Below are positions 1 to 64,000 of a stretch of 64,000 bases of DNA, piece by piece (the first letter of the stretch is position 1; every line of letters begins with the position of its first letter). The notes beneath the pieces are model-generated. The model saw only the letters and a list, made by a program, of their open reading frames with translations, searched no databases and had not been told where the DNA came from. Both the position numbers and the translations under genes were made by a program. The DNA is from an uncultured Pelagibacteraceae bacterium (GTDB taxonomy: Bacteria > Pseudomonadota > Alphaproteobacteria > Pelagibacterales > Pelagibacteraceae). Location: assembly GCA_902569105.1 (NCBI GenBank), contig CACFTE010000001.1:124001-188000 (forward strand), in the 5' to 3' direction.

Positions 1-29
1 ACGTGGGAGTATTCGATAGACCTTTATGA
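1..29 (+). CDS. C-terminal tail of a small cox-operon protein (partial)
   Basis: Only the last eight codons are inside the window; the reading frame beginning at base 3 ends VGVFDRPL followed by TGA. That TGA overlaps the ctaG start as ATGA, the same coupling used by many gene pairs here. Alphaproteobacterial cox operons often carry a very short one-helix assembly protein just before ctaG, and several I recall end in a similar RPL tail. The identity is inference from position and those residues; another frame also reaches a stop at base 19, so the frame itself is not certain. Confidence 0.4.
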
Positions 30-574
30 TCAAAAAAAAAATACTAACCCCAGTAATATTATCTGGAATATTTGTGTTTATGCTTGGTTTATCTTTTGCT
101 GCTGTTCCGTTATACGATCTATTTTGCAGAGTAACTGGCTTTGGTGGAACAACACAAATTTCAAAAGAAGCGCCAAAAATAGTATTAGATGAAACAATTA
201 ATGTAAGATTAGATACAAATGTTAATTCACAATTAGATTGGAAGTTTGAGTCTGAGTTAAATACTATGGAAGTTAAACCAGGTAAAGTTTATAAAATTAA
301 ATTTAATGTTGAAAACTTAGGTAGCGAACCATCATCAGGTGTCGCAAGTTATAATGTTTCACCTTCTTCTTTTGGCGCATATTTCAATAAAATTGGCTGC
401 TTTTGTTTTGAAAAACAAACATTAAACCCTGGAGAAAAAGCCAGTTATGATTTAGTTTTCTATTTAGATCCAGAACTGGTAAAAGATCCTAAAACTGCGA
501 GAGTAGAGGATGTAACTATGTCCTATACTTTTTTCTCGTCAGATTATTATAAGCAAAGTAAAAAGGTAAACTAA
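26..574 (+). CDS. ctaG: Cytochrome c oxidase assembly protein CtaG/Cox11
   Basis: Copper chaperone that delivers Cu(B) to subunit I of aa3-type cytochrome c oxidase at the periplasmic face of the inner membrane. The 182-residue protein has one N-terminal membrane helix (about residues 9-28), a conserved Cys at 34 just outside it, and the family's copper-binding CFCF motif at residues 125-128 within a beta-sandwich periplasmic domain. The length is normal for Cox11. The start overlaps the preceding stop as ATGA and the stop overlaps coxC by one base, so it belongs to the cox operon. Nothing is missing. Confidence 0.96.
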   Translation: MIKKKILTPVILSGIFVFMLGLSFAAVPLYDLFCRVTGFGGTTQISKEAPKIVLDETINVRLDTNVNSQLDWKFESELNTMEVKPGKVYKIKFNVENLGSEPSSGVASYNVSPSSFGAYFNKIGCFCFEKQTLNPGEKASYDLVFYLDPELVKDPKTARVEDVTMSYTFFSSDYYKQSKKVN

Positions 575-1365
575 TGTCAGCTGGTGAAAAAAAACACGAT
601 TACCATCTAGTAGATCCAAGTCCTTGGCCGATTTATACTTCATTTGCAACTTTAGTTTTGGCTATTGGATCTATTTACTATTTTCACTCAAAAGTAATGT
701 GGGCAATGATTCTTGGTTTAGCTCTTGTCTGTTATGGAGCTTTTATGTGGTTCAGAGACGTAGTTATTGAAGCTGAACATCAAGGTCATCACACACCAGT
801 TGTTCAAATTCATCACAGATATGGAATGACTTTATTTATTGCATCTGAGGTAATGTTTTTTGTTGCATGGTTCTGGGCATATTTTGATGCAAGTTTGTTT
901 CCAAGTGAATTTGTGGGAAATGTTTGGCCACCAAAAGATATCGAAGTATTTGACCCTTGGGATATTCCGTTAATAAATACATTAGTATTGTTACTATCCG
1001 GCACTACAGTAACTTGGGCCCATCATGCTCTTTTAGAAGATGATAGAAAAGGATTTATTCAAGGTTTGTCATGGACTGTCTTCTTAGGAGTATGTTTCAC
1101 TGCACTTCAAGCTTATGAATATGATCACGCAACATTTGAATTTTCTAATCATATTTATGGTGCAACTTTTTATATGGCAACTGGCTTTCATGGTTTTCAT
1201 GTGATTATAGGAACAATCTTTTTAGCTGTTTGCTTATGGAGAGGAAAATTAGGTCATTTTAATAAAGATCATCACTTTGGATTTGAGGCTGCGGCGTGGT
1301 ACTGGCATTTTGTTGACGTAGTATGGTTATTTTTATTTGCAGCTATATATGTTTGGGGTAGTTAA
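574..1365 (+). CDS. coxC: Cytochrome c oxidase subunit III
   Basis: Integral membrane subunit III of the aa3-type terminal oxidase, which stabilises the catalytic core and the proton-uptake path. The 263-residue protein has the seven hydrophobic segments of the family, the N-terminal HDYHLVDPSPWP stretch typical of alphaproteobacterial and mitochondrial subunit III, a FHGFH motif near residue 210 and the C-terminal WYWHFVDVVWLFLF signature. It follows ctaG with a one-base TAATG overlap. The reading frame is intact and the length is standard. Confidence 0.97.
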   Translation: MSAGEKKHDYHLVDPSPWPIYTSFATLVLAIGSIYYFHSKVMWAMILGLALVCYGAFMWFRDVVIEAEHQGHHTPVVQIHHRYGMTLFIASEVMFFVAWFWAYFDASLFPSEFVGNVWPPKDIEVFDPWDIPLINTLVLLLSGTTVTWAHHALLEDDRKGFIQGLSWTVFLGVCFTALQAYEYDHATFEFSNHIYGATFYMATGFHGFHVIIGTIFLAVCLWRGKLGHFNKDHHFGFEAAAWYWHFVDVVWLFLFAAIYVWGS

Positions 1366-1376
1366 AACATACTAAT

Positions 1377-2030
1377 TTGAAACATAAACTTTCTTTTTCA
1401 ATTTTTGTTTATTCATTCATTCTAATATTCATCACATTAGGGGTTTGGCAACTATATAGACTTGAATGGAAACTCAATCTTATTTCAGAAATAAATAATG
1501 CAATTTCAAGCGAACCCATTGAGTTTAATTCAAATAGTATTAAAAATTTTCAAAAAGTTAGTTTCAAAGGAAAGATTGATAATGAAAAGATCATTTATTT
1601 ATATAACTTAAACGAAGATGGTGAGCCAGGCTTTGATATTATCAACCCAATCAATATAGAAAATAAAAATTTTCTCATAAATAGAGGATGGGTTAAAATA
1701 AGCGATAAAAACAAACCTTTTATTACTAACAATGAAAATTTTGTAGGAATTTTTAGAGAAAAATCAAAATCAAGCTATTTTAAGCCTGAAAACGATTTAC
1801 CTAACAATTATTGGTTTAAGTTAGAAGATAATGATTTGCAGAGATATACTGGGTTAATATTTTCAAATTATATTATTTATCTCAACGACTCAAGCCCAAC
1901 AAAAATTCCTAAACCAAAAAATATTTCCGCGAATTTATCTAATAATCATTTAAAATACGCATTAACTTGGTTTTCATTAGCGATTTCAATTTTTTTAATA
2001 TATTTATATTTTAGAAAAAAAAATTACTAA
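1377..2030 (+). CDS. SURF1 family cytochrome oxidase biogenesis protein
   Basis: SURF1/Shy1 proteins help insert heme a into oxidase subunit I. This 217-residue protein has the family layout: a membrane helix at about residues 5-24 containing GVWQLYRLEWK, a periplasmic domain, and a second helix at about 192-212 preceded by HLKYALTWFSLA, the usual C-terminal SURF1 signature. The INRGWV block near residue 100 is also typical. The start is TTG, eleven bases after the coxC stop; no better ATG lies nearby. Its stop overlaps thrC by one base. Sequence divergence is high, but motifs and operon position agree. Confidence 0.92.
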   Translation: MKHKLSFSIFVYSFILIFITLGVWQLYRLEWKLNLISEINNAISSEPIEFNSNSIKNFQKVSFKGKIDNEKIIYLYNLNEDGEPGFDIINPINIENKNFLINRGWVKISDKNKPFITNNENFVGIFREKSKSSYFKPENDLPNNYWFKLEDNDLQRYTGLIFSNYIIYLNDSSPTKIPKPKNISANLSNNHLKYALTWFSLAISIFLIYLYFRKKNY

Positions 2031-3403
2031 TGGAATATATAAGTACACGAAATAATCAGAGAAACTTTACTTTTAAGGACGTTTTCCTCAAAGGTTTGGC
2101 AGATGATGGGGGACTTTTTGTACCAAAATCAATTATACCATTCAGTAAGGAAGATTTAAACCATCTTAAAAATCTTAGTTATAATGATTTAGCAGCTGAA
2201 ATAATTTATCCATTTATTGGAGATTTCATGCCTAAAGATGAGTTGATATCTATAATATCGAAATCTTACTCAAATTTTAGATCCAATGATGTTGTAAAAA
2301 TCTCTAATTTAGGAAATTTAAAAGTTTTAGAATTGTTTCACGGTCCAACACTCGCATTCAAAGATATTGCTATGCAATTAATTGGTAATTTTTATCAATA
2401 CCATTTAAGACATGATCAAAAAAAAATTAATATAATAGTTGCAACTTCTGGTGATACTGGCGCAGCTGCAATTGATGCATTAAAAGGAAAAGATAATCTA
2501 AATGTGTTTGTATTGCACCCCAACAATAAAATTTCACCGGTGCAAAGAAAATTAATGACAATACATGAAGAGGGCAATGTATTTAATATTGCGATTGAGG
2601 GTAATTTTGATGATTGTCAAAATTTAGTAAAAGCAATGTTTAATGATGAAAAATTTTCCAAAAAAATTAATATGTCAGGCGTTAACTCAATCAACTGGGC
2701 AAGAATTATTGCTCAGACTGTATATTATTTTTATGCTTACTTTAAAGTTGGAAATGGGCAACCACTTTCATTTTCCGTTCCAACAGGAAATTTTGGAGAT
2801 ATTTATGCAGGTTACTTAGGAAAAAAACTAGGTCTACAAATTGACAAATTAATCGTAGCTACAAATAAAAATGATATTCTTCATAGAGCAATATCTGGAG
2901 GTGATTATACTCAAAAGAAAGTTGAGGAGACAAATACACCGAGTATGGATATTCAGATTGCAAGTAACTTTGAAAGACTTTTATATGATGTCAAAGATTG
3001 TAACTCAGAAATTACAAAGGATATTATGAGTAAAATTAAAAATAATAAGTATAAAATAGACAAAAATGATTTAGATAAAATTAAAAAGAATTTTATTTCT
3101 GAGATGCTTGATGAAAATGAAACCCTTGAAATAATAAAAATAGTTAATGATGAATACCAAATAGCAGTTGATCCACACACTGCAGTTGGAATTGGTGCTG
3201 TGAGAAAATTAGGGTTGGAAAATAATTGTGTTGTATTGTCAACTGCTCATCCTTGTAAATTTCCAAAAGCAATTGAAGATGCGATCTCAAAAACTGAAAA
3301 TTTACCAGATAGTCTTAAATATGTTAATGATAGAAAAGAAAAATTTGAAGTTCTTTCAAATGATATTGAAAAAGTTAAAAAATATATAATGAATTCGATA
3401 TGA
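2030..3403 (+). CDS. thrC: Threonine synthase
   Basis: PLP enzyme converting O-phosphohomoserine to threonine, the last step of threonine synthesis. The 457-residue protein is the long form common in proteobacteria. The PLP lysine is K111 in GPTLAFKDIAMQ, and the phosphate-binding loop ATSGDTGAAA lies near residues 139-148. A GNFGDIYAGY block near residue 255 and the C-terminal HPCKFPKA block are also characteristic. It is joined by one-base and ATGA overlaps to SURF1 upstream and the peroxiredoxin downstream. The partner kinase thrB is not here but about 4.4 kb away on the other strand. Confidence 0.97.
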   Translation: MEYISTRNNQRNFTFKDVFLKGLADDGGLFVPKSIIPFSKEDLNHLKNLSYNDLAAEIIYPFIGDFMPKDELISIISKSYSNFRSNDVVKISNLGNLKVLELFHGPTLAFKDIAMQLIGNFYQYHLRHDQKKINIIVATSGDTGAAAIDALKGKDNLNVFVLHPNNKISPVQRKLMTIHEEGNVFNIAIEGNFDDCQNLVKAMFNDEKFSKKINMSGVNSINWARIIAQTVYYFYAYFKVGNGQPLSFSVPTGNFGDIYAGYLGKKLGLQIDKLIVATNKNDILHRAISGGDYTQKKVEETNTPSMDIQIASNFERLLYDVKDCNSEITKDIMSKIKNNKYKIDKNDLDKIKKNFISEMLDENETLEIIKIVNDEYQIAVDPHTAVGIGAVRKLGLENNCVVLSTAHPCKFPKAIEDAISKTENLPDSLKYVNDRKEKFEVLSNDIEKVKKYIMNSI

Positions 3404-3885
3404 AACTTAAAATAAAAGATCAACTACCAGATACAGAAATTTTTCAACTAATTGATGGAGAGCCTCAAAAAAGTAAATTAAGAGAAACTATTGGTAATGG
3501 AAAAGTTGTTTTGTTTGGTTTACCAGGGGCATTTACATCAACTTGCTCTAAACTTCACCTGCCAGGTTTTGTAGCAAATGCAGATAAAATAAAAGAAAAA
3601 GGAATAGCAAATATATTTTGTTTATCAGTAAATGACCCTTATGTAATGAGTGCTTGGGGAGAGGTAAATAATTCAGGAGATAAAATTAAAATGTTATCAG
3701 ATCCTTATTTGTTATTTACGAGAGCTATTGGAGCAGAAGTTGATAGAAATTCTAAAGGAATGGGTATCAGATCAAATCGTTATGCAATGGTTATTGAAAA
3801 CTTTGAAGTTGTAAATATTCAAGTTGAAAAGGAAACCAAACAATGTGGTCTAACTTCAGCGGAAGGTATTTTAGAGATACTTTAA
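3400..3885 (+). CDS. Peroxiredoxin (Prx5/AhpE-like type)
   Basis: Thiol peroxidase reducing hydrogen peroxide and organic peroxides in the cytosol. The peroxidatic Cys is C49 inside PGAFTSTCSKLHLPGF, the Prx5-type signature. C149 in KQCGLTSAEG is the likely resolving Cys of an atypical two-Cys enzyme, and C74 is a further candidate. The length, 161 residues, is normal. It overlaps thrC by ATGA. In several alphaproteobacteria I recall a peroxiredoxin lying beside rnhA-thrB-ispH; here those genes lie convergent about 3.5 kb downstream with accessory genes between. Confidence 0.93.
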   Translation: MKLKIKDQLPDTEIFQLIDGEPQKSKLRETIGNGKVVLFGLPGAFTSTCSKLHLPGFVANADKIKEKGIANIFCLSVNDPYVMSAWGEVNNSGDKIKMLSDPYLLFTRAIGAEVDRNSKGMGIRSNRYAMVIENFEVVNIQVEKETKQCGLTSAEGILEIL

Positions 3886-3891
3886 TAAATA

Positions 3892-4374
3892 ATGGCACTA
3901 GGTGATATTTTCAAATCTAAAAAAGACTTTAAAAATCATGAAATAAGAAATTTTGACAATTTGATATCTAATTTACATAATCTAACGAAGCATAAGTTTG
4001 AATTAATTCGTAAATCTATAAACAAAATTACAACAAGAAACTGTGCAACAGAAGAGTTAAGCTATCATTTTAAACTTAAAAAAGATTATGCATATATAGA
4101 AATTGAGAAAAATTATTTTAAAAATGAGGAAGAATCAGGCATGGAAACCTTTGATTGGAACCAGATACATTACTTAAATCTAAATCCAGAAAGTGAATAT
4201 CCAGTATTTAAATATCTAATGAGTTTTAAACGACAAAAAAATAGAAAGGTTGGGTATGAAACCATAGGAGCACTTCATTTCAATCTTGATCCAGAAAAAT
4301 TAATTTTTGAAAAGAACTTTGAAATAAAGTTAAAAAAATCAATGAAAAAATGGGTAAATAAAACATTTAAATGA
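3892..4374 (+). CDS. Unrecognised 160-residue protein
   Basis: I do not recognise this protein. It has no signal peptide or membrane helix and is highly charged, with many Lys, Glu and Asn residues and two Trp residues. A short N-terminal MALGDIFKSKKDF segment is followed by a predicted mixed alpha/beta region. The start is six bases after the peroxiredoxin stop and its stop overlaps the MORN gene as ATGA. It is therefore probably co-transcribed with both and may work with the MORN-repeat protein. Codon and base usage look like the neighbours, so recent transfer is not evident from composition. Confidence 0.75.
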   Translation: MALGDIFKSKKDFKNHEIRNFDNLISNLHNLTKHKFELIRKSINKITTRNCATEELSYHFKLKKDYAYIEIEKNYFKNEEESGMETFDWNQIHYLNLNPESEYPVFKYLMSFKRQKNRKVGYETIGALHFNLDPEKLIFEKNFEIKLKKSMKKWVNKTFK

Positions 4375-5213
4375 AGATTAAAAATTTTGACAATGTAATT
4401 ATCCTAAGACCTAAAAAATCGTATTTTAATGATGGTTCAAGATTTGAAGGTCAGTCAAATCAAATCAACAAATCAAAACTTCCTGATGGTTATGGTAAAT
4501 TATATTATCCAAATGGTCATATTCAATATAAAGGAAACTTTAAAAATGGTGAGTTTAATGGATACGGGGAATACATTTCACCAAACCATTATGAATATTT
4601 AGGAGATTTTAAAAAAAATAAAATGCATGGAAATGGAAAAATTATTTGGAAAGATGATAAATCCTCATTTAAAGGCATTTTTAAAAATAATAAAGTTATC
4701 AAGGGAGAGTATTTATTTTCAAATGGTAACAAATTTATTGGATTAATAAAGAACAACAAACTTTATATTGGCAAATATATAGACAAAGAAATTCAAAGAA
4801 GTTTCGACGGAGTATTTATAAATAATGACTATTTAAAAGGCACGATTATATTTCCAAACGGAGATAAGTTTAAAGGAACTTTTAGGAAAAATGAGCCCTA
4901 TAAATCTGGTAAGTGGATTCTTGCAAATGGAAATACTTATAAGGGTGAATTTAAACATGTAAAAAAAAGCAATAATGAAATAACATTTTTATGGCATGGA
5001 GATGGTCTTTATGAAACTAAGCAATTTTATTATCGAGGATCTTTCAAAAATCAAATGTTTCATGGATGGGGTGTGTTAAAGCATAAAACAAAGGAGAGAT
5101 TTGTTGGCAAATTTAAAAACAATAAAATGTACGATGGTGTTTATAAAGACGCTAAAAACGGTTTGTACGTTATTGAAAAATTTAAAGTAAAATCTCGTAC
5201 ACCTGACGTATAA
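4371..5213 (+). CDS. MORN-repeat protein
   Basis: The 280-residue protein is built almost wholly of MORN-like repeats of about 23 residues, with recurring YxGxFKNxxxxGxG cores (for example YKGNFKNGEFNGYG, YLGDFKKNKMHGNG, and YRGSFKNQMFHGWG near the C-terminus). MORN repeats form elongated beta-sheet scaffolds; bacterial members are mostly of unknown function. There is no signal peptide or membrane segment, so a cytosolic location is likely. It is translationally coupled to the unrecognised gene upstream and is the last gene of the rightward cox-thrC run. Several central repeats are degenerate. Confidence 0.88.
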   Translation: MKIKNFDNVIILRPKKSYFNDGSRFEGQSNQINKSKLPDGYGKLYYPNGHIQYKGNFKNGEFNGYGEYISPNHYEYLGDFKKNKMHGNGKIIWKDDKSSFKGIFKNNKVIKGEYLFSNGNKFIGLIKNNKLYIGKYIDKEIQRSFDGVFINNDYLKGTIIFPNGDKFKGTFRKNEPYKSGKWILANGNTYKGEFKHVKKSNNEITFLWHGDGLYETKQFYYRGSFKNQMFHGWGVLKHKTKERFVGKFKNNKMYDGVYKDAKNGLYVIEKFKVKSRTPDV

Positions 5214-5269
5214 CGAGGTTGTATTTTTTAAATAACGTTGATACTGCAAACTAAATTAATAAATGAGAA

Positions 5270-5290
5270 GGGGCGTTCTGTTGCCCGGCA
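5270..5290 (+). repeat. GGGGCGTTCTGTTGCC repeat, copy A (variant)
   Basis: The first 16 bases, GGGGCGTTCTGTTGCC, are identical to two further copies near 6651 and 7332, then the sequence diverges (CGGCA instead of AGGTG). In this copy GGGC and GCCC can pair around an eight-base loop. It lies in the 199-base gap between the convergent MORN and glycosidase-like genes, and all three copies have the same orientation. The rest of the gap holds no gene that I can support. Confidence 0.8.
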
Positions 5291-5331
5291 TTAAATAAGA
5301 AAATAGCATATTTGCTCACTTAATCAAAACA

Positions 5332-5403
5332 CTTCATTGCTAACTTCATTGTCAGAATGACTTATTTTCTTTTTAGTTGGTTTTTTGATCTAACACTTCA
5401 TTG
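5332..5403. repeat. Three CTTCATTG short direct repeats
   Basis: CTTCATTG occurs at 5332-5339, 5344-5351 and 5396-5403, the first and third within the longer ACACTTCATTG. They lie between repeat copy A and the 3' end of the glycosidase-like gene. In sequence this AT-rich, 8-mers recur by chance, and no function is evident. Confidence 0.45.
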
Positions 5404-5412
5404 TAAATTTGA

Positions 5413-6642
5413 TTAAAATTTTTCAAATACACCCTCAAAAGATTTTACTAATACTTCCTTTTTATCAAATTTAATTAGATAATTATTTTTAGTTATGTTG
5501 TAGACAATTACACCTTTCTCATGCAGTTTAAATGCAAGACCATCTACGATTTCAGTTTTTAAACTTGTTGGTTTGCCTAAATCTATTTTATAAAAATCAT
5601 AAATCTCATGATAATGATCATGTTCAGGGTTATCTCTGTTATTATCTCCATAAAGAATATATCCATTTTCAGGTATCACCATTGCCATTGCTGTAAAAAG
5701 TTTTGCAAATCGAATATTTTCGGGAGAACTTCTATAATTCTTTATCCAATAGTTTTTATCGAATTTTTTAATATCAATTTCTTTACCAAATATTTTTTTA
5801 GTAAGTTCTTTCTCTTTTTCTTTGGGTGGATTTTTTGCAATCTTCCACACATTTACAGCAACTAATCTTGGATAAGATAGATGTTTGTCATGAAACTCAA
5901 TTATACTTGCAATATCTTTTATTTGCTTACAAGTATAACCACTTCTTGTTTTTTTCCATAATTCTAAAAAAACTCCATTTATAAATTCATGAGTATCTTT
6001 TTGTTTTTCCCAATTTATGTTTCCCAATATAATAAAATCTTTACCCATTTCTTCTCTGATTGATTTAGAAATTTTGTATCTATACTTCTTAACTGTGGAA
6101 CTAGACTTACCACCATAATATGAGTGATTATCATTACGCCAGAGATCAAAAATAATTCCATCAAGATCTCCTGCACGTGATTTGACAAGTTGTGTTATAT
6201 AATCCAAAAAATCTGGATGAGTATAATCAACATTTAAGGTTCTCCCATACTCTTGCCACGCTTTATCACCCCATTTTGATTTAAGCGCAAATTTTTCCAT
6301 CCCAACTTGATTAGAGTAATTTTGATCAGGATAAGTATATGCCCAATATATTTCTCTTAAACTTAAATGAGTAGAAGTTGGGGGCGTAACGTTTTGAGCA
6401 CCCCAACCAAGACCATAATTTTTAGACCCTAAATCCCAAGTTCTCCATGCTCTAAATAGATTTATCGTTTTTCGATTTGCTAAAACAGAGTCAATTCTGT
6501 TACCAGAATTTTCTCTTAAGTATTCTATTGCTTTAGGGGCAACAATTTCTTTAATTTTTTGATTATCTTTGACTTTGCAAGTTGCTGCATTTAATTGAGA
6601 ACTGATACTTAAAAAAAATAATATTAATAAAATTTTCCTCAT
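5413..6642 (-). CDS. Secreted glycoside-hydrolase-like protein (TIM-barrel, putative)
   Basis: A 409-residue protein beginning MRKILLILFFLSISSQLNAATC, a clear signal peptide, which sets this start; the frame is open 59 codons further upstream but runs through a structured repeat and lacks protein character. The mature part has motifs like extracellular glycosidases of the TM1410/GH114 or hypothetical GHL15 type: DYTHPDFLDYI, then LDGIIFDLWRND near residue 165, ILGNINW and FLELW on later strands. The acidic residues of FDLWRND and FLELW are candidate catalytic positions. Exact family and substrate are uncertain. It is isolated, convergent with the MORN gene, and a GC-rich hairpin repeat begins nine bases before its ATG. 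Confidence 0.75.
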   Translation of the reverse strand: MRKILLILFFLSISSQLNAATCKVKDNQKIKEIVAPKAIEYLRENSGNRIDSVLANRKTINLFRAWRTWDLGSKNYGLGWGAQNVTPPTSTHLSLREIYWAYTYPDQNYSNQVGMEKFALKSKWGDKAWQEYGRTLNVDYTHPDFLDYITQLVKSRAGDLDGIIFDLWRNDNHSYYGGKSSSTVKKYRYKISKSIREEMGKDFIILGNINWEKQKDTHEFINGVFLELWKKTRSGYTCKQIKDIASIIEFHDKHLSYPRLVAVNVWKIAKNPPKEKEKELTKKIFGKEIDIKKFDKNYWIKNYRSSPENIRFAKLFTAMAMVIPENGYILYGDNNRDNPEHDHYHEIYDFYKIDLGKPTSLKTEIVDGLAFKLHEKGVIVYNITKNNYLIKFDKKEVLVKSFEGVFEKF

Positions 6643-6650
6643 TATAAAAA

Positions 6651-6675
6651 GGGGCGTTCTGTTGCCAGGTGCCCC
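6651..6675 (-). repeat. GGGGCGTTCTGTTGCC repeat, copy B (hairpin in a 5' leader)
   Basis: This 25-base element is identical to copy C and shares its first 16 bases with copy A. GGGGC and GCCCC at its ends can pair, with an inner CTG/CAG pairing around TTGC. Read on the minus strand, the right arm runs into five T residues and then TATAATG, so a terminator-like hairpin sits directly before the start codon of the glycosidase-like gene. That could be an attenuator, an insulator or a recombination scar; sequence alone does not decide. Confidence 0.8.
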
Positions 6676-6733
6676 GAACAAAGTACCATTATTCGCGAAT
6701 AATTTGAATTGAAAAGTGAGATTTTGCAATTCA

Positions 6734-6752
6734 AGTGCGGATATAGTGCGGA
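6734..6752 (+). promoter_or_regulatory. AGTGCGGA direct repeats, candidate operator
   Basis: AGTGCGGA occurs at 6734 and again at 6745, an 11-base period close to one helical turn, 27 bases before the start of the helix-turn-helix-like gene. A one-mismatch copy, AGAGCGGA, lies at 7277-7284 just after that gene. Spacing and GC-rich content in AT-rich DNA suggest a protein-binding site, possibly for the adjacent gene's own product. This is inference. Confidence 0.4.
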
Positions 6753-6778
6753 CAGATTTTTTATGATAAAATTTATCC

Positions 6779-7267
6779 ATGAGTAAATTAACTGATCTGC
6801 CACCTTCAAATAAAAACAAGGGAAATACTAGTCCCGTAAAAACTAAGACGCATATTTATCCAAGAAAAAATAGATGGGGCATAGTTTGGTCCGACACTCC
6901 AGCATCTGGATCTAGGAGAAATATAATAAGTAAAAAACTAGGTGATAAACTAATTGAAGAGTTTAGGGATGGTCAATCAAGCATTCAATTAGAGGAAAAA
7001 TATAAAATAGATAACGATACAATACTGAAATATATAAAAAGTAAGTTACCAACAAATAAATATAACAGTATAACTCGAATTAATTTAATTGATAGTAAAC
7101 TAGGTGATAAACTAATTGAAGAGTTTAGGGATGGTCAATCAAGCATTCAATTAGAGGAAAAATATAAAATAGATAACGATACAATACTGAAATATATAAA
7201 AAGTAAGTTAACGCACCAAGAGTTCGAAGAAAAAAAAAGAGTCAATCAACACGACTTTAATTCTTAA
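6779..7267 (+). CDS. Protein with two identical helix-turn-helix-like units
   Basis: A 162-residue protein with a basic, Pro- and Ser-rich N-terminus (about residues 1-50) followed by two copies of a 38-residue unit starting KLGDKLIEEFRDGQSSIQLE and ending NDTILKYIKSKL. The unit reads like a small trihelical helix-turn-helix: a first helix, a QSSIQLEEKYKI turn-helix, then a recognition-like helix NDTILKYI, as in resolvase or transposase DNA-binding domains. The two copies are identical in DNA as well. I recognise no full-length family. DNA binding is inference. It stands alone between repeat copies B and C. Confidence 0.65.
   Translation: MSKLTDLPPSNKNKGNTSPVKTKTHIYPRKNRWGIVWSDTPASGSRRNIISKKLGDKLIEEFRDGQSSIQLEEKYKIDNDTILKYIKSKLPTNKYNSITRINLIDSKLGDKLIEEFRDGQSSIQLEEKYKIDNDTILKYIKSKLTHQEFEEKKRVNQHDFNS
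6935..7210. repeat. Exact 114-base direct repeat inside the HTH-like gene
   Basis: Bases 6935-7048 and 7097-7210 are identical over 114 positions, separated by a 48-base spacer, for a period of 162 bases (54 codons). The first base beyond either end already differs. No synonymous change has accumulated, which implies a very recent duplication or ongoing gene conversion. The frame is kept, so the protein gains one whole unit. Confidence 0.97.
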
Positions 7268-7331
7268 TGCAGACACAGAGCGGATAGAATTAAATTAACT
7301 TAAATAATTATTGATAAATATAGGATGCTAA

Positions 7332-7356
7332 GGGGCGTTCTGTTGCCAGGTGCCCC
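7332..7356 (-). repeat. GGGGCGTTCTGTTGCC repeat, copy C (hairpin after rnhA)
   Basis: Identical to copy B over 25 bases. It lies two bases beyond the rnhA stop codon, so on the minus strand it forms a GGGGC/GCCCC hairpin right after the last gene of the long leftward run. It could serve as that run's terminator, although only two T residues follow the right arm. Copies B and C bracket the HTH-like gene. Confidence 0.8.
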
Positions 7357-7358
7357 AC

Positions 7359-7781
7359 TTACAAGTTTGCTGCTCTCCTAGCAATTAAATCTACTTCATT
7401 ATTTAATTTATCAGTGGAGTGTGCTTTTACCCAACTCCATTTAATATCAAATTCATTTGCTAGTAAATCTAGCTCTACCCAAAGATCTTTATTTTTAACT
7501 TTTTGTTTACCTGCAGTTTTCCAACCATTTTTTTTCCAATTATTAATCCATTCAGTTATTCCGGACTTAACATATTTAGAATCTGTAAAAATTTGAACTT
7601 TACTACCCTTAGGAATTTTTTTTAATGCTTTAATTGGTGCCAATAATTCCATTTGATTATTTGTTGTATCTTTTTTGCTACCTTTAATCTCAGTTTTTTT
7701 TCCATCATTTATTATTATTGCCGCCCAACCACCTTTGCCTGGGTTTCCTATACATGAACCATCAGTGTATATTTTAATCAT
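7359..7781 (-). CDS. rnhA: Ribonuclease HI
   Basis: Degrades the RNA strand of RNA-DNA hybrids during replication and R-loop removal. The 140-residue protein is slightly shorter than E. coli RNase HI but keeps the catalytic set D7 (IYTDGSC), E45 (NNQMELLA), D67 (FTDSKYV) and D131, plus H121 in WVKAHSTD. The basic GWKTAGKQKVKNKDLW handle region is present. It is the last gene of the ispH-thrB-rnhA block; its start codon overlaps the thrB stop by one base. Confidence 0.97.
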   Translation of the reverse strand: MIKIYTDGSCIGNPGKGGWAAIIINDGKKTEIKGSKKDTTNNQMELLAPIKALKKIPKGSKVQIFTDSKYVKSGITEWINNWKKNGWKTAGKQKVKNKDLWVELDLLANEFDIKWSWVKAHSTDKLNNEVDLIARRAANL

Positions 7782-8749
7782 TATTTTAAGTAGTCCTTAA
7801 ATGAATTGATTTTCTGATGATATTTCAATTTTTGAATATACTCTCTTGGATCTTTAATTTTGATATATGCATCTTTTGGAGTATTTAAATAATCATATGC
7901 TCTTGTTAGCAAATATCTCAGCGCTGAACCTCTACAAAGTATATTAAAATATTTCTTCTCCTTATTATTTAGTTTCCGAATACTTTCGTATCCTTTTATC
8001 AGATTTGTAGATTTGCTTTTATTTAAAAAATATTTCCTCCCTTTTTTATTAAAACATAAAGCATTAATACAAATCGAAAGTTCATAAGCTAAAAAGTCGT
8101 TTGCTGAAAAATAAAAATCTATAAATCCATAATATTTTCTTTTGTAGAAAAAAATGTTATCAATAAATAAATCACAGTGTATTATTCCAGAATTAAGATT
8201 TTTAGGCCAAGATTTTCTTAAAGTTTTATATTCATTTCTCATATCTCTTAAAATATTGTTTTGAACTTTGTCTATTTTTTTATTTATACTAGAAAGTAAT
8301 TTGTTTAATTTAGGTACAGCCAATGCATTTTTTCTATAGAGCTTAAGTTTTTTTGAAGCATTATGTAATCTAGCGATATTTTTTCCTACAATGTAGCAAT
8401 CTTTTGGTGATAAGTGTCTTTTATCTTTTCCTTTTAGAAAACTAACAATACATGCATGTTTATTTTTTAATTTTATAAGATGTTTTCCATTTATTGATTT
8501 AACCGGCTCTGGACATTTAATTTTAAGTTTTGAAAGACTATACATTAACTTCATAAAAAAAGGTAAATCTTTTGCATCAACTCTCTTTTCAAAAATAGTT
8601 AAAATGAATTTACCTCTTTTAGTTTTTATAACGTAATTTGTATTCTCAATTCCTTTTTTAATTCCTGAAAAACTTAAAATTTTTCCTATATTAAATTTAT
8701 TCTCAATTATTTGTATTTCAGTTTGATTAATCTTTGTATAAACGGCCAT
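7781..8749 (-). CDS. thrB: Homoserine kinase (ThrB, APH-fold type)
   Basis: Phosphorylates homoserine to give the substrate of threonine synthase. This is the aminoglycoside-phosphotransferase-fold type found in alphaproteobacteria rather than the GHMP type. Motifs are the N-terminal GIENTNYVIKTKRGKFILTIFE block, the catalytic loop IIHCDLFIDNIFF near residue 190 and GFIDFYFS, the Mg-binding aspartate region. The 322-residue length is normal. Flanking ispH and rnhA are its usual neighbours in this class. Confidence 0.94.
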   Translation of the reverse strand: MAVYTKINQTEIQIIENKFNIGKILSFSGIKKGIENTNYVIKTKRGKFILTIFEKRVDAKDLPFFMKLMYSLSKLKIKCPEPVKSINGKHLIKLKNKHACIVSFLKGKDKRHLSPKDCYIVGKNIARLHNASKKLKLYRKNALAVPKLNKLLSSINKKIDKVQNNILRDMRNEYKTLRKSWPKNLNSGIIHCDLFIDNIFFYKRKYYGFIDFYFSANDFLAYELSICINALCFNKKGRKYFLNKSKSTNLIKGYESIRKLNNKEKKYFNILCRGSALRYLLTRAYDYLNTPKDAYIKIKDPREYIQKLKYHQKINSFKDYLK

Positions 8750-9690
8750 TAATTTAATTTTTTCGGAATTTTAAAAATTATATTTTCTTTTATAATTTCT
8801 ACTTCCTCAATTTCAACTTCATATTTTTCTTTAAGATTGGTAATGAAATTATTTACCAAAATTTCAGGTGCAGATGCACCTGATGATATACCAATGGTGT
8901 TACACTTATCAATTTCCTCAAATGGAGTTGTACTTTCGGAATGAATTAAAGTTGATTTTTCACAACCTGAGTTTTTTGCTACCTCGACTAGTCTGACTGA
9001 ATTTGATGAATTCCTGCTGCCAATAACAAAAAACATTTCGCACATTTTAGCAATATTTTTAACTGCACTTTGTCTATTCGTTGTTGCATAGCAAATATCC
9101 TCTTTTTTTGGTTCTTTTATTTCAGGAAACTTAGTTCTTAACTTATTTATAATATCTTTTGTATCATCTACAGATAAAGTTGTTTGTGTAACATAAGCTA
9201 TATTTTTTTTTGTAGTTTTGTAGTTTTCAACATCTTCAATTGACTCAATTAGGTCTATAGATCCATTCGGTAGTTGACCTATAGTTCCTATAACCTCAGG
9301 ATGATTTTTATGACCAATTAATAAAATATGATTTCCTGCTCTATGTAAGTTTTCAGCTTCTCTATGAACCTTTGATACCAAGGGGCAGGTTGCGTCAACA
9401 TAAGTCATCTTCAAATCCTCAGCTTGTGTTGGAACAGATTTTGGAACACCATGTGCAGAAAATATAACTGGTCTAGTTTTATCTTTAATCTCACTTAGTT
9501 CTTCAACAAAAATAGCTCCAATTTTTTTAAGACTTTCAACCACATGTTTATTATGAACAATTTCGTGCCTTACATAAACAGGTGCACCAAATTTATCGAT
9601 ACTTTTTTTTACTATTTCAATAGCCCTATCTACACCAGCACAAAAGCCCCTAGGTGCAGCCAGTAAAATTTTTATTTTATGCTTGTTCAT
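8749..9690 (-). CDS. ispH: 4-hydroxy-3-methylbut-2-enyl diphosphate reductase
   Basis: Iron-sulfur enzyme making IPP and DMAPP at the end of the MEP pathway. The three cluster cysteines are C17 (APRGFCAGV), C102 (DATCPLVSK) and C200 (DICYATTNRQ). Other family blocks are HNKHVV, SAHGVPKSV and GISSGASAPE. The start chosen is the ATG giving MNKHKIKIL; three codons upstream only a TTG would extend it. It overlaps the end of blh by 14 bases. Lying right after the retinal genes, it supplies isoprenoid precursors for the same pathway. Confidence 0.97.
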   Translation of the reverse strand: MNKHKIKILLAAPRGFCAGVDRAIEIVKKSIDKFGAPVYVRHEIVHNKHVVESLKKIGAIFVEELSEIKDKTRPVIFSAHGVPKSVPTQAEDLKMTYVDATCPLVSKVHREAENLHRAGNHILLIGHKNHPEVIGTIGQLPNGSIDLIESIEDVENYKTTKKNIAYVTQTTLSVDDTKDIINKLRTKFPEIKEPKKEDICYATTNRQSAVKNIAKMCEMFFVIGSRNSSNSVRLVEVAKNSGCEKSTLIHSESTTPFEEIDKCNTIGISSGASAPEILVNNFITNLKEKYEVEIEEVEIIKENIIFKIPKKLN

Positions 9691-10576
9691 ATTTCTCAAT
9701 TAAATATTCCAGCAATATATGTGGAAATGTCAAAGAGGCCAAACCAATAAAGATTACTTTCGAAATGGCACTATCTAAAAAGTAATAATTCTTCAAAAAA
9801 AATAGAAATATCAAGAACAAAATTGCAGTTAAAATAGTCAGAGGCATCGCTTTAATTATAAATTCTTTAAACCCTTTAATAAAATTATTTTTATTAAGTT
9901 CATTTGATAACTTAAAAGAGTGTCTAATTGAATGTAAAAAACAAAAGTATATAGTAAATGCTAGTATTGGGCTTAAAAAATAGTTTAGTAGCAAGATTGA
10001 TATGAAATCCATAATTAAAATTGATTTGATTTCAATTTGTTTATTTGACGAAATAAAAATATTTGCAAAAAAACTAATAATTATAGACAGGCATAAAATT
10101 TCATCTGAAATAAAAAAACTTTGTGAAATATCAAAGTTTAAGTTATTAAAAATCTCCAAAGTTTCAGCTTTGTGAAATAATAAAGGAGCTGTAATTACAA
10201 GTGAACCTTTAAAAAAATATATTAAATCTTGATTTGATCTATAACTTATGAATTCAGTATCCTCTTTTCCAAAATGATAAGATGCTACTATTAAAAAAGC
10301 TAATAATAAAATCTTTGGAAAAAGTAGCCATAAAAAAATTATACTTAACCCTATAAAAATATATAAAATATAAAATGATATAGTAGACTTATAATTAAGT
10401 AATTTTACTAATTTTTGTCCTTTTATATGATCCAAAGCTCCATGTGATATTCCTAGGCTTAATATTAAGAATAAAGAAAAAATAAGTAAGTTATTGTTTT
10501 TCAAATATTCAAAAGCAGATAAAAAAATACACGCGTTAAAAAAAATTAGTGAATGATAGAAATTTATTTTATTCAT
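9677..10576 (-). CDS. blh: Beta-carotene 15,15'-dioxygenase, Brp/Blh family
   Basis: Cleaves beta-carotene to two molecules of retinal, the proteorhodopsin chromophore. The 299-residue protein is almost entirely membrane helices and keeps the family's iron-ligand histidines: SHGALDH near residues 44-50, ASYHFGKED near 97, a third in CFLHSIRHS near 213 and FPHILLEY near the C-terminus. It begins five bases after the crtY stop codon, so the two are probably co-transcribed. No opsin gene is in the window; its presence elsewhere is inferred from this enzyme. Confidence 0.93.
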   Translation of the reverse strand: MNKINFYHSLIFFNACIFLSAFEYLKNNNLLIFSLFLILSLGISHGALDHIKGQKLVKLLNYKSTISFYILYIFIGLSIIFLWLLFPKILLLAFLIVASYHFGKEDTEFISYRSNQDLIYFFKGSLVITAPLLFHKAETLEIFNNLNFDISQSFFISDEILCLSIIISFFANIFISSNKQIEIKSILIMDFISILLLNYFLSPILAFTIYFCFLHSIRHSFKLSNELNKNNFIKGFKEFIIKAMPLTILTAILFLIFLFFLKNYYFLDSAISKVIFIGLASLTFPHILLEYLIEKYEQA

Positions 10577-10581
10577 ATAAA

Positions 10582-11646
10582 TTAAAAAATATTTTTAATA
10601 AAAATCCATTTTGGCATTTTAAAAATTATAGCAAAATCTTCGAAAATATCACTTTTGTTTGATAAAAATTTTATAACCGTTTTAGACGGAGCTTTAAACA
10701 TATTTAAGAATATTTTTGGCATTTTATCTGGATGTTTTTTTAAAACATTTAAAAATACATTATCAAGGAATTCGTATTTTTTTCCAATATGATAAGGTTT
10801 CGAACTTTGTATCTTTTCAATATTGTTTACTATGTATTTACTATGATCTTGTATATTAAGAAATGTATATCCTGTGCTAAGACGAGTCATGCCTCCTGCG
10901 GAACCAATATTAATTTTATTTTTCTCAATTTTATTTATAGGGTAGAATAAAGGAATAGCACCTTCCTCTTCATAATTAATTTTATAATTTTTTATTTTAA
11001 GAGTTTCTTCAATATATTTTTTTAATTGATCATCATAGTCTGTTAATGATTTGTTTTCCATTTTTGATAACCAAGTAGTTTCAATCAAAGCTTTATTTTT
11101 TGTAAACGGCAAGGTATAAAAAAAATGTACGTTATCTCTTTGATCACAATCAAAATCCATTAAGTTAAATATTCTATCATCAAAAGTATTTTTAGATGTT
11201 TCAATTTCTATTCCCTTAAAATGTTGCCAAAGTTTATCTGCATAATCATCCTTGGCAGGTACGCTATTGAATATAATTGAACTATCTAAATTTAATTGAT
11301 CTATACTTTTAAAAAATTCTATATTTTTGTTTTGTCTAATTTTATTTAAAATTTTGTTATAAAATAATCCGCTGTCTATAGTTTGATATGGATAATCTTT
11401 ATTTATAATTTCATAGGATCCTGATTTAGAATTTAAAGAAAAATTATTCCATGTTTTGATTATACAATCATCAAAGTTATGATTATTAATTTTCCAAAAC
11501 GACCATGTTTTATCACGCTTATATTCATCTCTAATTTCAACAATCGCTAATTTTTTATTTTTAATTTTATTATTAATATCTAATTCATAGGCCAAAGATA
11601 AACCTGCACAACCACCACCTAAAATTACATAATCAAATTCTTTCAT
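10582..11646 (-). CDS. crtY: Lycopene beta-cyclase
   Basis: Converts lycopene to beta-carotene. It has the N-terminal dinucleotide-binding fold (DYVILGGGCAGLSLAYEL), the cyclase block DKTWSFW near residue 47 and the later GSAGGMTRLSTGYTF block. At 354 residues it is a little shorter than typical CrtY. The ATG chosen gives MKEFDYVIL; a TTG codon immediately before it is less likely. It overlaps the end of crtB by 14 bases and is followed within five bases by blh. Confidence 0.94.
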   Translation of the reverse strand: MKEFDYVILGGGCAGLSLAYELDINNKIKNKKLAIVEIRDEYKRDKTWSFWKINNHNFDDCIIKTWNNFSLNSKSGSYEIINKDYPYQTIDSGLFYNKILNKIRQNKNIEFFKSIDQLNLDSSIIFNSVPAKDDYADKLWQHFKGIEIETSKNTFDDRIFNLMDFDCDQRDNVHFFYTLPFTKNKALIETTWLSKMENKSLTDYDDQLKKYIEETLKIKNYKINYEEEGAIPLFYPINKIEKNKINIGSAGGMTRLSTGYTFLNIQDHSKYIVNNIEKIQSSKPYHIGKKYEFLDNVFLNVLKKHPDKMPKIFLNMFKAPSKTVIKFLSNKSDIFEDFAIIFKMPKWIFIKNIF

Positions 11647-12523
11647 CAAGATTTACATCCTCGCTTATAATTTCATGCTCCCTTTTTCTTTGATGAGGCT
11701 CTATATTCTTTAAAAAAAGTATCATCAAATCAAATAAAGATAAAAATGTTTGAAATATTTTACCAAAATTATTTACATAAATTTTTCCAGATTTTTCATA
11801 ATTCTCCATATTTCCTTTGTTTAAAATCTTTCTTCCAATCTGCCTATAAACTCTCCTAGCTACAACTATTGCAAATCTATATTTTAATGGAATTTTTTTA
11901 ATAGAACTAAATGAACTTTCATAGAACATATCAGCTAGTTTTAAAGTTGCTTTAATATTCTCAAAGTCTGATATGATATATTGTCTATTCATTTTTTTGT
12001 CTTCAATTACATCTCTCGCTATATTTGTTAGTTGCATAGCAATTCCTAAATCAATAGCTCCCTTCAAACATCTAGTATCATTTACATTTAGTATTTTTGC
12101 CATCATTAAACCAACAGTTCCGGCTACTCTATATGAATATACCAGCAAATCTTTTACTGATCTTAAATGAACTTTTGTTTTTAAATCAGAGCCAACACCT
12201 TCTATTAGATCGTCTAAAATTATTTTTTTGATACTGTTATTATCTGCGATAAAAATCATTTCATTAATAATCGCACTATACTCATATTGATTTATTAATT
12301 TACTGTTACTGTCATCTTGTTCATATGCTGTTTTAAAAAAGTATCTAATTTTATTAAATCTTTCAGTTCTTAATTCTAGACTTATTTTTTCATCTACTAA
12401 ATCGTCTAACACTCTACAAAAGGCATATACTTTGGAGCAATCATAATAAATATTTTTAGGTAAAAAAAAACCAGCCCAGTTAAATGATTTCGCAAAAAGA
12501 GCAAGATAGTTTTTTTCTGTCAT
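11633..12523 (-). CDS. crtB: Phytoene synthase
   Basis: Condenses two geranylgeranyl diphosphates into phytoene, the first committed carotenoid step. Both Asp-rich diphosphate-binding motifs are present: DDLVDE at residues 40-45 and NIARDVIEDKK near 167-177, with the YSYRVAGTVGLMMAKIL helix between them. The 296-residue length is normal. It overlaps crtI by one base and crtY by 14. The GGPP synthase crtE, often in the same cluster, is not in the window. Confidence 0.96.
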   Translation of the reverse strand: MTEKNYLALFAKSFNWAGFFLPKNIYYDCSKVYAFCRVLDDLVDEKISLELRTERFNKIRYFFKTAYEQDDSNSKLINQYEYSAIINEMIFIADNNSIKKIILDDLIEGVGSDLKTKVHLRSVKDLLVYSYRVAGTVGLMMAKILNVNDTRCLKGAIDLGIAMQLTNIARDVIEDKKMNRQYIISDFENIKATLKLADMFYESSFSSIKKIPLKYRFAIVVARRVYRQIGRKILNKGNMENYEKSGKIYVNNFGKIFQTFLSLFDLMILFLKNIEPHQRKREHEIISEDVNLDERI

Positions 12524-13983
12524 TAAATTATTTTATCCAAAACTTTTGCAGACGAAAGAACACCAGGTACACCAGCACCTGGATGCGTGCCAGCACCCAC
12601 AAAGTAAAGTCCGTCATAAATTTCTGATTTATTATGAAATCTAAAGTAAGCAGATTGAGTAAATTTTGGTTGAATTGAAAATCCTGAACCGTATTTGGTA
12701 TTTAGATCTTTTTCAAAATAATCAGGAGTTAAATAAAAGTCTTCAACGATATTTTCTTTTAGTTTAGGCATCAAATCATTTTCCATCTTATCGATAACTA
12801 AATTTTTCATTTTTTCTCCCTCAATCTTCCAATCGATATTAGATTGGTTATTGGGCACTGGAACAAGAACATAAAAACAATCATGACCATCGGGAGCCAT
12901 TGATTTGTCTGTCGCTGATGGTCTGTGCAGGTAGTAACTAATATCACTATTTAATTTTTTATTATCAAAAATATCTTCAAGATGTTCTTTATATTTATTC
13001 CCAAACTTAATTGTATGATGTTCTATATCATCATAAACTTTCTTCGTTCCAAAATAGTATACAAATAATCCCATTGAATATTCCATTCTACTTTTTTTCC
13101 AATTAAATAAAAAAGAATTATTTTTATCATTATTTAATAAGTTGTCATAAACTGCTGGGGGATCTGCATTGCATATAACATAATTTGCATTTATATTTTT
13201 TTTATTATCTAATTCAATGCCTGTGACCTTTTTATTATCTAAAATTATTTTTTTAACTTCATGACCCTTGATAACTTCTATTCCAACTTCATGCATTAAT
13301 TTTTCTAGACCATTTATAATGTTTCCTGTCCCACCCATTGAATAATGTATCCCCCATTTTTTTTCCAAATATAAAATTAATCCATAAATGGATGTTGTTG
13401 TGAATGGATTTCCACCAACTAAGAGTGGATGCATACTTAATATTCTTCTTAATTTTTCATTTTTTATAAATGAGGAAACCAAAGAATAAACTGATTTATA
13501 ACTTTTTAATTTTAACAAAGCTGGTAATTGTTGCATCATGACAAATGGTTTATTAAATGGCACATCAGCAAGTTCAGTAAAACCTTTATCAAAAATTTTT
13601 TTTGTAAAGTTCACTAGTTTTAAATATCCTTCAACATCATCACTATCAATTTTTTCAATTTGATTTTTCATTTCAATTTCATTTCCAGAATAATTAAATT
13701 TAGATTTATCCTCGAATACAAACTGATACCAAGTATTAAGAGGTTGTAGTTTTATGTAATCTTTTGGGTCTTTTTTAAATAATTCAAACAATTCATTTAT
13801 AAGATATGGAGCCGTTATAACTGTTGGCCCACCATCGTATGTGAAACCATTTCTTCTGAACACTCTAGCTCTACCACCAAGGTCATTATGTTTTTCAACT
13901 AAAGTAACATTATGCCCTTTTTCTTTTAGACGAAGAGCTGAGGCTATGCCTCCAAAACCAGAACCTATAATTATTGAATTCAT
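12523..13983 (-). CDS. crtI: Phytoene desaturase
   Basis: FAD enzyme that desaturates phytoene to lycopene. Motifs are the N-terminal Rossmann block IIGSGFGGIASALRL, GGRARVFRRNGFTYDGGPTV, the MGGTGNI block near residue 218, and the C-terminal FVGAGTHPGAGVPGVLSSAKV FAD-binding signature. The 486-residue length fits CrtI. The ATG start (MNSIIIGS) is preferred over a TTG three codons upstream. It starts about 30 bases after the stop of the ATP synthase b gene on the same strand, so read-through from the atp genes is plausible. Confidence 0.96.
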   Translation of the reverse strand: MNSIIIGSGFGGIASALRLKEKGHNVTLVEKHNDLGGRARVFRRNGFTYDGGPTVITAPYLINELFELFKKDPKDYIKLQPLNTWYQFVFEDKSKFNYSGNEIEMKNQIEKIDSDDVEGYLKLVNFTKKIFDKGFTELADVPFNKPFVMMQQLPALLKLKSYKSVYSLVSSFIKNEKLRRILSMHPLLVGGNPFTTTSIYGLILYLEKKWGIHYSMGGTGNIINGLEKLMHEVGIEVIKGHEVKKIILDNKKVTGIELDNKKNINANYVICNADPPAVYDNLLNNDKNNSFLFNWKKSRMEYSMGLFVYYFGTKKVYDDIEHHTIKFGNKYKEHLEDIFDNKKLNSDISYYLHRPSATDKSMAPDGHDCFYVLVPVPNNQSNIDWKIEGEKMKNLVIDKMENDLMPKLKENIVEDFYLTPDYFEKDLNTKYGSGFSIQPKFTQSAYFRFHNKSEIYDGLYFVGAGTHPGAGVPGVLSSAKVLDKII

Positions 13984-14015
13984 ATTATACAAATTTAACC
14001 TATATAAGGTAAATT

Positions 14016-14513
14016 TTAAGAATTTATTTTTTTTAATTCAGCTTCAGTTTCTTTTAGATTTTTATCAAAAAGATTGTCTAGTTTTGATTTATCGACTGAC
14101 GTCGATATGATTTTTTTGACGGACTCAACTGCTATTTTAATAGATGTACTTTTTATATCTTTAATTGCACTTTCTTTCATTTGTTGGATTTTTTGTTGGG
14201 TAGCATTTTTCTTTATTTCGGATGAATTATGAAACTTTTCATTCATTTCCAACACAAGTTTTTCACTATCATTTTTTGCTTGTTTTAAAATTTTATTTAC
14301 CTCTTTGTCTGCTGTGTTCAACTTCTTTTGAGCTTCATCGAGAATACTTTTTGTTTCTGATCTTAGTTTTTCACTTTCATCAATTTCTTTTCTTATATCA
14401 GTAATCATATTACCCAAAAGTTCATTTATTTTTCCAGGAACTTTTAAATAAATTAATACTCCAAAAAAAATAAAGAATGATACAGCTACCCAGAATGTTG
14501 CGTCAAAAGTCAT
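14016..14513 (-). CDS. atpF: ATP synthase F0 subunit b
   Basis: One of two b-type stator subunits linking F0 to F1. The 165-residue protein has an N-terminal membrane helix (MTFDATFWVAVSFFIFFGVLIY) followed by a long charged coiled coil to the C-terminus, the canonical b layout. It overlaps the b' gene by four bases (ATGA). It is the last atp gene of this run; the F1 genes are elsewhere, as is usual in alphaproteobacteria, where F0 and F1 operons are separate. Confidence 0.94.
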   Translation of the reverse strand: MTFDATFWVAVSFFIFFGVLIYLKVPGKINELLGNMITDIRKEIDESEKLRSETKSILDEAQKKLNTADKEVNKILKQAKNDSEKLVLEMNEKFHNSSEIKKNATQQKIQQMKESAIKDIKSTSIKIAVESVKKIISTSVDKSKLDNLFDKNLKETEAELKKINS

Positions 14514-15088
14514 AAAGTTTTGTTTTTATTTGCGATATCAGTAACTATAGCAGTAATACTACTATTATTAACATTAGCACCAATTAGTTGCTCTATCAAA
14601 TCTGAAGAAATTTCAATCGCGATCTTATTTATCCTTTCTGGAGATTTCTTTTTGAGTTCTTCAATTTCTGCTTCTACAGTTTTTATTTCTTTATCTATTT
14701 CTTCCTCAAGTTTTACTCTTTTATTATTAATATCTTCTAATAATTTTTGTCTAGACTCGTTAAATATATTTTTTGCATCAATTTTTGATTTTAAAATAAT
14801 ATTGTCAAACTCTTTTAATTTTGCCTCACTTTCATTTCTTTGTTTCTCAGATAGTTCTAAATTTTCCAAAACTTGCGATTTTCTTGTTTCAAGATTATCA
14901 CTAATTTTAGGTAAGATTAATTTAGATAAAACTAAATATAAAATCCCAAAAGTTATAATCAACCAAAATATTTGCGAAAACCAAAATTCTGGATCAAGTT
15001 GGGGCATACCTCCACTTTCAGCTGCCTGTATAAAACCTATAGATAAAAAGTATACAGCCAGAGTTTTTAATATTATTTTTTTAAACAT
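14510..15088 (-). CDS. atpG: ATP synthase F0 subunit b'
   Basis: The second, diverged b subunit (b') found in photosynthetic and many alphaproteobacterial ATP synthases, forming a b/b' heterodimer. It has an N-terminal signal-like segment (about 1-22), then FWFSQIFWLIITFGILYLVLSKLILPKI as the membrane anchor and a long coiled coil. The pair order c, b', b is the class-typical one. It starts three bases after the atpE stop. The long open frame on the opposite strand of this gene is a shadow. Symbol naming varies (atpF2, atpX, atpG). Confidence 0.92.
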   Translation of the reverse strand: MFKKIILKTLAVYFLSIGFIQAAESGGMPQLDPEFWFSQIFWLIITFGILYLVLSKLILPKISDNLETRKSQVLENLELSEKQRNESEAKLKEFDNIILKSKIDAKNIFNESRQKLLEDINNKRVKLEEEIDKEIKTVEAEIEELKKKSPERINKIAIEISSDLIEQLIGANVNNSSITAIVTDIANKNKTL

Positions 15089-15091
15089 TAA

Positions 15092-15319
15092 TTAAAATGC
15101 AAATAAAATAATTAACGCTACAACTAAACCAAATAATCCTGTTGCTTCCGCTAATGCGAAACCTAACAATAGGTTTGGAAATTGTTTTTGAGCTGCTGAA
15201 GGATTTCTCATCGCTCCAGATAGGTAATTACCAAAAATAATTCCTATTCCTACTCCTGCACCAGCTAGAGCTATAGCCGCTAAGCCTGCTCCAATCATTT
15301 TTGCTGCCTCTAGTTCCAT
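15092..15319 (-). CDS. atpE: ATP synthase F0 subunit c
   Basis: Proteolipid forming the rotating c-ring. The 75-residue protein has two membrane helices: a glycine-rich first helix (GAGLAAIALAGAGVGIGIIFG) and a second with the proton-carrying acidic residue in GFALAEATGLFGLV (the Glu near residue 58), joined by the polar loop RNPSAAQK. No sodium-binding signature is obvious to me, so proton coupling is likely. A strong Shine-Dalgarno precedes it, unusual in this window. Confidence 0.97.
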   Translation of the reverse strand: MELEAAKMIGAGLAAIALAGAGVGIGIIFGNYLSGAMRNPSAAQKQFPNLLLGFALAEATGLFGLVVALIILFAF

Positions 15320-15323
15320 TATA

Positions 15324-15330
15324 TCCTCCT
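15324..15330 (-). promoter_or_regulatory. Strong Shine-Dalgarno of atpE
   Basis: On the minus strand AGGAGGA ends four bases before the atpE ATG, giving a near-perfect anti-16S match. Most genes in the window overlap their upstream neighbour or lack such a site. The c subunit is needed in many copies per enzyme, so a strong site here makes sense as the means of raising its yield relative to a, b and b'. Confidence 0.8.
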
Positions 15331-15336
15331 ATAAAT

Positions 15337-16071
15337 TTAATGGTGTAAATTTAATGCATCATTCAAATAGATGCATGTTAAAATTGCAAATACATATGCT
15401 TGGAGAAATGCTACTAATATCTCTAAACCAGTAAGTGCAACTGAAAAACTAAGTGGAAGCCATCCACCTACTATTCCTAAGCTTACAACAAAGCTTCCGA
15501 ATACTTTCATCATTGTATGTCCCGCCATCATATTGGCGAATAATCTAACCGAAAGACTAATCGGTCTGCTTAAATATGAAATAATTTCAATAACTACTAT
15601 TAAAGGCAATAATACCATTGGTACACCGCTTGGCACAAATAACTTCAAGTATCCAAGGCCGTGTTTAATAAATCCTATAATAGTTACTCCGATAAAAATA
15701 AATGCCGCCAATACAAACGTCACAATAATATGACTAGTTACGGTAAATGTATAAGGTATCATTCCTAACATATTGCAAAATAATACAAACATGAACAGAG
15801 AAAATATAAATGAAAAATATGGTTTAGCTTTTGAACCAGCTGTATCACTGATCATCTTAGATATAAATGAATAACTTAATTCACCTAGCAGCTGTAATTT
15901 TGTTGGGATTATTGAATTTTTTTTTGCCCCAAAATTAAATATAAAAAGAATAGCAATTGTACTTATAACCATAAATAAACTTGCGTTCGTAAAAGAAATA
16001 TCTATTTCACCAACCTTTATTTCTGGCCCAATTCTATAAACATTGAACTGAGTCATCGGATTTGCTGCCAT
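15337..16071 (-). CDS. atpB: ATP synthase F0 subunit a
   Basis: Stator subunit carrying the proton half-channels. The 244-residue membrane protein has the essential arginine in SLSVRLFANMMAGH near residue 176 and the FVFLQAYVFAILTCIYL-like C-terminal helix (here VAFLQAYVFAILTCIYLNDAL). The length is normal for alphaproteobacteria. It lies six bases after atpI and 17 before atpE. Confidence 0.97.
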   Translation of the reverse strand: MAANPMTQFNVYRIGPEIKVGEIDISFTNASLFMVISTIAILFIFNFGAKKNSIIPTKLQLLGELSYSFISKMISDTAGSKAKPYFSFIFSLFMFVLFCNMLGMIPYTFTVTSHIIVTFVLAAFIFIGVTIIGFIKHGLGYLKLFVPSGVPMVLLPLIVVIEIISYLSRPISLSVRLFANMMAGHTMMKVFGSFVVSLGIVGGWLPLSFSVALTGLEILVAFLQAYVFAILTCIYLNDALNLHH

Positions 16072-16077
16072 GTTTAT

Positions 16078-16353
16078 TTAGTCTTTCTGCATTTTTTTTG
16101 CTGATCTGATAACATTGATAATACCTGCTGCCACACCAATAAAAAAAAATATTATTATTAACCACGGTTTAGTATCAAACCAATTGTCTAAAATAAACCC
16201 TATAATTGTGGCCACTAATACCGCAGACACTAGTTCGGTACTAAGCTGAAAAGCCTTACCAAAGCTTGATTTTTGGTCATTATTTTCAGATGAATTATTT
16301 TTTTTAAACTTTGATTTTGCAATTTTTAAGCGAGTTTTTAAGTCGTCAGACAT
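16078..16353 (-). CDS. atpI: AtpI/AtpZ-type F0 accessory protein
   Basis: Small membrane protein encoded first in F0 operons, thought to help c-ring assembly or ion supply. The 91-residue protein has a charged N-terminal half and two hydrophobic segments (about residues 32-55 and 63-82) with FILDNWFDTKPWLIIIFFFIGVAAG, the usual AtpI/AtpZ signature. The ATG giving MSDDLKTRL is used; a TTG three codons upstream would overlap the smc stop. Only one base separates it from smc. Confidence 0.88.
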   Translation of the reverse strand: MSDDLKTRLKIAKSKFKKNNSSENNDQKSSFGKAFQLSTELVSAVLVATIIGFILDNWFDTKPWLIIIFFFIGVAAGIINVIRSAKKMQKD

Positions 16354-16354
16354 T

Positions 16355-18928
16355 TTATGCAACTAAACTTTCAGCTTTTTGTAGATCTACTGAAACTAGC
16401 TGGCTGATACCTTTTTCCGGCATAGTAACTCCATAAAGTCTATCCATCTTAGACATCGTCAAAGCATGGTGAGTTACAATAACAAATTTTGTGGTTGTTA
16501 TTCTTGTTAATTCTTCTAGCAAGTTACAAAATCTTGTTACGTTTGCGTCATCTAAAGGAGCATCAACCTCGTCTAATACACAAATTGGTGCAGGATTTGT
16601 TAAGAACACTGCAAAAATTAAAGATAACGCCGTTAATGCTTGTTCTCCACCGGAGAGAAGAGTGATCGATTGAAGTCTTTTACCTGGTGGACTGACTAAC
16701 AAATCCAATCCAGCATCCAAAGGATCTTCAGAATCAACTAATTCAAGTTTTGCATTTCCACCATTAAAAAGTTTTGTATAAACTTCATTAAATTTACGAC
16801 TTACTTTATCAAAAGCATCTAATAGTCTTTCTCTACCTCTTTGATTTAATTGGTTAATACTTTCCTTAAGTTTAGTTATAGCTGTCACTATATCTTCTCT
16901 ATCTTTTTCCATTTTAATAATTTCGTCTTTGTACTTGCCTGTTTCTTCATCTGCCCTCAAATTAACAGATCCTAAATTTTCTCTATCTCTCTTTTTTTTA
17001 TCTAGAAGTTCCTCTTGAGTAACTGTATCTGGAAATTCATCTTCTTTTTCTAGATTTGAAAATTCTAAAAGATTTTCTTCCTTAATATTTAATTCGCTTT
17101 CGACACGATCAATTAAATCACTTTTTCTTTTCTCAAGTCCAACAATTGTTGCATTCGCACTTGCTCTTCTTTCCCTCACACTAATTGAGCTTTCTTTAAT
17201 TTCATTAAGTTTAATTTTATTCTCTTCAAGACTTTGCTCCAAAGAATTTATTTTTATTTGATAATTTTCCTTTTCATTTTCTGAGATTCTTAAATTTTCA
17301 GAAATCTGACCTTTCTTCTCTGCGTTTATATTTGGTTGTTTTTCTAAATCTAGTAATTTTTTATTTAGCTTTTCTTTTCTTTCAGCTAATTGAATTATCA
17401 TCTTTTCAGAATTAACTAATAAGTTTTTCCAACTCTCAATTTCAGTGTCAATATTGTTAATTCGTTCCCTTCTTTTTGTGGACTCATTCTTGATACTTTG
17501 ATTCTTACTATAGGTTATAGTGTACTCTTCCTGTAATTTTTTAATTGTTTCATTTCTAGAATTAATTTTTGCTATGCCTTCAAAGTCGTTTCCATCAGAT
17601 ATCTTTTGGATTACATATGACAAGCTTATGTTAACATTATTTAATTTTTCTCTAGCCTGTTGAATTTGATTTTTATCTATGCATTCAATAGTTTCATTTA
17701 GAATACTTCTAATTTCTTCTAAGGAATTTTTATGTTCCACCACTTTTCCTGCGCTCAAGGAATTAAGTAAAGTATCAATTTTTTCTTGTTCATTGGTTAA
17801 ATTAATTTTTGCAACTTCTAAATCTTGATCAGATTTTTTTTCAGTTTCGTAGTATTTTGAGTCTATTTCGACTAATTTATCCTTTTCATCATTTAATCTT
17901 TTTTGATTTGAATTAGCGTCAATTACTATACTTTTTTCTCTATCTTCATCCTCATCAATCGTTTTTAATGATATTTTAGTTGTATCTATTTCCTTTGTCA
18001 TCCTTTCTGTTTCTTCATCAAGATTTTGCAATTCCAAATTTAATCTTTGTACTCTTGAAATTATTTCTAAATTATTATCTCTTATAGGTCGCAAATTATC
18101 TTCTAAATTTTTAATTGAGTTTTCTAGATCTAAAATCTTATCATTGAACAATGAAAACTCTTTTTCTGCATCTAAATTTATTTCGTTTTCAACTTTAATT
18201 TCGTTCTCTATTTCTCTAATTTTTAAAAAATATAAACCAGCTTCTACCTTTTTTATTTCATCAGAAATATTTTTATATTTTGTTGCCTCTTCAGCTTGTT
18301 TTTCTAAGCTAGTTAATTGTTTTTCTAATTGTCTCCTTAATTCGTCTGCTCTTTTTAAATTATTTTCTGCCGCGTTTAACCTTAGCTCGGCCTCATGTCT
18401 TCTTGCATGTAATCCAGAGATTCCTGCTGCTTCCTCTAAAATTGCCCTCCTATCTTGTGGTTTGGCTGTAACTAGCGATCCAATTCTGCCTTGGCTAATT
18501 ATCGAGGGTGAGTGCGCTCCAGTTGAAAGATCTGCAAAAAACATTTGAGCATCTTTTGCCCTAACCTCTTTCTCATTTACAAAAAACCTAGAACCTTTGT
18601 CCCTTTCTATCTTTCTTCTAATTTCAATTTCTTCCATTTCCTTAAATTGAAATGAACCTGATTTTTCTTGATTTGAAATATTTATACTTACTTCTGCAAT
18701 ATTCTTAGATGGCCTGTTAGATGTTCCTGAAAAAATTACATCTTCCATACCCGAGCCCCTCATGCTTTTTGCCGAAGTTTCTCCCATACACCATCTTAAA
18801 GCCTCAACAATATTTGATTTTCCACAGCCGTTAGGACCCACTATACCAGTTAATCCTTTCTCAATTAGAAAGTTAGTCTTTTCTGAAAATGACTTAAATC
18901 CATTTAATTGGATTTTTTTAAACTCCAT
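16355..18928 (-). CDS. smc: Chromosome segregation ATPase SMC, short, no recognisable hinge
   Basis: SMC proteins organise and segregate chromosomes. Both ATPase halves are intact: Walker A GPNGCGKSN at residues 31-39, the signature LLSGGEQAL at 757-765 and Walker B ICVLDEVDAPLDDAN at 782-796. Coiled coil fills about 175-375 and 460-690. At 857 residues it is some 300 shorter than the roughly 1150 typical of bacterial SMC, and the centre (about 385-460) is a short charged, helix-rich stretch without the glycine-rich hinge dimerisation domain. The ATP-binding parts leave little doubt of SMC family membership. It is followed after one base by atpI. Confidence 0.9.
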   Translation of the reverse strand: MEFKKIQLNGFKSFSEKTNFLIEKGLTGIVGPNGCGKSNIVEALRWCMGETSAKSMRGSGMEDVIFSGTSNRPSKNIAEVSINISNQEKSGSFQFKEMEEIEIRRKIERDKGSRFFVNEKEVRAKDAQMFFADLSTGAHSPSIISQGRIGSLVTAKPQDRRAILEEAAGISGLHARRHEAELRLNAAENNLKRADELRRQLEKQLTSLEKQAEEATKYKNISDEIKKVEAGLYFLKIREIENEIKVENEINLDAEKEFSLFNDKILDLENSIKNLEDNLRPIRDNNLEIISRVQRLNLELQNLDEETERMTKEIDTTKISLKTIDEDEDREKSIVIDANSNQKRLNDEKDKLVEIDSKYYETEKKSDQDLEVAKINLTNEQEKIDTLLNSLSAGKVVEHKNSLEEIRSILNETIECIDKNQIQQAREKLNNVNISLSYVIQKISDGNDFEGIAKINSRNETIKKLQEEYTITYSKNQSIKNESTKRRERINNIDTEIESWKNLLVNSEKMIIQLAERKEKLNKKLLDLEKQPNINAEKKGQISENLRISENEKENYQIKINSLEQSLEENKIKLNEIKESSISVRERRASANATIVGLEKRKSDLIDRVESELNIKEENLLEFSNLEKEDEFPDTVTQEELLDKKKRDRENLGSVNLRADEETGKYKDEIIKMEKDREDIVTAITKLKESINQLNQRGRERLLDAFDKVSRKFNEVYTKLFNGGNAKLELVDSEDPLDAGLDLLVSPPGKRLQSITLLSGGEQALTALSLIFAVFLTNPAPICVLDEVDAPLDDANVTRFCNLLEELTRITTTKFVIVTHHALTMSKMDRLYGVTMPEKGISQLVSVDLQKAESLVA

Positions 18929-18936
18929 GAGTTAAC

Positions 18937-19518
18937 TTATAACAGTTTTTCTAAAGTTTTTTCTAAATTTTTATACGTTAGTGGTTTTTCAAACTTTTTG
19001 TTATTGATAATAACGGTTGGAGTAGCGCTCACGTTGTATTTTTTAACACCCTCGATTCGATCCTCTAAAACAAAATCTTCAATATTTTTATCATTGATAC
19101 ATTTGTCGTAATCTATTCCAAAATTTTGATTAGATAATATTTTTTTTAGATTATCGTTGAGCTCTTCAACAGAATTTCCTTTTACCCACTCATTTTGATT
19201 TCTATAGAGAAAGTGTAAAATTTTATGACCTTTATTTGTACTACAATGAGCTACTTTTGCTGCGTTGAAAGCGGCCAAATCTAAAGGGAAGTTCCTGTAC
19301 TCTAATTTGACAAAGCCCTTATCAATAAAATTTTTTTTAAGTTCTGGATAAACATCTTTATGAAAAATCGCACAATGGGAACAAGTTAACGATTCATAAA
19401 CTAAAATCTTAATCTTAGCCTCTTTATCACCTTCATAAATTCTGTTTACTTCGTTTTCAGCTTTTAAACTGCTAGTGTTTGATAACAGTATTAACAATAT
19501 AAATAGTATTTTTTTCAT
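18937..19518 (-). CDS. DsbA-family periplasmic thiol oxidoreductase
   Basis: A 193-residue exported thioredoxin-fold protein. A signal peptide covers about residues 1-20. The active site is CSHC (C46, C49) in YESLTCSHCAIFHKDVYP, followed by the PLDLAAFNAAKVAHC block and a cis-proline loop SATPTVII near residue 165. These fit the DsbA/DsbG-like thioredoxin_4 group that oxidises or isomerises periplasmic disulfides. It overlaps the end of dciA by four bases and is eight bases from smc. Confidence 0.9.
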   Translation of the reverse strand: MKKILFILLILLSNTSSLKAENEVNRIYEGDKEAKIKILVYESLTCSHCAIFHKDVYPELKKNFIDKGFVKLEYRNFPLDLAAFNAAKVAHCSTNKGHKILHFLYRNQNEWVKGNSVEELNDNLKKILSNQNFGIDYDKCINDKNIEDFVLEDRIEGVKKYNVSATPTVIINNKKFEKPLTYKNLEKTLEKLL

Positions 19519-20000
19519 TTTTTTTTATAAACTTTACTTAGCTCAGTCAGAGAATCTTTAATTTTTTCATTTTTAATGTCAGAAATTTGTTTTTTGTATT
19601 TATTTTTTGTCACATCATTTGATGCCAGCTTTTCTTTAAATTCCTCATTTTTCTCTTCAAAAGATATCAATTTTATATTATGGACCGCATTGTAACCAAA
19701 ATAAGAGTTAATTTTTTCAGTAATTGAATTTCTAGAATATTCAAAATTAACTTCATTACCTCTTTTTACCATCACTGTTAAACAACTCGACCCAAACTTA
19801 TTTTCATTTTTAAAAGATTTTGGAAAACTAATATCAAATAAATCATTTCCAACGAAATATCTCCAATTATCTAATGTTTGAGAATAAATTTGCCCTTTTT
19901 TATTAATCAATCTTTTTACCTTAGAAGGCAAAATGTCTTTAAATGATCTAAGACCTTGTATAAATTTTCTGCTATTCTTGTTATAATTTTTTGAATTCAT
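19515..20000 (-). CDS. dciA: DciA-like replication helicase loader (DUF721)
   Basis: DciA is the widespread bacterial loader of DnaB at the origin. The 161-residue protein shows the DUF721 pattern: QGLRSFKDILPSKVKRLINKKG, then LDNWRYFVGNDLFDISFPKSF, CLTVMVKRGNEVNFEYSRNSITEKINSYFG. Match is by recalled family pattern and position before dsbA/smc. Its start codon directly abuts the divergent mutY start (CAT|ATG), leaving no intergenic base. Confidence 0.82.
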   Translation of the reverse strand: MNSKNYNKNSRKFIQGLRSFKDILPSKVKRLINKKGQIYSQTLDNWRYFVGNDLFDISFPKSFKNENKFGSSCLTVMVKRGNEVNFEYSRNSITEKINSYFGYNAVHNIKLISFEEKNEEFKEKLASNDVTKNKYKKQISDIKNEKIKDSLTELSKVYKKK

Positions 20001-20987
20001 ATGCGAGGAAGAAACATACCAAATAAAATTTTAAAATGGTACGATAATAATAAGCGTATTCTCCCATGGAGAAAAAAAACCTCAACTAAAAATAGAGAGT
20101 ATTTCACTTTAGTTAGTGAATTTATGCTTCAACAAACACAAGTCAAAACTGTAATACCTTACTTTGAGACATTTATTAAAAATTTTCCTAATTTAAAATC
20201 TTTAGCCAGAGCATCTGAGCAAAAAATTTTAAAAAATTGGGAAGGACTTGGGTATTATTCTAGAGCACGAAACTTAAAAAAAACTGCAACAAAAATATTA
20301 AAGGATTTTAATGGTAACTTACCAAAAGATATAGACCAACTTAAATCTCTACCGGGTGTAGGCGATTACACATCTAGATCTATTTTGGCAATTGCTCATA
20401 ATAAATCTTATATTCCGATGGATGGAAATGTTGAGAGAATTCTAAAAAGAATTTTCTTACTTAAAACAAATGATGAAATTTCAAAAGAAAACTTAAATAA
20501 AAAAAAATCCTTTTTTGGTTATTCTAAAAGATCGAGTGACTATGCCCAAGCCATTATGGAGATAGGAGCTTTAATTTGCAAACCTTCGTTACCATTTTGC
20601 AATCACTGTCCACTAACTGAAAACTGCATGGCATTTAATAGAAAAGATTTTTTAATTAAATCAAAAAATAAATTTAATAAAACAAAATATTTCGAGGCGA
20701 ATGTTTATGGTTATAAAAATAAGTATTTGCTAATTAAAAATAAAAAATTTAATTTTTTAAAAAATTTACTTATTTTTCCAATGTCAGAAATTAATCAAAA
20801 AAAGTTTAAATATTCAGTTCATAAAAAAATAAACGTAAAAATGTCTAATATGAATATGAAAATCATTATAAATAAAAAAACTAAAATTAAAAGGACAAGA
20901 GGTAGTCTATTTTTGGATAAGACAAATATTAATAAATATATTTTGCCGTCATTTACAAAAAAAATTTTTAACTCAGTGTCACATTAA
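20001..20987 (+). CDS. mutY: A/G-specific adenine DNA glycosylase
   Basis: Removes adenine mispaired with 8-oxoguanine. The 328-residue protein has the helix-hairpin-helix-GPD fold: catalytic E40 in SEFMLQQTQVKT, hairpin LPGVGDYTS near 118-125 and catalytic D141 in PMDGNVER. The 4Fe-4S loop is complete (C193, C200, C203, C209). The C-terminal NUDIX-like domain that recognises 8-oxoguanine is short and lysine-rich. It begins exactly where the divergent dciA begins. Confidence 0.96.
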   Translation: MRGRNIPNKILKWYDNNKRILPWRKKTSTKNREYFTLVSEFMLQQTQVKTVIPYFETFIKNFPNLKSLARASEQKILKNWEGLGYYSRARNLKKTATKILKDFNGNLPKDIDQLKSLPGVGDYTSRSILAIAHNKSYIPMDGNVERILKRIFLLKTNDEISKENLNKKKSFFGYSKRSSDYAQAIMEIGALICKPSLPFCNHCPLTENCMAFNRKDFLIKSKNKFNKTKYFEANVYGYKNKYLLIKNKKFNFLKNLLIFPMSEINQKKFKYSVHKKINVKMSNMNMKIIINKKTKIKRTRGSLFLDKTNINKYILPSFTKKIFNSVSH

Positions 20988-20988
20988 A

Positions 20989-22122
20989 ATGAAAAAAATT
21001 GCAATTATCGGAGCAGGGATTTCAGGTTTATTTCTTGCAAATCTTTTAGAAAAATACACATCTTTTTCATATAAAATTTTCGAAAAAAAATCTTCATTAG
21101 ATTTAAGTGATGGCTATGGAATACAATTATCAGTTAATAGTATTAATCTACTAAATAAAGTAGGCTTTGAAAAAATGAATGTAAGCGACGTTTACTTTCC
21201 AAAAAAAGTAAATTTCTTTGATGCGAAAGATTTAAAAAAGATATGTGATATTGATTTAGCTCAATTTAACTTTGGGAGTAATAAATATAGCACGTTAAAA
21301 AGATCTAAGTTAATTGAATTTTTATTAAGTAATATTCCTAAAGAAAAAATAGTTTTTGATTCAGATTTAATTAATATTGATGAACAAGAGAAGTTGAATT
21401 TATCTTTTAGAGATAATAATAAAGAAGAATTTGATTATTTAGTTGCTGCAGATGGAGTTTTTTCTAAAGCAAAAGAAATTTTATTTAAAAAAGAAGGTCT
21501 ACCAGCATATTTTAATTCAATTGCGTTAAGAGGAAAAATCCAAAACTTTGAAAATAAAGATATTTCTTTATTTTTAGGACCTAATTTTCACTTTGTAATT
21601 TATCCTATTAATAAAAATAACGAATTCAATTTTATATCTATAATAAGAAAAGAATTAATTGAAGCTGAAATTTCAAATAGAAATTTGTTTAATGATAAAA
21701 TTTTTACAAATAATTTGATAAATCAGATTTCATTAAAATCTAATTTAAATTTAACTGAAATGGTTAAAGAAGTTAAATGCTTTCCAATCTTTATAAGCAA
21801 AAAAATTCAAATACCTAAGTCAAAAAATACTTTTTTAACTGGTGATGCATTTTTTTCATTTCCACCTTCATTTGCACAAGGGGCATCGCAATCAATAGAG
21901 GCTGCATATGAACTTTTTAATGACTTAAAAGATAAATCATCAAATTATTATGAGAATAGAGTAAAAAAAACTAAACAAATCAATTCGAGATCTTTAATCA
22001 ATCACTTTGCCTTTCATCTTGCAAATCCCTTAAATGTTCTATTTAGAAATTTTTTTCTTAAATATCTTTGTAAAAATAAAAAATTTTTAGAAAACTATTT
22101 AGGTAAAATTTATAAAAGCTAA
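20989..22122 (+). CDS. FAD-dependent monooxygenase, UbiH/salicylate-hydroxylase-like
   Basis: A 377-residue flavoprotein. It has the N-terminal dinucleotide motif IAIIGAGISGLFLANLLE, the DYLVAADGVFSKAKE block near residue 150 and the second FAD motif TGDAFFSFPPSFAQGASQSIEAAYEL near 283-308, all typical of aromatic-ring hydroxylases. It could be a ubiquinone-ring hydroxylase (UbiH/F/L group) or act on another aromatic substrate; sequence alone does not separate these. It starts one base after the mutY stop and overlaps the convergent ccrM end by four bases. Confidence 0.8.
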   Translation: MKKIAIIGAGISGLFLANLLEKYTSFSYKIFEKKSSLDLSDGYGIQLSVNSINLLNKVGFEKMNVSDVYFPKKVNFFDAKDLKKICDIDLAQFNFGSNKYSTLKRSKLIEFLLSNIPKEKIVFDSDLINIDEQEKLNLSFRDNNKEEFDYLVAADGVFSKAKEILFKKEGLPAYFNSIALRGKIQNFENKDISLFLGPNFHFVIYPINKNNEFNFISIIRKELIEAEISNRNLFNDKIFTNNLINQISLKSNLNLTEMVKEVKCFPIFISKKIQIPKSKNTFLTGDAFFSFPPSFAQGASQSIEAAYELFNDLKDKSSNYYENRVKKTKQINSRSLINHFAFHLANPLNVLFRNFFLKYLCKNKKFLENYLGKIYKS

Positions 22123-23192
22123 GCTTTTGGCCTTAAACGCTCTCTTAGCTCATCAATCGGCTTTAAACTATTTCCAACTTTATAATGCCAATAAGTCCAA
22201 CCATTGCAGCTTTCCGCACCCAATATTTGAGCGGCAACTTTATGAATAGATCCCTCTTTTTGTTTATGCTTTATACTTCCATCAACCATAACTTTTGCAT
22301 AAACTCTTTTCGTTTGGTCATAAATTTCTGTCCCTGGTTTAATTACCCCTAATTCAATTAGTGAACCAAAAGGAACCCTAGGCTTTAATTTATTGTTTTG
22401 GATTGTATCTAAATATTCGTCTTTTATTATTTGGGAATTTTTAATCCTCTTGTTTGCAGCATCAAAATATTTTTTTTCTTTTTCTATTCCAAAATAGGAT
22501 CGACCTAATTTTTTGGAAACCACAGCAGTTGTTCCTGATCCTAAAAACGGATCTAAAATAAAGTCATTTTTATTTGAGGATGCTAGTAATATTCGATGAA
22601 GCAAAGACTCTGGTTTTTGAGTTGAATGAACTTTTATACCATTATCTTTCAATCTCTCTTTTCCATTGCATATTGGCAAATTCCATGTAGATCTCATTTG
22701 CAAATCATCATTGAAAGACTTCATCGATTGATAATTGAATGTATATTTTGATTTTTTAGTTTTTGAAGCCCAAATCAATGTTTCATGAGCATTTGTAAAT
22801 CTGGTGCCTCTGAAGTTTGGCATAGGGTTATTTTTATTCCAGATTACATCATTTAAAATCCAAAAACCCAGATCCTGAATTATCTTGCCTACTCTAAATA
22901 TATTGTGATAGCTGCCTATAACCCAAATAGACCCATCTTTTTTTAATACCCTTTTACATTGTTCTAGCCATTCATAAGTAAACTTGTCATAAGATTTAAA
23001 ACTTTCAAATTGATCCCATCTATCATTCACTGCATTTACTTTTGATCTATCTGGTCTAACCAAGCTGTTTTGTAATTGTAAATTATAGGGCGGGTCTGCA
23101 AAAATTAAATTAAATGTTTCATCAGGAATTTTTTTTAATTCTTTTAGACTATCTCCATTAATAAGTTTATTATGTAAATTTTTAGTTACCAT
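22119..23192 (-). CDS. ccrM: CcrM-type adenine DNA methyltransferase (GANTC)
   Basis: Orphan cell-cycle methyltransferase of alphaproteobacteria that N6-methylates adenine in GANTC. The beta-class layout is present: catalytic motif IV DPPYNLQ at residues 33-39 and SAM motif I DPFLGSGTT at 214-222. The C-terminal specificity domain (about 265-357) with VPFGSLIELGVIKPG and the NGWTYWHY block is the CcrM hallmark. The 357-residue length matches. There is no restriction gene alongside. Its upstream region is rich in GANTC sites, suggesting methylation-state control. Confidence 0.95.
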   Translation of the reverse strand: MVTKNLHNKLINGDSLKELKKIPDETFNLIFADPPYNLQLQNSLVRPDRSKVNAVNDRWDQFESFKSYDKFTYEWLEQCKRVLKKDGSIWVIGSYHNIFRVGKIIQDLGFWILNDVIWNKNNPMPNFRGTRFTNAHETLIWASKTKKSKYTFNYQSMKSFNDDLQMRSTWNLPICNGKERLKDNGIKVHSTQKPESLLHRILLASSNKNDFILDPFLGSGTTAVVSKKLGRSYFGIEKEKKYFDAANKRIKNSQIIKDEYLDTIQNNKLKPRVPFGSLIELGVIKPGTEIYDQTKRVYAKVMVDGSIKHKQKEGSIHKVAAQILGAESCNGWTYWHYKVGNSLKPIDELRERLRPKA

Positions 23193-23209
23193 TTTTTAAA
23201 AAGTAATTA

Positions 23210-23286
23210 GACTCCAGCGTTGATTCTACGTCAACCAGAGATTGAAAAAAATGGACTCTACTTGTTATATGATTTATTTTGGACTC
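23210..23286. promoter_or_regulatory. GANTC cluster upstream of ccrM
   Basis: GACTC at 23210, GATTC at 23222, GACTC at 23254 and GACTC at 23282 place four GANTC sites in 77 bases, spanning the 81-base ccrM/rnhB gap and the last codons of rnhB. These are the presumed target of the CcrM product itself. In Caulobacter, the ccrM promoter region also contains GANTC sites and responds to methylation state, so feedback control is a reasonable inference. Confidence 0.6.
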
Positions 23287-23846
23287 AATATATTGTGTAT
23301 AGGTCGAAATGTTTTTCTATGATGCTGAGTTATGCCAAATTTCTTAATGGCTTTAAAATGTTCTTTAGTTCCATAACCTGCATTTTTGTCCCAAGCATAT
23401 TTTTTATATTTTTTTGACATTTTTGTAATAAACCGGTCTCTAGCAACTTTTGCAATTATAGATGCCGCAGAAATCTCTGATATTTTTTGATCTCCTTTAA
23501 TAACAGACTTAAGTTTATAACCATTCATCTCTGGTAATTTATTTCCGTCAACCAATGTTATTGAAGGTTTTAGTTTAAGTTTTTTTATCGACCTCTTCAT
23601 AGCTAATAAACTAGCATTTAAAATATTTAATTTTTCAATTTCTTTTAGAGAGGCTGAACCAATACTCCAATTAGAGTTTTTTTTAATATATTTTTCAAGA
23701 TAATTTCTTTTTACTTTAGAAAGTTTTTTTGAGTCTTTTATCTTACTTTTATCAATATTTTTTTTAAATATTACAGCAGCAGCAAATACAGGCCCTATTA
23801 AACTTCCTCTTCCAACTTCATCTACACCAGCTATAAATTTTTTCAT
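23274..23846 (-). CDS. rnhB: Ribonuclease HII
   Basis: Removes ribonucleotides from DNA. The 190-residue protein has the DEDD active-site blocks: VDEVGRGSLIGPV near residue 8-20 (two acidic residues), the LVDGNKLP block near 98 and SIIAKVARDRF near 130. The length is near the family norm. It shares a one-base overlap with the upstream uracil-DNA glycosylase gene and is followed by ccrM on the same strand. Confidence 0.96.
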   Translation of the reverse strand: MKKFIAGVDEVGRGSLIGPVFAAAVIFKKNIDKSKIKDSKKLSKVKRNYLEKYIKKNSNWSIGSASLKEIEKLNILNASLLAMKRSIKKLKLKPSITLVDGNKLPEMNGYKLKSVIKGDQKISEISAASIIAKVARDRFITKMSKKYKKYAWDKNAGYGTKEHFKAIKKFGITQHHRKTFRPIHNILSPK

Positions 23847-24550
23847 TAAATACTGATTTTTAATTCATCTATTTTTTTTCTAATCAACTTGAGATCATTC
23901 CATGAATATTTTTTTTGATCGGGCTGTCTTAGCAGATAGGCAGGATGAAATGTTAAAATTGTCCGATATGTTTTTTGATTAACTATTAACTCTTTCCATT
24001 TTCCTCTTTCTTTTGATATTCTTAATGTTTGACCAAACAAGGCCTCCATAGCAGTACTTCCCATTAAAATTAGTATTTTGGGATCAATTATATTTATATG
24101 TTCCCGTAAAAAAATTGAATACCTATTTATTTCTGAGGTTTCTGGCTTTCTATTATCAGGGGGTCTATAATTTACAACATTAGTTATATAAACTTTCGAT
24201 CTTTTAATTTTAATAGCTTCAAGCATTTTATTTAAAAGTACTCCAGCGTCACCTACAAAAGGTTTTCCCATCTCGTCTTCTTTTTGCCCAGGGCCTTCGC
24301 CAACTATCATAATTTGGCTTTTAGGATCACCATCATTAAAAACTAAATTCTTAGCATTTTTTTTTAATTCACAATTGGAAATCTCAAAAATTTTTTTCTT
24401 AAGGTTTTCTAGTAAAGATTGTTTATCTTCTAAATTTGTATCATCAAATGTTCGTTTAATTGGTTTATTTTCAAAAATATAATCAATTTCGAATATATCT
24501 ATTGCGTCTTCAAAATTATTGTTATTTTGATTTTTATGCTCTATTTCCAT
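23846..24550 (-). CDS. Uracil-DNA glycosylase, family 4-like, without Fe-S cysteines
   Basis: Excises uracil from DNA. The 234-residue protein has the family 4/5 motifs GEGPGQKEDEMGKPFVG at residues 84-100 and FHPAYLLR at 201-208, with TNVVNYRPPDNRKP between. Of the four cysteines that hold a 4Fe-4S cluster in classical family 4 enzymes only C60 remains; the position usually read as KCRPP is NYRPP (Y128) and the following one is RYSIF. The cluster is therefore probably absent. The first 50 residues are a poorly conserved extension. Starts 11 bases from the divergent TPR gene. Confidence 0.88.
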   Translation of the reverse strand: MEIEHKNQNNNNFEDAIDIFEIDYIFENKPIKRTFDDTNLEDKQSLLENLKKKIFEISNCELKKNAKNLVFNDGDPKSQIMIVGEGPGQKEDEMGKPFVGDAGVLLNKMLEAIKIKRSKVYITNVVNYRPPDNRKPETSEINRYSIFLREHINIIDPKILILMGSTAMEALFGQTLRISKERGKWKELIVNQKTYRTILTFHPAYLLRQPDQKKYSWNDLKLIRKKIDELKISI

Positions 24551-24561
24551 ATATTAAATCA

Positions 24562-26250
24562 ATGCATTCCAGAATTTTACAAGTTTTATTTTTACTTATA
24601 ACACTTTTATATCATTCAATAGCTCTTTCAAAAATAGCTGATAATAAAAATTTCAACCAGAGATATTTATCAGATTATTTTTCAGCACTGGTTTCACATG
24701 AAAATGGTGATAATGAATTGGCAATAAAATACTTTAATACAACAAAAAGCTTTCTTAGAGAATATCCAAACTATTTCAATCAATATATTAATAGTTTAGT
24801 CTTAGATAACAAAGTTAGGCAAGCAATAAATCAGGTTAAATTTTTTAACTCAAATAATAATTCAAATAATTTTAAGGGTTTGTTGTTACTAACAATTGAC
24901 GCGATAAAAAATCAAAAATTTAATAAAGTAAATAATTATCTCTTTGACATGGAAAGGGTACTAATACCAAGTTCATATGAACAAATTATTTATCAGATTT
25001 TAAAATCTTATAACCAATTATTTATAGATAAAAAAATCAATGAGCTAGAGAACTATGGAAAATTAAGCAAAATACTTTTAGCTTTCCAATACTGTTATTT
25101 AGATGATAATAGGACTAATAATTATTTTGCTGACCTGATAAACTTAGAAGGTGGAGATTATTCAAGATATTTATTTTTTTATCTTTCAAACTTAATAAAT
25201 AAAAAGGAATATGACACTGCGAAGTTGGTATCTTCAAAAATAGAACCGATTACTAGTACATTATTAATATTGCAGTCTAAAAAGTGGATAGATGAGAATA
25301 ATTTTAATTCATTTTCAAATATTTTTTCATGTAAATCAGAAAACGATATTTTAGCAGAAATATTTTTTTTAGTTTCAAATTTATATTCATCTCAAGAGAA
25401 TTATGAAATGTCAAATTTTTATTTAAGCATTTCATATTACCTAAATCCAAAATTCAAATTTAATTTATCTTTAGCTTCAGAAAATTATTATTTAATGAAT
25501 AAAAATCACGAATTAAAAAAAGTATTGAAAAATTTTAATAACAAAGACAGCGTTTATTATTGGTATAGAATTAAAAAAGAATTTGAAATATTAAAAGAAA
25601 TTGAGGGAAAAGAAAAATCTTTAACATTTTTAAATTCAAAGTTAGAAAATATAAAATTTAAATCCTCGAAAGTTTATTTTGATTTAGGAAATATATACAA
25701 GCTTTTCAAAGATTATAATAAATCTATAGAAAATTATAATTTTGCATTGAATGGTATTAATATGGAGTCCGATTCCTATGCCGACATTATGTATAGAAGA
25801 GGAGGGAGCTTCGAAAGACTAAAAAATTTTAAAAAAGCTGATAAGGATTTGTTGTTATCTTTAAAATTAAGACCGGACCAACCATATGTTCTAAATTATT
25901 TAGCTTACAGTTGGCTTGAGAGAAAAATAAAAATTAATCAATCAATGGAAATGCTGTTTAAAGCTTATGAGATGACACAAGATGATCCTTATATAATTGA
26001 CTCAGTTGGATGGGCTTATTACTTGACCGAAGATTATATATCTGCAGAAAAATATTTGAAGAATGCTTTACAAATCATGCCCAACGATCCAATTGTCAAT
26101 GACCACTATGGCGATGTTTTGTGGAAATTAAATATGAAGCTACAAGCAAGTTATTATTGGAAATCAGCATTGTCATCGAATGAAGCTGATGAACAATTAA
26201 AAAAAGATATTAGTGAGAAATTGATATTTGGTTTAAAAAAATTACAGTAA
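24562..26250 (+). CDS. Exported tetratricopeptide-repeat protein
   Basis: A 562-residue protein with a signal peptide (MHSRILQVLFLLITLLYHSIALSK), which fixes the start; the frame is open 34 codons further upstream but that part overlaps the divergent glycosylase gene. It has TPR-like helices, clearest at about 380-540: KVYFDLGNIYKLFKDYNKSIENY, DIMYRRGGSFERLKNFKKADKDL, DSVGWAYYLTEDYISAEKYLKNAL. A TPR protein just before ispE is common in alphaproteobacteria; the role, probably envelope scaffolding, is unknown. Its stop overlaps ispE by one base. Confidence 0.88.
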   Translation: MHSRILQVLFLLITLLYHSIALSKIADNKNFNQRYLSDYFSALVSHENGDNELAIKYFNTTKSFLREYPNYFNQYINSLVLDNKVRQAINQVKFFNSNNNSNNFKGLLLLTIDAIKNQKFNKVNNYLFDMERVLIPSSYEQIIYQILKSYNQLFIDKKINELENYGKLSKILLAFQYCYLDDNRTNNYFADLINLEGGDYSRYLFFYLSNLINKKEYDTAKLVSSKIEPITSTLLILQSKKWIDENNFNSFSNIFSCKSENDILAEIFFLVSNLYSSQENYEMSNFYLSISYYLNPKFKFNLSLASENYYLMNKNHELKKVLKNFNNKDSVYYWYRIKKEFEILKEIEGKEKSLTFLNSKLENIKFKSSKVYFDLGNIYKLFKDYNKSIENYNFALNGINMESDSYADIMYRRGGSFERLKNFKKADKDLLLSLKLRPDQPYVLNYLAYSWLERKIKINQSMEMLFKAYEMTQDDPYIIDSVGWAYYLTEDYISAEKYLKNALQIMPNDPIVNDHYGDVLWKLNMKLQASYYWKSALSSNEADEQLKKDISEKLIFGLKKLQ

Positions 26251-27089
26251 TGAAAAAAAAAATAATTAAATCTTTTGCAAAAATAAATTTATCTTTAAAT
26301 GTTTTAGGTAAAAATAATACTAATTTTCACAAAATACAAAGTATAGTATCCTTTATTAATCTTTATGACAAAATCTATATTCGATCCACCAAGAAAAACG
26401 ATCACTCTATAAAATTTTTTGGTCAATTTTCTAGTAACCTAGAAAATAATACCGTCAAAGTTTTACTCAATATTTTAGATAACAAAAATTTGCTAAAAAA
26501 AAAATATGAAATACGAGTTATAAAAAATATTCCTCAGAAGTCAGGTCTTGGAGGCGGGTCGATGAATGCCGCAAGTTTAATGAATTTTTTTTTAAAACAA
26601 AAAATATTCCATTTAACAAAAAAAGAGGTGTTTAACATTTGTAATAAAATTGGTTCAGATGTTTTTCTAGGATTAAATAACAAAAATTTAATTTTAACAA
26701 ACAATAACACAGTTAAAACATTTAATACAAAGTTAGGTTTATATGCTGTTTTGATTAAACCAAAGATAGGTTGTTCAACAAAAAACATATATAATGGTGT
26801 TAAAAATTTTAAAAAAAGTCGAATTAAAATAAATAGTAAAGTTTTTAAAATCTATTCACTTCAAAATGCTCAAAATGATTTAGAAAAACCAGCATTTAAA
26901 ATTTATCCGATATTAAGAAAACTAAAGGAATTTTTATCTAATATTGATGAAGTTAAATTTGTAAGAATGACAGGCTCTGGCTCTACAATTGTTGCTTATT
27001 TTTCAAACAAAAAATCTGCTATAAATGCGTTAAAATTAACTAAGAGAAAATTTAAAAATTATTGGAGTATTTTATCAAAAACTATATAA
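26250..27089 (+). CDS. ispE: 4-diphosphocytidyl-2-C-methyl-D-erythritol kinase
   Basis: GHMP kinase of the MEP isoprenoid pathway, phosphorylating CDP-ME. The 279-residue protein has the substrate motif KSFAKINLSLNVLG at residues 5-18, the ATP loop PQKSGLGGGSMNAASLM near 95-110 and the C-terminal MTGSGSTIVAYF motif near 231. The length is normal. With ispH it is the second MEP gene in the window, both upstream suppliers of the carotenoid/retinal genes. A tRNA-Gln gene follows. Confidence 0.95.
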   Translation: MKKKIIKSFAKINLSLNVLGKNNTNFHKIQSIVSFINLYDKIYIRSTKKNDHSIKFFGQFSSNLENNTVKVLLNILDNKNLLKKKYEIRVIKNIPQKSGLGGGSMNAASLMNFFLKQKIFHLTKKEVFNICNKIGSDVFLGLNNKNLILTNNNTVKTFNTKLGLYAVLIKPKIGCSTKNIYNGVKNFKKSRIKINSKVFKIYSLQNAQNDLEKPAFKIYPILRKLKEFLSNIDEVKFVRMTGSGSTIVAYFSNKKSAINALKLTKRKFKNYWSILSKTI

Positions 27090-27122
27090 AGCTTTTCTTT
27101 TGTGATATACCACAAACAATTT

Positions 27123-27197
27123 TGGGGCGTAGCCAAGTGGTAAGGCAGCGGTTTTTGGTACCGCCATTCCTAGGTTCGAATCCTAGCGCCCCAGCCA
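27123..27197 (+). tRNA. tRNA-Gln (TTG)
   Basis: Folds as a complete cloverleaf: seven-pair acceptor stem TGGGGCG/CGCCCCA, D-arm with a normal GG in the loop, anticodon stem GCGGT/ACCGC with loop TTTTGGT (anticodon TTG at 27155-27157), T-stem CTAGG/CCTAG with the standard TTCGAAT loop, discriminator G and encoded CCA. The U1-A72 first pair is typical of tRNA-Gln. It ends three bases before the cca gene, which makes and repairs CCA ends. Confidence 0.97.
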
Positions 27198-27200
27198 GTT

Positions 27201-28484
27201 ATGATTGAATTTTTTAAAAATTTTTTTAAATCAAGAAATAATACATTTAAAGATAGAGATCACTTTAGAAAATTAGTCTCGAGTGATGATATTAAAGAAT
27301 TGTTTAAATCATTTAATACCTTTTCAAAGGATGCTGAAATACGGTTTGTTGGTGGTTGTATAAGAAAATTAATTCAAGACGAAGAAATTGATGACATAGA
27401 CTTATCGACTAATTTGAAACCAGAAGAAGTAATTGAAATATTAAAAAATAATAAAATTAATTATTATGAGACGGGTATTGATCATGGAACAATTACAGCT
27501 GTTATTCAAAATCAAAGCTTTGAAATTACAACGCTTAGAAAAGATACTAAGACAGATGGCAGGCATGCTCAAGTTGAATATACAAATAATTGGTTAGAGG
27601 ATGCTTCAAGAAGAGATTTTACAATAAATGCAATTTATTCTGATTTAGATGGAAATTTATTTGATCCTTTCAATGGAAGAAGGGATTTGAATGAAGGAAT
27701 TATAAAATTTATTGGTGATCCACTTTCGAGAATAAGAGAAGATTATCTAAGAATACTAAGATATATAAGATTTTTTTTGGGATACAGTGCAAAACAGCAT
27801 GACAAAAATATAGTTAAAATCATAAAACAAAATCTAAGTGGTTTAAAAAAAGTATCAAAGGAGAGGCAATTACAAGAATTAAAAAAGATAATTTTAAGTA
27901 AAAATTTTAATAAAATATATCTTGATAAGATAACTAAAGAATTATTCTTATTAATATTCCCAGAATTAAAAAATATTAATAGATTACATAAATTGGATAA
28001 TTTAAGTCAGGATATTTTAAAAGGGAAAAATTTTGAATTTATTCTTTCTTTACTGCTAATTGATAGAAGTGAAGATTGTGACTATTTTATTTATAAATAC
28101 AATCTATCAAATAAAGAAAAAAATAAAATTAATCTTTTAAACTCAGTATTTTCTGAAGAATATAGTAAAGATTTTTTTAACAAAGAAAATTTATTAAAAA
28201 TTTTATTTAAAAAAGGAAAAGAAAATTTAATTGATATCTTAGATTTTAAAATTTTAATCACAAAAAAAAATAAAAATAATCTAATTGATCTTAAAAAATA
28301 CTTTCTTGCATTTGAAGTTCCAAATATGCCAATCAAAGCAAAAGATCTTATTGAAAAATTTGATTTAAAAGAAGGTAAATTATTGGGTTCAATACTAAAA
28401 GAAATCGAAGACCAATGGTTAGATAATAACTTCAAAATTTCTAATAATCAGATTGAAGACATAGTAAAATCTAAACGTATTTAA
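27201..28484 (+). CDS. cca: CCA tRNA nucleotidyltransferase / poly(A) polymerase family
   Basis: Adds or repairs the CCA end of tRNAs. The 427-residue protein has the class II nucleotidyltransferase head: [11 protein letters not shown], then DDIDLSTNL with the metal-binding aspartates, the ETTTLR-like [17 protein letters not shown] block, and [12 protein letters not shown]. The C-terminal helical part is lysine- and leucine-rich and diverged. It starts three bases after tRNA-Gln and its 3' end overlaps convergent greA by 14 bases. A poly(A) polymerase role cannot be excluded by motif alone. Confidence 0.93.
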
Positions 28485-28947
28485 CATCAAAAATCTCAAA
28501 ATTTTTTACACCATTTGGTGTTGTTATTTCAACTAAATCTCCCTTATTTTTTCCAATTAATCCTTTTCCAATTGGCGACTTAAAATAAATTAATTTATTT
28601 GTTAAGTCAGCTTCATCTTTACCAACTATTTTATATTCTATTTTTTCGTTAGTATCTAAATTTTGTAATGAAACTGTCGAACCAAATATAACTTTACCAT
28701 CATTATTTAATTTTGTTACATCAATGACATTTGCTGTTGCAATACTATTTTCAATTTCTTGAATTCTTCCCTCATTATAAGATTGTTGTTCTTTAGCTGC
28801 GTGATATTCTGCATTTTCTTTTAAATCTCCATGAGACCTTGCCTCAGCAATAGCATTTACTATTTCTGGTCTTTTTTCTTCTTTCAAAAATTTTAATTCT
28901 TTTTTTAATTTTTCAAGTCCTTGATTTGTGATTGGTTCTTTTTCCAT
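28471..28947 (-). CDS. greA: Transcription elongation factor GreA
   Basis: Stimulates RNA cleavage by stalled RNA polymerase. The 158-residue protein has the N-terminal coiled coil with [33 protein letters not shown], whose tip acidic residues act in the polymerase channel, and the C-terminal FKBP-like domain with [10 protein letters not shown]-type motif (here [15 protein letters not shown]). The length is standard. The gene follows hemF on the same strand by one base and overlaps convergent cca. Confidence 0.97.
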
Positions 28948-28948
28948 A

Positions 28949-29776
28949 TTATTTCCATTTTGCCATAGGTGGTAAGGACATTAAAATTGAGTCTATGTTA
29001 CCACCAGTTTGTAAACCAAACTTTGTTCCTCTGTCGTATAAAAGATTAAATTCAACATATCTACCTCTTTTAAAGTATTGCAATTCTTTCTCTTTTTTTG
29101 ACCACTTTAATTTATTTTTTTTAGATATTACTTCATTAAATACTTTCATAAATTCTAAACCTACATCTTTTACAAAATGAAAATCTTTTTCCCAGTTCCC
29201 ATTTTTATAATCAAAAAAGATACCTCCAATACCTCTAGTTTCTTTTCTATGTGGTAAATAAAAGTATTTATCACACCATTTACTATATTTTTTATAATAT
29301 TTTTTATTATGTCTATCACACATTTTTTTTAAATTTTTATGTATACTTTTTTTTAATTTAATATCTTTAATACATGGTGTTACATCCATTCCTCCACCAA
29401 ACCATCCAACAGAAGTATTGATGTAACGAGTATTAAAATGTATAGCTGGTACGTGAGGATTTCTCATATGCATTACTACTGATATTCCAGAAGCCCAAAA
29501 CCTAGTATTTTTTTTTGTGCCTGGTATTTTACCTTTTAATTCTTTTGGAAATACTCCATATACTTCGGAAAAATTTACACCTACTTTATCAAATACTTTT
29601 CCGTTTTGTAATAATTTAGATTCTCCACCGCCTTCATTTTTTTTCTTGTTACGGTTCCAAGTTTTACTTTTAAAAAAAATTTTATTTTTTTCTATTTCTT
29701 CAATATTTTTACATATAATTTCCTGAAGATTTTTGAACCATTGCTTTGCAAGTTCTTGTTTTAAATTTATTCTCAT
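28949..29776 (-). CDS. hemF: Oxygen-dependent coproporphyrinogen III oxidase
   Basis: Aerobic step of heme synthesis giving protoporphyrinogen IX. The 275-residue protein has the HemF blocks [46 protein letters not shown], and the C-terminal [34 protein letters not shown]. Use of the oxygen-dependent enzyme fits an obligate aerobe. It overlaps the trmL stop as an ATGA pair and precedes greA. Confidence 0.97.
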
Positions 29777-30249
29777 TTTTTGTAAATTGTTTGTCTTAAA
29801 CTTTCAGAAATAATTATAGCTGCTGAAGTCGCAAGATTCAAAGATCTTTTATTTTCTATCATGGGTACTTTTATTTTATATTTTATGGTTTTGTGTAAAC
29901 TTTCAGGAACACCTGCACTTTCCCTTCCGAATAATAAAGTATCGTCTTTTTTAAAACTAAAACTAGTATAAATTTCCTTTGCCTTAGTAGTAGCTAAAAT
30001 TATCCTATTGTTCAATTTTGCTCTCTCAAAATCCTCATAACTTTTATAAAATTTTATTGAAGAAATATCCATATAGTCCATTACAACTCGTCTAAACCTT
30101 GTGTCTGTTAAAAAGAAACCACAAGGTTCAATTATTTCAAGCTGAACTCCTAAACATGAGCAAGTTCTTATAATAGCTGCTGTATTTTGAGGAATATCTG
30201 GTTGATAAAGGGCTATTTTAGGGCCTGTATAACTAGTTTTCTGTGTCAT
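29773..30249 (-). CDS. trmL: tRNA (cytidine/uridine-2'-O-)-methyltransferase TrmL
   Basis: SPOUT-fold enzyme that methylates the ribose of position 34 in some tRNA-Leu. The 158-residue single-domain protein has IALYQPDIPQNTAAIIRTC at the N-terminus, the LLFGRESAGVP motif near residue 105 and the knot motif IPMIENKRSLNLATSAAIIISE (here VPMIENKRSLNLATSAA). The length fits TrmL rather than longer SpoU proteins. It is the first gene of a leftward trmL-hemF-greA set, divergent from petA. Confidence 0.93.
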   Translation of the reverse strand: MTQKTSYTGPKIALYQPDIPQNTAAIIRTCSCLGVQLEIIEPCGFFLTDTRFRRVVMDYMDISSIKFYKSYEDFERAKLNNRIILATTKAKEIYTSFSFKKDDTLLFGRESAGVPESLHKTIKYKIKVPMIENKRSLNLATSAAIIISESLRQTIYKK

Positions 30250-30318
30250 TTGTGCAATAGAAAAATATATATTTATTATTATATGAAATCATGTAATAGC
30301 AAAAAATAAAACATTTAA

Positions 30319-30831
30319 ATGTCAGATAAAAAACCAAAAAACAGAAGAGATTTTATATTTACAGCCACAGCTGCCGCCGGGGCTGTTGGAGTGGGAGCTG
30401 CAGTGTGGCCTCTAATTGATCAGATGAATCCAGATGCATCAGTTAAAGCTTTGGCTAGCACAGAAGTAGACATTAGCTCTGTAAAACCTGGTCAATCAAT
30501 AACAGTTGTTTGGAGAGGTAAGCCCGTATTTATCAAAAGAAGAACTCAAGAAGAAATTGATAAAGCAAGATCTGTATCTTTAGATGAATTGAAACATCCT
30601 GAAAAAGATGAAGACAGAGTAAAAAATCCTGAATGGTTAGTCATGCTAGGAATTTGTACTCACTTAGGATGTGTTCCATTGTCAGATAAAGGAGAGTACG
30701 ACGGTTGGTTTTGTCCGTGCCACGGTTCACATTATGACACCTCAGGAAGAATAAGAAAAGGTCCTGCACCGATCAATATGGAAATTCCAGAATATGTTTT
30801 TCTAAATGACAATACAATTAAAATTGGATAA
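30319..30831 (+). CDS. petA: Ubiquinol-cytochrome c reductase Rieske subunit
   Basis: 2Fe-2S protein of the bc1 complex. The 170-residue protein begins with a Tat-like signal anchor ([23 protein letters not shown], residues 8-30). The cluster-binding boxes are CTHLGC at 113-118 and CPCHGSH at 132-138, both complete, with the usual GPAP loop near 154. It is first in the petABC operon, eleven bases before petB. Confidence 0.97.
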
Positions 30832-30842
30832 TAAAATTATAT

Positions 30843-32120
30843 ATGAGCGATAATCACTACATCCCAAAATCAAAAGTAGGAAAATGGTTTAACGATAGAT
30901 TACCACTTTTAACTCTTGCAAATCATTTAACAGATTATCCAACCCCAAAAAACTTAAATTACTGGTGGACATTTGGAGGAATTCTAACTTTTTGTTTAAT
31001 TACCCAAATTGTTACAGGACTTGTTCTAGCAATGCATTATGTTGCAGATACTAAACTAGCCTTCGCAAGCGTCGAACATATAATGAGAGATGTAAATTAC
31101 GGATGGTTAATTAGATATGTCCATGCAAATGGGGCATCAATGTTTTTCTTGGCAGTTTATATTCATATTTTTAGATCATTGTTTTATGGGTCTTATAAGT
31201 CCCCAAGAGAAATTATTTGGATATTAGGTATAATTATTTATCTACTAATGATGGCTGCAGCATTTATGGGATATGTACTACCTTGGGGTCAAATGAGTTA
31301 TTGGGGTGCAACAGTAATTACTAATTTGTTTAGCGCTATCCCGTTTATTGGTGAAGGTATAACAACTTGGTTATGGGGAGGCTTTTCAGTTGATAATCCT
31401 ACTTTAACAAGATTTTATGCGCTGCATTATTTAATCCCATTTTTAATACTTGGTTTGGTAGTACTACATATTTGGGCATTGCATGTACCAGGCAATAATA
31501 ACCCAGTAGGAATTGAAATTAAAAAACCTTCTAACGATACTGTTCCTTTTCACCCATATATTGTAATAAAAGATGCATTTGCTCTGCTATTATTCATGAT
31601 AGTTTTTGCTTTTTTTGTATTTTATACTCCAAATATTTTAGGTCATGCAGACAATTACATTGAAGCAAATCCTCTTGTCACTCCAGCACATATAGTTCCT
31701 GAATGGTACCTATTGCCATTTTATGCAATCCTAAGATCAGTGCCTGATAAACTAATGGGTGTCATAGCTATGTTTTCAGCAATTTTAATTCTTGTAGCTT
31801 TACCATGGTTAGATACTTCCAAAGTTCGTTCTGCAGTGTTTAGACCACTTTATAAACAATTTTATTGGATCTTAGTTATCGATGTATTGATACTTGGCTA
31901 TGTTGGAGCGATGCCTGCAGAAGGTTTATATTTACTTGTAGCGAGAGTTGCTACAGCATACTATTTCATTCACTTTTTAGTTATTCTTCCAGTTCTGGGA
32001 TTGACTGAAAAAACAAACGCCATACCATTAAGTATTTCCGAACCAGTCTTAGCTGGATCCGCAATGCCAACCAGAAACATTAAAGATAAAATTGAAATTA
32101 ATTTAAAGAGCCTAGGGTGA
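30843..32120 (+). CDS. petB: Cytochrome b of the bc1 complex
   Basis: Quinol-oxidising core subunit with two b hemes. The 425-residue membrane protein has [16 protein letters not shown], the heme-ligand histidines in [12 protein letters not shown] and ALHYLIPF...[10 protein letters not shown], and the Qo-site motif [13 protein letters not shown] (PEWY). The length corresponds to the full, non-split alphaproteobacterial cytochrome b. The stop overlaps the GTG start of petC. Confidence 0.97.
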
Positions 32121-32896
32121 AAAAATTAACAAGTCTATTTATATTATTTATTTCAATATTATTTTTTCAAAATCATTCAATTTCAGCAGAAAAAGTAAAA
32201 TTCTTAGAAACTGATTGGACTTTCAAAGGTTTGTTTGGAAAATATGATAGAGCATCGCTGCAAAGAGGTTATCAGGTTTATTCAGAAGTTTGTGCAGCCT
32301 GTCATTCTATGCAATATTTGAGCTATAGAAACCTAGCTGAACCTGGTGGTCCTGAGTTTACAGAGGAGCAAGCGAAGTTTATTGCTGCAAGCTTTGAGGT
32401 CTTAGATGGTCCAAATACCGATGGAGAAATGTTCAGAAGACCAGCAAAACTATCAGATAAATTTGTTATGCCGTATGAGAATGTTGAAGCATCAAAGGCA
32501 GCAAATGGAGGTGCTTATCCTCCAGATATGTCAGTATTAGCTAAAGCGAGAAAGGGTGGTGCTGATTACATTTATTCACTCCTTTTAGGATATGATGATC
32601 CGCCAGCTGACATGAAATTAGATGATGGTGTATATTATAATAAGTATATGTATGGAAATAAAATTAAGATGTCCGCTCCTTTATCAGATGGTCTCGTTGA
32701 ATATGGTGATGGAACCGAGGCTACAAAAGAACAGATGGCTAAAGATATTACAACTTTTTTGATGTGGTCTGCAGAGCCTCATTTGGAAACAAGGCACAAG
32801 ACTGGTTTTAGAGTAATTATATATTTAATTATTCTATCAATACTAGTTTATCTGACTATGAAAAAAATATGGTCACGTGTTGAAACGAAAGTTTAA
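32117..32896 (+). CDS. petC: Cytochrome c1
   Basis: Heme c subunit of the bc1 complex that passes electrons to cytochrome c. The 259-residue protein has a signal peptide (about 1-24), the heme-binding CAACH at 59-63 and the axial methionine region [11 protein letters not shown] near 186-195. A C-terminal membrane anchor covers about 231-249. The start is GTG overlapping the petB stop, and the length and spacing support it. The 3' end overlaps convergent ychF by 24 bases. Confidence 0.97.
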
Positions 32897-33946
32897 AATA
32901 TCTCCATCTTTTACAATATATTCTTTTCCTTCCAATCTCATTTTACCATTTGTCTTTGAATTGACCCATCCTTTGTTATCAATAAAATCTTGATATGAAA
33001 TAGTTTCAACTTTTATAAATCCTTTTTCAAAATCAGTATGTATTTTTCCAGCAGCCTTAGGGGCTAAACAATCCTTATTTATAGTCCAAGCCCTAGACTC
33101 CTCTGGACCAGAAGTAAAAAAAGTTTCAAGATTTAATAAATTATAACCTTTTTTAGTTAGTATTTTAATACCTGTCTCCTTAATTCCAAGCATATCCATA
33201 TAATTTTTTTTTTCAGTGTCATCCAAGGAATTTAGCTGATTTTCTATTTCTGCAGAAATTATTATAGTATCTTGATCTCCATACTTTTCTGTAAATTTTT
33301 TAGTATATTTATTTCCATTTAGAATGCTTTCTTCGTCTACATTACAAACATATAAATTTGGTTTTAAAGATAATAAGCCGCTCATTTCAATTTGCTTTTT
33401 TTCATGAAGATCCTTAATTTCATTAATATTTTTGTCATTATTTATATAATCAAGAGCAGTCTCTAATAATTCTATTTGTTCGTTTGAAAAATTTTTTTTA
33501 TTTTTTTTTTCTAATCTTTTCTGAATTGATTCTAAATCAGCTAATTTCATTTCAGTTTGTATGATTTCTAGGTCTCTAATTGGGTCTACGTTTGAATTAA
33601 CGTTTTGAATGTCATTAGAATCAAAACATCTTATCATATGAATAATTGCGTCAACTTCCCTTATATGAGATAGAAACTTATTTCCTAAACCTTCTCCTTT
33701 TGAAGCACCTTTAACTAGTCCAGCAATATCAACAAATGAAATTGTTGTATAAATTTTTTTTTTCGATTCTGATATGGTTGTTAAATTGTCTAATCTTTCA
33801 TCTAAAACGGGAACTATTCCTAAGTTAGGATCAATAGTACAAAAAGGAAAGTTCTCAGCTTGTGCTTTGCTAGAATTTGTGAGAGCATTGAATAAAGTAG
33901 ATTTACCAACATTTGGTAATCCAACTATTCCGCATTTAAAACCCAT
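32873..33946 (-). CDS. ychF: Redox-regulated ATPase/GTPase YchF
   Basis: Obg-related P-loop protein that binds ribosomes and prefers ATP. The 357-residue protein has G1 GLPNVGKSTLFNALT near residues 8-22, G3 DIAGLVKGASKGEGLGNKFL, a coiled-coil middle and the C-terminal TGS-like domain with AWTINKDCLAPKAAGKIHTDFEKGFIKVE. The length is standard. It follows pth by two bases and runs 24 bases into the convergent petC gene. Confidence 0.97.
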   Translation of the reverse strand: MGFKCGIVGLPNVGKSTLFNALTNSSKAQAENFPFCTIDPNLGIVPVLDERLDNLTTISESKKKIYTTISFVDIAGLVKGASKGEGLGNKFLSHIREVDAIIHMIRCFDSNDIQNVNSNVDPIRDLEIIQTEMKLADLESIQKRLEKKNKKNFSNEQIELLETALDYINNDKNINEIKDLHEKKQIEMSGLLSLKPNLYVCNVDEESILNGNKYTKKFTEKYGDQDTIIISAEIENQLNSLDDTEKKNYMDMLGIKETGIKILTKKGYNLLNLETFFTSGPEESRAWTINKDCLAPKAAGKIHTDFEKGFIKVETISYQDFIDNKGWVNSKTNGKMRLEGKEYIVKDGDILNFRFNT

Positions 33947-33948
33947 AG

Positions 33949-34503
33949 TTAATTATTTATCTTACTTGAAAATAAATCGAGTTTTTTTTCAATCAATAAA
34001 TTTAATGATTCAACTATTTTTTTTGAAATTATATCAATTAGTATCTTTTCATCTTCACTAAAATCACCAAGAACAAAGTCATTTACTCTCATTCTTTCTG
34101 GTTTTCCTATTCCAATTCTTACTCTTGAATAATCTTTACCAATAAACTTATCTAATGATTTAATACCATTATGTCCAGCGTCAGCCCCACCAAACTTAGC
34201 TCTAATTTTTCCAAATTCAATATCTAGATCGTCATGAAAAACAATTATATCTGATGAATCTATTTTAAAGTATTCTATAAGTTCCCTTATACAAGTGCCC
34301 GAATTATTCATAAATGTTAGGGGTTTAATTGCATAAACTTTTTTGTCTCCAATATTTCCCATCGTTAATAAGCCCTTAAATTTTGGTTTCTGCTTGGATA
34401 AGCTAAAATTTTGATTTATTGCATCAATTATCTTAAAACCAATATTATGCCTATTGTCTTTACTATCAGGCGTGGGATTTCCTAAGCCAACGAATAAAAT
34501 CAT
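33949..34503 (-). CDS. pth: Peptidyl-tRNA hydrolase
   Basis: Recycles peptidyl-tRNAs released from stalled ribosomes. The 184-residue protein has the substrate block VGLGNPTPDSKDNRHNIGFK with catalytic H (residue 21), PLTFMNNSG near 62 and FHDDLDIEFGKIRAKFGGADAGHNG near 93 onward with the catalytic Asp. Family length. It lies between rplY and ychF, the conserved rplY-pth-ychF order. Confidence 0.97.
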   Translation of the reverse strand: MILFVGLGNPTPDSKDNRHNIGFKIIDAINQNFSLSKQKPKFKGLLTMGNIGDKKVYAIKPLTFMNNSGTCIRELIEYFKIDSSDIIVFHDDLDIEFGKIRAKFGGADAGHNGIKSLDKFIGKDYSRVRIGIGKPERMRVNDFVLGDFSEDEKILIDIISKKIVESLNLLIEKKLDLFSSKINN

Positions 34504-34536
34504 TTTTAAAGAATATTTTTTAAATTATAAAACAAA

Positions 34537-35253
34537 TTATTTTTTTTCTGGAGTGGGCTCTTTTTTATCTTTTTCTCCATCTGATTTCTTAGCATCATCA
34601 GTCGCTGGTTGTTCACCCTCTTTAGGAGCCTCTCCTTCTGCAGCAGCTTCAGCACCCTCAGCAGTTTCCTCTGCAGGTTTTTCTGGTTCTTTAACAATTG
34701 TAGGAGCTGCAACTGTTGCTATTACAAAATCTCTTCCCGTAATTGTTGGAGAAACATTTTCAGGAAGTTTTATAGCCGAAATTTTTATACTTGCACCTAT
34801 ATCTAAACCTTCCAAGTCAACCACTAATTCATTAGGTATACTTTCAGTTGGGCATTTTAATTCAACTTTCCTTCGCACTATATTTAAAACTCCACCTCTT
34901 TTCAAACCTGGTGATTGTTCATTGTTTATAAATCTAACTGGAATTTCTATAACAATTTTTCTTCCCGCAACCATTCTTAAAAAATCAACGTGAATTGGTT
35001 CATCAGTTACTACATCAAAAGAAACTTCTCTAGGAAGCACATCTATTTCTTTATTATTGACTTTGATTTTTAAGACATTGGATAGGAAATTTTCTTGGTC
35101 TAGCAAAGTTTTTAAATGTTTTTTTGAAATACTTATTAGTTCGTTTTTTTCTTCACCACCATATAAAACGGCTGGCACCATTCCCTTTTTTCGGAGGATG
35201 TTATTACTTCCTCTGGAAGTTTCGGATCTCAGATTTGCTTCTAAATTACTCAT
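34537..35253 (-). CDS. rplY: 50S ribosomal protein L25 (CTC form) with acidic/basic tail
   Basis: Binds 5S rRNA. Residues about 1-95 are the L25 domain (LRSETSRGSNNILRKKGMVPAVLYGG) and about 96-185 the TL5/CTC beta domain with SPGLKRGGVLNIVRRKVELKCP and PENVSPTITGRDFVIATVAAP. From about residue 188 to 238 follows a low-complexity tail of Glu, Ala, Lys and Pro. Such tails occur in other CTC proteins, but this one is locally richer in G and C than its surroundings. It starts the rplY-pth-ychF set. Confidence 0.95.
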   Translation of the reverse strand: MSNLEANLRSETSRGSNNILRKKGMVPAVLYGGEEKNELISISKKHLKTLLDQENFLSNVLKIKVNNKEIDVLPREVSFDVVTDEPIHVDFLRMVAGRKIVIEIPVRFINNEQSPGLKRGGVLNIVRRKVELKCPTESIPNELVVDLEGLDIGASIKISAIKLPENVSPTITGRDFVIATVAAPTIVKEPEKPAEETAEGAEAAAEGEAPKEGEQPATDDAKKSDGEKDKKEPTPEKK

Positions 35254-35301
35254 AAAAATTTTAGCTTGTAGCTTAGGAGATACAGATTATCAAGAAGAAA
35301 A

Positions 35302-36234
35302 TTACCTAAATAAGTCTGATACAGATGTAGAATTAGATATTCTTTTTATCGCTTCTCCCACCAATTGAGAAATTGTTAAAATTTCAATATTTTTTGCACC
35401 TTTTACTCTTTCTGAATTATCTATTGTATCAGTTATTACTAATCTTTTAATTTTTGAATTTTTAATTTTTTGGACAGCCTTTCCACTTAATACACCGTGA
35501 GTTACATAAACATGTACTTCCTTAGCACCTCTGTATGTTAATGCATCTGCAGCATTTACAATTGTACCACCAGAGTCAATTATATCATCAACAATTATAC
35601 ATGTTTTGCCTTTCACATTTCCTATGACATTCATTACTTCTGATTTTCCTGGCACTGGTCTTCTTTTGTCAATAATTGCTAAACCTGCGTGTAAAAATTT
35701 ACCCAACGCTCTTGCTCTCTCAGTTCCACCAACATCTGGAGCAACACAAATAATATTTTTATTTTTTATTTTTTTTCTTACATGTCTTGCAAAAATCGGA
35801 GTTGCAAATAAATTGTCAACAGGAATATCAAAAAATCCTTGAATTTGTCCAGCATGAAGATCAATTGTAACTACTCTATCAGCTCCAGCTTTTGTAATTA
35901 AATTAGATACTAACTTTGCCGATATTGATGTTCGTGGAACCACCTTTCTATCTTGTCGTGCGTATCCAAAATATGGAATAACCGCAGTTATATTTTTTGC
36001 AGAGGATCTTTTTAAAGCATCGATGCTCAAAAGAAGCTCCATTAAGTTATCATTTGCTGGAGAAGAAACTGATTGAATTACAAAAATACTATTTCCTCTA
36101 ATATTTTCATTTATTTCAATATAAATTTCTCCATCTGAAAATTTCTTTATATGTGATTTTACAAGTTTATTTTTTAGATATTTAGAAATTTTTAAGCTAA
36201 GATTTTTGTTCGAATTGCCTGTTATTAATTTCAT
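35302..36234 (-). CDS. prs: Ribose-phosphate pyrophosphokinase
   Basis: Makes PRPP for nucleotide, His and Trp synthesis. The 310-residue protein has the ATP-binding [37 protein letters not shown], the [18 protein letters not shown] metal site and the PRPP loop [10 protein letters not shown] near residue 217. Class I length. It stands between pgeF and rplY on the same strand; prs beside rplY is a common bacterial pairing. Confidence 0.97.
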
Positions 36235-36241
36235 TAAATTC

Positions 36242-36994
36242 CTATTTAAGCATAATTACCGATATATTTCTACCATAATCGGTTTCTTTTCTACTTTTTG
36301 ATCTTCTCGCGCTAAAAAAATTATTTTTTTTTTCAAAGGTATCTTTTCTTATAACATCAATTTTTGAAATTCCAAAACAAATTAGTTGATATTGAATAAA
36401 TTTAACTAGATCAAAGTAAATTTTCTTTTGTTTCAATTTAAAGAAGACAGAGTTTTTGTTACTTTTTTTAAGAAATTTATATTTAAATTCTTTTCCAACT
36501 TCATAATTTTTTTGTCCGATAGTTGGACCAATCACTACTGTTATATCTTTTTTATTTGATCCTAATTTAATTAGTTTTTTTAATACTTTAACTACAATAT
36601 TTTTATATGCACCTTTCCAACCAGAATGAACAGCTGCAATTATTTTTTTTTTAATATCTAAAATTAAAATAGGGGAACAGTCTGCTGTTAGTATTCCAAT
36701 AGGCAAATATTTTTTATCTGTTATCAAGGCGTCCCCAACAATTCTTTTTCGTGGCAATTTTTTTATAAAATAAATTTTTGAGCTATGAATTTGATATAAT
36801 AGAGCAATATTATTTTTTTTTGATCCAATTTTTTTTTTTACATAATTTAGATTTTTCACAACATTTTTTTTATTATCCCCAGATCCCTTGCCACAATTTA
36901 AACTTTTGTATACTCCTTTAGAAAAACCATTTGATTTATTAAAAAATCCATGACTCACTGAGGCAATATTTTTAAGTTTTTTTGATAAAATCAT
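36242..36994 (-). CDS. pgeF: PgeF/YfiH-type laccase-domain protein (purine nucleoside phosphorylase)
   Basis: Family of multicopper-oxidase-like fold proteins now linked to purine nucleoside phosphorolysis and peptidoglycan-precursor editing. The 250-residue protein keeps the metal ligands in [18 protein letters not shown] and [13 protein letters not shown], and the C-terminal [24 protein letters not shown] block. It overlaps midA by four bases and ends eight bases before prs. Confidence 0.93.
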
Positions 36995-38034
36995 TTAAAG
37001 CCTAAATTAAATTTATTATTTTTTTTATAAATATAAATTACTTTAAAAAGTTCACCCATTTGTTTTTTGTCAATTAGGCGTGTGATTCTATAAAATATAT
37101 TTGCTTTTTCTAAGAAATTTTTATTAGAAGATAATAGCTCAGCTCTTTTCATAATACCTAAATTTAACAAAAAATTTCTTTGGGTAGTATATTTTAATCT
37201 TAAATTTAACTTTTTAACTATCTCTTTTAAAAATGGAATATTTATAATATGACTAATGTCAGCGTTTCCAACGTCATCAAATAAATTAACTTTTTTGTGT
37301 TTTTTAACAGCTTGCAATGTATCTATCATTTCGCATTTTGTATAAGCGTAATCTATAAAAAGTAAACAACCCCTTTTTTTTGTTATAATAAAATCTAATT
37401 TTTTTAGTATTTTTATAGCTTCAAATGGAACTTCTAAAAATTTATGTTTATTTGATAAGTTTAAATTTAATTTTTTTTCTATTTTTTTAATATCGCATTT
37501 AATATTTTTAAATTTAAAAAACTTTCCATGTTTTTTAACGTACCTTTCGTACCAAGAACCATTATTCTTGATATATTGCTTGATAGGTAAAGCATCTAAA
37601 AATTCGTTACCTAAAAAAATTACTGGTTTATTATCCAACTTATCAAAATTTTTTAACCATTTAATATTATATTTTTTTAATCTTGATTTTTGTAGTTTTA
37701 TTAATTTTTCACTCTTTTCAAAAATTTTAAAATTACAATTTTTATGAAAATTGTTGAACTTTTTTGATGAAATAATTATTTGTTTGATCATTTCACCATT
37801 TCCTGCACCAAGCTCAATTATATTAATTTCTTTATTTTTATAAAATTTCTGCCAATAAGAAATAATCCATATAAATATCATTTCAGAAAAAACTTTAGAT
37901 ATATTGGGCGCAGTTATAAAATCACCTTCTTTGCCAAATGGATTTTTTGTAGAATAATATCCTTTTTTAGGGTGGTACAATGCATTTTCAATAAATTTAT
38001 CTAAAGGTATTTTAAAATTTATTTTGTCAAACAT
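36991..38034 (-). CDS. MidA/NDUFAF7-type SAM-dependent methyltransferase
   Basis: A 347-residue class I methyltransferase of the MidA family (Methyltransf_28); the mitochondrial homologue NDUFAF7 methylates an arginine of complex I subunit NDUFS2. Motifs are KKGYYSTKNPFGKEGDFITAPNISKVFSEM near the N-terminus, SAM motif NIIELGAGNGEM, PVIFLGNEFLDALPIKQY and GCLLFIDYAY. A role in complex I assembly here is inference from the family. It lies between lgt and pgeF with eight- and four-base overlaps. Confidence 0.92.
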   Translation of the reverse strand: MFDKINFKIPLDKFIENALYHPKKGYYSTKNPFGKEGDFITAPNISKVFSEMIFIWIISYWQKFYKNKEINIIELGAGNGEMIKQIIISSKKFNNFHKNCNFKIFEKSEKLIKLQKSRLKKYNIKWLKNFDKLDNKPVIFLGNEFLDALPIKQYIKNNGSWYERYVKKHGKFFKFKNIKCDIKKIEKKLNLNLSNKHKFLEVPFEAIKILKKLDFIITKKRGCLLFIDYAYTKCEMIDTLQAVKKHKKVNLFDDVGNADISHIINIPFLKEIVKKLNLRLKYTTQRNFLLNLGIMKRAELLSSNKNFLEKANIFYRITRLIDKKQMGELFKVIYIYKKNNKFNLGFK

Positions 38035-38794
38035 TTTTTTTTGAATGCCATAAAATTAAACCTATTATCAAAACAATTAAACTAATCAGTTGACCCATCG
38101 ACAGTCCAAAAAATAATAATCCTATGTGCTGATCTGGTTCTCGAGTAAACTCAATCGCAAATCTAAAAATAGAATAGAAAATTAAAAAAAGAGCAGATAT
38201 ATACCCCTCTTTCTTATTAACTCTTGAAATGAAATAATTTAAAATAAGAAATAATATTAAGCCTTCCAATAAAGCTTCATAAATTTGGGAAGGATGTCTA
38301 TTTAAATTGTCAACGACAGTAAATTTTACTGACCATATCAAATCTGTCTCTCTGCCATATAGCTCTGAGTTTATAAAATTCGAGATTCTTCCCAAAAAAA
38401 TTCCTATAGGTGCAGATAAGGCAACTAAATCCAAAAAATAAAAAAAATTAATTTTGTTTTTAGATGAAAATAAATAGGTCGCTAAAACAATACCAATAAC
38501 TGCACCATGAAAAGACATACCACCTTGCCAAATCATCAAAATCTCCAATGGATGATAAAAAAAATATTTTAAATTATAAATAAAAACATATCCTAGTCTG
38601 CCACCGAGAATTATACCAAAAATAAGATATAGAATATAATCATCAAATAACTTTTGATATTTTTCTTCTACTATCAATTTTTTTTTACAATATAACCATC
38701 CAAATATTATTCCTAAAATATATGATAAAGAGTACCATCTTATTTCTAAGCTAAAAATATCAAAAGCAACTGGATCAAAATTATTGATAAACAT
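38027..38794 (-). CDS. lgt: Prolipoprotein diacylglyceryl transferase
   Basis: Transfers diacylglycerol to the lipobox Cys of prolipoproteins in the inner membrane. The 255-residue protein has seven hydrophobic segments, the essential MSFHGAVIG motif near residues 93-101 and the Lgt signature GRISNFINSELYGRETDLIW near 135-155. The start lies 44 bases from the divergent ubiK start. It is the first gene of a long leftward run ending in ychF. Confidence 0.96.
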   Translation of the reverse strand: MFINNFDPVAFDIFSLEIRWYSLSYILGIIFGWLYCKKKLIVEEKYQKLFDDYILYLIFGIILGGRLGYVFIYNLKYFFYHPLEILMIWQGGMSFHGAVIGIVLATYLFSSKNKINFFYFLDLVALSAPIGIFLGRISNFINSELYGRETDLIWSVKFTVVDNLNRHPSQIYEALLEGLILFLILNYFISRVNKKEGYISALFLIFYSIFRFAIEFTREPDQHIGLLFFGLSMGQLISLIVLIIGLILWHSKKNV

Positions 38795-38838
38795 TGGTAA
38801 AAAATACTATAAACTAAAGTATAAAAAATTAATGAATT

Positions 38839-39090
38839 ATGTCAAAATCTAAATTATTTATAAATCAACTATCAAAATTAGTTGAAGAAGGTTTATACAA
38901 TTATAAAGATTTATCGAACGAATTTATTTCTGTACTTAGGTCTAAAAGAGAAGAATTAATCTATAAATTAAAACTTACAACTTCAGAGGAAACAGAAATT
39001 TTAATTAAAAGAATTGAAAACTTAGAGAAAAAAGTCGGAAAGTTAGAAAAAAAAAGTAAAAAAAAAAAGACTAAAAAGGTAAAGAGATAA
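38839..39090 (+). CDS. ubiK: UbiK/BMFP-type accessory protein
   Basis: An 83-residue protein with the BMFP domain: an N-terminal LFINQLSKLVEEGLYNYKDLSNEF segment and a C-terminal trimeric coiled coil (REELIYKL...KRIENLEKKVGKLEKKSKK). UbiK supports the ubiquinone-synthesis complex; the name YqiC is also used. The C-terminus is a run of lysines overlapping the convergent histidine kinase end by 20 bases. Confidence 0.85.
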   Translation: MSKSKLFINQLSKLVEEGLYNYKDLSNEFISVLRSKREELIYKLKLTTSEETEILIKRIENLEKKVGKLEKKSKKKKTKKVKR

Positions 39091-40384
39091 CAACTTTTAA
39101 TCCCCCAAGCTTTGAGTCTCCTAACTCTATTTTACCACCGTGAGATCTAATAATATCTGATGAAATAGATAAACCCAAACCTACACTTGAGTTTTTTTCG
39201 GACCTACTTTTATCTATTTTATAAAATGGTTTAAATACATTTTCCCTCTCTTGTATAGGTATCCCCGGACCATCATCCTCTATATTTATTAAAATACTAC
39301 TTTTTAATTTATTAAAGTTTATTTCTATCTTATTTGAATATTTTGCAGAATTTTCAATTAAATTATTTAAACACCTTTGAATTGATAATTTTCTTCCAAC
39401 AAAATAAAACTCTTCACCTTTATCAAATTTGATTATATCATTATTAAATTTTAGAATAATGTTTTGAAGTAATTCATTAAATTCGAATTTTTCATTTTGT
39501 TCTTTGTTACTCTCACTTGAAAATTGAAGATATTCATTTAACATTTTTTCCATTTCATCAATATCATTTGAAAATCTGTCAATTAGATTTTTATCTTTGA
39601 TTAAAGCTAATTGCAGCTTCATTCTTGTCAAAGGGGTTCTTAGATCATGACTTATACCAGATAACATTTCCGATCTTTGATTTAAATGTCTCAAAATTCT
39701 TTTTCTCATTTTTTCAAATTCATATCCTGCTTGTCTAATTTCTGATGCTCCCGATGGTATAAATTCTTCAATTTTTTCACCTCTGCCGAATTTTTTTGAA
39801 GCCTCTGCCAGTTTTTTTATTGGTCGTGTTTGGTTCTTAAGAAAGATAATTGCAATCGCAACTATGAGAATAGCAGGTAAAGTAATCCAAAGTGCAAAAA
39901 TTCGAACAGATGTACTAGTTAATCTTTCTCTAGGAATAAAAAACTCAAAGTAACCATTTTGATCTTGAATTTTTAAATTTACTGTATTTTTAAATTTTGA
40001 TGTATCAAACCAATAATTTAAATTATTAGACTTAAGCTCTCTTCTAAGTGATCTATCTATAGGGCTATACCACTTTTCATTCATTTTATTTGAAAACTTT
40101 TTTTCTTGAAAAAATATTACATCAATGTCTAGATATTTTTCAAAGGTATTCTCAACAAAATTTTTATCTGCATTTTCAGAATTATAATTATTTATAAAGT
40201 TATTTATTTCACCAACTAATGCCCTTGTCATACCTATATTCGTTTTAATCCATAAACTGTCAAAAAAAACTATAGATATAGTTATTTGAAGAAGGATTAT
40301 TGGTAATGCAACTATTAAAAGTCCTCTATAAAAAAGTTGTTTAGGAAGCAATTTTTTAAAAAATTTACTCAATCCATAAAACAT
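39071..40384 (-). CDS. EnvZ-like sensor histidine kinase
   Basis: A 437-residue inner-membrane kinase. Two membrane helices (about residues 20-42 and 162-182) bracket a periplasmic sensor domain of some 120 residues, then HAMP (RPIKKLAEASKKFGRGEKIEEF) and the H-box GISHDLRTPLTRMKLQL with phosphoacceptor His at about 246. N, G1 and G2 boxes follow (NNLIENSAKYS, DDGPGI, GLGLSISSDIIRSHGG). The ATG is preferred to a GTG three codons upstream. It overlaps its partner regulator by 20 bases. Signal unknown; osmotic/EnvZ-type sensing is a guess from the family. Confidence 0.92.
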   Translation of the reverse strand: MFYGLSKFFKKLLPKQLFYRGLLIVALPIILLQITISIVFFDSLWIKTNIGMTRALVGEINNFINNYNSENADKNFVENTFEKYLDIDVIFFQEKKFSNKMNEKWYSPIDRSLRRELKSNNLNYWFDTSKFKNTVNLKIQDQNGYFEFFIPRERLTSTSVRIFALWITLPAILIVAIAIIFLKNQTRPIKKLAEASKKFGRGEKIEEFIPSGASEIRQAGYEFEKMRKRILRHLNQRSEMLSGISHDLRTPLTRMKLQLALIKDKNLIDRFSNDIDEMEKMLNEYLQFSSESNKEQNEKFEFNELLQNIILKFNNDIIKFDKGEEFYFVGRKLSIQRCLNNLIENSAKYSNKIEINFNKLKSSILINIEDDGPGIPIQERENVFKPFYKIDKSRSEKNSSVGLGLSISSDIIRSHGGKIELGDSKLGGLKVVISLPF

Positions 40385-41039
40385 AACCTTCACCTCTTAT
40401 TGTTTGCAAGTATTTTGGATTTTTTGGAGAGTCTTCAATTTTTTTTCTTAATCTTGTAATAACAACATCTATTGACCTTTCCTTATCAATCTTGATTAAT
40501 TTACCAATACTTTCCCGAGAAAAAACTTTACCAGGAGAATTTAACATTTTTTCAAAAATCTTTCTTTCAGTATTATTAATTTTAATTTGTTTGTTATCTT
40601 TAAAAACTATCATTTTATTTAAGTTGATTTTTATATTTCCAAATTCAATTTCCTTTTTTTCTTTTATATTTGTTTTGCTTAAAATATTTCTTATTCGCAG
40701 CAATAATTCTTTTGGTTCAAATGGTTTTGGCAAGTAATCATCTGCTCCTGTTTCAAGTCCTTGTATTCTATCAGCCGCCTCTCCTTTTGCAGTTAATAAA
40801 ATAATTGGTGTATCTATTATACCTTTATTTTCTTTTAAAAACTCTAATCCTGATTTACCAGGCATCATCACATCTAAAATAATCAAATCATATTTAATTA
40901 GTTTAGTTTTTTGAATTGCATCTTCTGCATTTTCAGCAGTTGATGTTATAAAATTGTTTTGATTTAAATATTCTTTTACTAATGATCTAATGCCATCATC
41001 ATCATCAACTACAAGTATATGTGCCTCAAATTCTTTCAT
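40365..41039 (-). CDS. OmpR-family response regulator
   Basis: Two-component regulator paired with the downstream kinase. Residues 1-122 form the receiver with acidic pocket VDDDDG at 11-16, phosphoacceptor D56 in LIILDVMMPG, and LLTAKGEAADRI; residues about 130-222 are the OmpR winged helix with FSRESIGKLI and the C-terminal RGEGYVLWI hairpin. The 224-residue length is standard. The start overlaps the MarR-type gene by 14 bases. Confidence 0.94.
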   Translation of the reverse strand: MKEFEAHILVVDDDDGIRSLVKEYLNQNNFITSTAENAEDAIQKTKLIKYDLIILDVMMPGKSGLEFLKENKGIIDTPIILLTAKGEAADRIQGLETGADDYLPKPFEPKELLLRIRNILSKTNIKEKKEIEFGNIKINLNKMIVFKDNKQIKINNTERKIFEKMLNSPGKVFSRESIGKLIKIDKERSIDVVITRLRKKIEDSPKNPKYLQTIRGEGYVLWIE

Positions 41040-41475
41040 TATTTTTAATTAGTTTTTTTAAAACGTTATTAAAATTTACAACCTCTTTTGCTGAAGAGCT
41101 AAGTAGGGCATCATATATTCTCTTTTTTTGCATAGTAAATATTTCATTAAAAATTTTTTTTCCTTTTTCATTTAAGTATACGTGTTTCACCCTTGTATCT
41201 TTGGAGTCCTTCTTAAAGTTGATTAGATCAATTTTGATAAGATCTCTCAAAATTCTATTTAAACTTTGTTTTGTTATTTTAAGTTTAGCTAATAATTCGC
41301 CAATTGTTATACCCTCATAGCTGGATAAAATATGAAGAACTTTATTATGAGCAATACCTAGAGAATATTTATCAAGGACTGACTTTGAGTCTGAAAATGT
41401 GTCTCTATAGCTTAAAAAAAGCTTCTCTATAAACTCTTTTATTTGCTCATCCTTTAAGTAAAGCAGCTCTCTCAT
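41026..41475 (-). CDS. MarR-family transcriptional regulator
   Basis: A 149-residue winged-helix protein: LHILSSYEGITIGELLAKLKITKQSLNRILRDLIKIDLINF is the DNA-binding core (about residues 47-88), followed by the wing KKDSKDTRVKHVYLNEKGKKIF. N- and C-terminal helices for dimerisation flank it. It starts a three-gene marR-regulator-kinase operon with 14- and 20-base overlaps, so one-component and two-component control may be coupled. The divergent neighbour ilvE starts 65 bases away. Confidence 0.93.
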   Translation of the reverse strand: MRELLYLKDEQIKEFIEKLFLSYRDTFSDSKSVLDKYSLGIAHNKVLHILSSYEGITIGELLAKLKITKQSLNRILRDLIKIDLINFKKDSKDTRVKHVYLNEKGKKIFNEIFTMQKKRIYDALLSSSAKEVVNFNNVLKKLIKNNERI

Positions 41476-41540
41476 AATTATTTATATTGGTAAGTTATAT
41501 TGACATAATATATATAGAAAGATATTTTTTTTATTTTTTA

Positions 41541-42422
41541 ATGATACCTTACGATAAAAGAGACGGTAAAATCTGGTACAACAACAAAATGGTTGATTGG
41601 GGCAATGTAAAGCTACATGTTCTTAACCATGGATTGCATTATGCCAGTTGTGTTTTTGAGGGTCTCAGAGTTTATGATGGAGATATCTTCAAACTAGAGG
41701 AGCATACAAATAGATTTTTTTATTCAGCCAAAAGAATGGGTTTTGAAATTCCATTTAGCGAAGCAGAAATAAATAAAGCCTGCATAGAAACTGTAAAAAT
41801 CCAAAAAGTTCAAAATGGATATGTAAGGCCAGTTGCTTGGAGAGGAAGCGAAATGATGGCAATTTCAGCACAACAAACAAAAATCCATGTTGCCATAGCA
41901 ACTTGGGAATGGGGATCATATTTTGATCCAAATCTTAAAACAAAAGGAATAAAACTTAACATTTCTAAGTGGAGAAGGCCTGCACCTAATACTATACCTT
42001 GGGATACTAAAGCATCGGGTCTATATATGATTTGTACTTTGTCAAAGCATGAGGCTGAAAGCGAAGGGTATACAGACTCTTTGATGTTAGATCATCAAGA
42101 TAATATTGCTGAAGCAACAGGTGCAAACGTTTTTTTTAAGGATAAAGATGGAAATCTTCATACTCCAGTACCGGATAGTTTTTTAGATGGAATAACAAGA
42201 AGAACTTTAATTGAAATTGCTAAATCAAAAAATATCAAAGTATTTGAAAGAAAAATATCACCAGATGAGTTAGATAAATTTGAAGGGTGCTTTCTGACAG
42301 GAACTGCTGCTGAAGTTACACCAGTATCTCAAATAGAGGATTTTAAATTCAAAGTTTGTAATACCATAATAGATTTATCTGAAAGTTATCAATCGTTAGT
42401 TAGAAAAAAAGCTGCTGCTTAA
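41541..42422 (+). CDS. ilvE: Branched-chain amino acid aminotransferase
   Basis: Class IV PLP transaminase for Ile, Leu and Val. The 293-residue protein starts MIPYDKRDGKIWYNNKMVDWG, the usual family start; an in-frame TTG 18 codons upstream was rejected. Motifs are HYASCVFEGLRVYDG near residue 33, the PLP lysine in IPWDTKASGLYM near 160 and EATGANVFF near 198. The length is normal. It stands alone, divergent from the marR operon and convergent with pgsA. Confidence 0.96.
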   Translation: MIPYDKRDGKIWYNNKMVDWGNVKLHVLNHGLHYASCVFEGLRVYDGDIFKLEEHTNRFFYSAKRMGFEIPFSEAEINKACIETVKIQKVQNGYVRPVAWRGSEMMAISAQQTKIHVAIATWEWGSYFDPNLKTKGIKLNISKWRRPAPNTIPWDTKASGLYMICTLSKHEAESEGYTDSLMLDHQDNIAEATGANVFFKDKDGNLHTPVPDSFLDGITRRTLIEIAKSKNIKVFERKISPDELDKFEGCFLTGTAAEVTPVSQIEDFKFKVCNTIIDLSESYQSLVRKKAAA

Positions 42423-42423
42423 T

Positions 42424-43008
42424 TTAAGATTTATTGTCTTCTGAAATAGCATGATCTATTCCTTTTCTTAGATAATCATAACCTGTATATAAAGTAATAA
42501 AGGCAGATAGCCATAACAATATAATCCCTATTGTTTGTGCATTATAATCTTGAAAGTTAATAATCTTATTACCAGTTTCCCCAGTAAGAAGAATAGATAT
42601 AGCAGTCATCTGCAAAACAGTTTTTAATTTTGCTAAGCTAGAAACTGGAAGTTTTATTCTACCTTTGGCTAAAAATTCTCTTAAACCAGAAATTAGTATT
42701 TCTCTTGTTAAAATTATAATAGCTGCAATAACCTCGTAATTTTTTATTGTGTTATCCATGACTAATAAAATCAACGCAGTCGCAACAATTATTTTATCTG
42801 CTATAGGGTCTAACAGCTCTCCAAGTTTAGATTCTTCTTTAAACATTCTTGCTAGAAGACCATCCAAGAAATCTGTAAAAGAGGCAATTATAAATAAAAA
42901 GAAGGGAAATAAATCACCATAAAATCCAGGTAGATAATATGCTATCACAAAAATCGGCACAATTATGATCCTGCCTATGGTAAGATAATTTGGTATTTTT
43001 ATTTTCAT
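42424..43008 (-). CDS. pgsA: CDP-diacylglycerol-glycerol-3-phosphate 3-phosphatidyltransferase
   Basis: Makes phosphatidylglycerol phosphate. The 194-residue membrane protein has the CDP-alcohol phosphotransferase signature [28 protein letters not shown] (first Asp near residue 43) and four or five membrane helices. It overlaps the uvrC stop as ATGA and ends the uvrB-to-pgsA leftward set. uvrC next to pgsA is a widespread arrangement. Confidence 0.95.
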
Positions 43009-44840
43009 TCGTGGAAAAAGTTATATATTTTTTTTGCAACTTTTTCCTCTACTCCTTCAACTGATTTAATTTCATCTAAACTAGCGGATTCTACAGCTCG
43101 AGCTGATCCAAAATGGTTTAAAAGAGCTCTTTTTCTAATAGAACCAATACCTTCTATTTGATCCAGTAGTGATTTACTTATTCCCCTTTTTCTTTTTGCT
43201 CTATGGGCACTTATAGCGAATCTATGAGCTTCGTCCCTTATTCTTTGAAGAAAAAAAAGAGTTGGATCATTTTTTTCAAATTTAAAATCTTTACCATTAT
43301 GAAAAAAAGTTTCATTTCCACTATTTCTAAATTTACCTTTGGCAATTGCAACTATTGGAATGTCATGAAGCCCTAGCTCGTTCATTGTTTCTCTTGCTGC
43401 CGAATATTGACCTTTTCCACCATCAATTAGAACTAGATCAGGCATCGTAAGATAATTGTCTTTTTCTTGAACAGCTCTTTTAAATCTTCTATTTAGTACT
43501 TCTCTCATCATCCCATAATCATCTTGTTCATTTTTTTCAATTTTTATATTAAATTTTCTATATCTTTTTTTAATAAAACCTTCTTCACCGTAAGTAATTA
43601 AAGCGCCAACACTGTTAGAACCTTGGATATGACTGTTATCATAAACTTCAACTAAATTTATATTATTTTCTAAATCAAACTTTCTAGTAACTTCATCAAA
43701 AAGTTCTTTGTTATTTTGACTTTCGTAAATTTTTCTATTTAAACTGTCTTTTGCATTTTTTATTGCTTGATTAATTACATTTAATTTAGATCCTTTTTTT
43801 GCAACAGAAATATTAATTTGTTTACCTTCTTTTTTTGTGAGCGCCTTCTCAATTAGATCTTTTTCTTTTATTTCTTCACTGATTATAATTGAACTTGGTA
43901 CGCTTTTATTTTCGTAAAACTGAGACACAAATGAATTTAATATCTCATTTAAAGTTTCGTCTGGATCATGTTTTGGGAAAAAAGCTTGATTACCCCAATT
44001 TTGTTTAGATCTATAGAAAAAAACCTGAACACATGTCTTGCCAGACTCTTTGTATCCAGCAATTACATCTGCTTCAACCAGATTAGCTTCATTAACTCTT
44101 TGCGAGGATTGAATTATGTTAAGTGACTTAATTCTATCTCTTAAAATTGCTGCTTTTTCAAAATCTAAGTCTTCACTTGATTTTTCCATTTCTAAAGAAA
44201 GATTTTTTTGAATTTTTCTAGATTTACCAGATACAAATTCTATAGCATCTTCTACAGATTTTTTGTAATCATCTTCTTTTACATACCCAACACATGGACC
44301 AGAACACCTTTTGATTTGATACAATATACACGGTCTTTCTCTGTTTTTAAATACAGTGTCATCACAAACTCTTAATTGAAATATTTTTTGGATCATTTTG
44401 ATAGTCCAATTAGCTGATCCAGCAGAAGCAAATGGTCCAAAGAAAAAACCTTCTCTATTTTTTTTGCCTCTATGTCTTTTTATTTGAGGCCATCTATCTT
44501 TATTTCCAATAAAAATGAATGGAAAAGATTTATCATCCCTTAACAAAATATTAAATCTTGGTTTAAATTTTTTAATTAAATTTGCCTCTAAAAGTAGAGC
44601 TTCACTTTCATTTGAAGTAGTAGTTATCTCAAGTTTTGCTGTTTGAGACAACATTCTCTCTGTTCTAATTATATGATTTTTTTCTGATACATAACTTTTT
44701 AATCTATTTGGAAGATTTTTTGCTTTACCAACATACAGAACTTCATTTTTGGAATTTAACATTCTATATACCCCTGGAAGCTTCGGAACCAGTGGTATTT
44801 CTTTTTTGATAACTTCTTTGCCTATATCAGAGCTGACCAT
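43005..44840 (-). CDS. uvrC: UvrABC system protein C
   Basis: Makes both incisions in nucleotide-excision repair. The 611-residue protein has the GIY-YIG domain ([30 protein letters not shown]) near residue 15-50, a UvrB-binding UVR motif ([16 protein letters not shown]) near 200, the RNase H-like nuclease with [12 protein letters not shown] and [10 protein letters not shown], and a C-terminal helix-hairpin-helix ([18 protein letters not shown]). The ATG giving MVSSDIGK is chosen; an upstream TTG would overlap folB more. UvrB lies two genes upstream. Confidence 0.96.
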
Positions 44841-45252
44841 AACTTCTTTTTTTAGAAATTTGAATTCCAACAGAGGAGCAATCTTTTAAAATTTCTAATT
44901 TTTCAATTTGAAGACTAATTTTATCAATTCTTCTGTCCTTGAATAATTCATCAAACACATCTTCGGCCAATGTTTCTAAAAAGTTATAGTGTTTATTTTT
45001 GACTAATTTCTTAATTAATTTTACAATTTTTGCATAATTTACAATTGATTTTAAATCTTTGTCATTTGAAGGTTTTTTATCTTCATAATCAATCTCTAGA
45101 GAAAATTTTACTTTTTGAGGTTTTTCTTTTTCAAAATCGTAATAACCGAGCTTTAAATCAAGTATAAGTTCTTTTATAAGAACTTTCTTTTCATAGTTAA
45201 ATAAGCTTTTATTCTTTTCAATCTTTACAACTGTAAAATTACTTTTCTTCAT
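44827..45252 (-). CDS. folB: Dihydroneopterin aldolase
   Basis: Folate-pathway aldolase. The 141-residue protein has a roughly 25-residue N-terminal extension, then the tunnelling-fold core with [41 protein letters not shown], the catalytic Glu region [14 protein letters not shown] and a C-terminal VGIQISKKR. The extension is unlike E. coli FolB. It is four bases overlapped with the SDR gene upstream, whose pteridine-reductase motif supports a shared folate role. Confidence 0.9.
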
Positions 45253-46004
45253 TCTTTAATTCTCATTATATCTGGTGTTTGCCAGTTTAAACTTTGACCG
45301 CTATCTATTGCTAATACCTGACCAGTAATAGAGCTGTTTTTAATAAAGAAGTCAACAGCGTTACAAATTTCTCTGACATCCACCTGCTTTTTCAAAGGTG
45401 TTGCTAAATATTGTTTTTTAAAGTGTTTTTCAGACTGTCTTTTGTTTTTAATTGTTGGTCCTGGCGCAATACCATTTACTCTTATATTTGGTGATAAGCT
45501 CATAGCACTGGTTTTGGTCAATGTATAAAGGCCTGTTTTACTCAATGTATATGAAAAGAAAAAAGGAGTTAATTTAAAAACTCTCTGATCAATAATATTT
45601 ATAATATTGTTATCTTTTCCTCTGACATTTTTTGAGAAAGCTTTTGTTAATAAGGCAGGAGCTCTAAGATTTGTATTTAAGTGATTACCCCAGCTTTTAC
45701 CATTAAAATTTTCTATTTTATCATTTTCGAATAGAGAAGCATTGTTTACCAGGCAATCAAAATATTTAAGCTTAGATTTAGAAAATTTAATTATTTTATT
45801 TATATCTGACTCTTTGCTTAGATCTCCTTGTATTAAAAAAACTTTAGTACCATTTTTCCCTAATTCTTTTTTTAAAATTTCTGCTTTAGATCTTGATTTA
45901 TTATAATGAATTATTATTTCTTTGTCTGCACCAGATAACTTTCTAGCAATAGCAGCCCCAACTCTAGTCGCGCCTCCAGTAATTATTATCTTCCGTGCTT
46001 CCAC
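45249..46004 (-). CDS. SDR oxidoreductase, pteridine reductase/FolM-like
   Basis: A 251-residue short-chain dehydrogenase. The N-terminal cofactor motif is [15 protein letters not shown], with the arginine of the TGxxxRxG form that marks pteridine reductases and FolM rather than the common TGxxxGxG. NNAS (about 87-90), catalytic YTLSK near 152 and the PGPT loop are present. Next to folB, a dihydropteridine or dihydromonapterin reductase role is likely but inferred. The start is GTG and overlaps the end of uvrB by 19 bases. Confidence 0.85.
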
Positions 46005-48160
46005 TTTTTATCTCTCTTTTTAGTTACTTTAGTTCCAGGCATACCCATTGTTGATCTTCCTTTGGGATAAAGTTTATTTTTTAAATCATACTGTCTTACC
46101 TTAGGATTTAAAGTTATTTCTAGCTCTGTACTTTCTAATTTTCTTATTTCATCTCTAATTTTTGCAGCTTCCTCGAATTCTAGGTTTGATGCAGCTTCCT
46201 TCATCCTTTTGTTTAATCCTTTTAAGTGTTTTTTTAAGTTTCCACCAATGTTTGATCCTTCGCTAATTTGCACATAATCTTTTTCATATACACTTTCTAA
46301 AATATCAGATATTTCCTTTTTGACTGATTTAGCATCTATATTATTTTTTATGTTATATGCTAATTGAATTTCTCTTCTTCTATTTGTTTCACTTACAGCT
46401 TTTTTTATACTTTTAGTTTCTTTATCAGCATAAAGAATTACTTTACCATCAACATTTCTTGCTGCTCTTCCGATTGTTTGAATTAAAGATGTTTCAGATC
46501 TTAAAAAACCTTCTTTATCTGCATCTAAAATACCTACCAGAGCACATTCGGGAATATCTAATCCCTCTCTTAATAAATTAATTCCAACTAAAACATCGAA
46601 GACACCCATCCTTAAATCCCTCATAATTTCTATTCTTTCTAAAGTGTCGATGTCTGAATGAAGATATCGAACTTTAATTCCATTTTCATGAAGATACTCG
46701 GTTAAATCTTCTGCCATTTTTTTTGTTAAGGTTGTAACTAATACTCTATTATTGCCTTTAACTACTTCCTTACATTCATGCATTAAATCATCAACCTGAT
46801 TTTTGGCTGGTCTAATTTCTACAACTGGATCAATTAAGCCAGTTGGTCTAATAACTTGATCAATATGTTTTCCTTTAGTTTGATCCAGTTCCCATGGTCC
46901 TGGAGTTGCAGATACAAATATAGTCTGAGTTCTCATAGCATCCCATTCTTCAAATTTAAGTGGACGATTATCCATACATGATGGAAGTCTAAATCCATAC
47001 TCTGCTAATGTACTCTTTCTTGATCTATCTCCTTTAAACATACCATTTAATTGTGGAACTGTTACGTGACTTTCATCAACAAATACTAATGTGTTATCGG
47101 GAAAGTATTCAAACAGTGTAGGAGGCGGCTCTCCAGGTTTTCTACCAGATAAGAATCTTGAATAATTCTCAATCCCTGCACAAGATCCTGTAGCCTCTAT
47201 CATCTCTAAATCAAATTTAGTTCTTTCCTCTAATCTTTGGGCCTCTAATAATTTATTTTGTTCTTTGAATTTTTTTAATGTAATTTCTAATTCTTTTTTT
47301 ATTTTTAATATGGCTTGTTCAATGGTTGGTTTTGGAGTTATATAATGACTGTTTGCATAGATCTTCACTAAATTTAAAGGTTTAACAGTATCACCAGTCA
47401 AAGGATCAAACTCTTCAATATTTTCTAATTTTTCTCCAAACAATGAAAGTCTCCAAGCTCTATCCTCCAAATGACTTGGAAAAATTTCCAAATATTCACC
47501 TCTTGCTCTAAATGTTCCTCGATAAAAATTTTGATCATTTCTTTTATATTGCAACGCAACCAATGATCTAATTATTTGTTCTCTATCATATTCATAATTT
47601 TTTTTTAAGGTCAAAGTCATTTTACTATATGCCTCAACAGAACCTAAACCGTAAATACAAGATACACTGGCAACTATTACAACATCATCTCTTTCTAAAA
47701 GAGATCTTGTTGCAGAGTGTCTCATTCTATCAATTTGTTCATTAATGGATGCCTCTTTCTCAATGTAAGTGTCTGATCTTGGTACATAGGCTTCAGGAGT
47801 ATAGTAGTCGTAGTAAGACACAAAATATTCAACAGCATTTTCCGGAAAAAAAGTTTTCATCTCTCCATAAAGTTGAGCTGCTAGAGTTTTATTTGGTGCA
47901 AGGATTAATGCTGGCCTATTAGTTTCTTCTATAACTTTAGCCATTGTGAACGTTTTACCTGAACCAGTTACCCCAAGCAGAACTTGATTAAATTCACCTT
48001 TTTTTGCAGAACCTACTAATTTTTTTATGGCATCTGGCTGATCTCCAGCGGGTTTAAAGTCAGTAATAAGTTTAAATTCCTTTCCACCCTCAAGTTTACC
48101 AGCTACTTGTGGATTTCTGCTCTGAATTTCTGTAATTAAGTCTTGATATGTATTTTCCAT
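45986..48160 (-). CDS. uvrB: UvrABC system protein B
   Basis: Damage-verifying helicase-like subunit of nucleotide-excision repair. The 724-residue protein has Walker [14 protein letters not shown] near residues 63-75, the beta-hairpin [12 protein letters not shown] near 117-128, helicase motifs VFVDESHVT and QTIGRAARN, and the C-terminal UVR motif [24 protein letters not shown] that binds UvrC. The start lies 36 bases from divergent aspC. It leads the uvrB-SDR-folB-uvrC-pgsA operon. Confidence 0.97.
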
Positions 48161-48177
48161 AAAGTAAAGAAGGTATT

Positions 48178-49396
<1,219 letters not shown>

Positions 49397-49399
49397 AAA

Positions 49400-50053
49400 G
49401 TGAAAACTGCATTAATTTTTGGATCATCAGGGTTAGTTGGTAAAAACTTATTAAATCAAATTATAAATAATTCAAATTACTCAAAAGTTAAAATTTTTGT
49501 CAGATCTTCTCCTGACATTTCTGATCGAAAAATTGAGATTATAAATACAGATTTTAAGGATTTGGAAATAATTACAAATCTAATAACTGGAGATGATTGT
49601 TTTTTTTGTATTGGAACAACTAAAAAAAACTCTCCAAATAAAAGTGAATACAGAAGAGTTGAGCTTGATCTTCCAAAAAAAATTGCTCAAATTAGCAAAT
49701 CTAATAATGTTAAATCTTTCATATTTGTTTCATCTGGATTTGCTGATCCAAAAAATTCTGGAGATTATCTAAAATTCAAAGGTTTAGTAGAGGAAGAAAT
49801 TAAAAGTCTAAATTTTGAGAAAATTGGAATTTTGAGGCCATCATTTTTATTGGGAAATAGAAAAGAAAATAGAGTAGGTGAAAAAATTGGAATTTTTATA
49901 TTTAAACTATTATCACCTATATTTGTTGGTCCAATTAAGAAAATGAAACCAATTCACTCAGAAAAAGTTGCTAAAGCAATGATAAAAATTGCAAATGAAA
50001 ACATTCAAAAAACAATTTTTGAGTCTAATGAAATTTCAGATTTAGTGAGATAG
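49400..50053 (+). CDS. NAD(P)-binding Rossmann protein, HTATIP2-like
   Basis: A 217-residue atypical SDR. It begins MKTALIFGSSGLVGKNLLNQII (the initiator codon is GTG), a GxxGxxG cofactor loop, and has DCFFCIGTTKK and IGILRPSFLLGNRKENR, the pattern of the HTATIP2/YbjT-like group. The usual catalytic Tyr-x-x-x-Lys appears only as the diverged YLKFK segment (near residue 126). Substrate unknown. It is probably co-transcribed with aspC and overlaps convergent trxB by 12 bases. Confidence 0.85.
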   Translation: MKTALIFGSSGLVGKNLLNQIINNSNYSKVKIFVRSSPDISDRKIEIINTDFKDLEIITNLITGDDCFFCIGTTKKNSPNKSEYRRVELDLPKKIAQISKSNNVKSFIFVSSGFADPKNSGDYLKFKGLVEEEIKSLNFEKIGILRPSFLLGNRKENRVGEKIGIFIFKLLSPIFVGPIKKMKPIHSEKVAKAMIKIANENIQKTIFESNEISDLVR

Positions 50054-50986
50054 AAATTTTTCAGCTTCTAGTGCTGCCATACAGCCCATTCCTGCAGCAG
50101 TAACAGCTTGTCTAAATATTTTATCTTTAACATCACCGGCCGCAAAAACACCAGGCACATTAGTTTCAGTAGAATCTGCTTTAGTTACAAGATATCCTTC
50201 TTTATCCATCTCAAGCTGGTTTTTGAACAATTCAGTTGCAGGATCATGTCCTATAGCAATAAAAAGACCATCTATTTTTAGTTCTTTATTTTCATTTGTT
50301 TTTACATTTTTTATTTTTAAACCAGTTACATTTTTAGGATCTTTGTCACCAATTACTTCTTCAACTACTGTATCCCAAATTATTTCGATTTTTTTATTAT
50401 CCATTAATTTTTTTTGAAGCATTTTCTCTGCTCTCAACGAGTCTCTTCTATGTATTAATTGAACTTTTGATGCAAATTTAGTTAAAAACATTGCTTCCTC
50501 AACAGCCGCGTTACCTCCACCAACAACAGCAACCGTTTTATCTTTAAAGAAAAATCCATCACATGTTGCACATGCAGAAACTCCAAACCCTCTAAAATTT
50601 TGCTCAGAGTCTAGTTGTAACCATCTGGCTTGAGCGCCCGTAGATATAATTATAGAGTCAGCTGTATATACTTGCCCGCTATCTCCAACTGCTTCAAATG
50701 GATTTTTTTTTAAATCTACTGATTTAATATGATCTTGTATCATTTCAGTTCCAACAGCTTCAGCTTGACCTTTCATCTGATCCATTAGCCAAGGTCCTTG
50801 AATTACCTCAGAAAATCCTGGGTAATTTTCCACATCTGTTGTAGTCGTTAATTGTCCACCAGGCTGAATTCCATGAACTAAAATAGGTTTTAACATGGCT
50901 CTTGCCGCATAAACTGCAGCAGTGTATCCAGCTGGTCCTGATCCAATTATTAACACTTTTGTATGTTTAGTTGGATTTTGTGTCAT
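50042..50986 (-). CDS. trxB: Thioredoxin-disulfide reductase
   Basis: NADPH flavoenzyme that reduces thioredoxin. The 314-residue protein has FAD motif VLIIGSGPAGYTAAVYAARA, the redox-active CATC (C139, C142), the NADPH motif VVGGGNAAVEEAMFL and the C-terminal GVFAAGDVKDKIFRQAVTAAGMGCMAALEAE. Fully standard. It is divergent from the ELM1-family gene with only 21 bases between start codons. Confidence 0.97.
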   Translation of the reverse strand: MTQNPTKHTKVLIIGSGPAGYTAAVYAARAMLKPILVHGIQPGGQLTTTTDVENYPGFSEVIQGPWLMDQMKGQAEAVGTEMIQDHIKSVDLKKNPFEAVGDSGQVYTADSIIISTGAQARWLQLDSEQNFRGFGVSACATCDGFFFKDKTVAVVGGGNAAVEEAMFLTKFASKVQLIHRRDSLRAEKMLQKKLMDNKKIEIIWDTVVEEVIGDKDPKNVTGLKIKNVKTNENKELKIDGLFIAIGHDPATELFKNQLEMDKEGYLVTKADSTETNVPGVFAAGDVKDKIFRQAVTAAGMGCMAALEAEKFLSH

Positions 50987-51007
50987 ACGGTGTCTATATA
51001 GTAATTA

Positions 51008-51946
51008 ATGAATAAATTAAAAGGTTTATTATTAACTGAAGGGTTACATGGAATGATAAGTCAGGTTGAGGGCTTAGCAAAAGCACTTGATTTAGATTAT
51101 TTTCACGAGAAAGTTGAACTGAATAGTCCTTGGAATTTAGTTCCACCTTCACTAACTCCAAAAAAAAAATTTATTTTCAAGAATCAAATAAACAAAGAAT
51201 ATGATGTTATAATTTCTTGTGGAAGAAAAAGTGTAATACCATCTATCGTACTTAAAAAAAATTCAAATAAAAAAATTGTAAATATTCATATTCAAAATCC
51301 AAAAGTATCCCTTGAAAATTTTGATATTGTAGTCGCTCCAGATCATGACAGTTTAGATGGGCCCAATGTATTAATCTCAAAGGGCGCTATTCATTATCTA
51401 ACATTAGATGAAATTCATAAAGCTAAAGATTATTTGCTAAACAAAATAGAAAAACAAAAAGAAGTTGTAACTTTGATTTTAGGCGGACCTACAAAATATT
51501 ATAATTACGATAACGAAAGCATGATACAGATATTTTCGAAGATCAATAAACAGATTCTTGAAAAGAATATGCAATTAATAATAATTCCTTCAAATCGAAC
51601 TCCAGAAAAAATTATTCAATTCGCAAAAGAGTATTTTAATAAAAATCGTTTAATAGTAGATAGTGTAGATAAACAAGCATATCTATCAAGTTTAGCACTA
51701 GCCAAGTATATAATTGTTACATGTGATTCGAGTTCCATGATTTCCGAGGCAGCTCTTACTGGAAAACCTGTTTATGTCGCAATGATTCCAGCAATGAGGA
51801 ATGATATAAGATTTCAAAAGTTTAGAAATCTATTAGAAAGCATGAATATAATTAGAAAATTAGAAGACAGCCTAGACACTTGGAGCTATGAAAAATTAGA
51901 TGAAACAAATAGAATAGCAAAACAAATAAAAGAAAAATTATTTTAA
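51008..51946 (+). CDS. ELM1-family protein (DUF1022)
   Basis: A 312-residue protein resembling the mitochondrial fission ELM1 family of plants and alphaproteobacteria, whose fold is like GT-B glycosyltransferases. Seen blocks are LLLTEGLHGMISQVEGLAKAL at the N-terminus, PSLTPKKKFIF, VVAPDHDSLDGPNVLISKGAIH, LILGGPTKYYNYD and YIIVTCDSSSMISEAALTGKPVYVAMI. The biochemical role in bacteria is not established. One-base overlap with the next gene suggests joint expression. Confidence 0.85.
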   Translation: MNKLKGLLLTEGLHGMISQVEGLAKALDLDYFHEKVELNSPWNLVPPSLTPKKKFIFKNQINKEYDVIISCGRKSVIPSIVLKKNSNKKIVNIHIQNPKVSLENFDIVVAPDHDSLDGPNVLISKGAIHYLTLDEIHKAKDYLLNKIEKQKEVVTLILGGPTKYYNYDNESMIQIFSKINKQILEKNMQLIIIPSNRTPEKIIQFAKEYFNKNRLIVDSVDKQAYLSSLALAKYIIVTCDSSSMISEAALTGKPVYVAMIPAMRNDIRFQKFRNLLESMNIIRKLEDSLDTWSYEKLDETNRIAKQIKEKLF

Positions 51947-52608
51947 TGTCGTTTCTTAATTCAATTAATAATAACTCAAAAAAATTTACTGATCCTTTTG
52001 ATCATTGGGAGCTGAATAAACCTTTAACAGAGGAACAAATTAACGAAATTATTAATGCAGACATAGCAAATCCATCAGAGCACAACCTAAACTATGATGG
52101 AACCAGAGCAATAGATGGTGGCGAAGGAAGTTTCAGACAGGGAATCGTAGACGGTGGGAAAGCTTTAAAATTTAGATGTTTCGTAACAAAAGAAAATACT
52201 AATAACTTTCCGCATTTAACAAATTTCATAAACGAGCTTCAAAGTAAAAAAACTACAGCAAAAGTTTCCGAGTTAACCGGGAAAGATTTATCTAATTCTT
52301 ATGTAAGAGTAGAAGTTATTTGCGACCGACAAGGTTTTTGGTTAAAGCCACACTGTGATATTAAAGAAAAATTAATGTCATGTTTATTGTTTGTTAATAA
52401 GCATAATGAAAGTGAAGATTTAGGTACTGATTTTTATGATAATAATCTTAAAAAAGTAAAGACCCTTCCTTACAAAGATAACTACGGTTATTTCTTTACA
52501 AGTGGACCAAATACTTGGCACGGCATGGAAAAGAAAGAAATTAAAAAAGAAAGAAGATGTCTACAAGTAAATTACGTAACTTTCGAAACTGATTGGAAAG
52601 TCGATTAA
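51946..52608 (+). CDS. 2-oxoglutarate/Fe(II) oxygenase-like protein
   Basis: A 220-residue soluble protein with a plausible jelly-roll iron site: H136 and D138 in LKPHCDIKEK, a distal H192 in NTWHGMEKK, and R203/R204 as candidate 2-oxoglutarate ligands. The spacing and the FFTSGPNTWHG strand fit the 2OG-Fe(II) dioxygenase superfamily, but I do not recognise the subfamily or substrate. It is coupled to the ELM1-family gene and its last bases overlap the end of a tiny convergent gene. Confidence 0.7.
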   Translation: MSFLNSINNNSKKFTDPFDHWELNKPLTEEQINEIINADIANPSEHNLNYDGTRAIDGGEGSFRQGIVDGGKALKFRCFVTKENTNNFPHLTNFINELQSKKTTAKVSELTGKDLSNSYVRVEVICDRQGFWLKPHCDIKEKLMSCLLFVNKHNESEDLGTDFYDNNLKKVKTLPYKDNYGYFFTSGPNTWHGMEKKEIKKERRCLQVNYVTFETDWKVD

Positions 52609-52709
52609 TTAGCTGAATTCAAAAGTCTGAATAAAGATGCAATAATCCCGTGACCAGATAATTCAATCGCTATAATAATTATTACAAATAGAATTATTTT
52701 TTTGTTCAT
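52605..52709 (-). CDS. Tiny one-helix membrane protein (34 residues)
   Basis: The frame begins MNKKIILFVIIIIAIELSGHG and ends LFRLLNSAN, giving a lysine-anchored single membrane helix followed by a short tail. Its ATG overlaps the stop of the next tiny gene upstream as ATGA, the coupling style used for real gene pairs here. No family recognised. Translation is not proven; small size is the main doubt. Confidence 0.5.
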   Translation of the reverse strand: MNKKIILFVIIIIAIELSGHGIIASLFRLLNSAN

Positions 52710-52831
52710 TTAATTAAAATAAATAATATTAACAACACCCAAAAGAAACCATAATAGTAGTATATATACTTTTTAGCAAACATTCTTGGTACGCTTTGTG
52801 TTTCTTTAAAATTTTTCTTTTTTTGCTTCAT
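52706..52831 (-). CDS. Tiny one-helix membrane protein (41 residues)
   Basis: The frame begins MKQKKKNFKETQSVPRMFAK and ends YGFFWVLLILFILIK: a basic cytosolic segment followed by one C-terminal helix preceded by a run of tyrosines, like small respiratory or translocase accessory subunits. It starts eight bases after the MOSC gene stop and is coupled by ATGA to the 34-residue gene. No family recognised. Confidence 0.5.
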   Translation of the reverse strand: MKQKKKNFKETQSVPRMFAKKYIYYYYGFFWVLLILFILIK

Positions 52832-52839
52832 ACTAGATA

Positions 52840-53286
52840 TTATGTTTTGATAGTTATTTTGTCTCCAACATTTATTGTCCCAGAGGAAAGAATTTCACAC
52901 CTTAAACCACCTCTTCTTAAAAACTCTTTTATAATATTGCTTTTGCCAAGTCTTTGTTGTAGATCTTTACAAGGCCTACATAAATCATTTACTTTTAATT
53001 TTATATTACCCACTAGAATTGTTTTACCAACTAAATCATTTAGTTTAATATTTCTTGTGATTATATTTCTTCTAAATTCTACATAAGTAAATTTCGTATT
53101 AAAAGTATTATTGTAATAATCAATATTTTCACTTTCTATCAGAGTAATTTGTTCTCTATCACCGTTGAAATCATGAAAATATCTATCACCTACAATACCT
53201 TTTGAGGCAACTACTTCGATGCTTTCTTTTTTTTCTATTTCTTGATTATTTTTTTCAGTAATTCCAATTTCATAGACGACAGACAT
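52840..53286 (-). CDS. MOSC-domain protein
   Basis: MOSC domains occur in molybdenum-cofactor sulfurases and related enzymes. The 148-residue single-domain protein has GIVGDRYFHDFNGDREQITLIESENI, FRRNIITRNIKLNDLVGKTI, and LCRPCKDLQQRLGKSNIIKEFLRRGGLRCEIL, with the conserved Cys near residue 105 and 129. It may handle a molybdenum- or sulfur-bearing group; substrate unknown. Its start overlaps the carB stop by one base. Confidence 0.88.
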   Translation of the reverse strand: MSVVYEIGITEKNNQEIEKKESIEVVASKGIVGDRYFHDFNGDREQITLIESENIDYYNNTFNTKFTYVEFRRNIITRNIKLNDLVGKTILVGNIKLKVNDLCRPCKDLQQRLGKSNIIKEFLRRGGLRCEILSSGTINVGDKITIKT

Positions 53287-56200
53287 TAATTATCCTGAAG
53301 TGATTTTACTGTTAGTTTTTTTGTTTTAAGAGATTTAATTGCTTCTAAAAAAGCATAGGCAGTTGACATATTTGTACAATATGGAACTTTATTAATAAGT
53401 GTTGCTCTTCTAATGGCTCTTGCATCACTAACTCGATGTTTTTTGTCTCCACCACCAGTATTAATTACTAAAGAAATTTTATTCGAATTTAATACATCAA
53501 CTATATTTGGACCACCCGAACTTAATTTATTTATTGTTTTACATCTCATTCCATTTTCTTTGATTGTATCAGAAGTGCCTTTTGTACCTGATAAAGAAAA
53601 TCCAAGCTTAGATAATCTTTGTGCTATTCCAACAATTTCTTGTTTGTGAGTATCTTTAACTGACAAAAATGCCAATCCACTTGTTGGCAAAGAGTTAGAA
53701 GCTGCAATTTGACTTTTTGCAATAGCCATTCCAAAGTCATCATCAAAACCCATTACTTCACCAGTTGATTTCATTTCAGGACCAAGAAGAACATCGCTGT
53801 CAGGAAATTTGTTAAATGGAAATACAGCCTCTTTGACTGCAAATCTTTTATTAGTTTTATATTTTAATTTATATTTTGATAAATTTTCACCAGTCATAAT
53901 TCTTGATGCAATTTTTGCTAAAGAAATTCCATTTGCTTTTGATACAAATGGCACTGTTCTACTTGCTCTTGGGTTTACTTCTATAACAAAAACTTCATCT
54001 TTTTTTATGGCAAATTGAATATTTAAAAACCCCTTAACCTTTAAAGCTAATGCGAGCTTTCTAGTTTGTACTTTTAACTCTTTTAATATTTCTTTTTTAA
54101 TTGAAATAGGAGGAAGACAGCAAGCAGAGTCTCCAGAATGAATTCCCGCCTCTTCTATATGTTGCATAATTCCTGCAATATAAACATCTTTGCCGTCAGA
54201 TATTGCATCAACATCTACTTCCATTGCATTATTGATAAATTTATCAATCAGTATTGGATTATCCTCGGAGGCTTTAAATGCTTCATTTATGAATTCTCTA
54301 AGCTGACTTTTGTCATGAACTATTTCCATTGCTCTTCCACCTAGCACATACGATGGTCTTACAACTACTGGAAGACCAATATTTTCTGCTATTTTCATTG
54401 CTTGATCAAATTTAAATGCAATACCACTTTCTGCTTGTTTTAAATTTAATTTTATCAATAAATCTCTAAATTGATCTCTGTCTTCAGCTAAATCGATAGA
54501 AGCATACTGGGTCCCTAAGATTGGCAATTTATTTTCATGTAAAAATTTAGCAAGCTTGATAGGGGTTTGTCCTCCAAATTGAGCTATTATTCCGATTAAA
54601 TTTCCTTTTGATTGTTCTTTTAAAATTATATTGTGAACATATTCCTCAATTAATGGTTCAAAATACAATCTATCACTCGTATCATAATCTGTTGAAACAG
54701 TTTCAGGATTACAATTTACCATTATTGTTTCAAAACCTGCTTCTTTAAGTGAAAAACTTGCTTGGCAACAGCAGTAATCAAACTCAATACCTTGGCCAAT
54801 TCTATTAGGTCCACCGCCAAGAATTATAATTTTTTTCTTATTACTAGGGTCTGCTTCACATTCTGTCTTTAAGGCGAGGTTTCTCTGATAAGTCGAATAC
54901 ATATAAGGAGTGAAAGATTTGAACTCAGCAGCACAAGTATCAACCTTTTTAAATACTGGAAAGACTTTAAGAGCAATTCTTTTTGATCTAACAACTTTTT
55001 CTTTAAGTCCAGTAATTTTAGATAATTTTTTATCAGAAAACCCTATAGATTTAATTCTATTAAATTCTTGAAAAGTTTTGGGAAGACCTTTTTTGCTTAT
55101 AGAATTTTCCTCATCTACAAGTTCTTTTATTTGATTAAGAAACCATGGATCAACCTTCGAAAGTTTATAAACTTTATCTAAGCTTATTTTTTTTCTAAAA
55201 GCTTCTGCAATCAAAAGTAGTTTATTTGGCACATTAATCTTTAATTGTTTTAAAATATCATTTTTAGAATAGTTGAAAATATTATCTAACCCAGATAATC
55301 CAGTTTCAAGAGATACCAGAGCTTTTTGGAATGACTCTTTGAAATTTCTACCAATTGCCATTGCTTCACCAACTGATCTCATAGAAGTGCCTAATACAGC
55401 TTTTGTGTCTGAGAATTTTTCAAAAGTAAATCTAGGTATTTTTGTTACTACATAATCAATTGTTGGTTCAAACGAGGCTGGTGTTGTTTTTGTAATTTCA
55501 TTTTTTAATTCATCTAAAGTATAGCCAACTGCCAATTTTGCAGCAACTTTAGCAATTGGAAAACCAGTTGCCTTAGATGCTAATGCTGAAGATCTTGAAA
55601 CTCTTGGGTTCATTTCAATTATGACCATCCTTCCATTTTTTGGATTAATGGCAAATTGAACATTTGAACCACCAGTCTCTACACCAATTTTTCTTAAACA
55701 TGCAATAGATGCATTTCTCATTACTTGGTATTCTTTATCTGTTAAGGTCAGAGCTGGTGCTATAGTAACCGAGTCTCCAGTGTGTGTTCCCATTGGATCT
55801 ATGTTTTCGATAGAGCAAATTATTATGCAGTTGTCATTTCTATCTCTAACAACTTCCATTTCAAATTCTTTCCACCCATCAAGACACTCTTCCACAAGAA
55901 CTTGGTTTTGCAGCGACTCATGCATTCCCTCTTTAACAATTTTAAAAAAATCTTTTTTAGTTCTAGCTATCCCGCCACCTAGACCTCCTAGAGTAAATGA
56001 TGGTCGTATTATTGCTGGCAATCCAATTTTTCTTAATGTTTGTTTTGCTTTTTTAAAGTTATTTAAAATTTCTGACTTAGGAAGATCAATTCCAATATCA
56101 GACATATTCTTCCTGAATTTTTTTCTATCCTCAGCATTTTCTATTGCTTTAGAATTTGCACCAATTAGTTCAATCTTATACTTTTTAAGTAGCCCAATTT

Positions 56201-56510
56201 TTTCTGCTTTAATTGCTAAATTTAAAGCAGTTTGTCCTCCCATAGTTGGAAGAATTGCTTCTGGTTTTTCTTTTTTTATTATTTCTTCCAGAACCTCAAT
56301 TGATATTGGTTCAATATAAGTTTTGTCAGCAACACCTGGATCAGTCATGATAGTTGCTGGATTTGAATTTACCAATATAACTTTATAGCCTTCATCTTTT
56401 AGCGCTTTGCATGCTTGTGTTCCTGAATAATCAAATTCACAAGCTTGTCCAATAATTATTGGACCTGCTCCAACGACTAATATTTTTTTAATGTCTTTTC
56501 TTTTTGGCAT
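53286..56510 (-). CDS. carB: Carbamoyl-phosphate synthase large subunit
   Basis: Makes carbamoyl phosphate for pyrimidine and arginine synthesis. The 1074-residue protein has two ATP-grasp halves: [21 protein letters not shown] / [13 protein letters not shown] / [18 protein letters not shown] in the first and [20 protein letters not shown] / [13 protein letters not shown] / [18 protein letters not shown] in the second. A C-terminal MGS-like regulatory domain follows from about 940. The first 23 bases overlap the end of carA. Several long antisense frames across it are shadows. Confidence 0.98.
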
Positions 56511-57681
56511 ATTTTTTTACTTCTTTAATAAAATCATTAAATAGGTAGTGACTATCCTGCGGACCAGGATTTGACTCTGGATGATACTGAACTGAAAAAA
56601 CTGGTTTATTTTTTAATTTAATTCCCTCTATACAGTTATCAAAGAGAGATCTATGAGTAATCTCAACATTTTTTGGTAAACTTTCTTTAACAACTTCAAA
56701 TCCATGATTTTGACTTGTAATCTCAACTTTTTTTGACATTAAATTTTTAACTGGATGATTAGCGCCTCTATGTCCTAATTTCATTTTTTTTGTTTTTGCA
56801 TTTAACGCTAATGCTAAAATTTGATGACCTAGACAAATACCAAAAACTGGAAGATTTGATTTTATTAATTTTTGAACAGTTGAAATTGCATATTTACCTG
56901 TAGCAGCTGGATCGCCTGGACCATTTGATAAAAATATGCCATGAGGTTTTAGTTTTAATAAATTTTCAGCACTTTCTTTACAGGATACAACTTTTACTTC
57001 GCAATTAAAATTAGAAAAGTATCTTAAAATATTTTTTTTAATTCCATAATCTATCGCAATAACTCTAAATTTTATTTTGTTATTTTTTTTATAACCTTCT
57101 TCTTTGCTCCATGTCTTAAGGCCTTTCCAAGTATAATTTTTTCTAGTTGATACCTCCTGTGCAAGATCCATTCCATTTAAACCAGGCCAATTAGTTGTTT
57201 TTTTAATTAGTTTCTTAATATTAAATTTCCCAAATTTATTATTTGAAATAGTGCCTTTGGGAGCCCCTTTATCTCTAATAAAATTGGTTAAACTTCTAGT
57301 ATCAAGCCCCGTAATACCTACAATTTTATTTTTTTTAAGCCATTCATCTAAGTTTTTAAGAGATCTATAGTTTGACGCATTTGTTATTTCTGAATTTAAA
57401 ATCACACCTCTTGTCCAAATTTTATCCGACTCTATATCTTCATTGTTTGTTCCAACATTGCCGATGTGAGGAAAAGTGAAGTTAATTATTTGTCCGGCAT
57501 ATGATGGGTCAGATATAATTTCCTGATAACCAGTCAAAGAAGTATTAAAGCACACCTCTCCAGTTGCTTCACCCTGATAGCCAAGTCCAATACCTCTGAA
57601 GATCGTTTTATTATCTAAAACTAAAATAGCGGACGAAAATTTTGATTTAATTGCAATTTTATTTTTGTGTTTTTCTTTCAA
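56488..57681 (-). CDS. carA: Carbamoyl-phosphate synthase small subunit
   Basis: Glutaminase subunit feeding ammonia to CarB. The 397-residue protein has the N-terminal domain ([40 protein letters not shown]) and a class I glutamine amidotransferase domain with [14 protein letters not shown] (catalytic Cys near residue 285) and the His-Glu pair in [14 protein letters not shown]. The start is TTG, about 13 residues before the usual family start; no upstream ATG in frame and no clear Shine-Dalgarno. Two palindromic elements lie just upstream. Confidence 0.96.
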
Positions 57682-57685
57682 TTAC

Positions 57686-57721
57686 AACTCATGAGTTAAA
57701 GGTTAATACAATAAAACCTTT
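57686..57721 (-). promoter_or_regulatory. Palindrome and hairpin in the carA leader
   Basis: AACTCATGAGTT (57686-57697) is a perfect 12-base palindrome, immediately followed by AAAGGTT (57698-57704) and its complement AACCTTT (57715-57721) around a ten-base loop. On the minus strand the hairpin comes first, then the palindrome five bases before the carA TTG. The element could be an operator or leader structure for pyrimidine/arginine control. Function is inferred from position only. Confidence 0.45.
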
Positions 57722-57804
57722 ATTTGCACAACACCTCTATAACAATTTTTTTAAAAAACAATTTTTTCTTTTGAAGAAAGTTTACTATAAAGTAAGTTAA
57801 AAAT

Positions 57805-58266
57805 ATGAGCCTAAGAGAGAAAATTCAGACTGATTATAAAAATGCTTTAAAATCTAAAGATAAAAATAAAATATCAACTTACAGGTTAATTTTAGCTGGT
57901 GTTAAAGACTTAGATATTAATAACAGGTCCGGTCCTGAAAAAAAGGAAACCGACGATGAGGATATTAAAAAATTACTAAAAAAAATGATAAAGCAGAGAT
58001 CCGAATCGATAGAAGTTTATAAAAAAAACAATCGAAGTGATTTATTAGAGATTGAACAAGGTGAAGTTTCTATTCTTACTGAATATCTTCCAAAACAGTT
58101 AAGTGATGAGGAAACTAAAAAGATTTGTGAAGATATAGTTTCTTCTTTAGGTGCGTCTTCTATAAAAGATATGGGAAGAGTTATGGGAGAATTAAAAAAA
58201 AAATATGCCGATACCGTTGATTTTGCTAAAGCAGGAATGGTTTTAAAAGAGTTATTTAACAAATAA
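57805..58266 (+). CDS. GatB/YqeY-domain protein
   Basis: A 153-residue YqeY-type protein resembling the C-terminal tRNA-binding domain of GatB. It has MSLREKIQTDYKNALKSKDKNKISTYRLILAGVKD, KQRSESIEVYKKNNRSDLLEIEQGEVSILTEYLPKQLSDEE and MGRVMGELKKKY...DFAKAGMVLKELF. Its exact function is unknown. It lies directly before dnaG and rpoD, the conserved yqeY-dnaG-rpoD macromolecular-synthesis order, with a one-base overlap with dnaG. Confidence 0.94.
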   Translation: MSLREKIQTDYKNALKSKDKNKISTYRLILAGVKDLDINNRSGPEKKETDDEDIKKLLKKMIKQRSESIEVYKKNNRSDLLEIEQGEVSILTEYLPKQLSDEETKKICEDIVSSLGASSIKDMGRVMGELKKKYADTVDFAKAGMVLKELFNK

Positions 58267-60041
58267 TGAAATATCCAAAAGATTATCTTGATGAAATTAA
58301 AGCAAGGTTGAAAGTTTCAAATGTAGTTTCAAGAACAGTTAGTCTCAAAAAAAGAGGAAAAGAATTTGTAGGTCTTTCACCTTTCAAAAATGAAAGAACC
58401 CCATCTTTTACTGTAAATGATGAAAAAGAATTTTATCATTGCTTTGCAACTGGCGAACATGGAAATATTTTTGACTTTGTGATGAAAATTCAAAACTTAA
58501 GGTTTGGTGAAGCTGTAAAGTTTTTAGCAAATATAGCTGGCATGAAACCATATACTTTTTCGAAACAAGACGAGCAGAGAGAAAAAGAATGGAAAATTTA
58601 TAAAGAAATTTATCAAACTTATATTGAATATTTTCATAATGAACTTTTAAAAAATACTAGTTCAGCTGAAGCTAGGTCTTATGTTAAAAAAAGAGGACTT
58701 AGGCTTGAGGATGTAAAAACTTTTAAATTAGGTTTTGTTACAAACGAAATTAATTTTTACGATTATCTATCAAAAAAATTCGATACAAAAGATTTAAACA
58801 ACTCTGGGATTTTTTATCACGATGAGAAAAAACAAAAATATATTAATAGATTTAGAGAAAGAATAATATTTCCAATTTATAATATTTCAGGCGACGTAAT
58901 TGCAATAGGTGGAAGAGCAATTAAAGAAAATAATTATATAGCAAAATATATTAACTCCCCAGAAACACAATTTTTCAAAAAGGGTTCAAATTTATATAAT
59001 TTGGATAACTCAAGAAAATTGTCAAATAAAGTGGATTATGTTTATTTGGTAGAAGGTTATATGGATGTTATTGGTTTACACAAAAATGAAATTAAAAATG
59101 TTGTTGCAAATTTAGGAACAGCACTAACACCTCGGCAAATTTTAATATTAAATCAATTTTTTAACAAAATAATAATATGCTTCGATGGAGATGAAAGTGG
59201 TTATAAGGCTGCATTGAGGGCTGCTGAAAATTCAATTATAGAACTTAAACCTGAAAAAAAAATAGTATTTCTTTTTCTTCCTGAAAAACATGATCCAGAT
59301 AGTTATGTAGCAAAGTTTGGAAAAGAGAAATTTTTGGAATTTTCAAATCAAAAAGAAATTGAAATTCATAAATTTATTTTTAATCATTATTACAAGCAAG
59401 TTACTGATGATCCATCCTCAAAAGCTATGTTTGAAAAAAAATTAAAATCTTTAGCTTATACTATAAAGGATGAATTTATAAAAAAATACGTCCTTGATCA
59501 TTATTTAGAGGAAATATCTAAACTTTCACCAAACCTTAATTATAAAAATAATTACCGCAAATCATTAAATGCAAAATCATTGAAAAGTACTCAAAAATAT
59601 TTTAACGAAACTAAATCTCTTACACCCATTGAGATCAAAGAATTTTCTTTTCTCTACATTCTTTTAAAAAAACCAAAATTTGTTAAAGACAATTTTCATT
59701 TAATAGAAAACGTAAAATTATTTACAAATGAAAATAAAATACTCTTTGAAACAATCCTCAAAGATAGTAATAATTTAGAAGATTTAAATCTTAACAATTT
59801 GACCATTGATAAAAATTTAATTGATAGGGTCTTAAAGTATGCTTCAATAAAAAATATCTTGGATAAAGGTTTTATTAAAGATGAGAAAATTGAAAATATA
59901 TTGAGTGATATTCTGAGAGATTTAAAAAATTATGAACTAGAAATGCGCATCCAAGATCTTGAAAAGAAATTTTCACAAGATTTAAGTGAGGATACATTTA
60001 ACCAGTTAAAAGAGCTCAAAAAATTGCAAAATTTGAATTAA
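58266..60041 (+). CDS. dnaG: DNA primase with degenerate zinc-binding domain
   Basis: Synthesises RNA primers at the replication fork. The 591-residue protein has an N-terminal zinc-finger-like domain, the TOPRIM core (YLVEGYMDVIGLHK; IIICFDGDESGYKAALRA) and a short C-terminal DnaB-interaction region. Of the usual CHC2 ligands only C59 remains: the other positions are S38, K41 and T62 (GLSPFKNERTPSF, YHCFATGEHG). Some alphaproteobacterial primases, as I recall, share this loss. The length is normal. It sits between yqeY and rpoD. Confidence 0.96.
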   Translation: MKYPKDYLDEIKARLKVSNVVSRTVSLKKRGKEFVGLSPFKNERTPSFTVNDEKEFYHCFATGEHGNIFDFVMKIQNLRFGEAVKFLANIAGMKPYTFSKQDEQREKEWKIYKEIYQTYIEYFHNELLKNTSSAEARSYVKKRGLRLEDVKTFKLGFVTNEINFYDYLSKKFDTKDLNNSGIFYHDEKKQKYINRFRERIIFPIYNISGDVIAIGGRAIKENNYIAKYINSPETQFFKKGSNLYNLDNSRKLSNKVDYVYLVEGYMDVIGLHKNEIKNVVANLGTALTPRQILILNQFFNKIIICFDGDESGYKAALRAAENSIIELKPEKKIVFLFLPEKHDPDSYVAKFGKEKFLEFSNQKEIEIHKFIFNHYYKQVTDDPSSKAMFEKKLKSLAYTIKDEFIKKYVLDHYLEEISKLSPNLNYKNNYRKSLNAKSLKSTQKYFNETKSLTPIEIKEFSFLYILLKKPKFVKDNFHLIENVKLFTNENKILFETILKDSNNLEDLNLNNLTIDKNLIDRVLKYASIKNILDKGFIKDEKIENILSDILRDLKNYELEMRIQDLEKKFSQDLSEDTFNQLKELKKLQNLN

Positions 60042-60101
60042 ATTTCATAAATTACCCATGGATTTTTTTCGAATTATCAATATATATCTATAGGTTTAAT
60101 T

Positions 60102-61937
60102 GTGGAAAAAATCATAACAAAATCATTTGCTAGATTAATGGGCAGAGGTGTCCACAGAGGATTTATTACTCATGAAGAGTTATTCAAATCTTTAGGAAAG
60201 AGGAATCTCTCTGAAGAAAATTTATCAGAAGCTTTTATACATATTTTGAATGAAAAAATATTTTTGGTTGAGCAAAAATCTGATTTTAAGGCTTTGAAGA
60301 AAAAGGATAGACCTTCCAAAGAAGATGGTAAGGCATCTGAGAAAAGTGATGATCCAATTAGAATGTATTTGAGAGAAATGGGAGGAGTAGAACTCCTTTC
60401 AAGAGAGGGGGAGATTGCAATAGCTAAAAGAATTGAAGCAGGTAAAAATGTTATGCTCGAAGCACTATCTCAAAGTCCTATTACTGCTAATCAGATAAAA
60501 GATTGGAATGAGAAGTTAAATAAAGATGAAATTTTAGTTAGAGAAATAATTGATATCGATACAAATTATATGGAAGATGAGGATACTACATCTAGTTCTA
60601 AAAAATTAACCAATCAAAAAGAAGATGAAGAAAACGAACAAAATAACACAAATAATAATGAAGATGATGAATTTAATCCTACTCTAGCCGCTATGGAAGA
60701 AGAAATAAAACCAAAAATTTTGAAAACTATCGGTTCTTTATCAAAAGAATATTTAAAGTTGGGAAAGTATCATTTAGAAAAATTAAATTGTATTTTAAAT
60801 TCAGTTGAATTCTCTAAATCAAAAGAAAAAAGTTATCAGAAGATATGTGAGAATATTTTAGAAAACATTAAATCATTACAGTTATCCCCAGCTGTATTAG
60901 AGGAATTGGTACAAAAACATTACGTTCAAAATAAAAAAATAATTTCTCTTGAGGGGAATCTGCTAAGACTGGCTATAGGAAATAATATAAATAGAGACGA
61001 ATTTATTAAATTCTATGTAGGTAACGAAATTAATCCAAATCTTAAAAAGTTTTTAGATACCAACCCTGTTTGGAGTAAGTTTTTTCAAAAAAATAAAGAG
61101 GAGTTTAAAAACATAAGAGAAAGACTTATCGAATTTAGTAAAGAACTTAACTTCTCAGTCACAGATTTCAAAAAGCTAGTAAGCAGAGTTCAAAAAGGTG
61201 AGAAAGAGTCAAGAATTGCTAAAAAAGAAATGGTCGAAGCTAATTTAAGATTGGTTATTTCAATAGCAAAAAAATATACTAATAGAGGATTGCAATTTTT
61301 AGATCTTATTCAAGAAGGTAATATAGGTTTAATGAAAGCAGTAGATAAATTCGAATACAGAAGAGGATATAAATTTTCTACATATGCAACATGGTGGATT
61401 AGACAAGCAATCACAAGATCTATAGCAGATCAAGCGAGAACAATTAGAATTCCAGTTCACATGATAGAAACAATAAACAAAATTGTTAGAACACAAAGAT
61501 TAATTTTAAGCGAATTTGGTAGAGAGGCAACACCAGAAGAATTAGCTAAAAAACTCAGAATGCCATTAGAAAAAGTTAGAAAAGTTTTAAAAATATCTAA
61601 AGAACCAGTTTCTTTAGAAAAACCTGTTGGGGATGAGGAGGATAGCAGTTTAGGAGATTTTATCGAAGATACAAAAGCTTTAGATCCAATGGATCAGGCA
61701 ATTAAATCTAATTTAAGTGAAGCAACAACCAAAATACTATCTACATTAACTCCGAGAGAAGAAAGAGTTTTAAGAATGCGTTTTGGTGTTGGAATGAATA
61801 CAGACCATACTCTGGAAGAGGTGGGTCTACAATTTTCCGTTACAAGAGAGAGAATAAGACAAATCGAGGCGAAGGCACTCAGAAAACTAAAACATCCAAG
61901 CAGATCAAAGCAACTAAAAAGTTTTTTAGAGAGTTAA
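60102..61937 (+). CDS. rpoD: RNA polymerase sigma factor RpoD
   Basis: Housekeeping sigma factor. The 611-residue protein has region 1.1 (about 1-60), region 1.2 [31 protein letters not shown], an acidic non-conserved insert, regions 2.1-2.4 including [56 protein letters not shown], region 3 and the 4.2 helix-turn-helix [27 protein letters not shown]. The start is GTG, 60 bases after dnaG. Two tRNA genes follow and may be read through. Confidence 0.98.
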
Positions 61938-61943
61938 CATATA

Positions 61944-62018
61944 GGGCCGTTAGCTCAATAGTAGAGTACTGCATTGACATTGCAGGGGTAGTTGGAGCGT
62001 AACCAACACGGCCCACCA
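61944..62018 (+). tRNA. tRNA-Val (GAC) with atypical D- and T-loops
   Basis: A 75-base cloverleaf with a perfect seven-pair acceptor GGGCCGT/ACGGCCC, D-stem GCTC/GAGT, anticodon stem CTGCA/TGCAG with loop TTGACAT (anticodon GAC at 61976-61978), T-stem GTTGG/CCAAC and encoded CCA. The T-loop at 61996-62002 reads AGCGTAA instead of TTCRANY, so positions 54, 55 and 58 are non-standard. The D-loop AATAGTA lacks the G18-G19 pair. Stems are intact, so it is not simply decayed; the elbow contact must differ. It starts six bases after rpoD. Confidence 0.85.
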
Positions 62019-62069
62019 TTTATTAAATTTGATAAGCATTAAAAAATGTTATAATGATTTCTTATCTTA

Positions 62070-62146
62070 GGGCCTGTAGCTCAGTTGGTTAGAGCAGTAC
62101 ACTCATAATGTATTGGTCCCAGGTTCGAGTCCTGGCGGGCCCACCA
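62070..62146 (+). tRNA. tRNA with CAT anticodon (probably tRNA-Ile2, else elongator Met)
   Basis: A full 77-base cloverleaf: acceptor GGGCCTG/CGGGCCC, D-arm with GG, anticodon loop CTCATAA (CAT at 62104-62106), standard TTCGAGT T-loop, discriminator A, encoded CCA. The GGGCCTGTAGCTCAG 5' half resembles alphaproteobacterial tRNA-Ile, so a lysidine-modified Ile2 tRNA reading AUA is favoured over elongator Met. It is not initiator-like (the acceptor begins with a G-C pair). Identity remains unresolved. Confidence 0.9.
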
Positions 62147-62147
62147 T

Positions 62148-62747
62148 CTATCCACTTATAAAATTTCTTAAATTTAAAAAAAGAACTTTTATATCTCCCT
62201 CGCCGTTTTGAATAATTGAATTAAATTCTTCCCTTTGTGTTCTTGCTAAACTTAAACCTTCAATTATTAAATCTCTAACAAGGGGTTTTTCAGGATTAAC
62301 AGTATATACCCTCCAATCAATTTTAATTTCCGGTCTCTTTTCATCAGCTTCTAATACTGAGAAAACAATAGTGTATTTACTATTTATAACCTCTTCAGAT
62401 ATTACGTTAATTTTTGGGTCTGTATATTCGGACAATCTACTTGAGAAACTTTTCAAAAAATATTTTCTAAATAAATTTTCATATTCTTTGATCTGATCCT
62501 CGTTCAATGTTTTTCTATATTTGCCTAACGTATATCTTCCAATACCATCTATATCTACATTCTTTTCTGCTAAATTTATTAATTTTTCCATTTTTTGTTC
62601 TTTGCTCTCATTACTTGCTAATACTTTTGATGCTTCTGAAGTTAGTTTAGAGATAAATAGTTTAGAATCTGCAAATACTTTTGAATTTGGTAAAATAATT
62701 AGAGCTAGAATTATAAGAAATATTTTTTTTATTTTCTTAAATTTCAT
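62148..62747 (-). CDS. mlaC: MlaC-type phospholipid-binding periplasmic protein
   Basis: Carries phospholipids between the outer-membrane MlaA complex and the inner-membrane MlaFEDB transporter. The 199-residue protein has a signal peptide (about 1-26), then the MlaC/Ttg2D pattern: NVDIDGIGRYTLGKYRKTLNEDQIKEYENLFRKYFLKSFSSRLSEY, IDWRVYT, and VRDLIIEGLSLARTQREEFNSIIQNGEGDIKVLFLNL. It ends one base after the tRNA(CAT) gene on the other strand. Downstream partner of mlaA. Confidence 0.92.
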   Translation of the reverse strand: MKFKKIKKIFLIILALIILPNSKVFADSKLFISKLTSEASKVLASNESKEQKMEKLINLAEKNVDIDGIGRYTLGKYRKTLNEDQIKEYENLFRKYFLKSFSSRLSEYTDPKINVISEEVINSKYTIVFSVLEADEKRPEIKIDWRVYTVNPEKPLVRDLIIEGLSLARTQREEFNSIIQNGEGDIKVLFLNLRNFISG

Positions 62748-62760
62748 GAATAGATAATAG

Positions 62761-63546
62761 TTATTGAGTTTCTATCTCATCCCAATCACTATCATTCATT
62801 GTCTCTGTAATATCATCTGAGTTAGCAATTTTTTTTCTTCTGTCTTGCAGATATAAACTTTTAACTGATGCATAAAAATCAAGTGAGTTTTTTTCTAAGT
62901 TGTCGAACGATTCAATATTTTTTGCCCTAAAATCTATACCGTTAGTTCCAACTGAAGCATAATAATCAAAATCAGATACATATCGTGTATCGTTTCTCAC
63001 TGTGATATTATACCAAGCATCACCACCCATATAATTTGCTAGTGATCCTATTGTGTCCCTTACAGTTGATGGTCCTAAAATCGGTAGAACAATATAGCAT
63101 CCTTCTCCAACTCCCCATGTTCCTAAGGTTTGTCCCCAATCTTCTTTTTCATAATCATTTAAACCTATTTTTGAGGCTGGATCAAAAAATCCTAAAATAC
63201 CAATTGTACTATTCACAATGAACCTGCCAGTATTTTTTCCAGCTAAACCAATTTCTCCTTGAAGCAAGTTGTTTGGTATGGTCACAACAAGAGACAAATT
63301 ATTTAAGGCGTTGCTTGTTCCAGTCCTTAAAGGTGATGGTAAGTATCTATATCCTTTAGCTAAAGGTTCTACGATTACATTATCTAAAACCTGATTAAAA
63401 GCAAATACACCTCGATTAATTGTCTCAAAACAATCTTTTACCTCTCCATTTGAATTCTTGGACAATTCATTTTGACCATCACTTCCTGCGATCGACGAAG
63501 TTGAAACAAAGAGTGAAAAAATAAAAATTATAAATATTCTATACAT
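62761..63546 (-). CDS. mlaA: MlaA/VacJ-family outer-membrane phospholipid protein, no lipobox
   Basis: Removes misplaced phospholipid from the outer leaflet. The 261-residue protein has a signal peptide (MYRIFIIFIFSLFVSTSSIAG), which sets the start; an upstream in-frame ATG 24 codons earlier overlaps the divergent amidase. The family core is FAFNQVLDNVIVEPLAKGYRYLPSPLRTG, GFFDPASKIGLNDYEKEDWGQTLGTWGVGEGCYIVLPILGPSTVRDTIG. E. coli MlaA is a lipoprotein, but no lipobox Cys follows the signal here. It precedes mlaC by 13 bases. Confidence 0.92.
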   Translation of the reverse strand: MYRIFIIFIFSLFVSTSSIAGSDGQNELSKNSNGEVKDCFETINRGVFAFNQVLDNVIVEPLAKGYRYLPSPLRTGTSNALNNLSLVVTIPNNLLQGEIGLAGKNTGRFIVNSTIGILGFFDPASKIGLNDYEKEDWGQTLGTWGVGEGCYIVLPILGPSTVRDTIGSLANYMGGDAWYNITVRNDTRYVSDFDYYASVGTNGIDFRAKNIESFDNLEKNSLDFYASVKSLYLQDRRKKIANSDDITETMNDSDWDEIETQ

Positions 63547-63601
63547 ACTACTATTTTTTATTGTATCTTTTACAAAAGTAAATCTATATTTTGTACTCTT
63601 T

Positions 63602-64000
63602 ATGTTAAAAATACCCATTAAAACCCTAATTAATTATTCTCCAAATTTTACAACCTATAAAAGAAATAAGAAAAACATTAAATATCTTATTTTTCATTAC
63701 ACTGGAATGAGTAGCGAAAGTAAGGCAATAAATAGACTAATAGATGTCAGAGCTAAAGTAAGTTGTCATTACTTTATAAAAAGGAGTGGAAAAATTATTT
63801 TGATGGTTCCTGAGATTTATGAAGCATGGCACGCTGGAAAATCAAATTGGAAAAATGACAATTCCTTAAATAAAAAATCTATAGGAATTGAGATTTCAAA
63901 TAAAGGTCATGAATTTGGATATCAAAAATATACAAAAAAACAAATTAGATCTTTAGTCAAAATATCAGATTTTTTGATTAAAAAATACAAGATTCAAAAA
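63602..64000 (+). CDS. N-acetylmuramoyl-L-alanine amidase, N-terminal part (runs off the window)
   Basis: The first 133 codons of a gene cut by the window end. The protein begins MLKIPIKTLINYSPNF and has the Amidase_2 zinc-site blocks YLIFHYTGMSSESKAI, VSCHYFIKRSGKII, ALMVPE-like ILMVPEIYEAWHAGKSNW and SIGIEISNKGHE. These match the AmpD/AmiD group that cuts the peptide from muramic acid. No signal peptide is visible, so a cytosolic recycling enzyme (AmpD-like) is likely. It is divergent from mlaA with 55 bases between starts. Confidence 0.9.
   Translation, partial: MLKIPIKTLINYSPNFTTYKRNKKNIKYLIFHYTGMSSESKAINRLIDVRAKVSCHYFIKRSGKIILMVPEIYEAWHAGKSNWKNDNSLNKKSIGIEISNKGHEFGYQKYTKKQIRSLVKISDFLIKKYKIQK

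Follow-up and report, generated by a model that had tools for sequence, protein, structure and literature searches.

Cis-mobilizable elements (CIMEs) are att-flanked elements that lack recombination and transfer genes, grow by tandem accretion, and are viewed as deletion products beside autonomous elements. In Dehalococcoides, tandem islands at ssrA, the tmRNA gene, are accompanied by 20-bp repeats; about half of them have no integration module, and they have been discussed as cis-mobilizable elements (PMC3146451, PMC2764846). Marine phage satellites, such as tycheposons and PICMIs, encode an integrase of their own (PMC10803314).

The window analyzed here, a stretch of 64,000 nt from a genome of the Pelagibacteraceae (SAR11), contains one ordinary example of a tmRNA-anchored cassette system, located at a secondary attB between the genes of a peroxiredoxin and ribonuclease H (rnhA). 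SAR11 are the most abundant bacteria of the ocean and combine streamlined genomes and few obvious mobile elements with large pan-genomes. In their variable regions, attC sites were looked for without success (PMC2217521), and a literature search covering mostly open-access papers, with bioRxiv preprints outside its scope, returned no description of ssrA-derived arrays in SAR11.

Architecture of the cassette zone in the window

The zone is punctuated by three cores, termed A, B, and C (Table 1). The 16-mer GGGGCGTTCTGTTGCC matches exactly at 5270, 6651, and 7332, each time on the + strand, and no further match exists in the 64,000-nt window with up to three mismatches allowed, where shuffled sequences give 0.05. 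Cores B and C are identical in 25 of 25 bases; core A has only the left 16 bases in common with them, and its right part reads CGGCATTAA. The right-arm type of core A (CGGCATTAG) is seen again in loci L038, L163, L164, L168, L169, L342, and L343 of relatives. A sequence-only reading of the window had described the three same-direction copies, the identity of B and C, and one gene per repeat interval, and these observations stand. The hairpins that it proposed are predicted for B and C, which fold as GGGGC/GCCCC with about −13 to −14 kcal/mol in 51-base stretches; these energies are unexceptional relative to shuffles, and the 51-base stretch of core A does not form that hairpin. Its repeats and intervals are real, and the extent it gave to the zone was too small—the variable zone begins at the peroxiredoxin stop (3885) and also takes in the MORN-repeat gene, to which a cargo gene at this junction in another species (G267, L320) is related.

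Table 1 Positions of genes, cores, and arm-type repeats around the peroxiredoxin–rnhA junction of the window.
Feature	Position	Strand	Description
Peroxiredoxin gene	3400–3885	+	Left flank of the insertion junction
MORN-repeat gene	4371–5213	+	Cargo of a further, left-hand cassette, with no core preserved to the left of the gene
Conserved cassette tail, TTTTTAAATAACGTTGATACTGCAAAC...	5225–5269	+	Precedes core A; many relatives have it to the left of ssrA too
Core A	5270–5294	+	Left arm GGGGCGTTC, overlap TGTTGCC, cassette-type right arm CGGCATTAA
Arm-type repeats, cassette A–B	5331–5403	+	ACTTCATTG at 5331, 5343 (period 12), and 5395
Cargo gene, cassette A–B	5413–6642	−	409-aa exported protein, possibly glycosidase-like
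Core B	6651–6675	+	Same 25 bases as the ssrA 3′ end
Arm-type repeats, cassette B–C	6733–6752	+	AAGTGCGGA (6733) and TAGTGCGGA (6744), period 11, 82 bp from the start of core B
Cargo gene, cassette B–C	6779–7267	+	162-aa protein with internal duplication; HTH-like according to the sequence-only reading
Degenerate arm repeats, B–C tail	7265–7284	+	Two mismatches each; −67 and −56 from core C
Core C	7332–7356	+	Same 25 bases as the ssrA 3′ end; just downstream of the rnhA stop
rnhA (ribonuclease H)	7359–7781	−	Right flank of the junction; 3′ end carries the secondary attB in relatives

For the cargo of cassette A–B, Pfam gives just a weak cellulase-like match below the cut-off (E 0.0097), and a relative of the gene lies in reversed direction at the same junction in G199. 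The longest ORF at this position (5413–6819) runs through core B and thus acquires a false N terminus with the peptide GAPGNRTP; similar ORFs are present in relatives. Where SAR11 gene models contain peptides of the GAPGNRTP type, a tmRNA-end core has been translated, giving a spurious N terminus. No family scores above its cut-off for the cargo of cassette B–C. This gene contains a direct duplication of 129 bp (6920–7048 and 7082–7210, 95% identity), so that the protein has two near-identical HTH-like units. Elsewhere in the window, an Rfam match to the bablM sRNA family is located at 23189–23258 on the − strand (55.5 bits), and beyond ispH lie genes that appear, by reading of the sequence, to be of the carotenoid/retinal-synthesis type (crtI, crtB, crtY, and Blh-like; 9677–13992).

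Origin of the core and its sites in Pelagibacteraceae

The 25-mer of cores B and C is the 3′ end, with the terminal hairpin, of the permuted two-piece tmRNA gene. In eleven complete loci, the motif forms the end of matches to RF01849 (alpha_tmRNA), which score 218–235 bits; a twelfth match is interrupted by a contig end. Among the eleven is the ssrA of the window genome itself (G000:C3:39827-40125), the end of which, on another contig, represents a fourth exact copy. Judged by this sequence match, the cores of the window are displaced copies of the ssrA terminal hairpin. The earlier interpretation as a tRNA T-arm and acceptor 3′ half is wrong, and a tRNA 3′ half is ruled out as the identity of the element because the motif is the end of alpha_tmRNA.

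With up to three mismatches, the motif is present in 255 of 300 genomes of the genus and in 44/44 of the near-complete ones. An initial sample from a different family of the order did not contain it, and ssrA ends there in a variant of its own. In two of about 30 loci of that family (L364 at 3251 and L387 at 2380), a hybrid of the family's own ssrA end, with one arm replaced, lies downstream of ssrA, indicating that elements use ssrA there too. One cassette-end variant was traced in GTDB contigs, and all 37 of 37 stretches belong to records with Pelagibacteraceae or Pelagibacter ubique in the title, except for one titled uncultured Alphaproteobacteria.

Arrays of cassettes without an integrase are widespread in SAR11. 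Many genomes contain extra copies of the core that point in the same direction at distances of 0.2–6 kb, the array often ending at ssrA. The fetched regions comprise 112 distinct intervals with a median length of 857 bp, of which 66 contain one ORF of at least 50 aa, seven contain none, and the rest two to five. The interval ORFs (178 in total, 133 of them read in motif direction) fall into 141 clusters. The cargo includes small exported proteins, DUF805-like proteins, methyltransferases, acetyltransferases, GIY-YIG homing endonucleases, type I and II restriction-modification, and McrB-like proteins. In addition to ssrA and rnhA, recurrent sites are the fabI–pnp interval, the end of the gene of a 68-aa protein (SCPMM), a GNAT/nuclease junction, a 267-aa gene, and a tsaD junction; at the recurrent sites, the orientation of the core is constant relative to the right-hand gene. 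Each genome carries approximately one to seven copies, distributed over about seven sites, and not the thousands of copies at gene ends that the sequence-only reading had named as an argument against its own proposal.

The junction of the window illustrates how such a site is occupied. Peroxiredoxin and rnhA are convergent neighbors, and 99 distinct rnhA loci are available for comparison. Some of these have no site, leaving a peroxiredoxin–rnhA gap of 1–25 bp; about 14 of the 99 represent an empty site with a gap of 37–52 bp and one motif-like copy (13 were scored); others are filled with 0.1–4.8 kb of inserted DNA, mostly bounded by cores. The gene-free version with a single repeat that had been predicted for relatives thus exists, and the genes between copies are not fixed, the content of the junction being different in all of the nearest relatives by rnhA (G095, G301, G199, and G137). 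Together, these observations strongly support the earlier suggestion of an att-site or gene-cassette array and of integration scars of a tRNA-type gene.

At filled sites, the peroxiredoxin-proximal core retains the local left arm (e.g., GGGCAGTTC), and the rnhA-proximal core carries the cassette-type arm. A cassette-type left arm was found in 1/7 peroxiredoxin-proximal versus 17/19 rnhA-proximal cores (Fisher p 0.0008, with shared ancestry not removed). This exchange of arms is the product expected from attB × attP recombination within the overlap.

Arm repeats, probable mobility, and the proposed recombinase

The core has a 9-7-9 layout, in which 9-bp inverted arms flank the 7-bp overlap TGTTGCC. 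Inverted arms around an overlap of 6–8 bp and the exchange of arms agree with the core of a tyrosine integrase. In 47/111 intervals, the core is followed on its right by a direct repeat of 9 bp (at least 8/9 identical), as compared with 1.7 and a maximum of four in shuffles. With right arms of the AGGTGCCCC type, the repeat mostly has a period of 11 and starts at +82–86 or +92–96; with right arms of the CGGCATTAG type and related ones, the period is 12 and the start +56–61. The sequence of the repeat varies by cassette and its position is constant, the positions being approximately whole helical turns apart. In 23/48 cases, the tail of the interval contains its 9-mer again, versus 4.8% for the arms of other cassettes; the tail copy mostly lies about 55, 66, and 77 bp before the next core. 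The same arm-type sequence is thus found on either side of the core in helical phase (+61 or +83/+94 and −55/−66/−77). In the window, the tail positions of cassette B–C fit its own arm pair, with 0/46 arms of other cassettes fitting; the tail of cassette A–B, which is coding sequence, has no matching arm repeat. Clear arm repeats exist in about half of the intervals and many tails have no match, so that many cassettes may be decayed.

A circularised tail–core–leader would be built like a lambda-like attP. In the same genus, elements that sit at tRNA genes and encode an integrase possess 9-bp repeats with the same period of 11 or 12 bp, which supports the assignment of the repeats as integrase arm sites. 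A role as promoter elements is disfavored since the distance from the core is held even where the gene is reversed (A–B of the window) and the repeats are present at both ends. In two pairs of loci (L059 at 8870 and L452 at 6706; L340 at 1840 and L445 at 8425), the same cargo is shared with 93–95% nucleotide identity, the match beginning at approximately +100 to +115. The cargo matches and the arm-repeat leaders differ; hence, the labels seem to be exchanged independently of the cargo.

Cassettes bounded by cores recur at different sites in different species. G025 (ssrA array) and G090 (rnhA site) share one over 636/636 bp (99.5% identity), G273 (rnhA site) and G440 (a different site) share one over 1026/1026 bp (99.8%), and a third, present at an ssrA site and at an rnhA site, matches over 220/220 bp (95.5%). 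The G025/G090 pair agrees fully in the inner arms, and its outer right arm depends on the site; in the G273/G440 pair, it is the outer left arm that differs. The overlap of extra copies tracks the ssrA variant of the host, with 7/8 extra copies in TGTTACC hosts against 3/65 in TGTTGCC hosts (p 6e-7, shared ancestry not removed) and G544 as an exception to the rule. Cassettes probably still move.

In agreement with the earlier statement that no recombinase is present locally, a profile search of 177 loci surrounding cores or rnhA sites, 1.95 Mb in total, detected no tyrosine integrase; the profile was positive in 9/9 control loci, some of which had supplied it. An integrase with an arm-binding domain that acts on the site is therefore not among these loci and may be encoded elsewhere. 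The leading Pfam, PHROG, and PADLOC families of the cargo, up to 25 per list, include no recombinase, and the leading Pfam families no serine recombinase; the profile search is the sharper test. PF13356 occurs in 3/399 genomes of relatives and PF00589 in 61 genomes of the genus, in which most matches are as long as one Xer protein; the single-cell genomes searched are incomplete. The fetched regions around non-Xer integrases hold no core, and several adjoin tRNA genes. Neither around cores nor among the integrases of relatives was an autonomous partner element or helper found. Hence, the recombinase family is read from the site only, and the integrase would act in trans.

Two-piece tmRNA genes on phages are already known (PMC9004378). 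Marine viral contigs in IMG/VR (L143, L145–L147, L149–L152) carry apparently whole genes of this kind that end in the SAR11 25-mer. A phage origin of the core was rejected because the IMG/VR matches to the 25-mer are complete phage-borne tmRNA genes and the other matches are due to chance; the IMG/VR records with the motif contain no attP and no integrase. INPHARED yielded nothing meaningful, and a loose viral scan with NN in the overlap returned mostly unrelated matches.

The most probable reading is that the 25-mer is a tyrosine-integrase core derived from the ssrA end, at which integrase-less cassettes integrate and build arrays by means of a lambda-like integrase provided in trans. A cassette would consist of a P′ arm region, one to a few cargo genes, and a P arm region, without an integrase, and would circularise as a P–core–P′ attP. 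Its target could then be ssrA, a core that is already in place, or any of about six secondary attB sites, which lie at gene 3′ ends; repeated integration would create same-direction arrays, and every integration would regenerate the hairpin at the gene end. The lambda-like tyrosine integrase would be supplied by another element, such as a phage or satellite. The ssrA identity, the same-direction arrays, the empty and filled sites, the arm exchange, the paired private arms, and the near-identical cassettes are direct in the sequence, and from them we infer the integrase step and the movement. A more tentative extension, possible at somewhat below even chances, is a family-wide cassette system apart from integrons, in which the private 9-bp arm pairs serve as address labels for different trans-acting tyrosine integrases. 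If true, one docking site would serve many helpers, and labels would be swapped independently of cargo.

As an alternative, the cores may be scars of autonomous prophages or ICE-like elements with different integrases that hit ssrA and the secondary sites and then lost most genes, leaving immobile arrays that change only by deletion and homologous exchange. The lack of an integrase near any core, the many degenerate cores, and the missing arms would agree with this. It is nevertheless unlikely, given full-length cassettes with 99.5–99.8% identity at different sites in different species, private arms retained at both ends, and no sighting of intermediate elements that retain an integrase. Considerably less probable is that cassettes spread when conserved tails and leaders recombine homologously following DNA uptake or transduction, with the core as no more than a conserved terminator: tails and leaders are indeed common to cassettes, and cargo can persist while leaders differ, but the arms are exchanged inside the 25-bp core, cassettes at unrelated sites share the core alone, and the phased private arm repeats are left unexplained. 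An integron with attC-like sites recombined by IntI would account for one gene per folding repeat and for same-direction arrays of small uncharacterised proteins. Its probability is very low, as the core lacks a GTTRRRY box by inspection, the private phased arms are a lambda-like feature, no integrase lies beside the array, and a search for attC in the variable regions of SAR11 was unsuccessful (PMC2217521). A dispersed terminator or REP-like hairpin without a role in recombination would fold and sit at gene 3′ ends as the core does, yet it has next to no probability in view of just about one to seven copies per genome, the identity to the ssrA end, and the variable gene content between copies.

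Significance and comparison with known systems

The cassette arrays offer a concrete and testable way for SAR11 to gain genes, in which the tmRNA gene and a small number of further gene ends provide a fixed attB, and exported proteins, restriction-modification, and other defence genes are the cargo. The arrays look like an important gene-swapping route in SAR11. The core is a landmark short enough to be searched for in any metagenome, and it raises the sharp question of which integrase reads the private arm repeats.

Of the known kinds, the islands of Dehalococcoides and CIMEs come nearest. The Dehalococcoides islands likewise follow one another downstream of ssrA, are delimited by direct repeats of its 3′ end, and belong to a streamlined genome. 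Of those islands, 16/31 have a serine recombinase (DsiB) module, and the repeats lie within 100 kb of ssrA. In SAR11, by contrast, the sites look tyrosine-type, no interval contains an integrase, most intervals hold one gene, and several other gene ends act as attB. With CIMEs, the SAR11 cassettes share att sites at both ends, tandem stacking, and the lack of integrase and transfer genes; they differ in carrying their own paired arms and in that no autonomous partner was seen. Phage satellites are likewise small marine integrative elements with variable cargo that includes defence genes, but the SAR11 cassettes have no integrase of their own. Integron cassettes are similar in being mostly one gene long, in their same-direction arrays and folding repeat, and in their variable cargo. 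The SAR11 core is, however, of a double-strand type with phased arms; it shows no attC boxes (no GTTRRRY in the core), no IntI or other integrase was found near the arrays, and ssrA is the main docking site. The one-gene cassettes, the private arm labels, the several attB sites, and the missing integrase set this system apart from those known.
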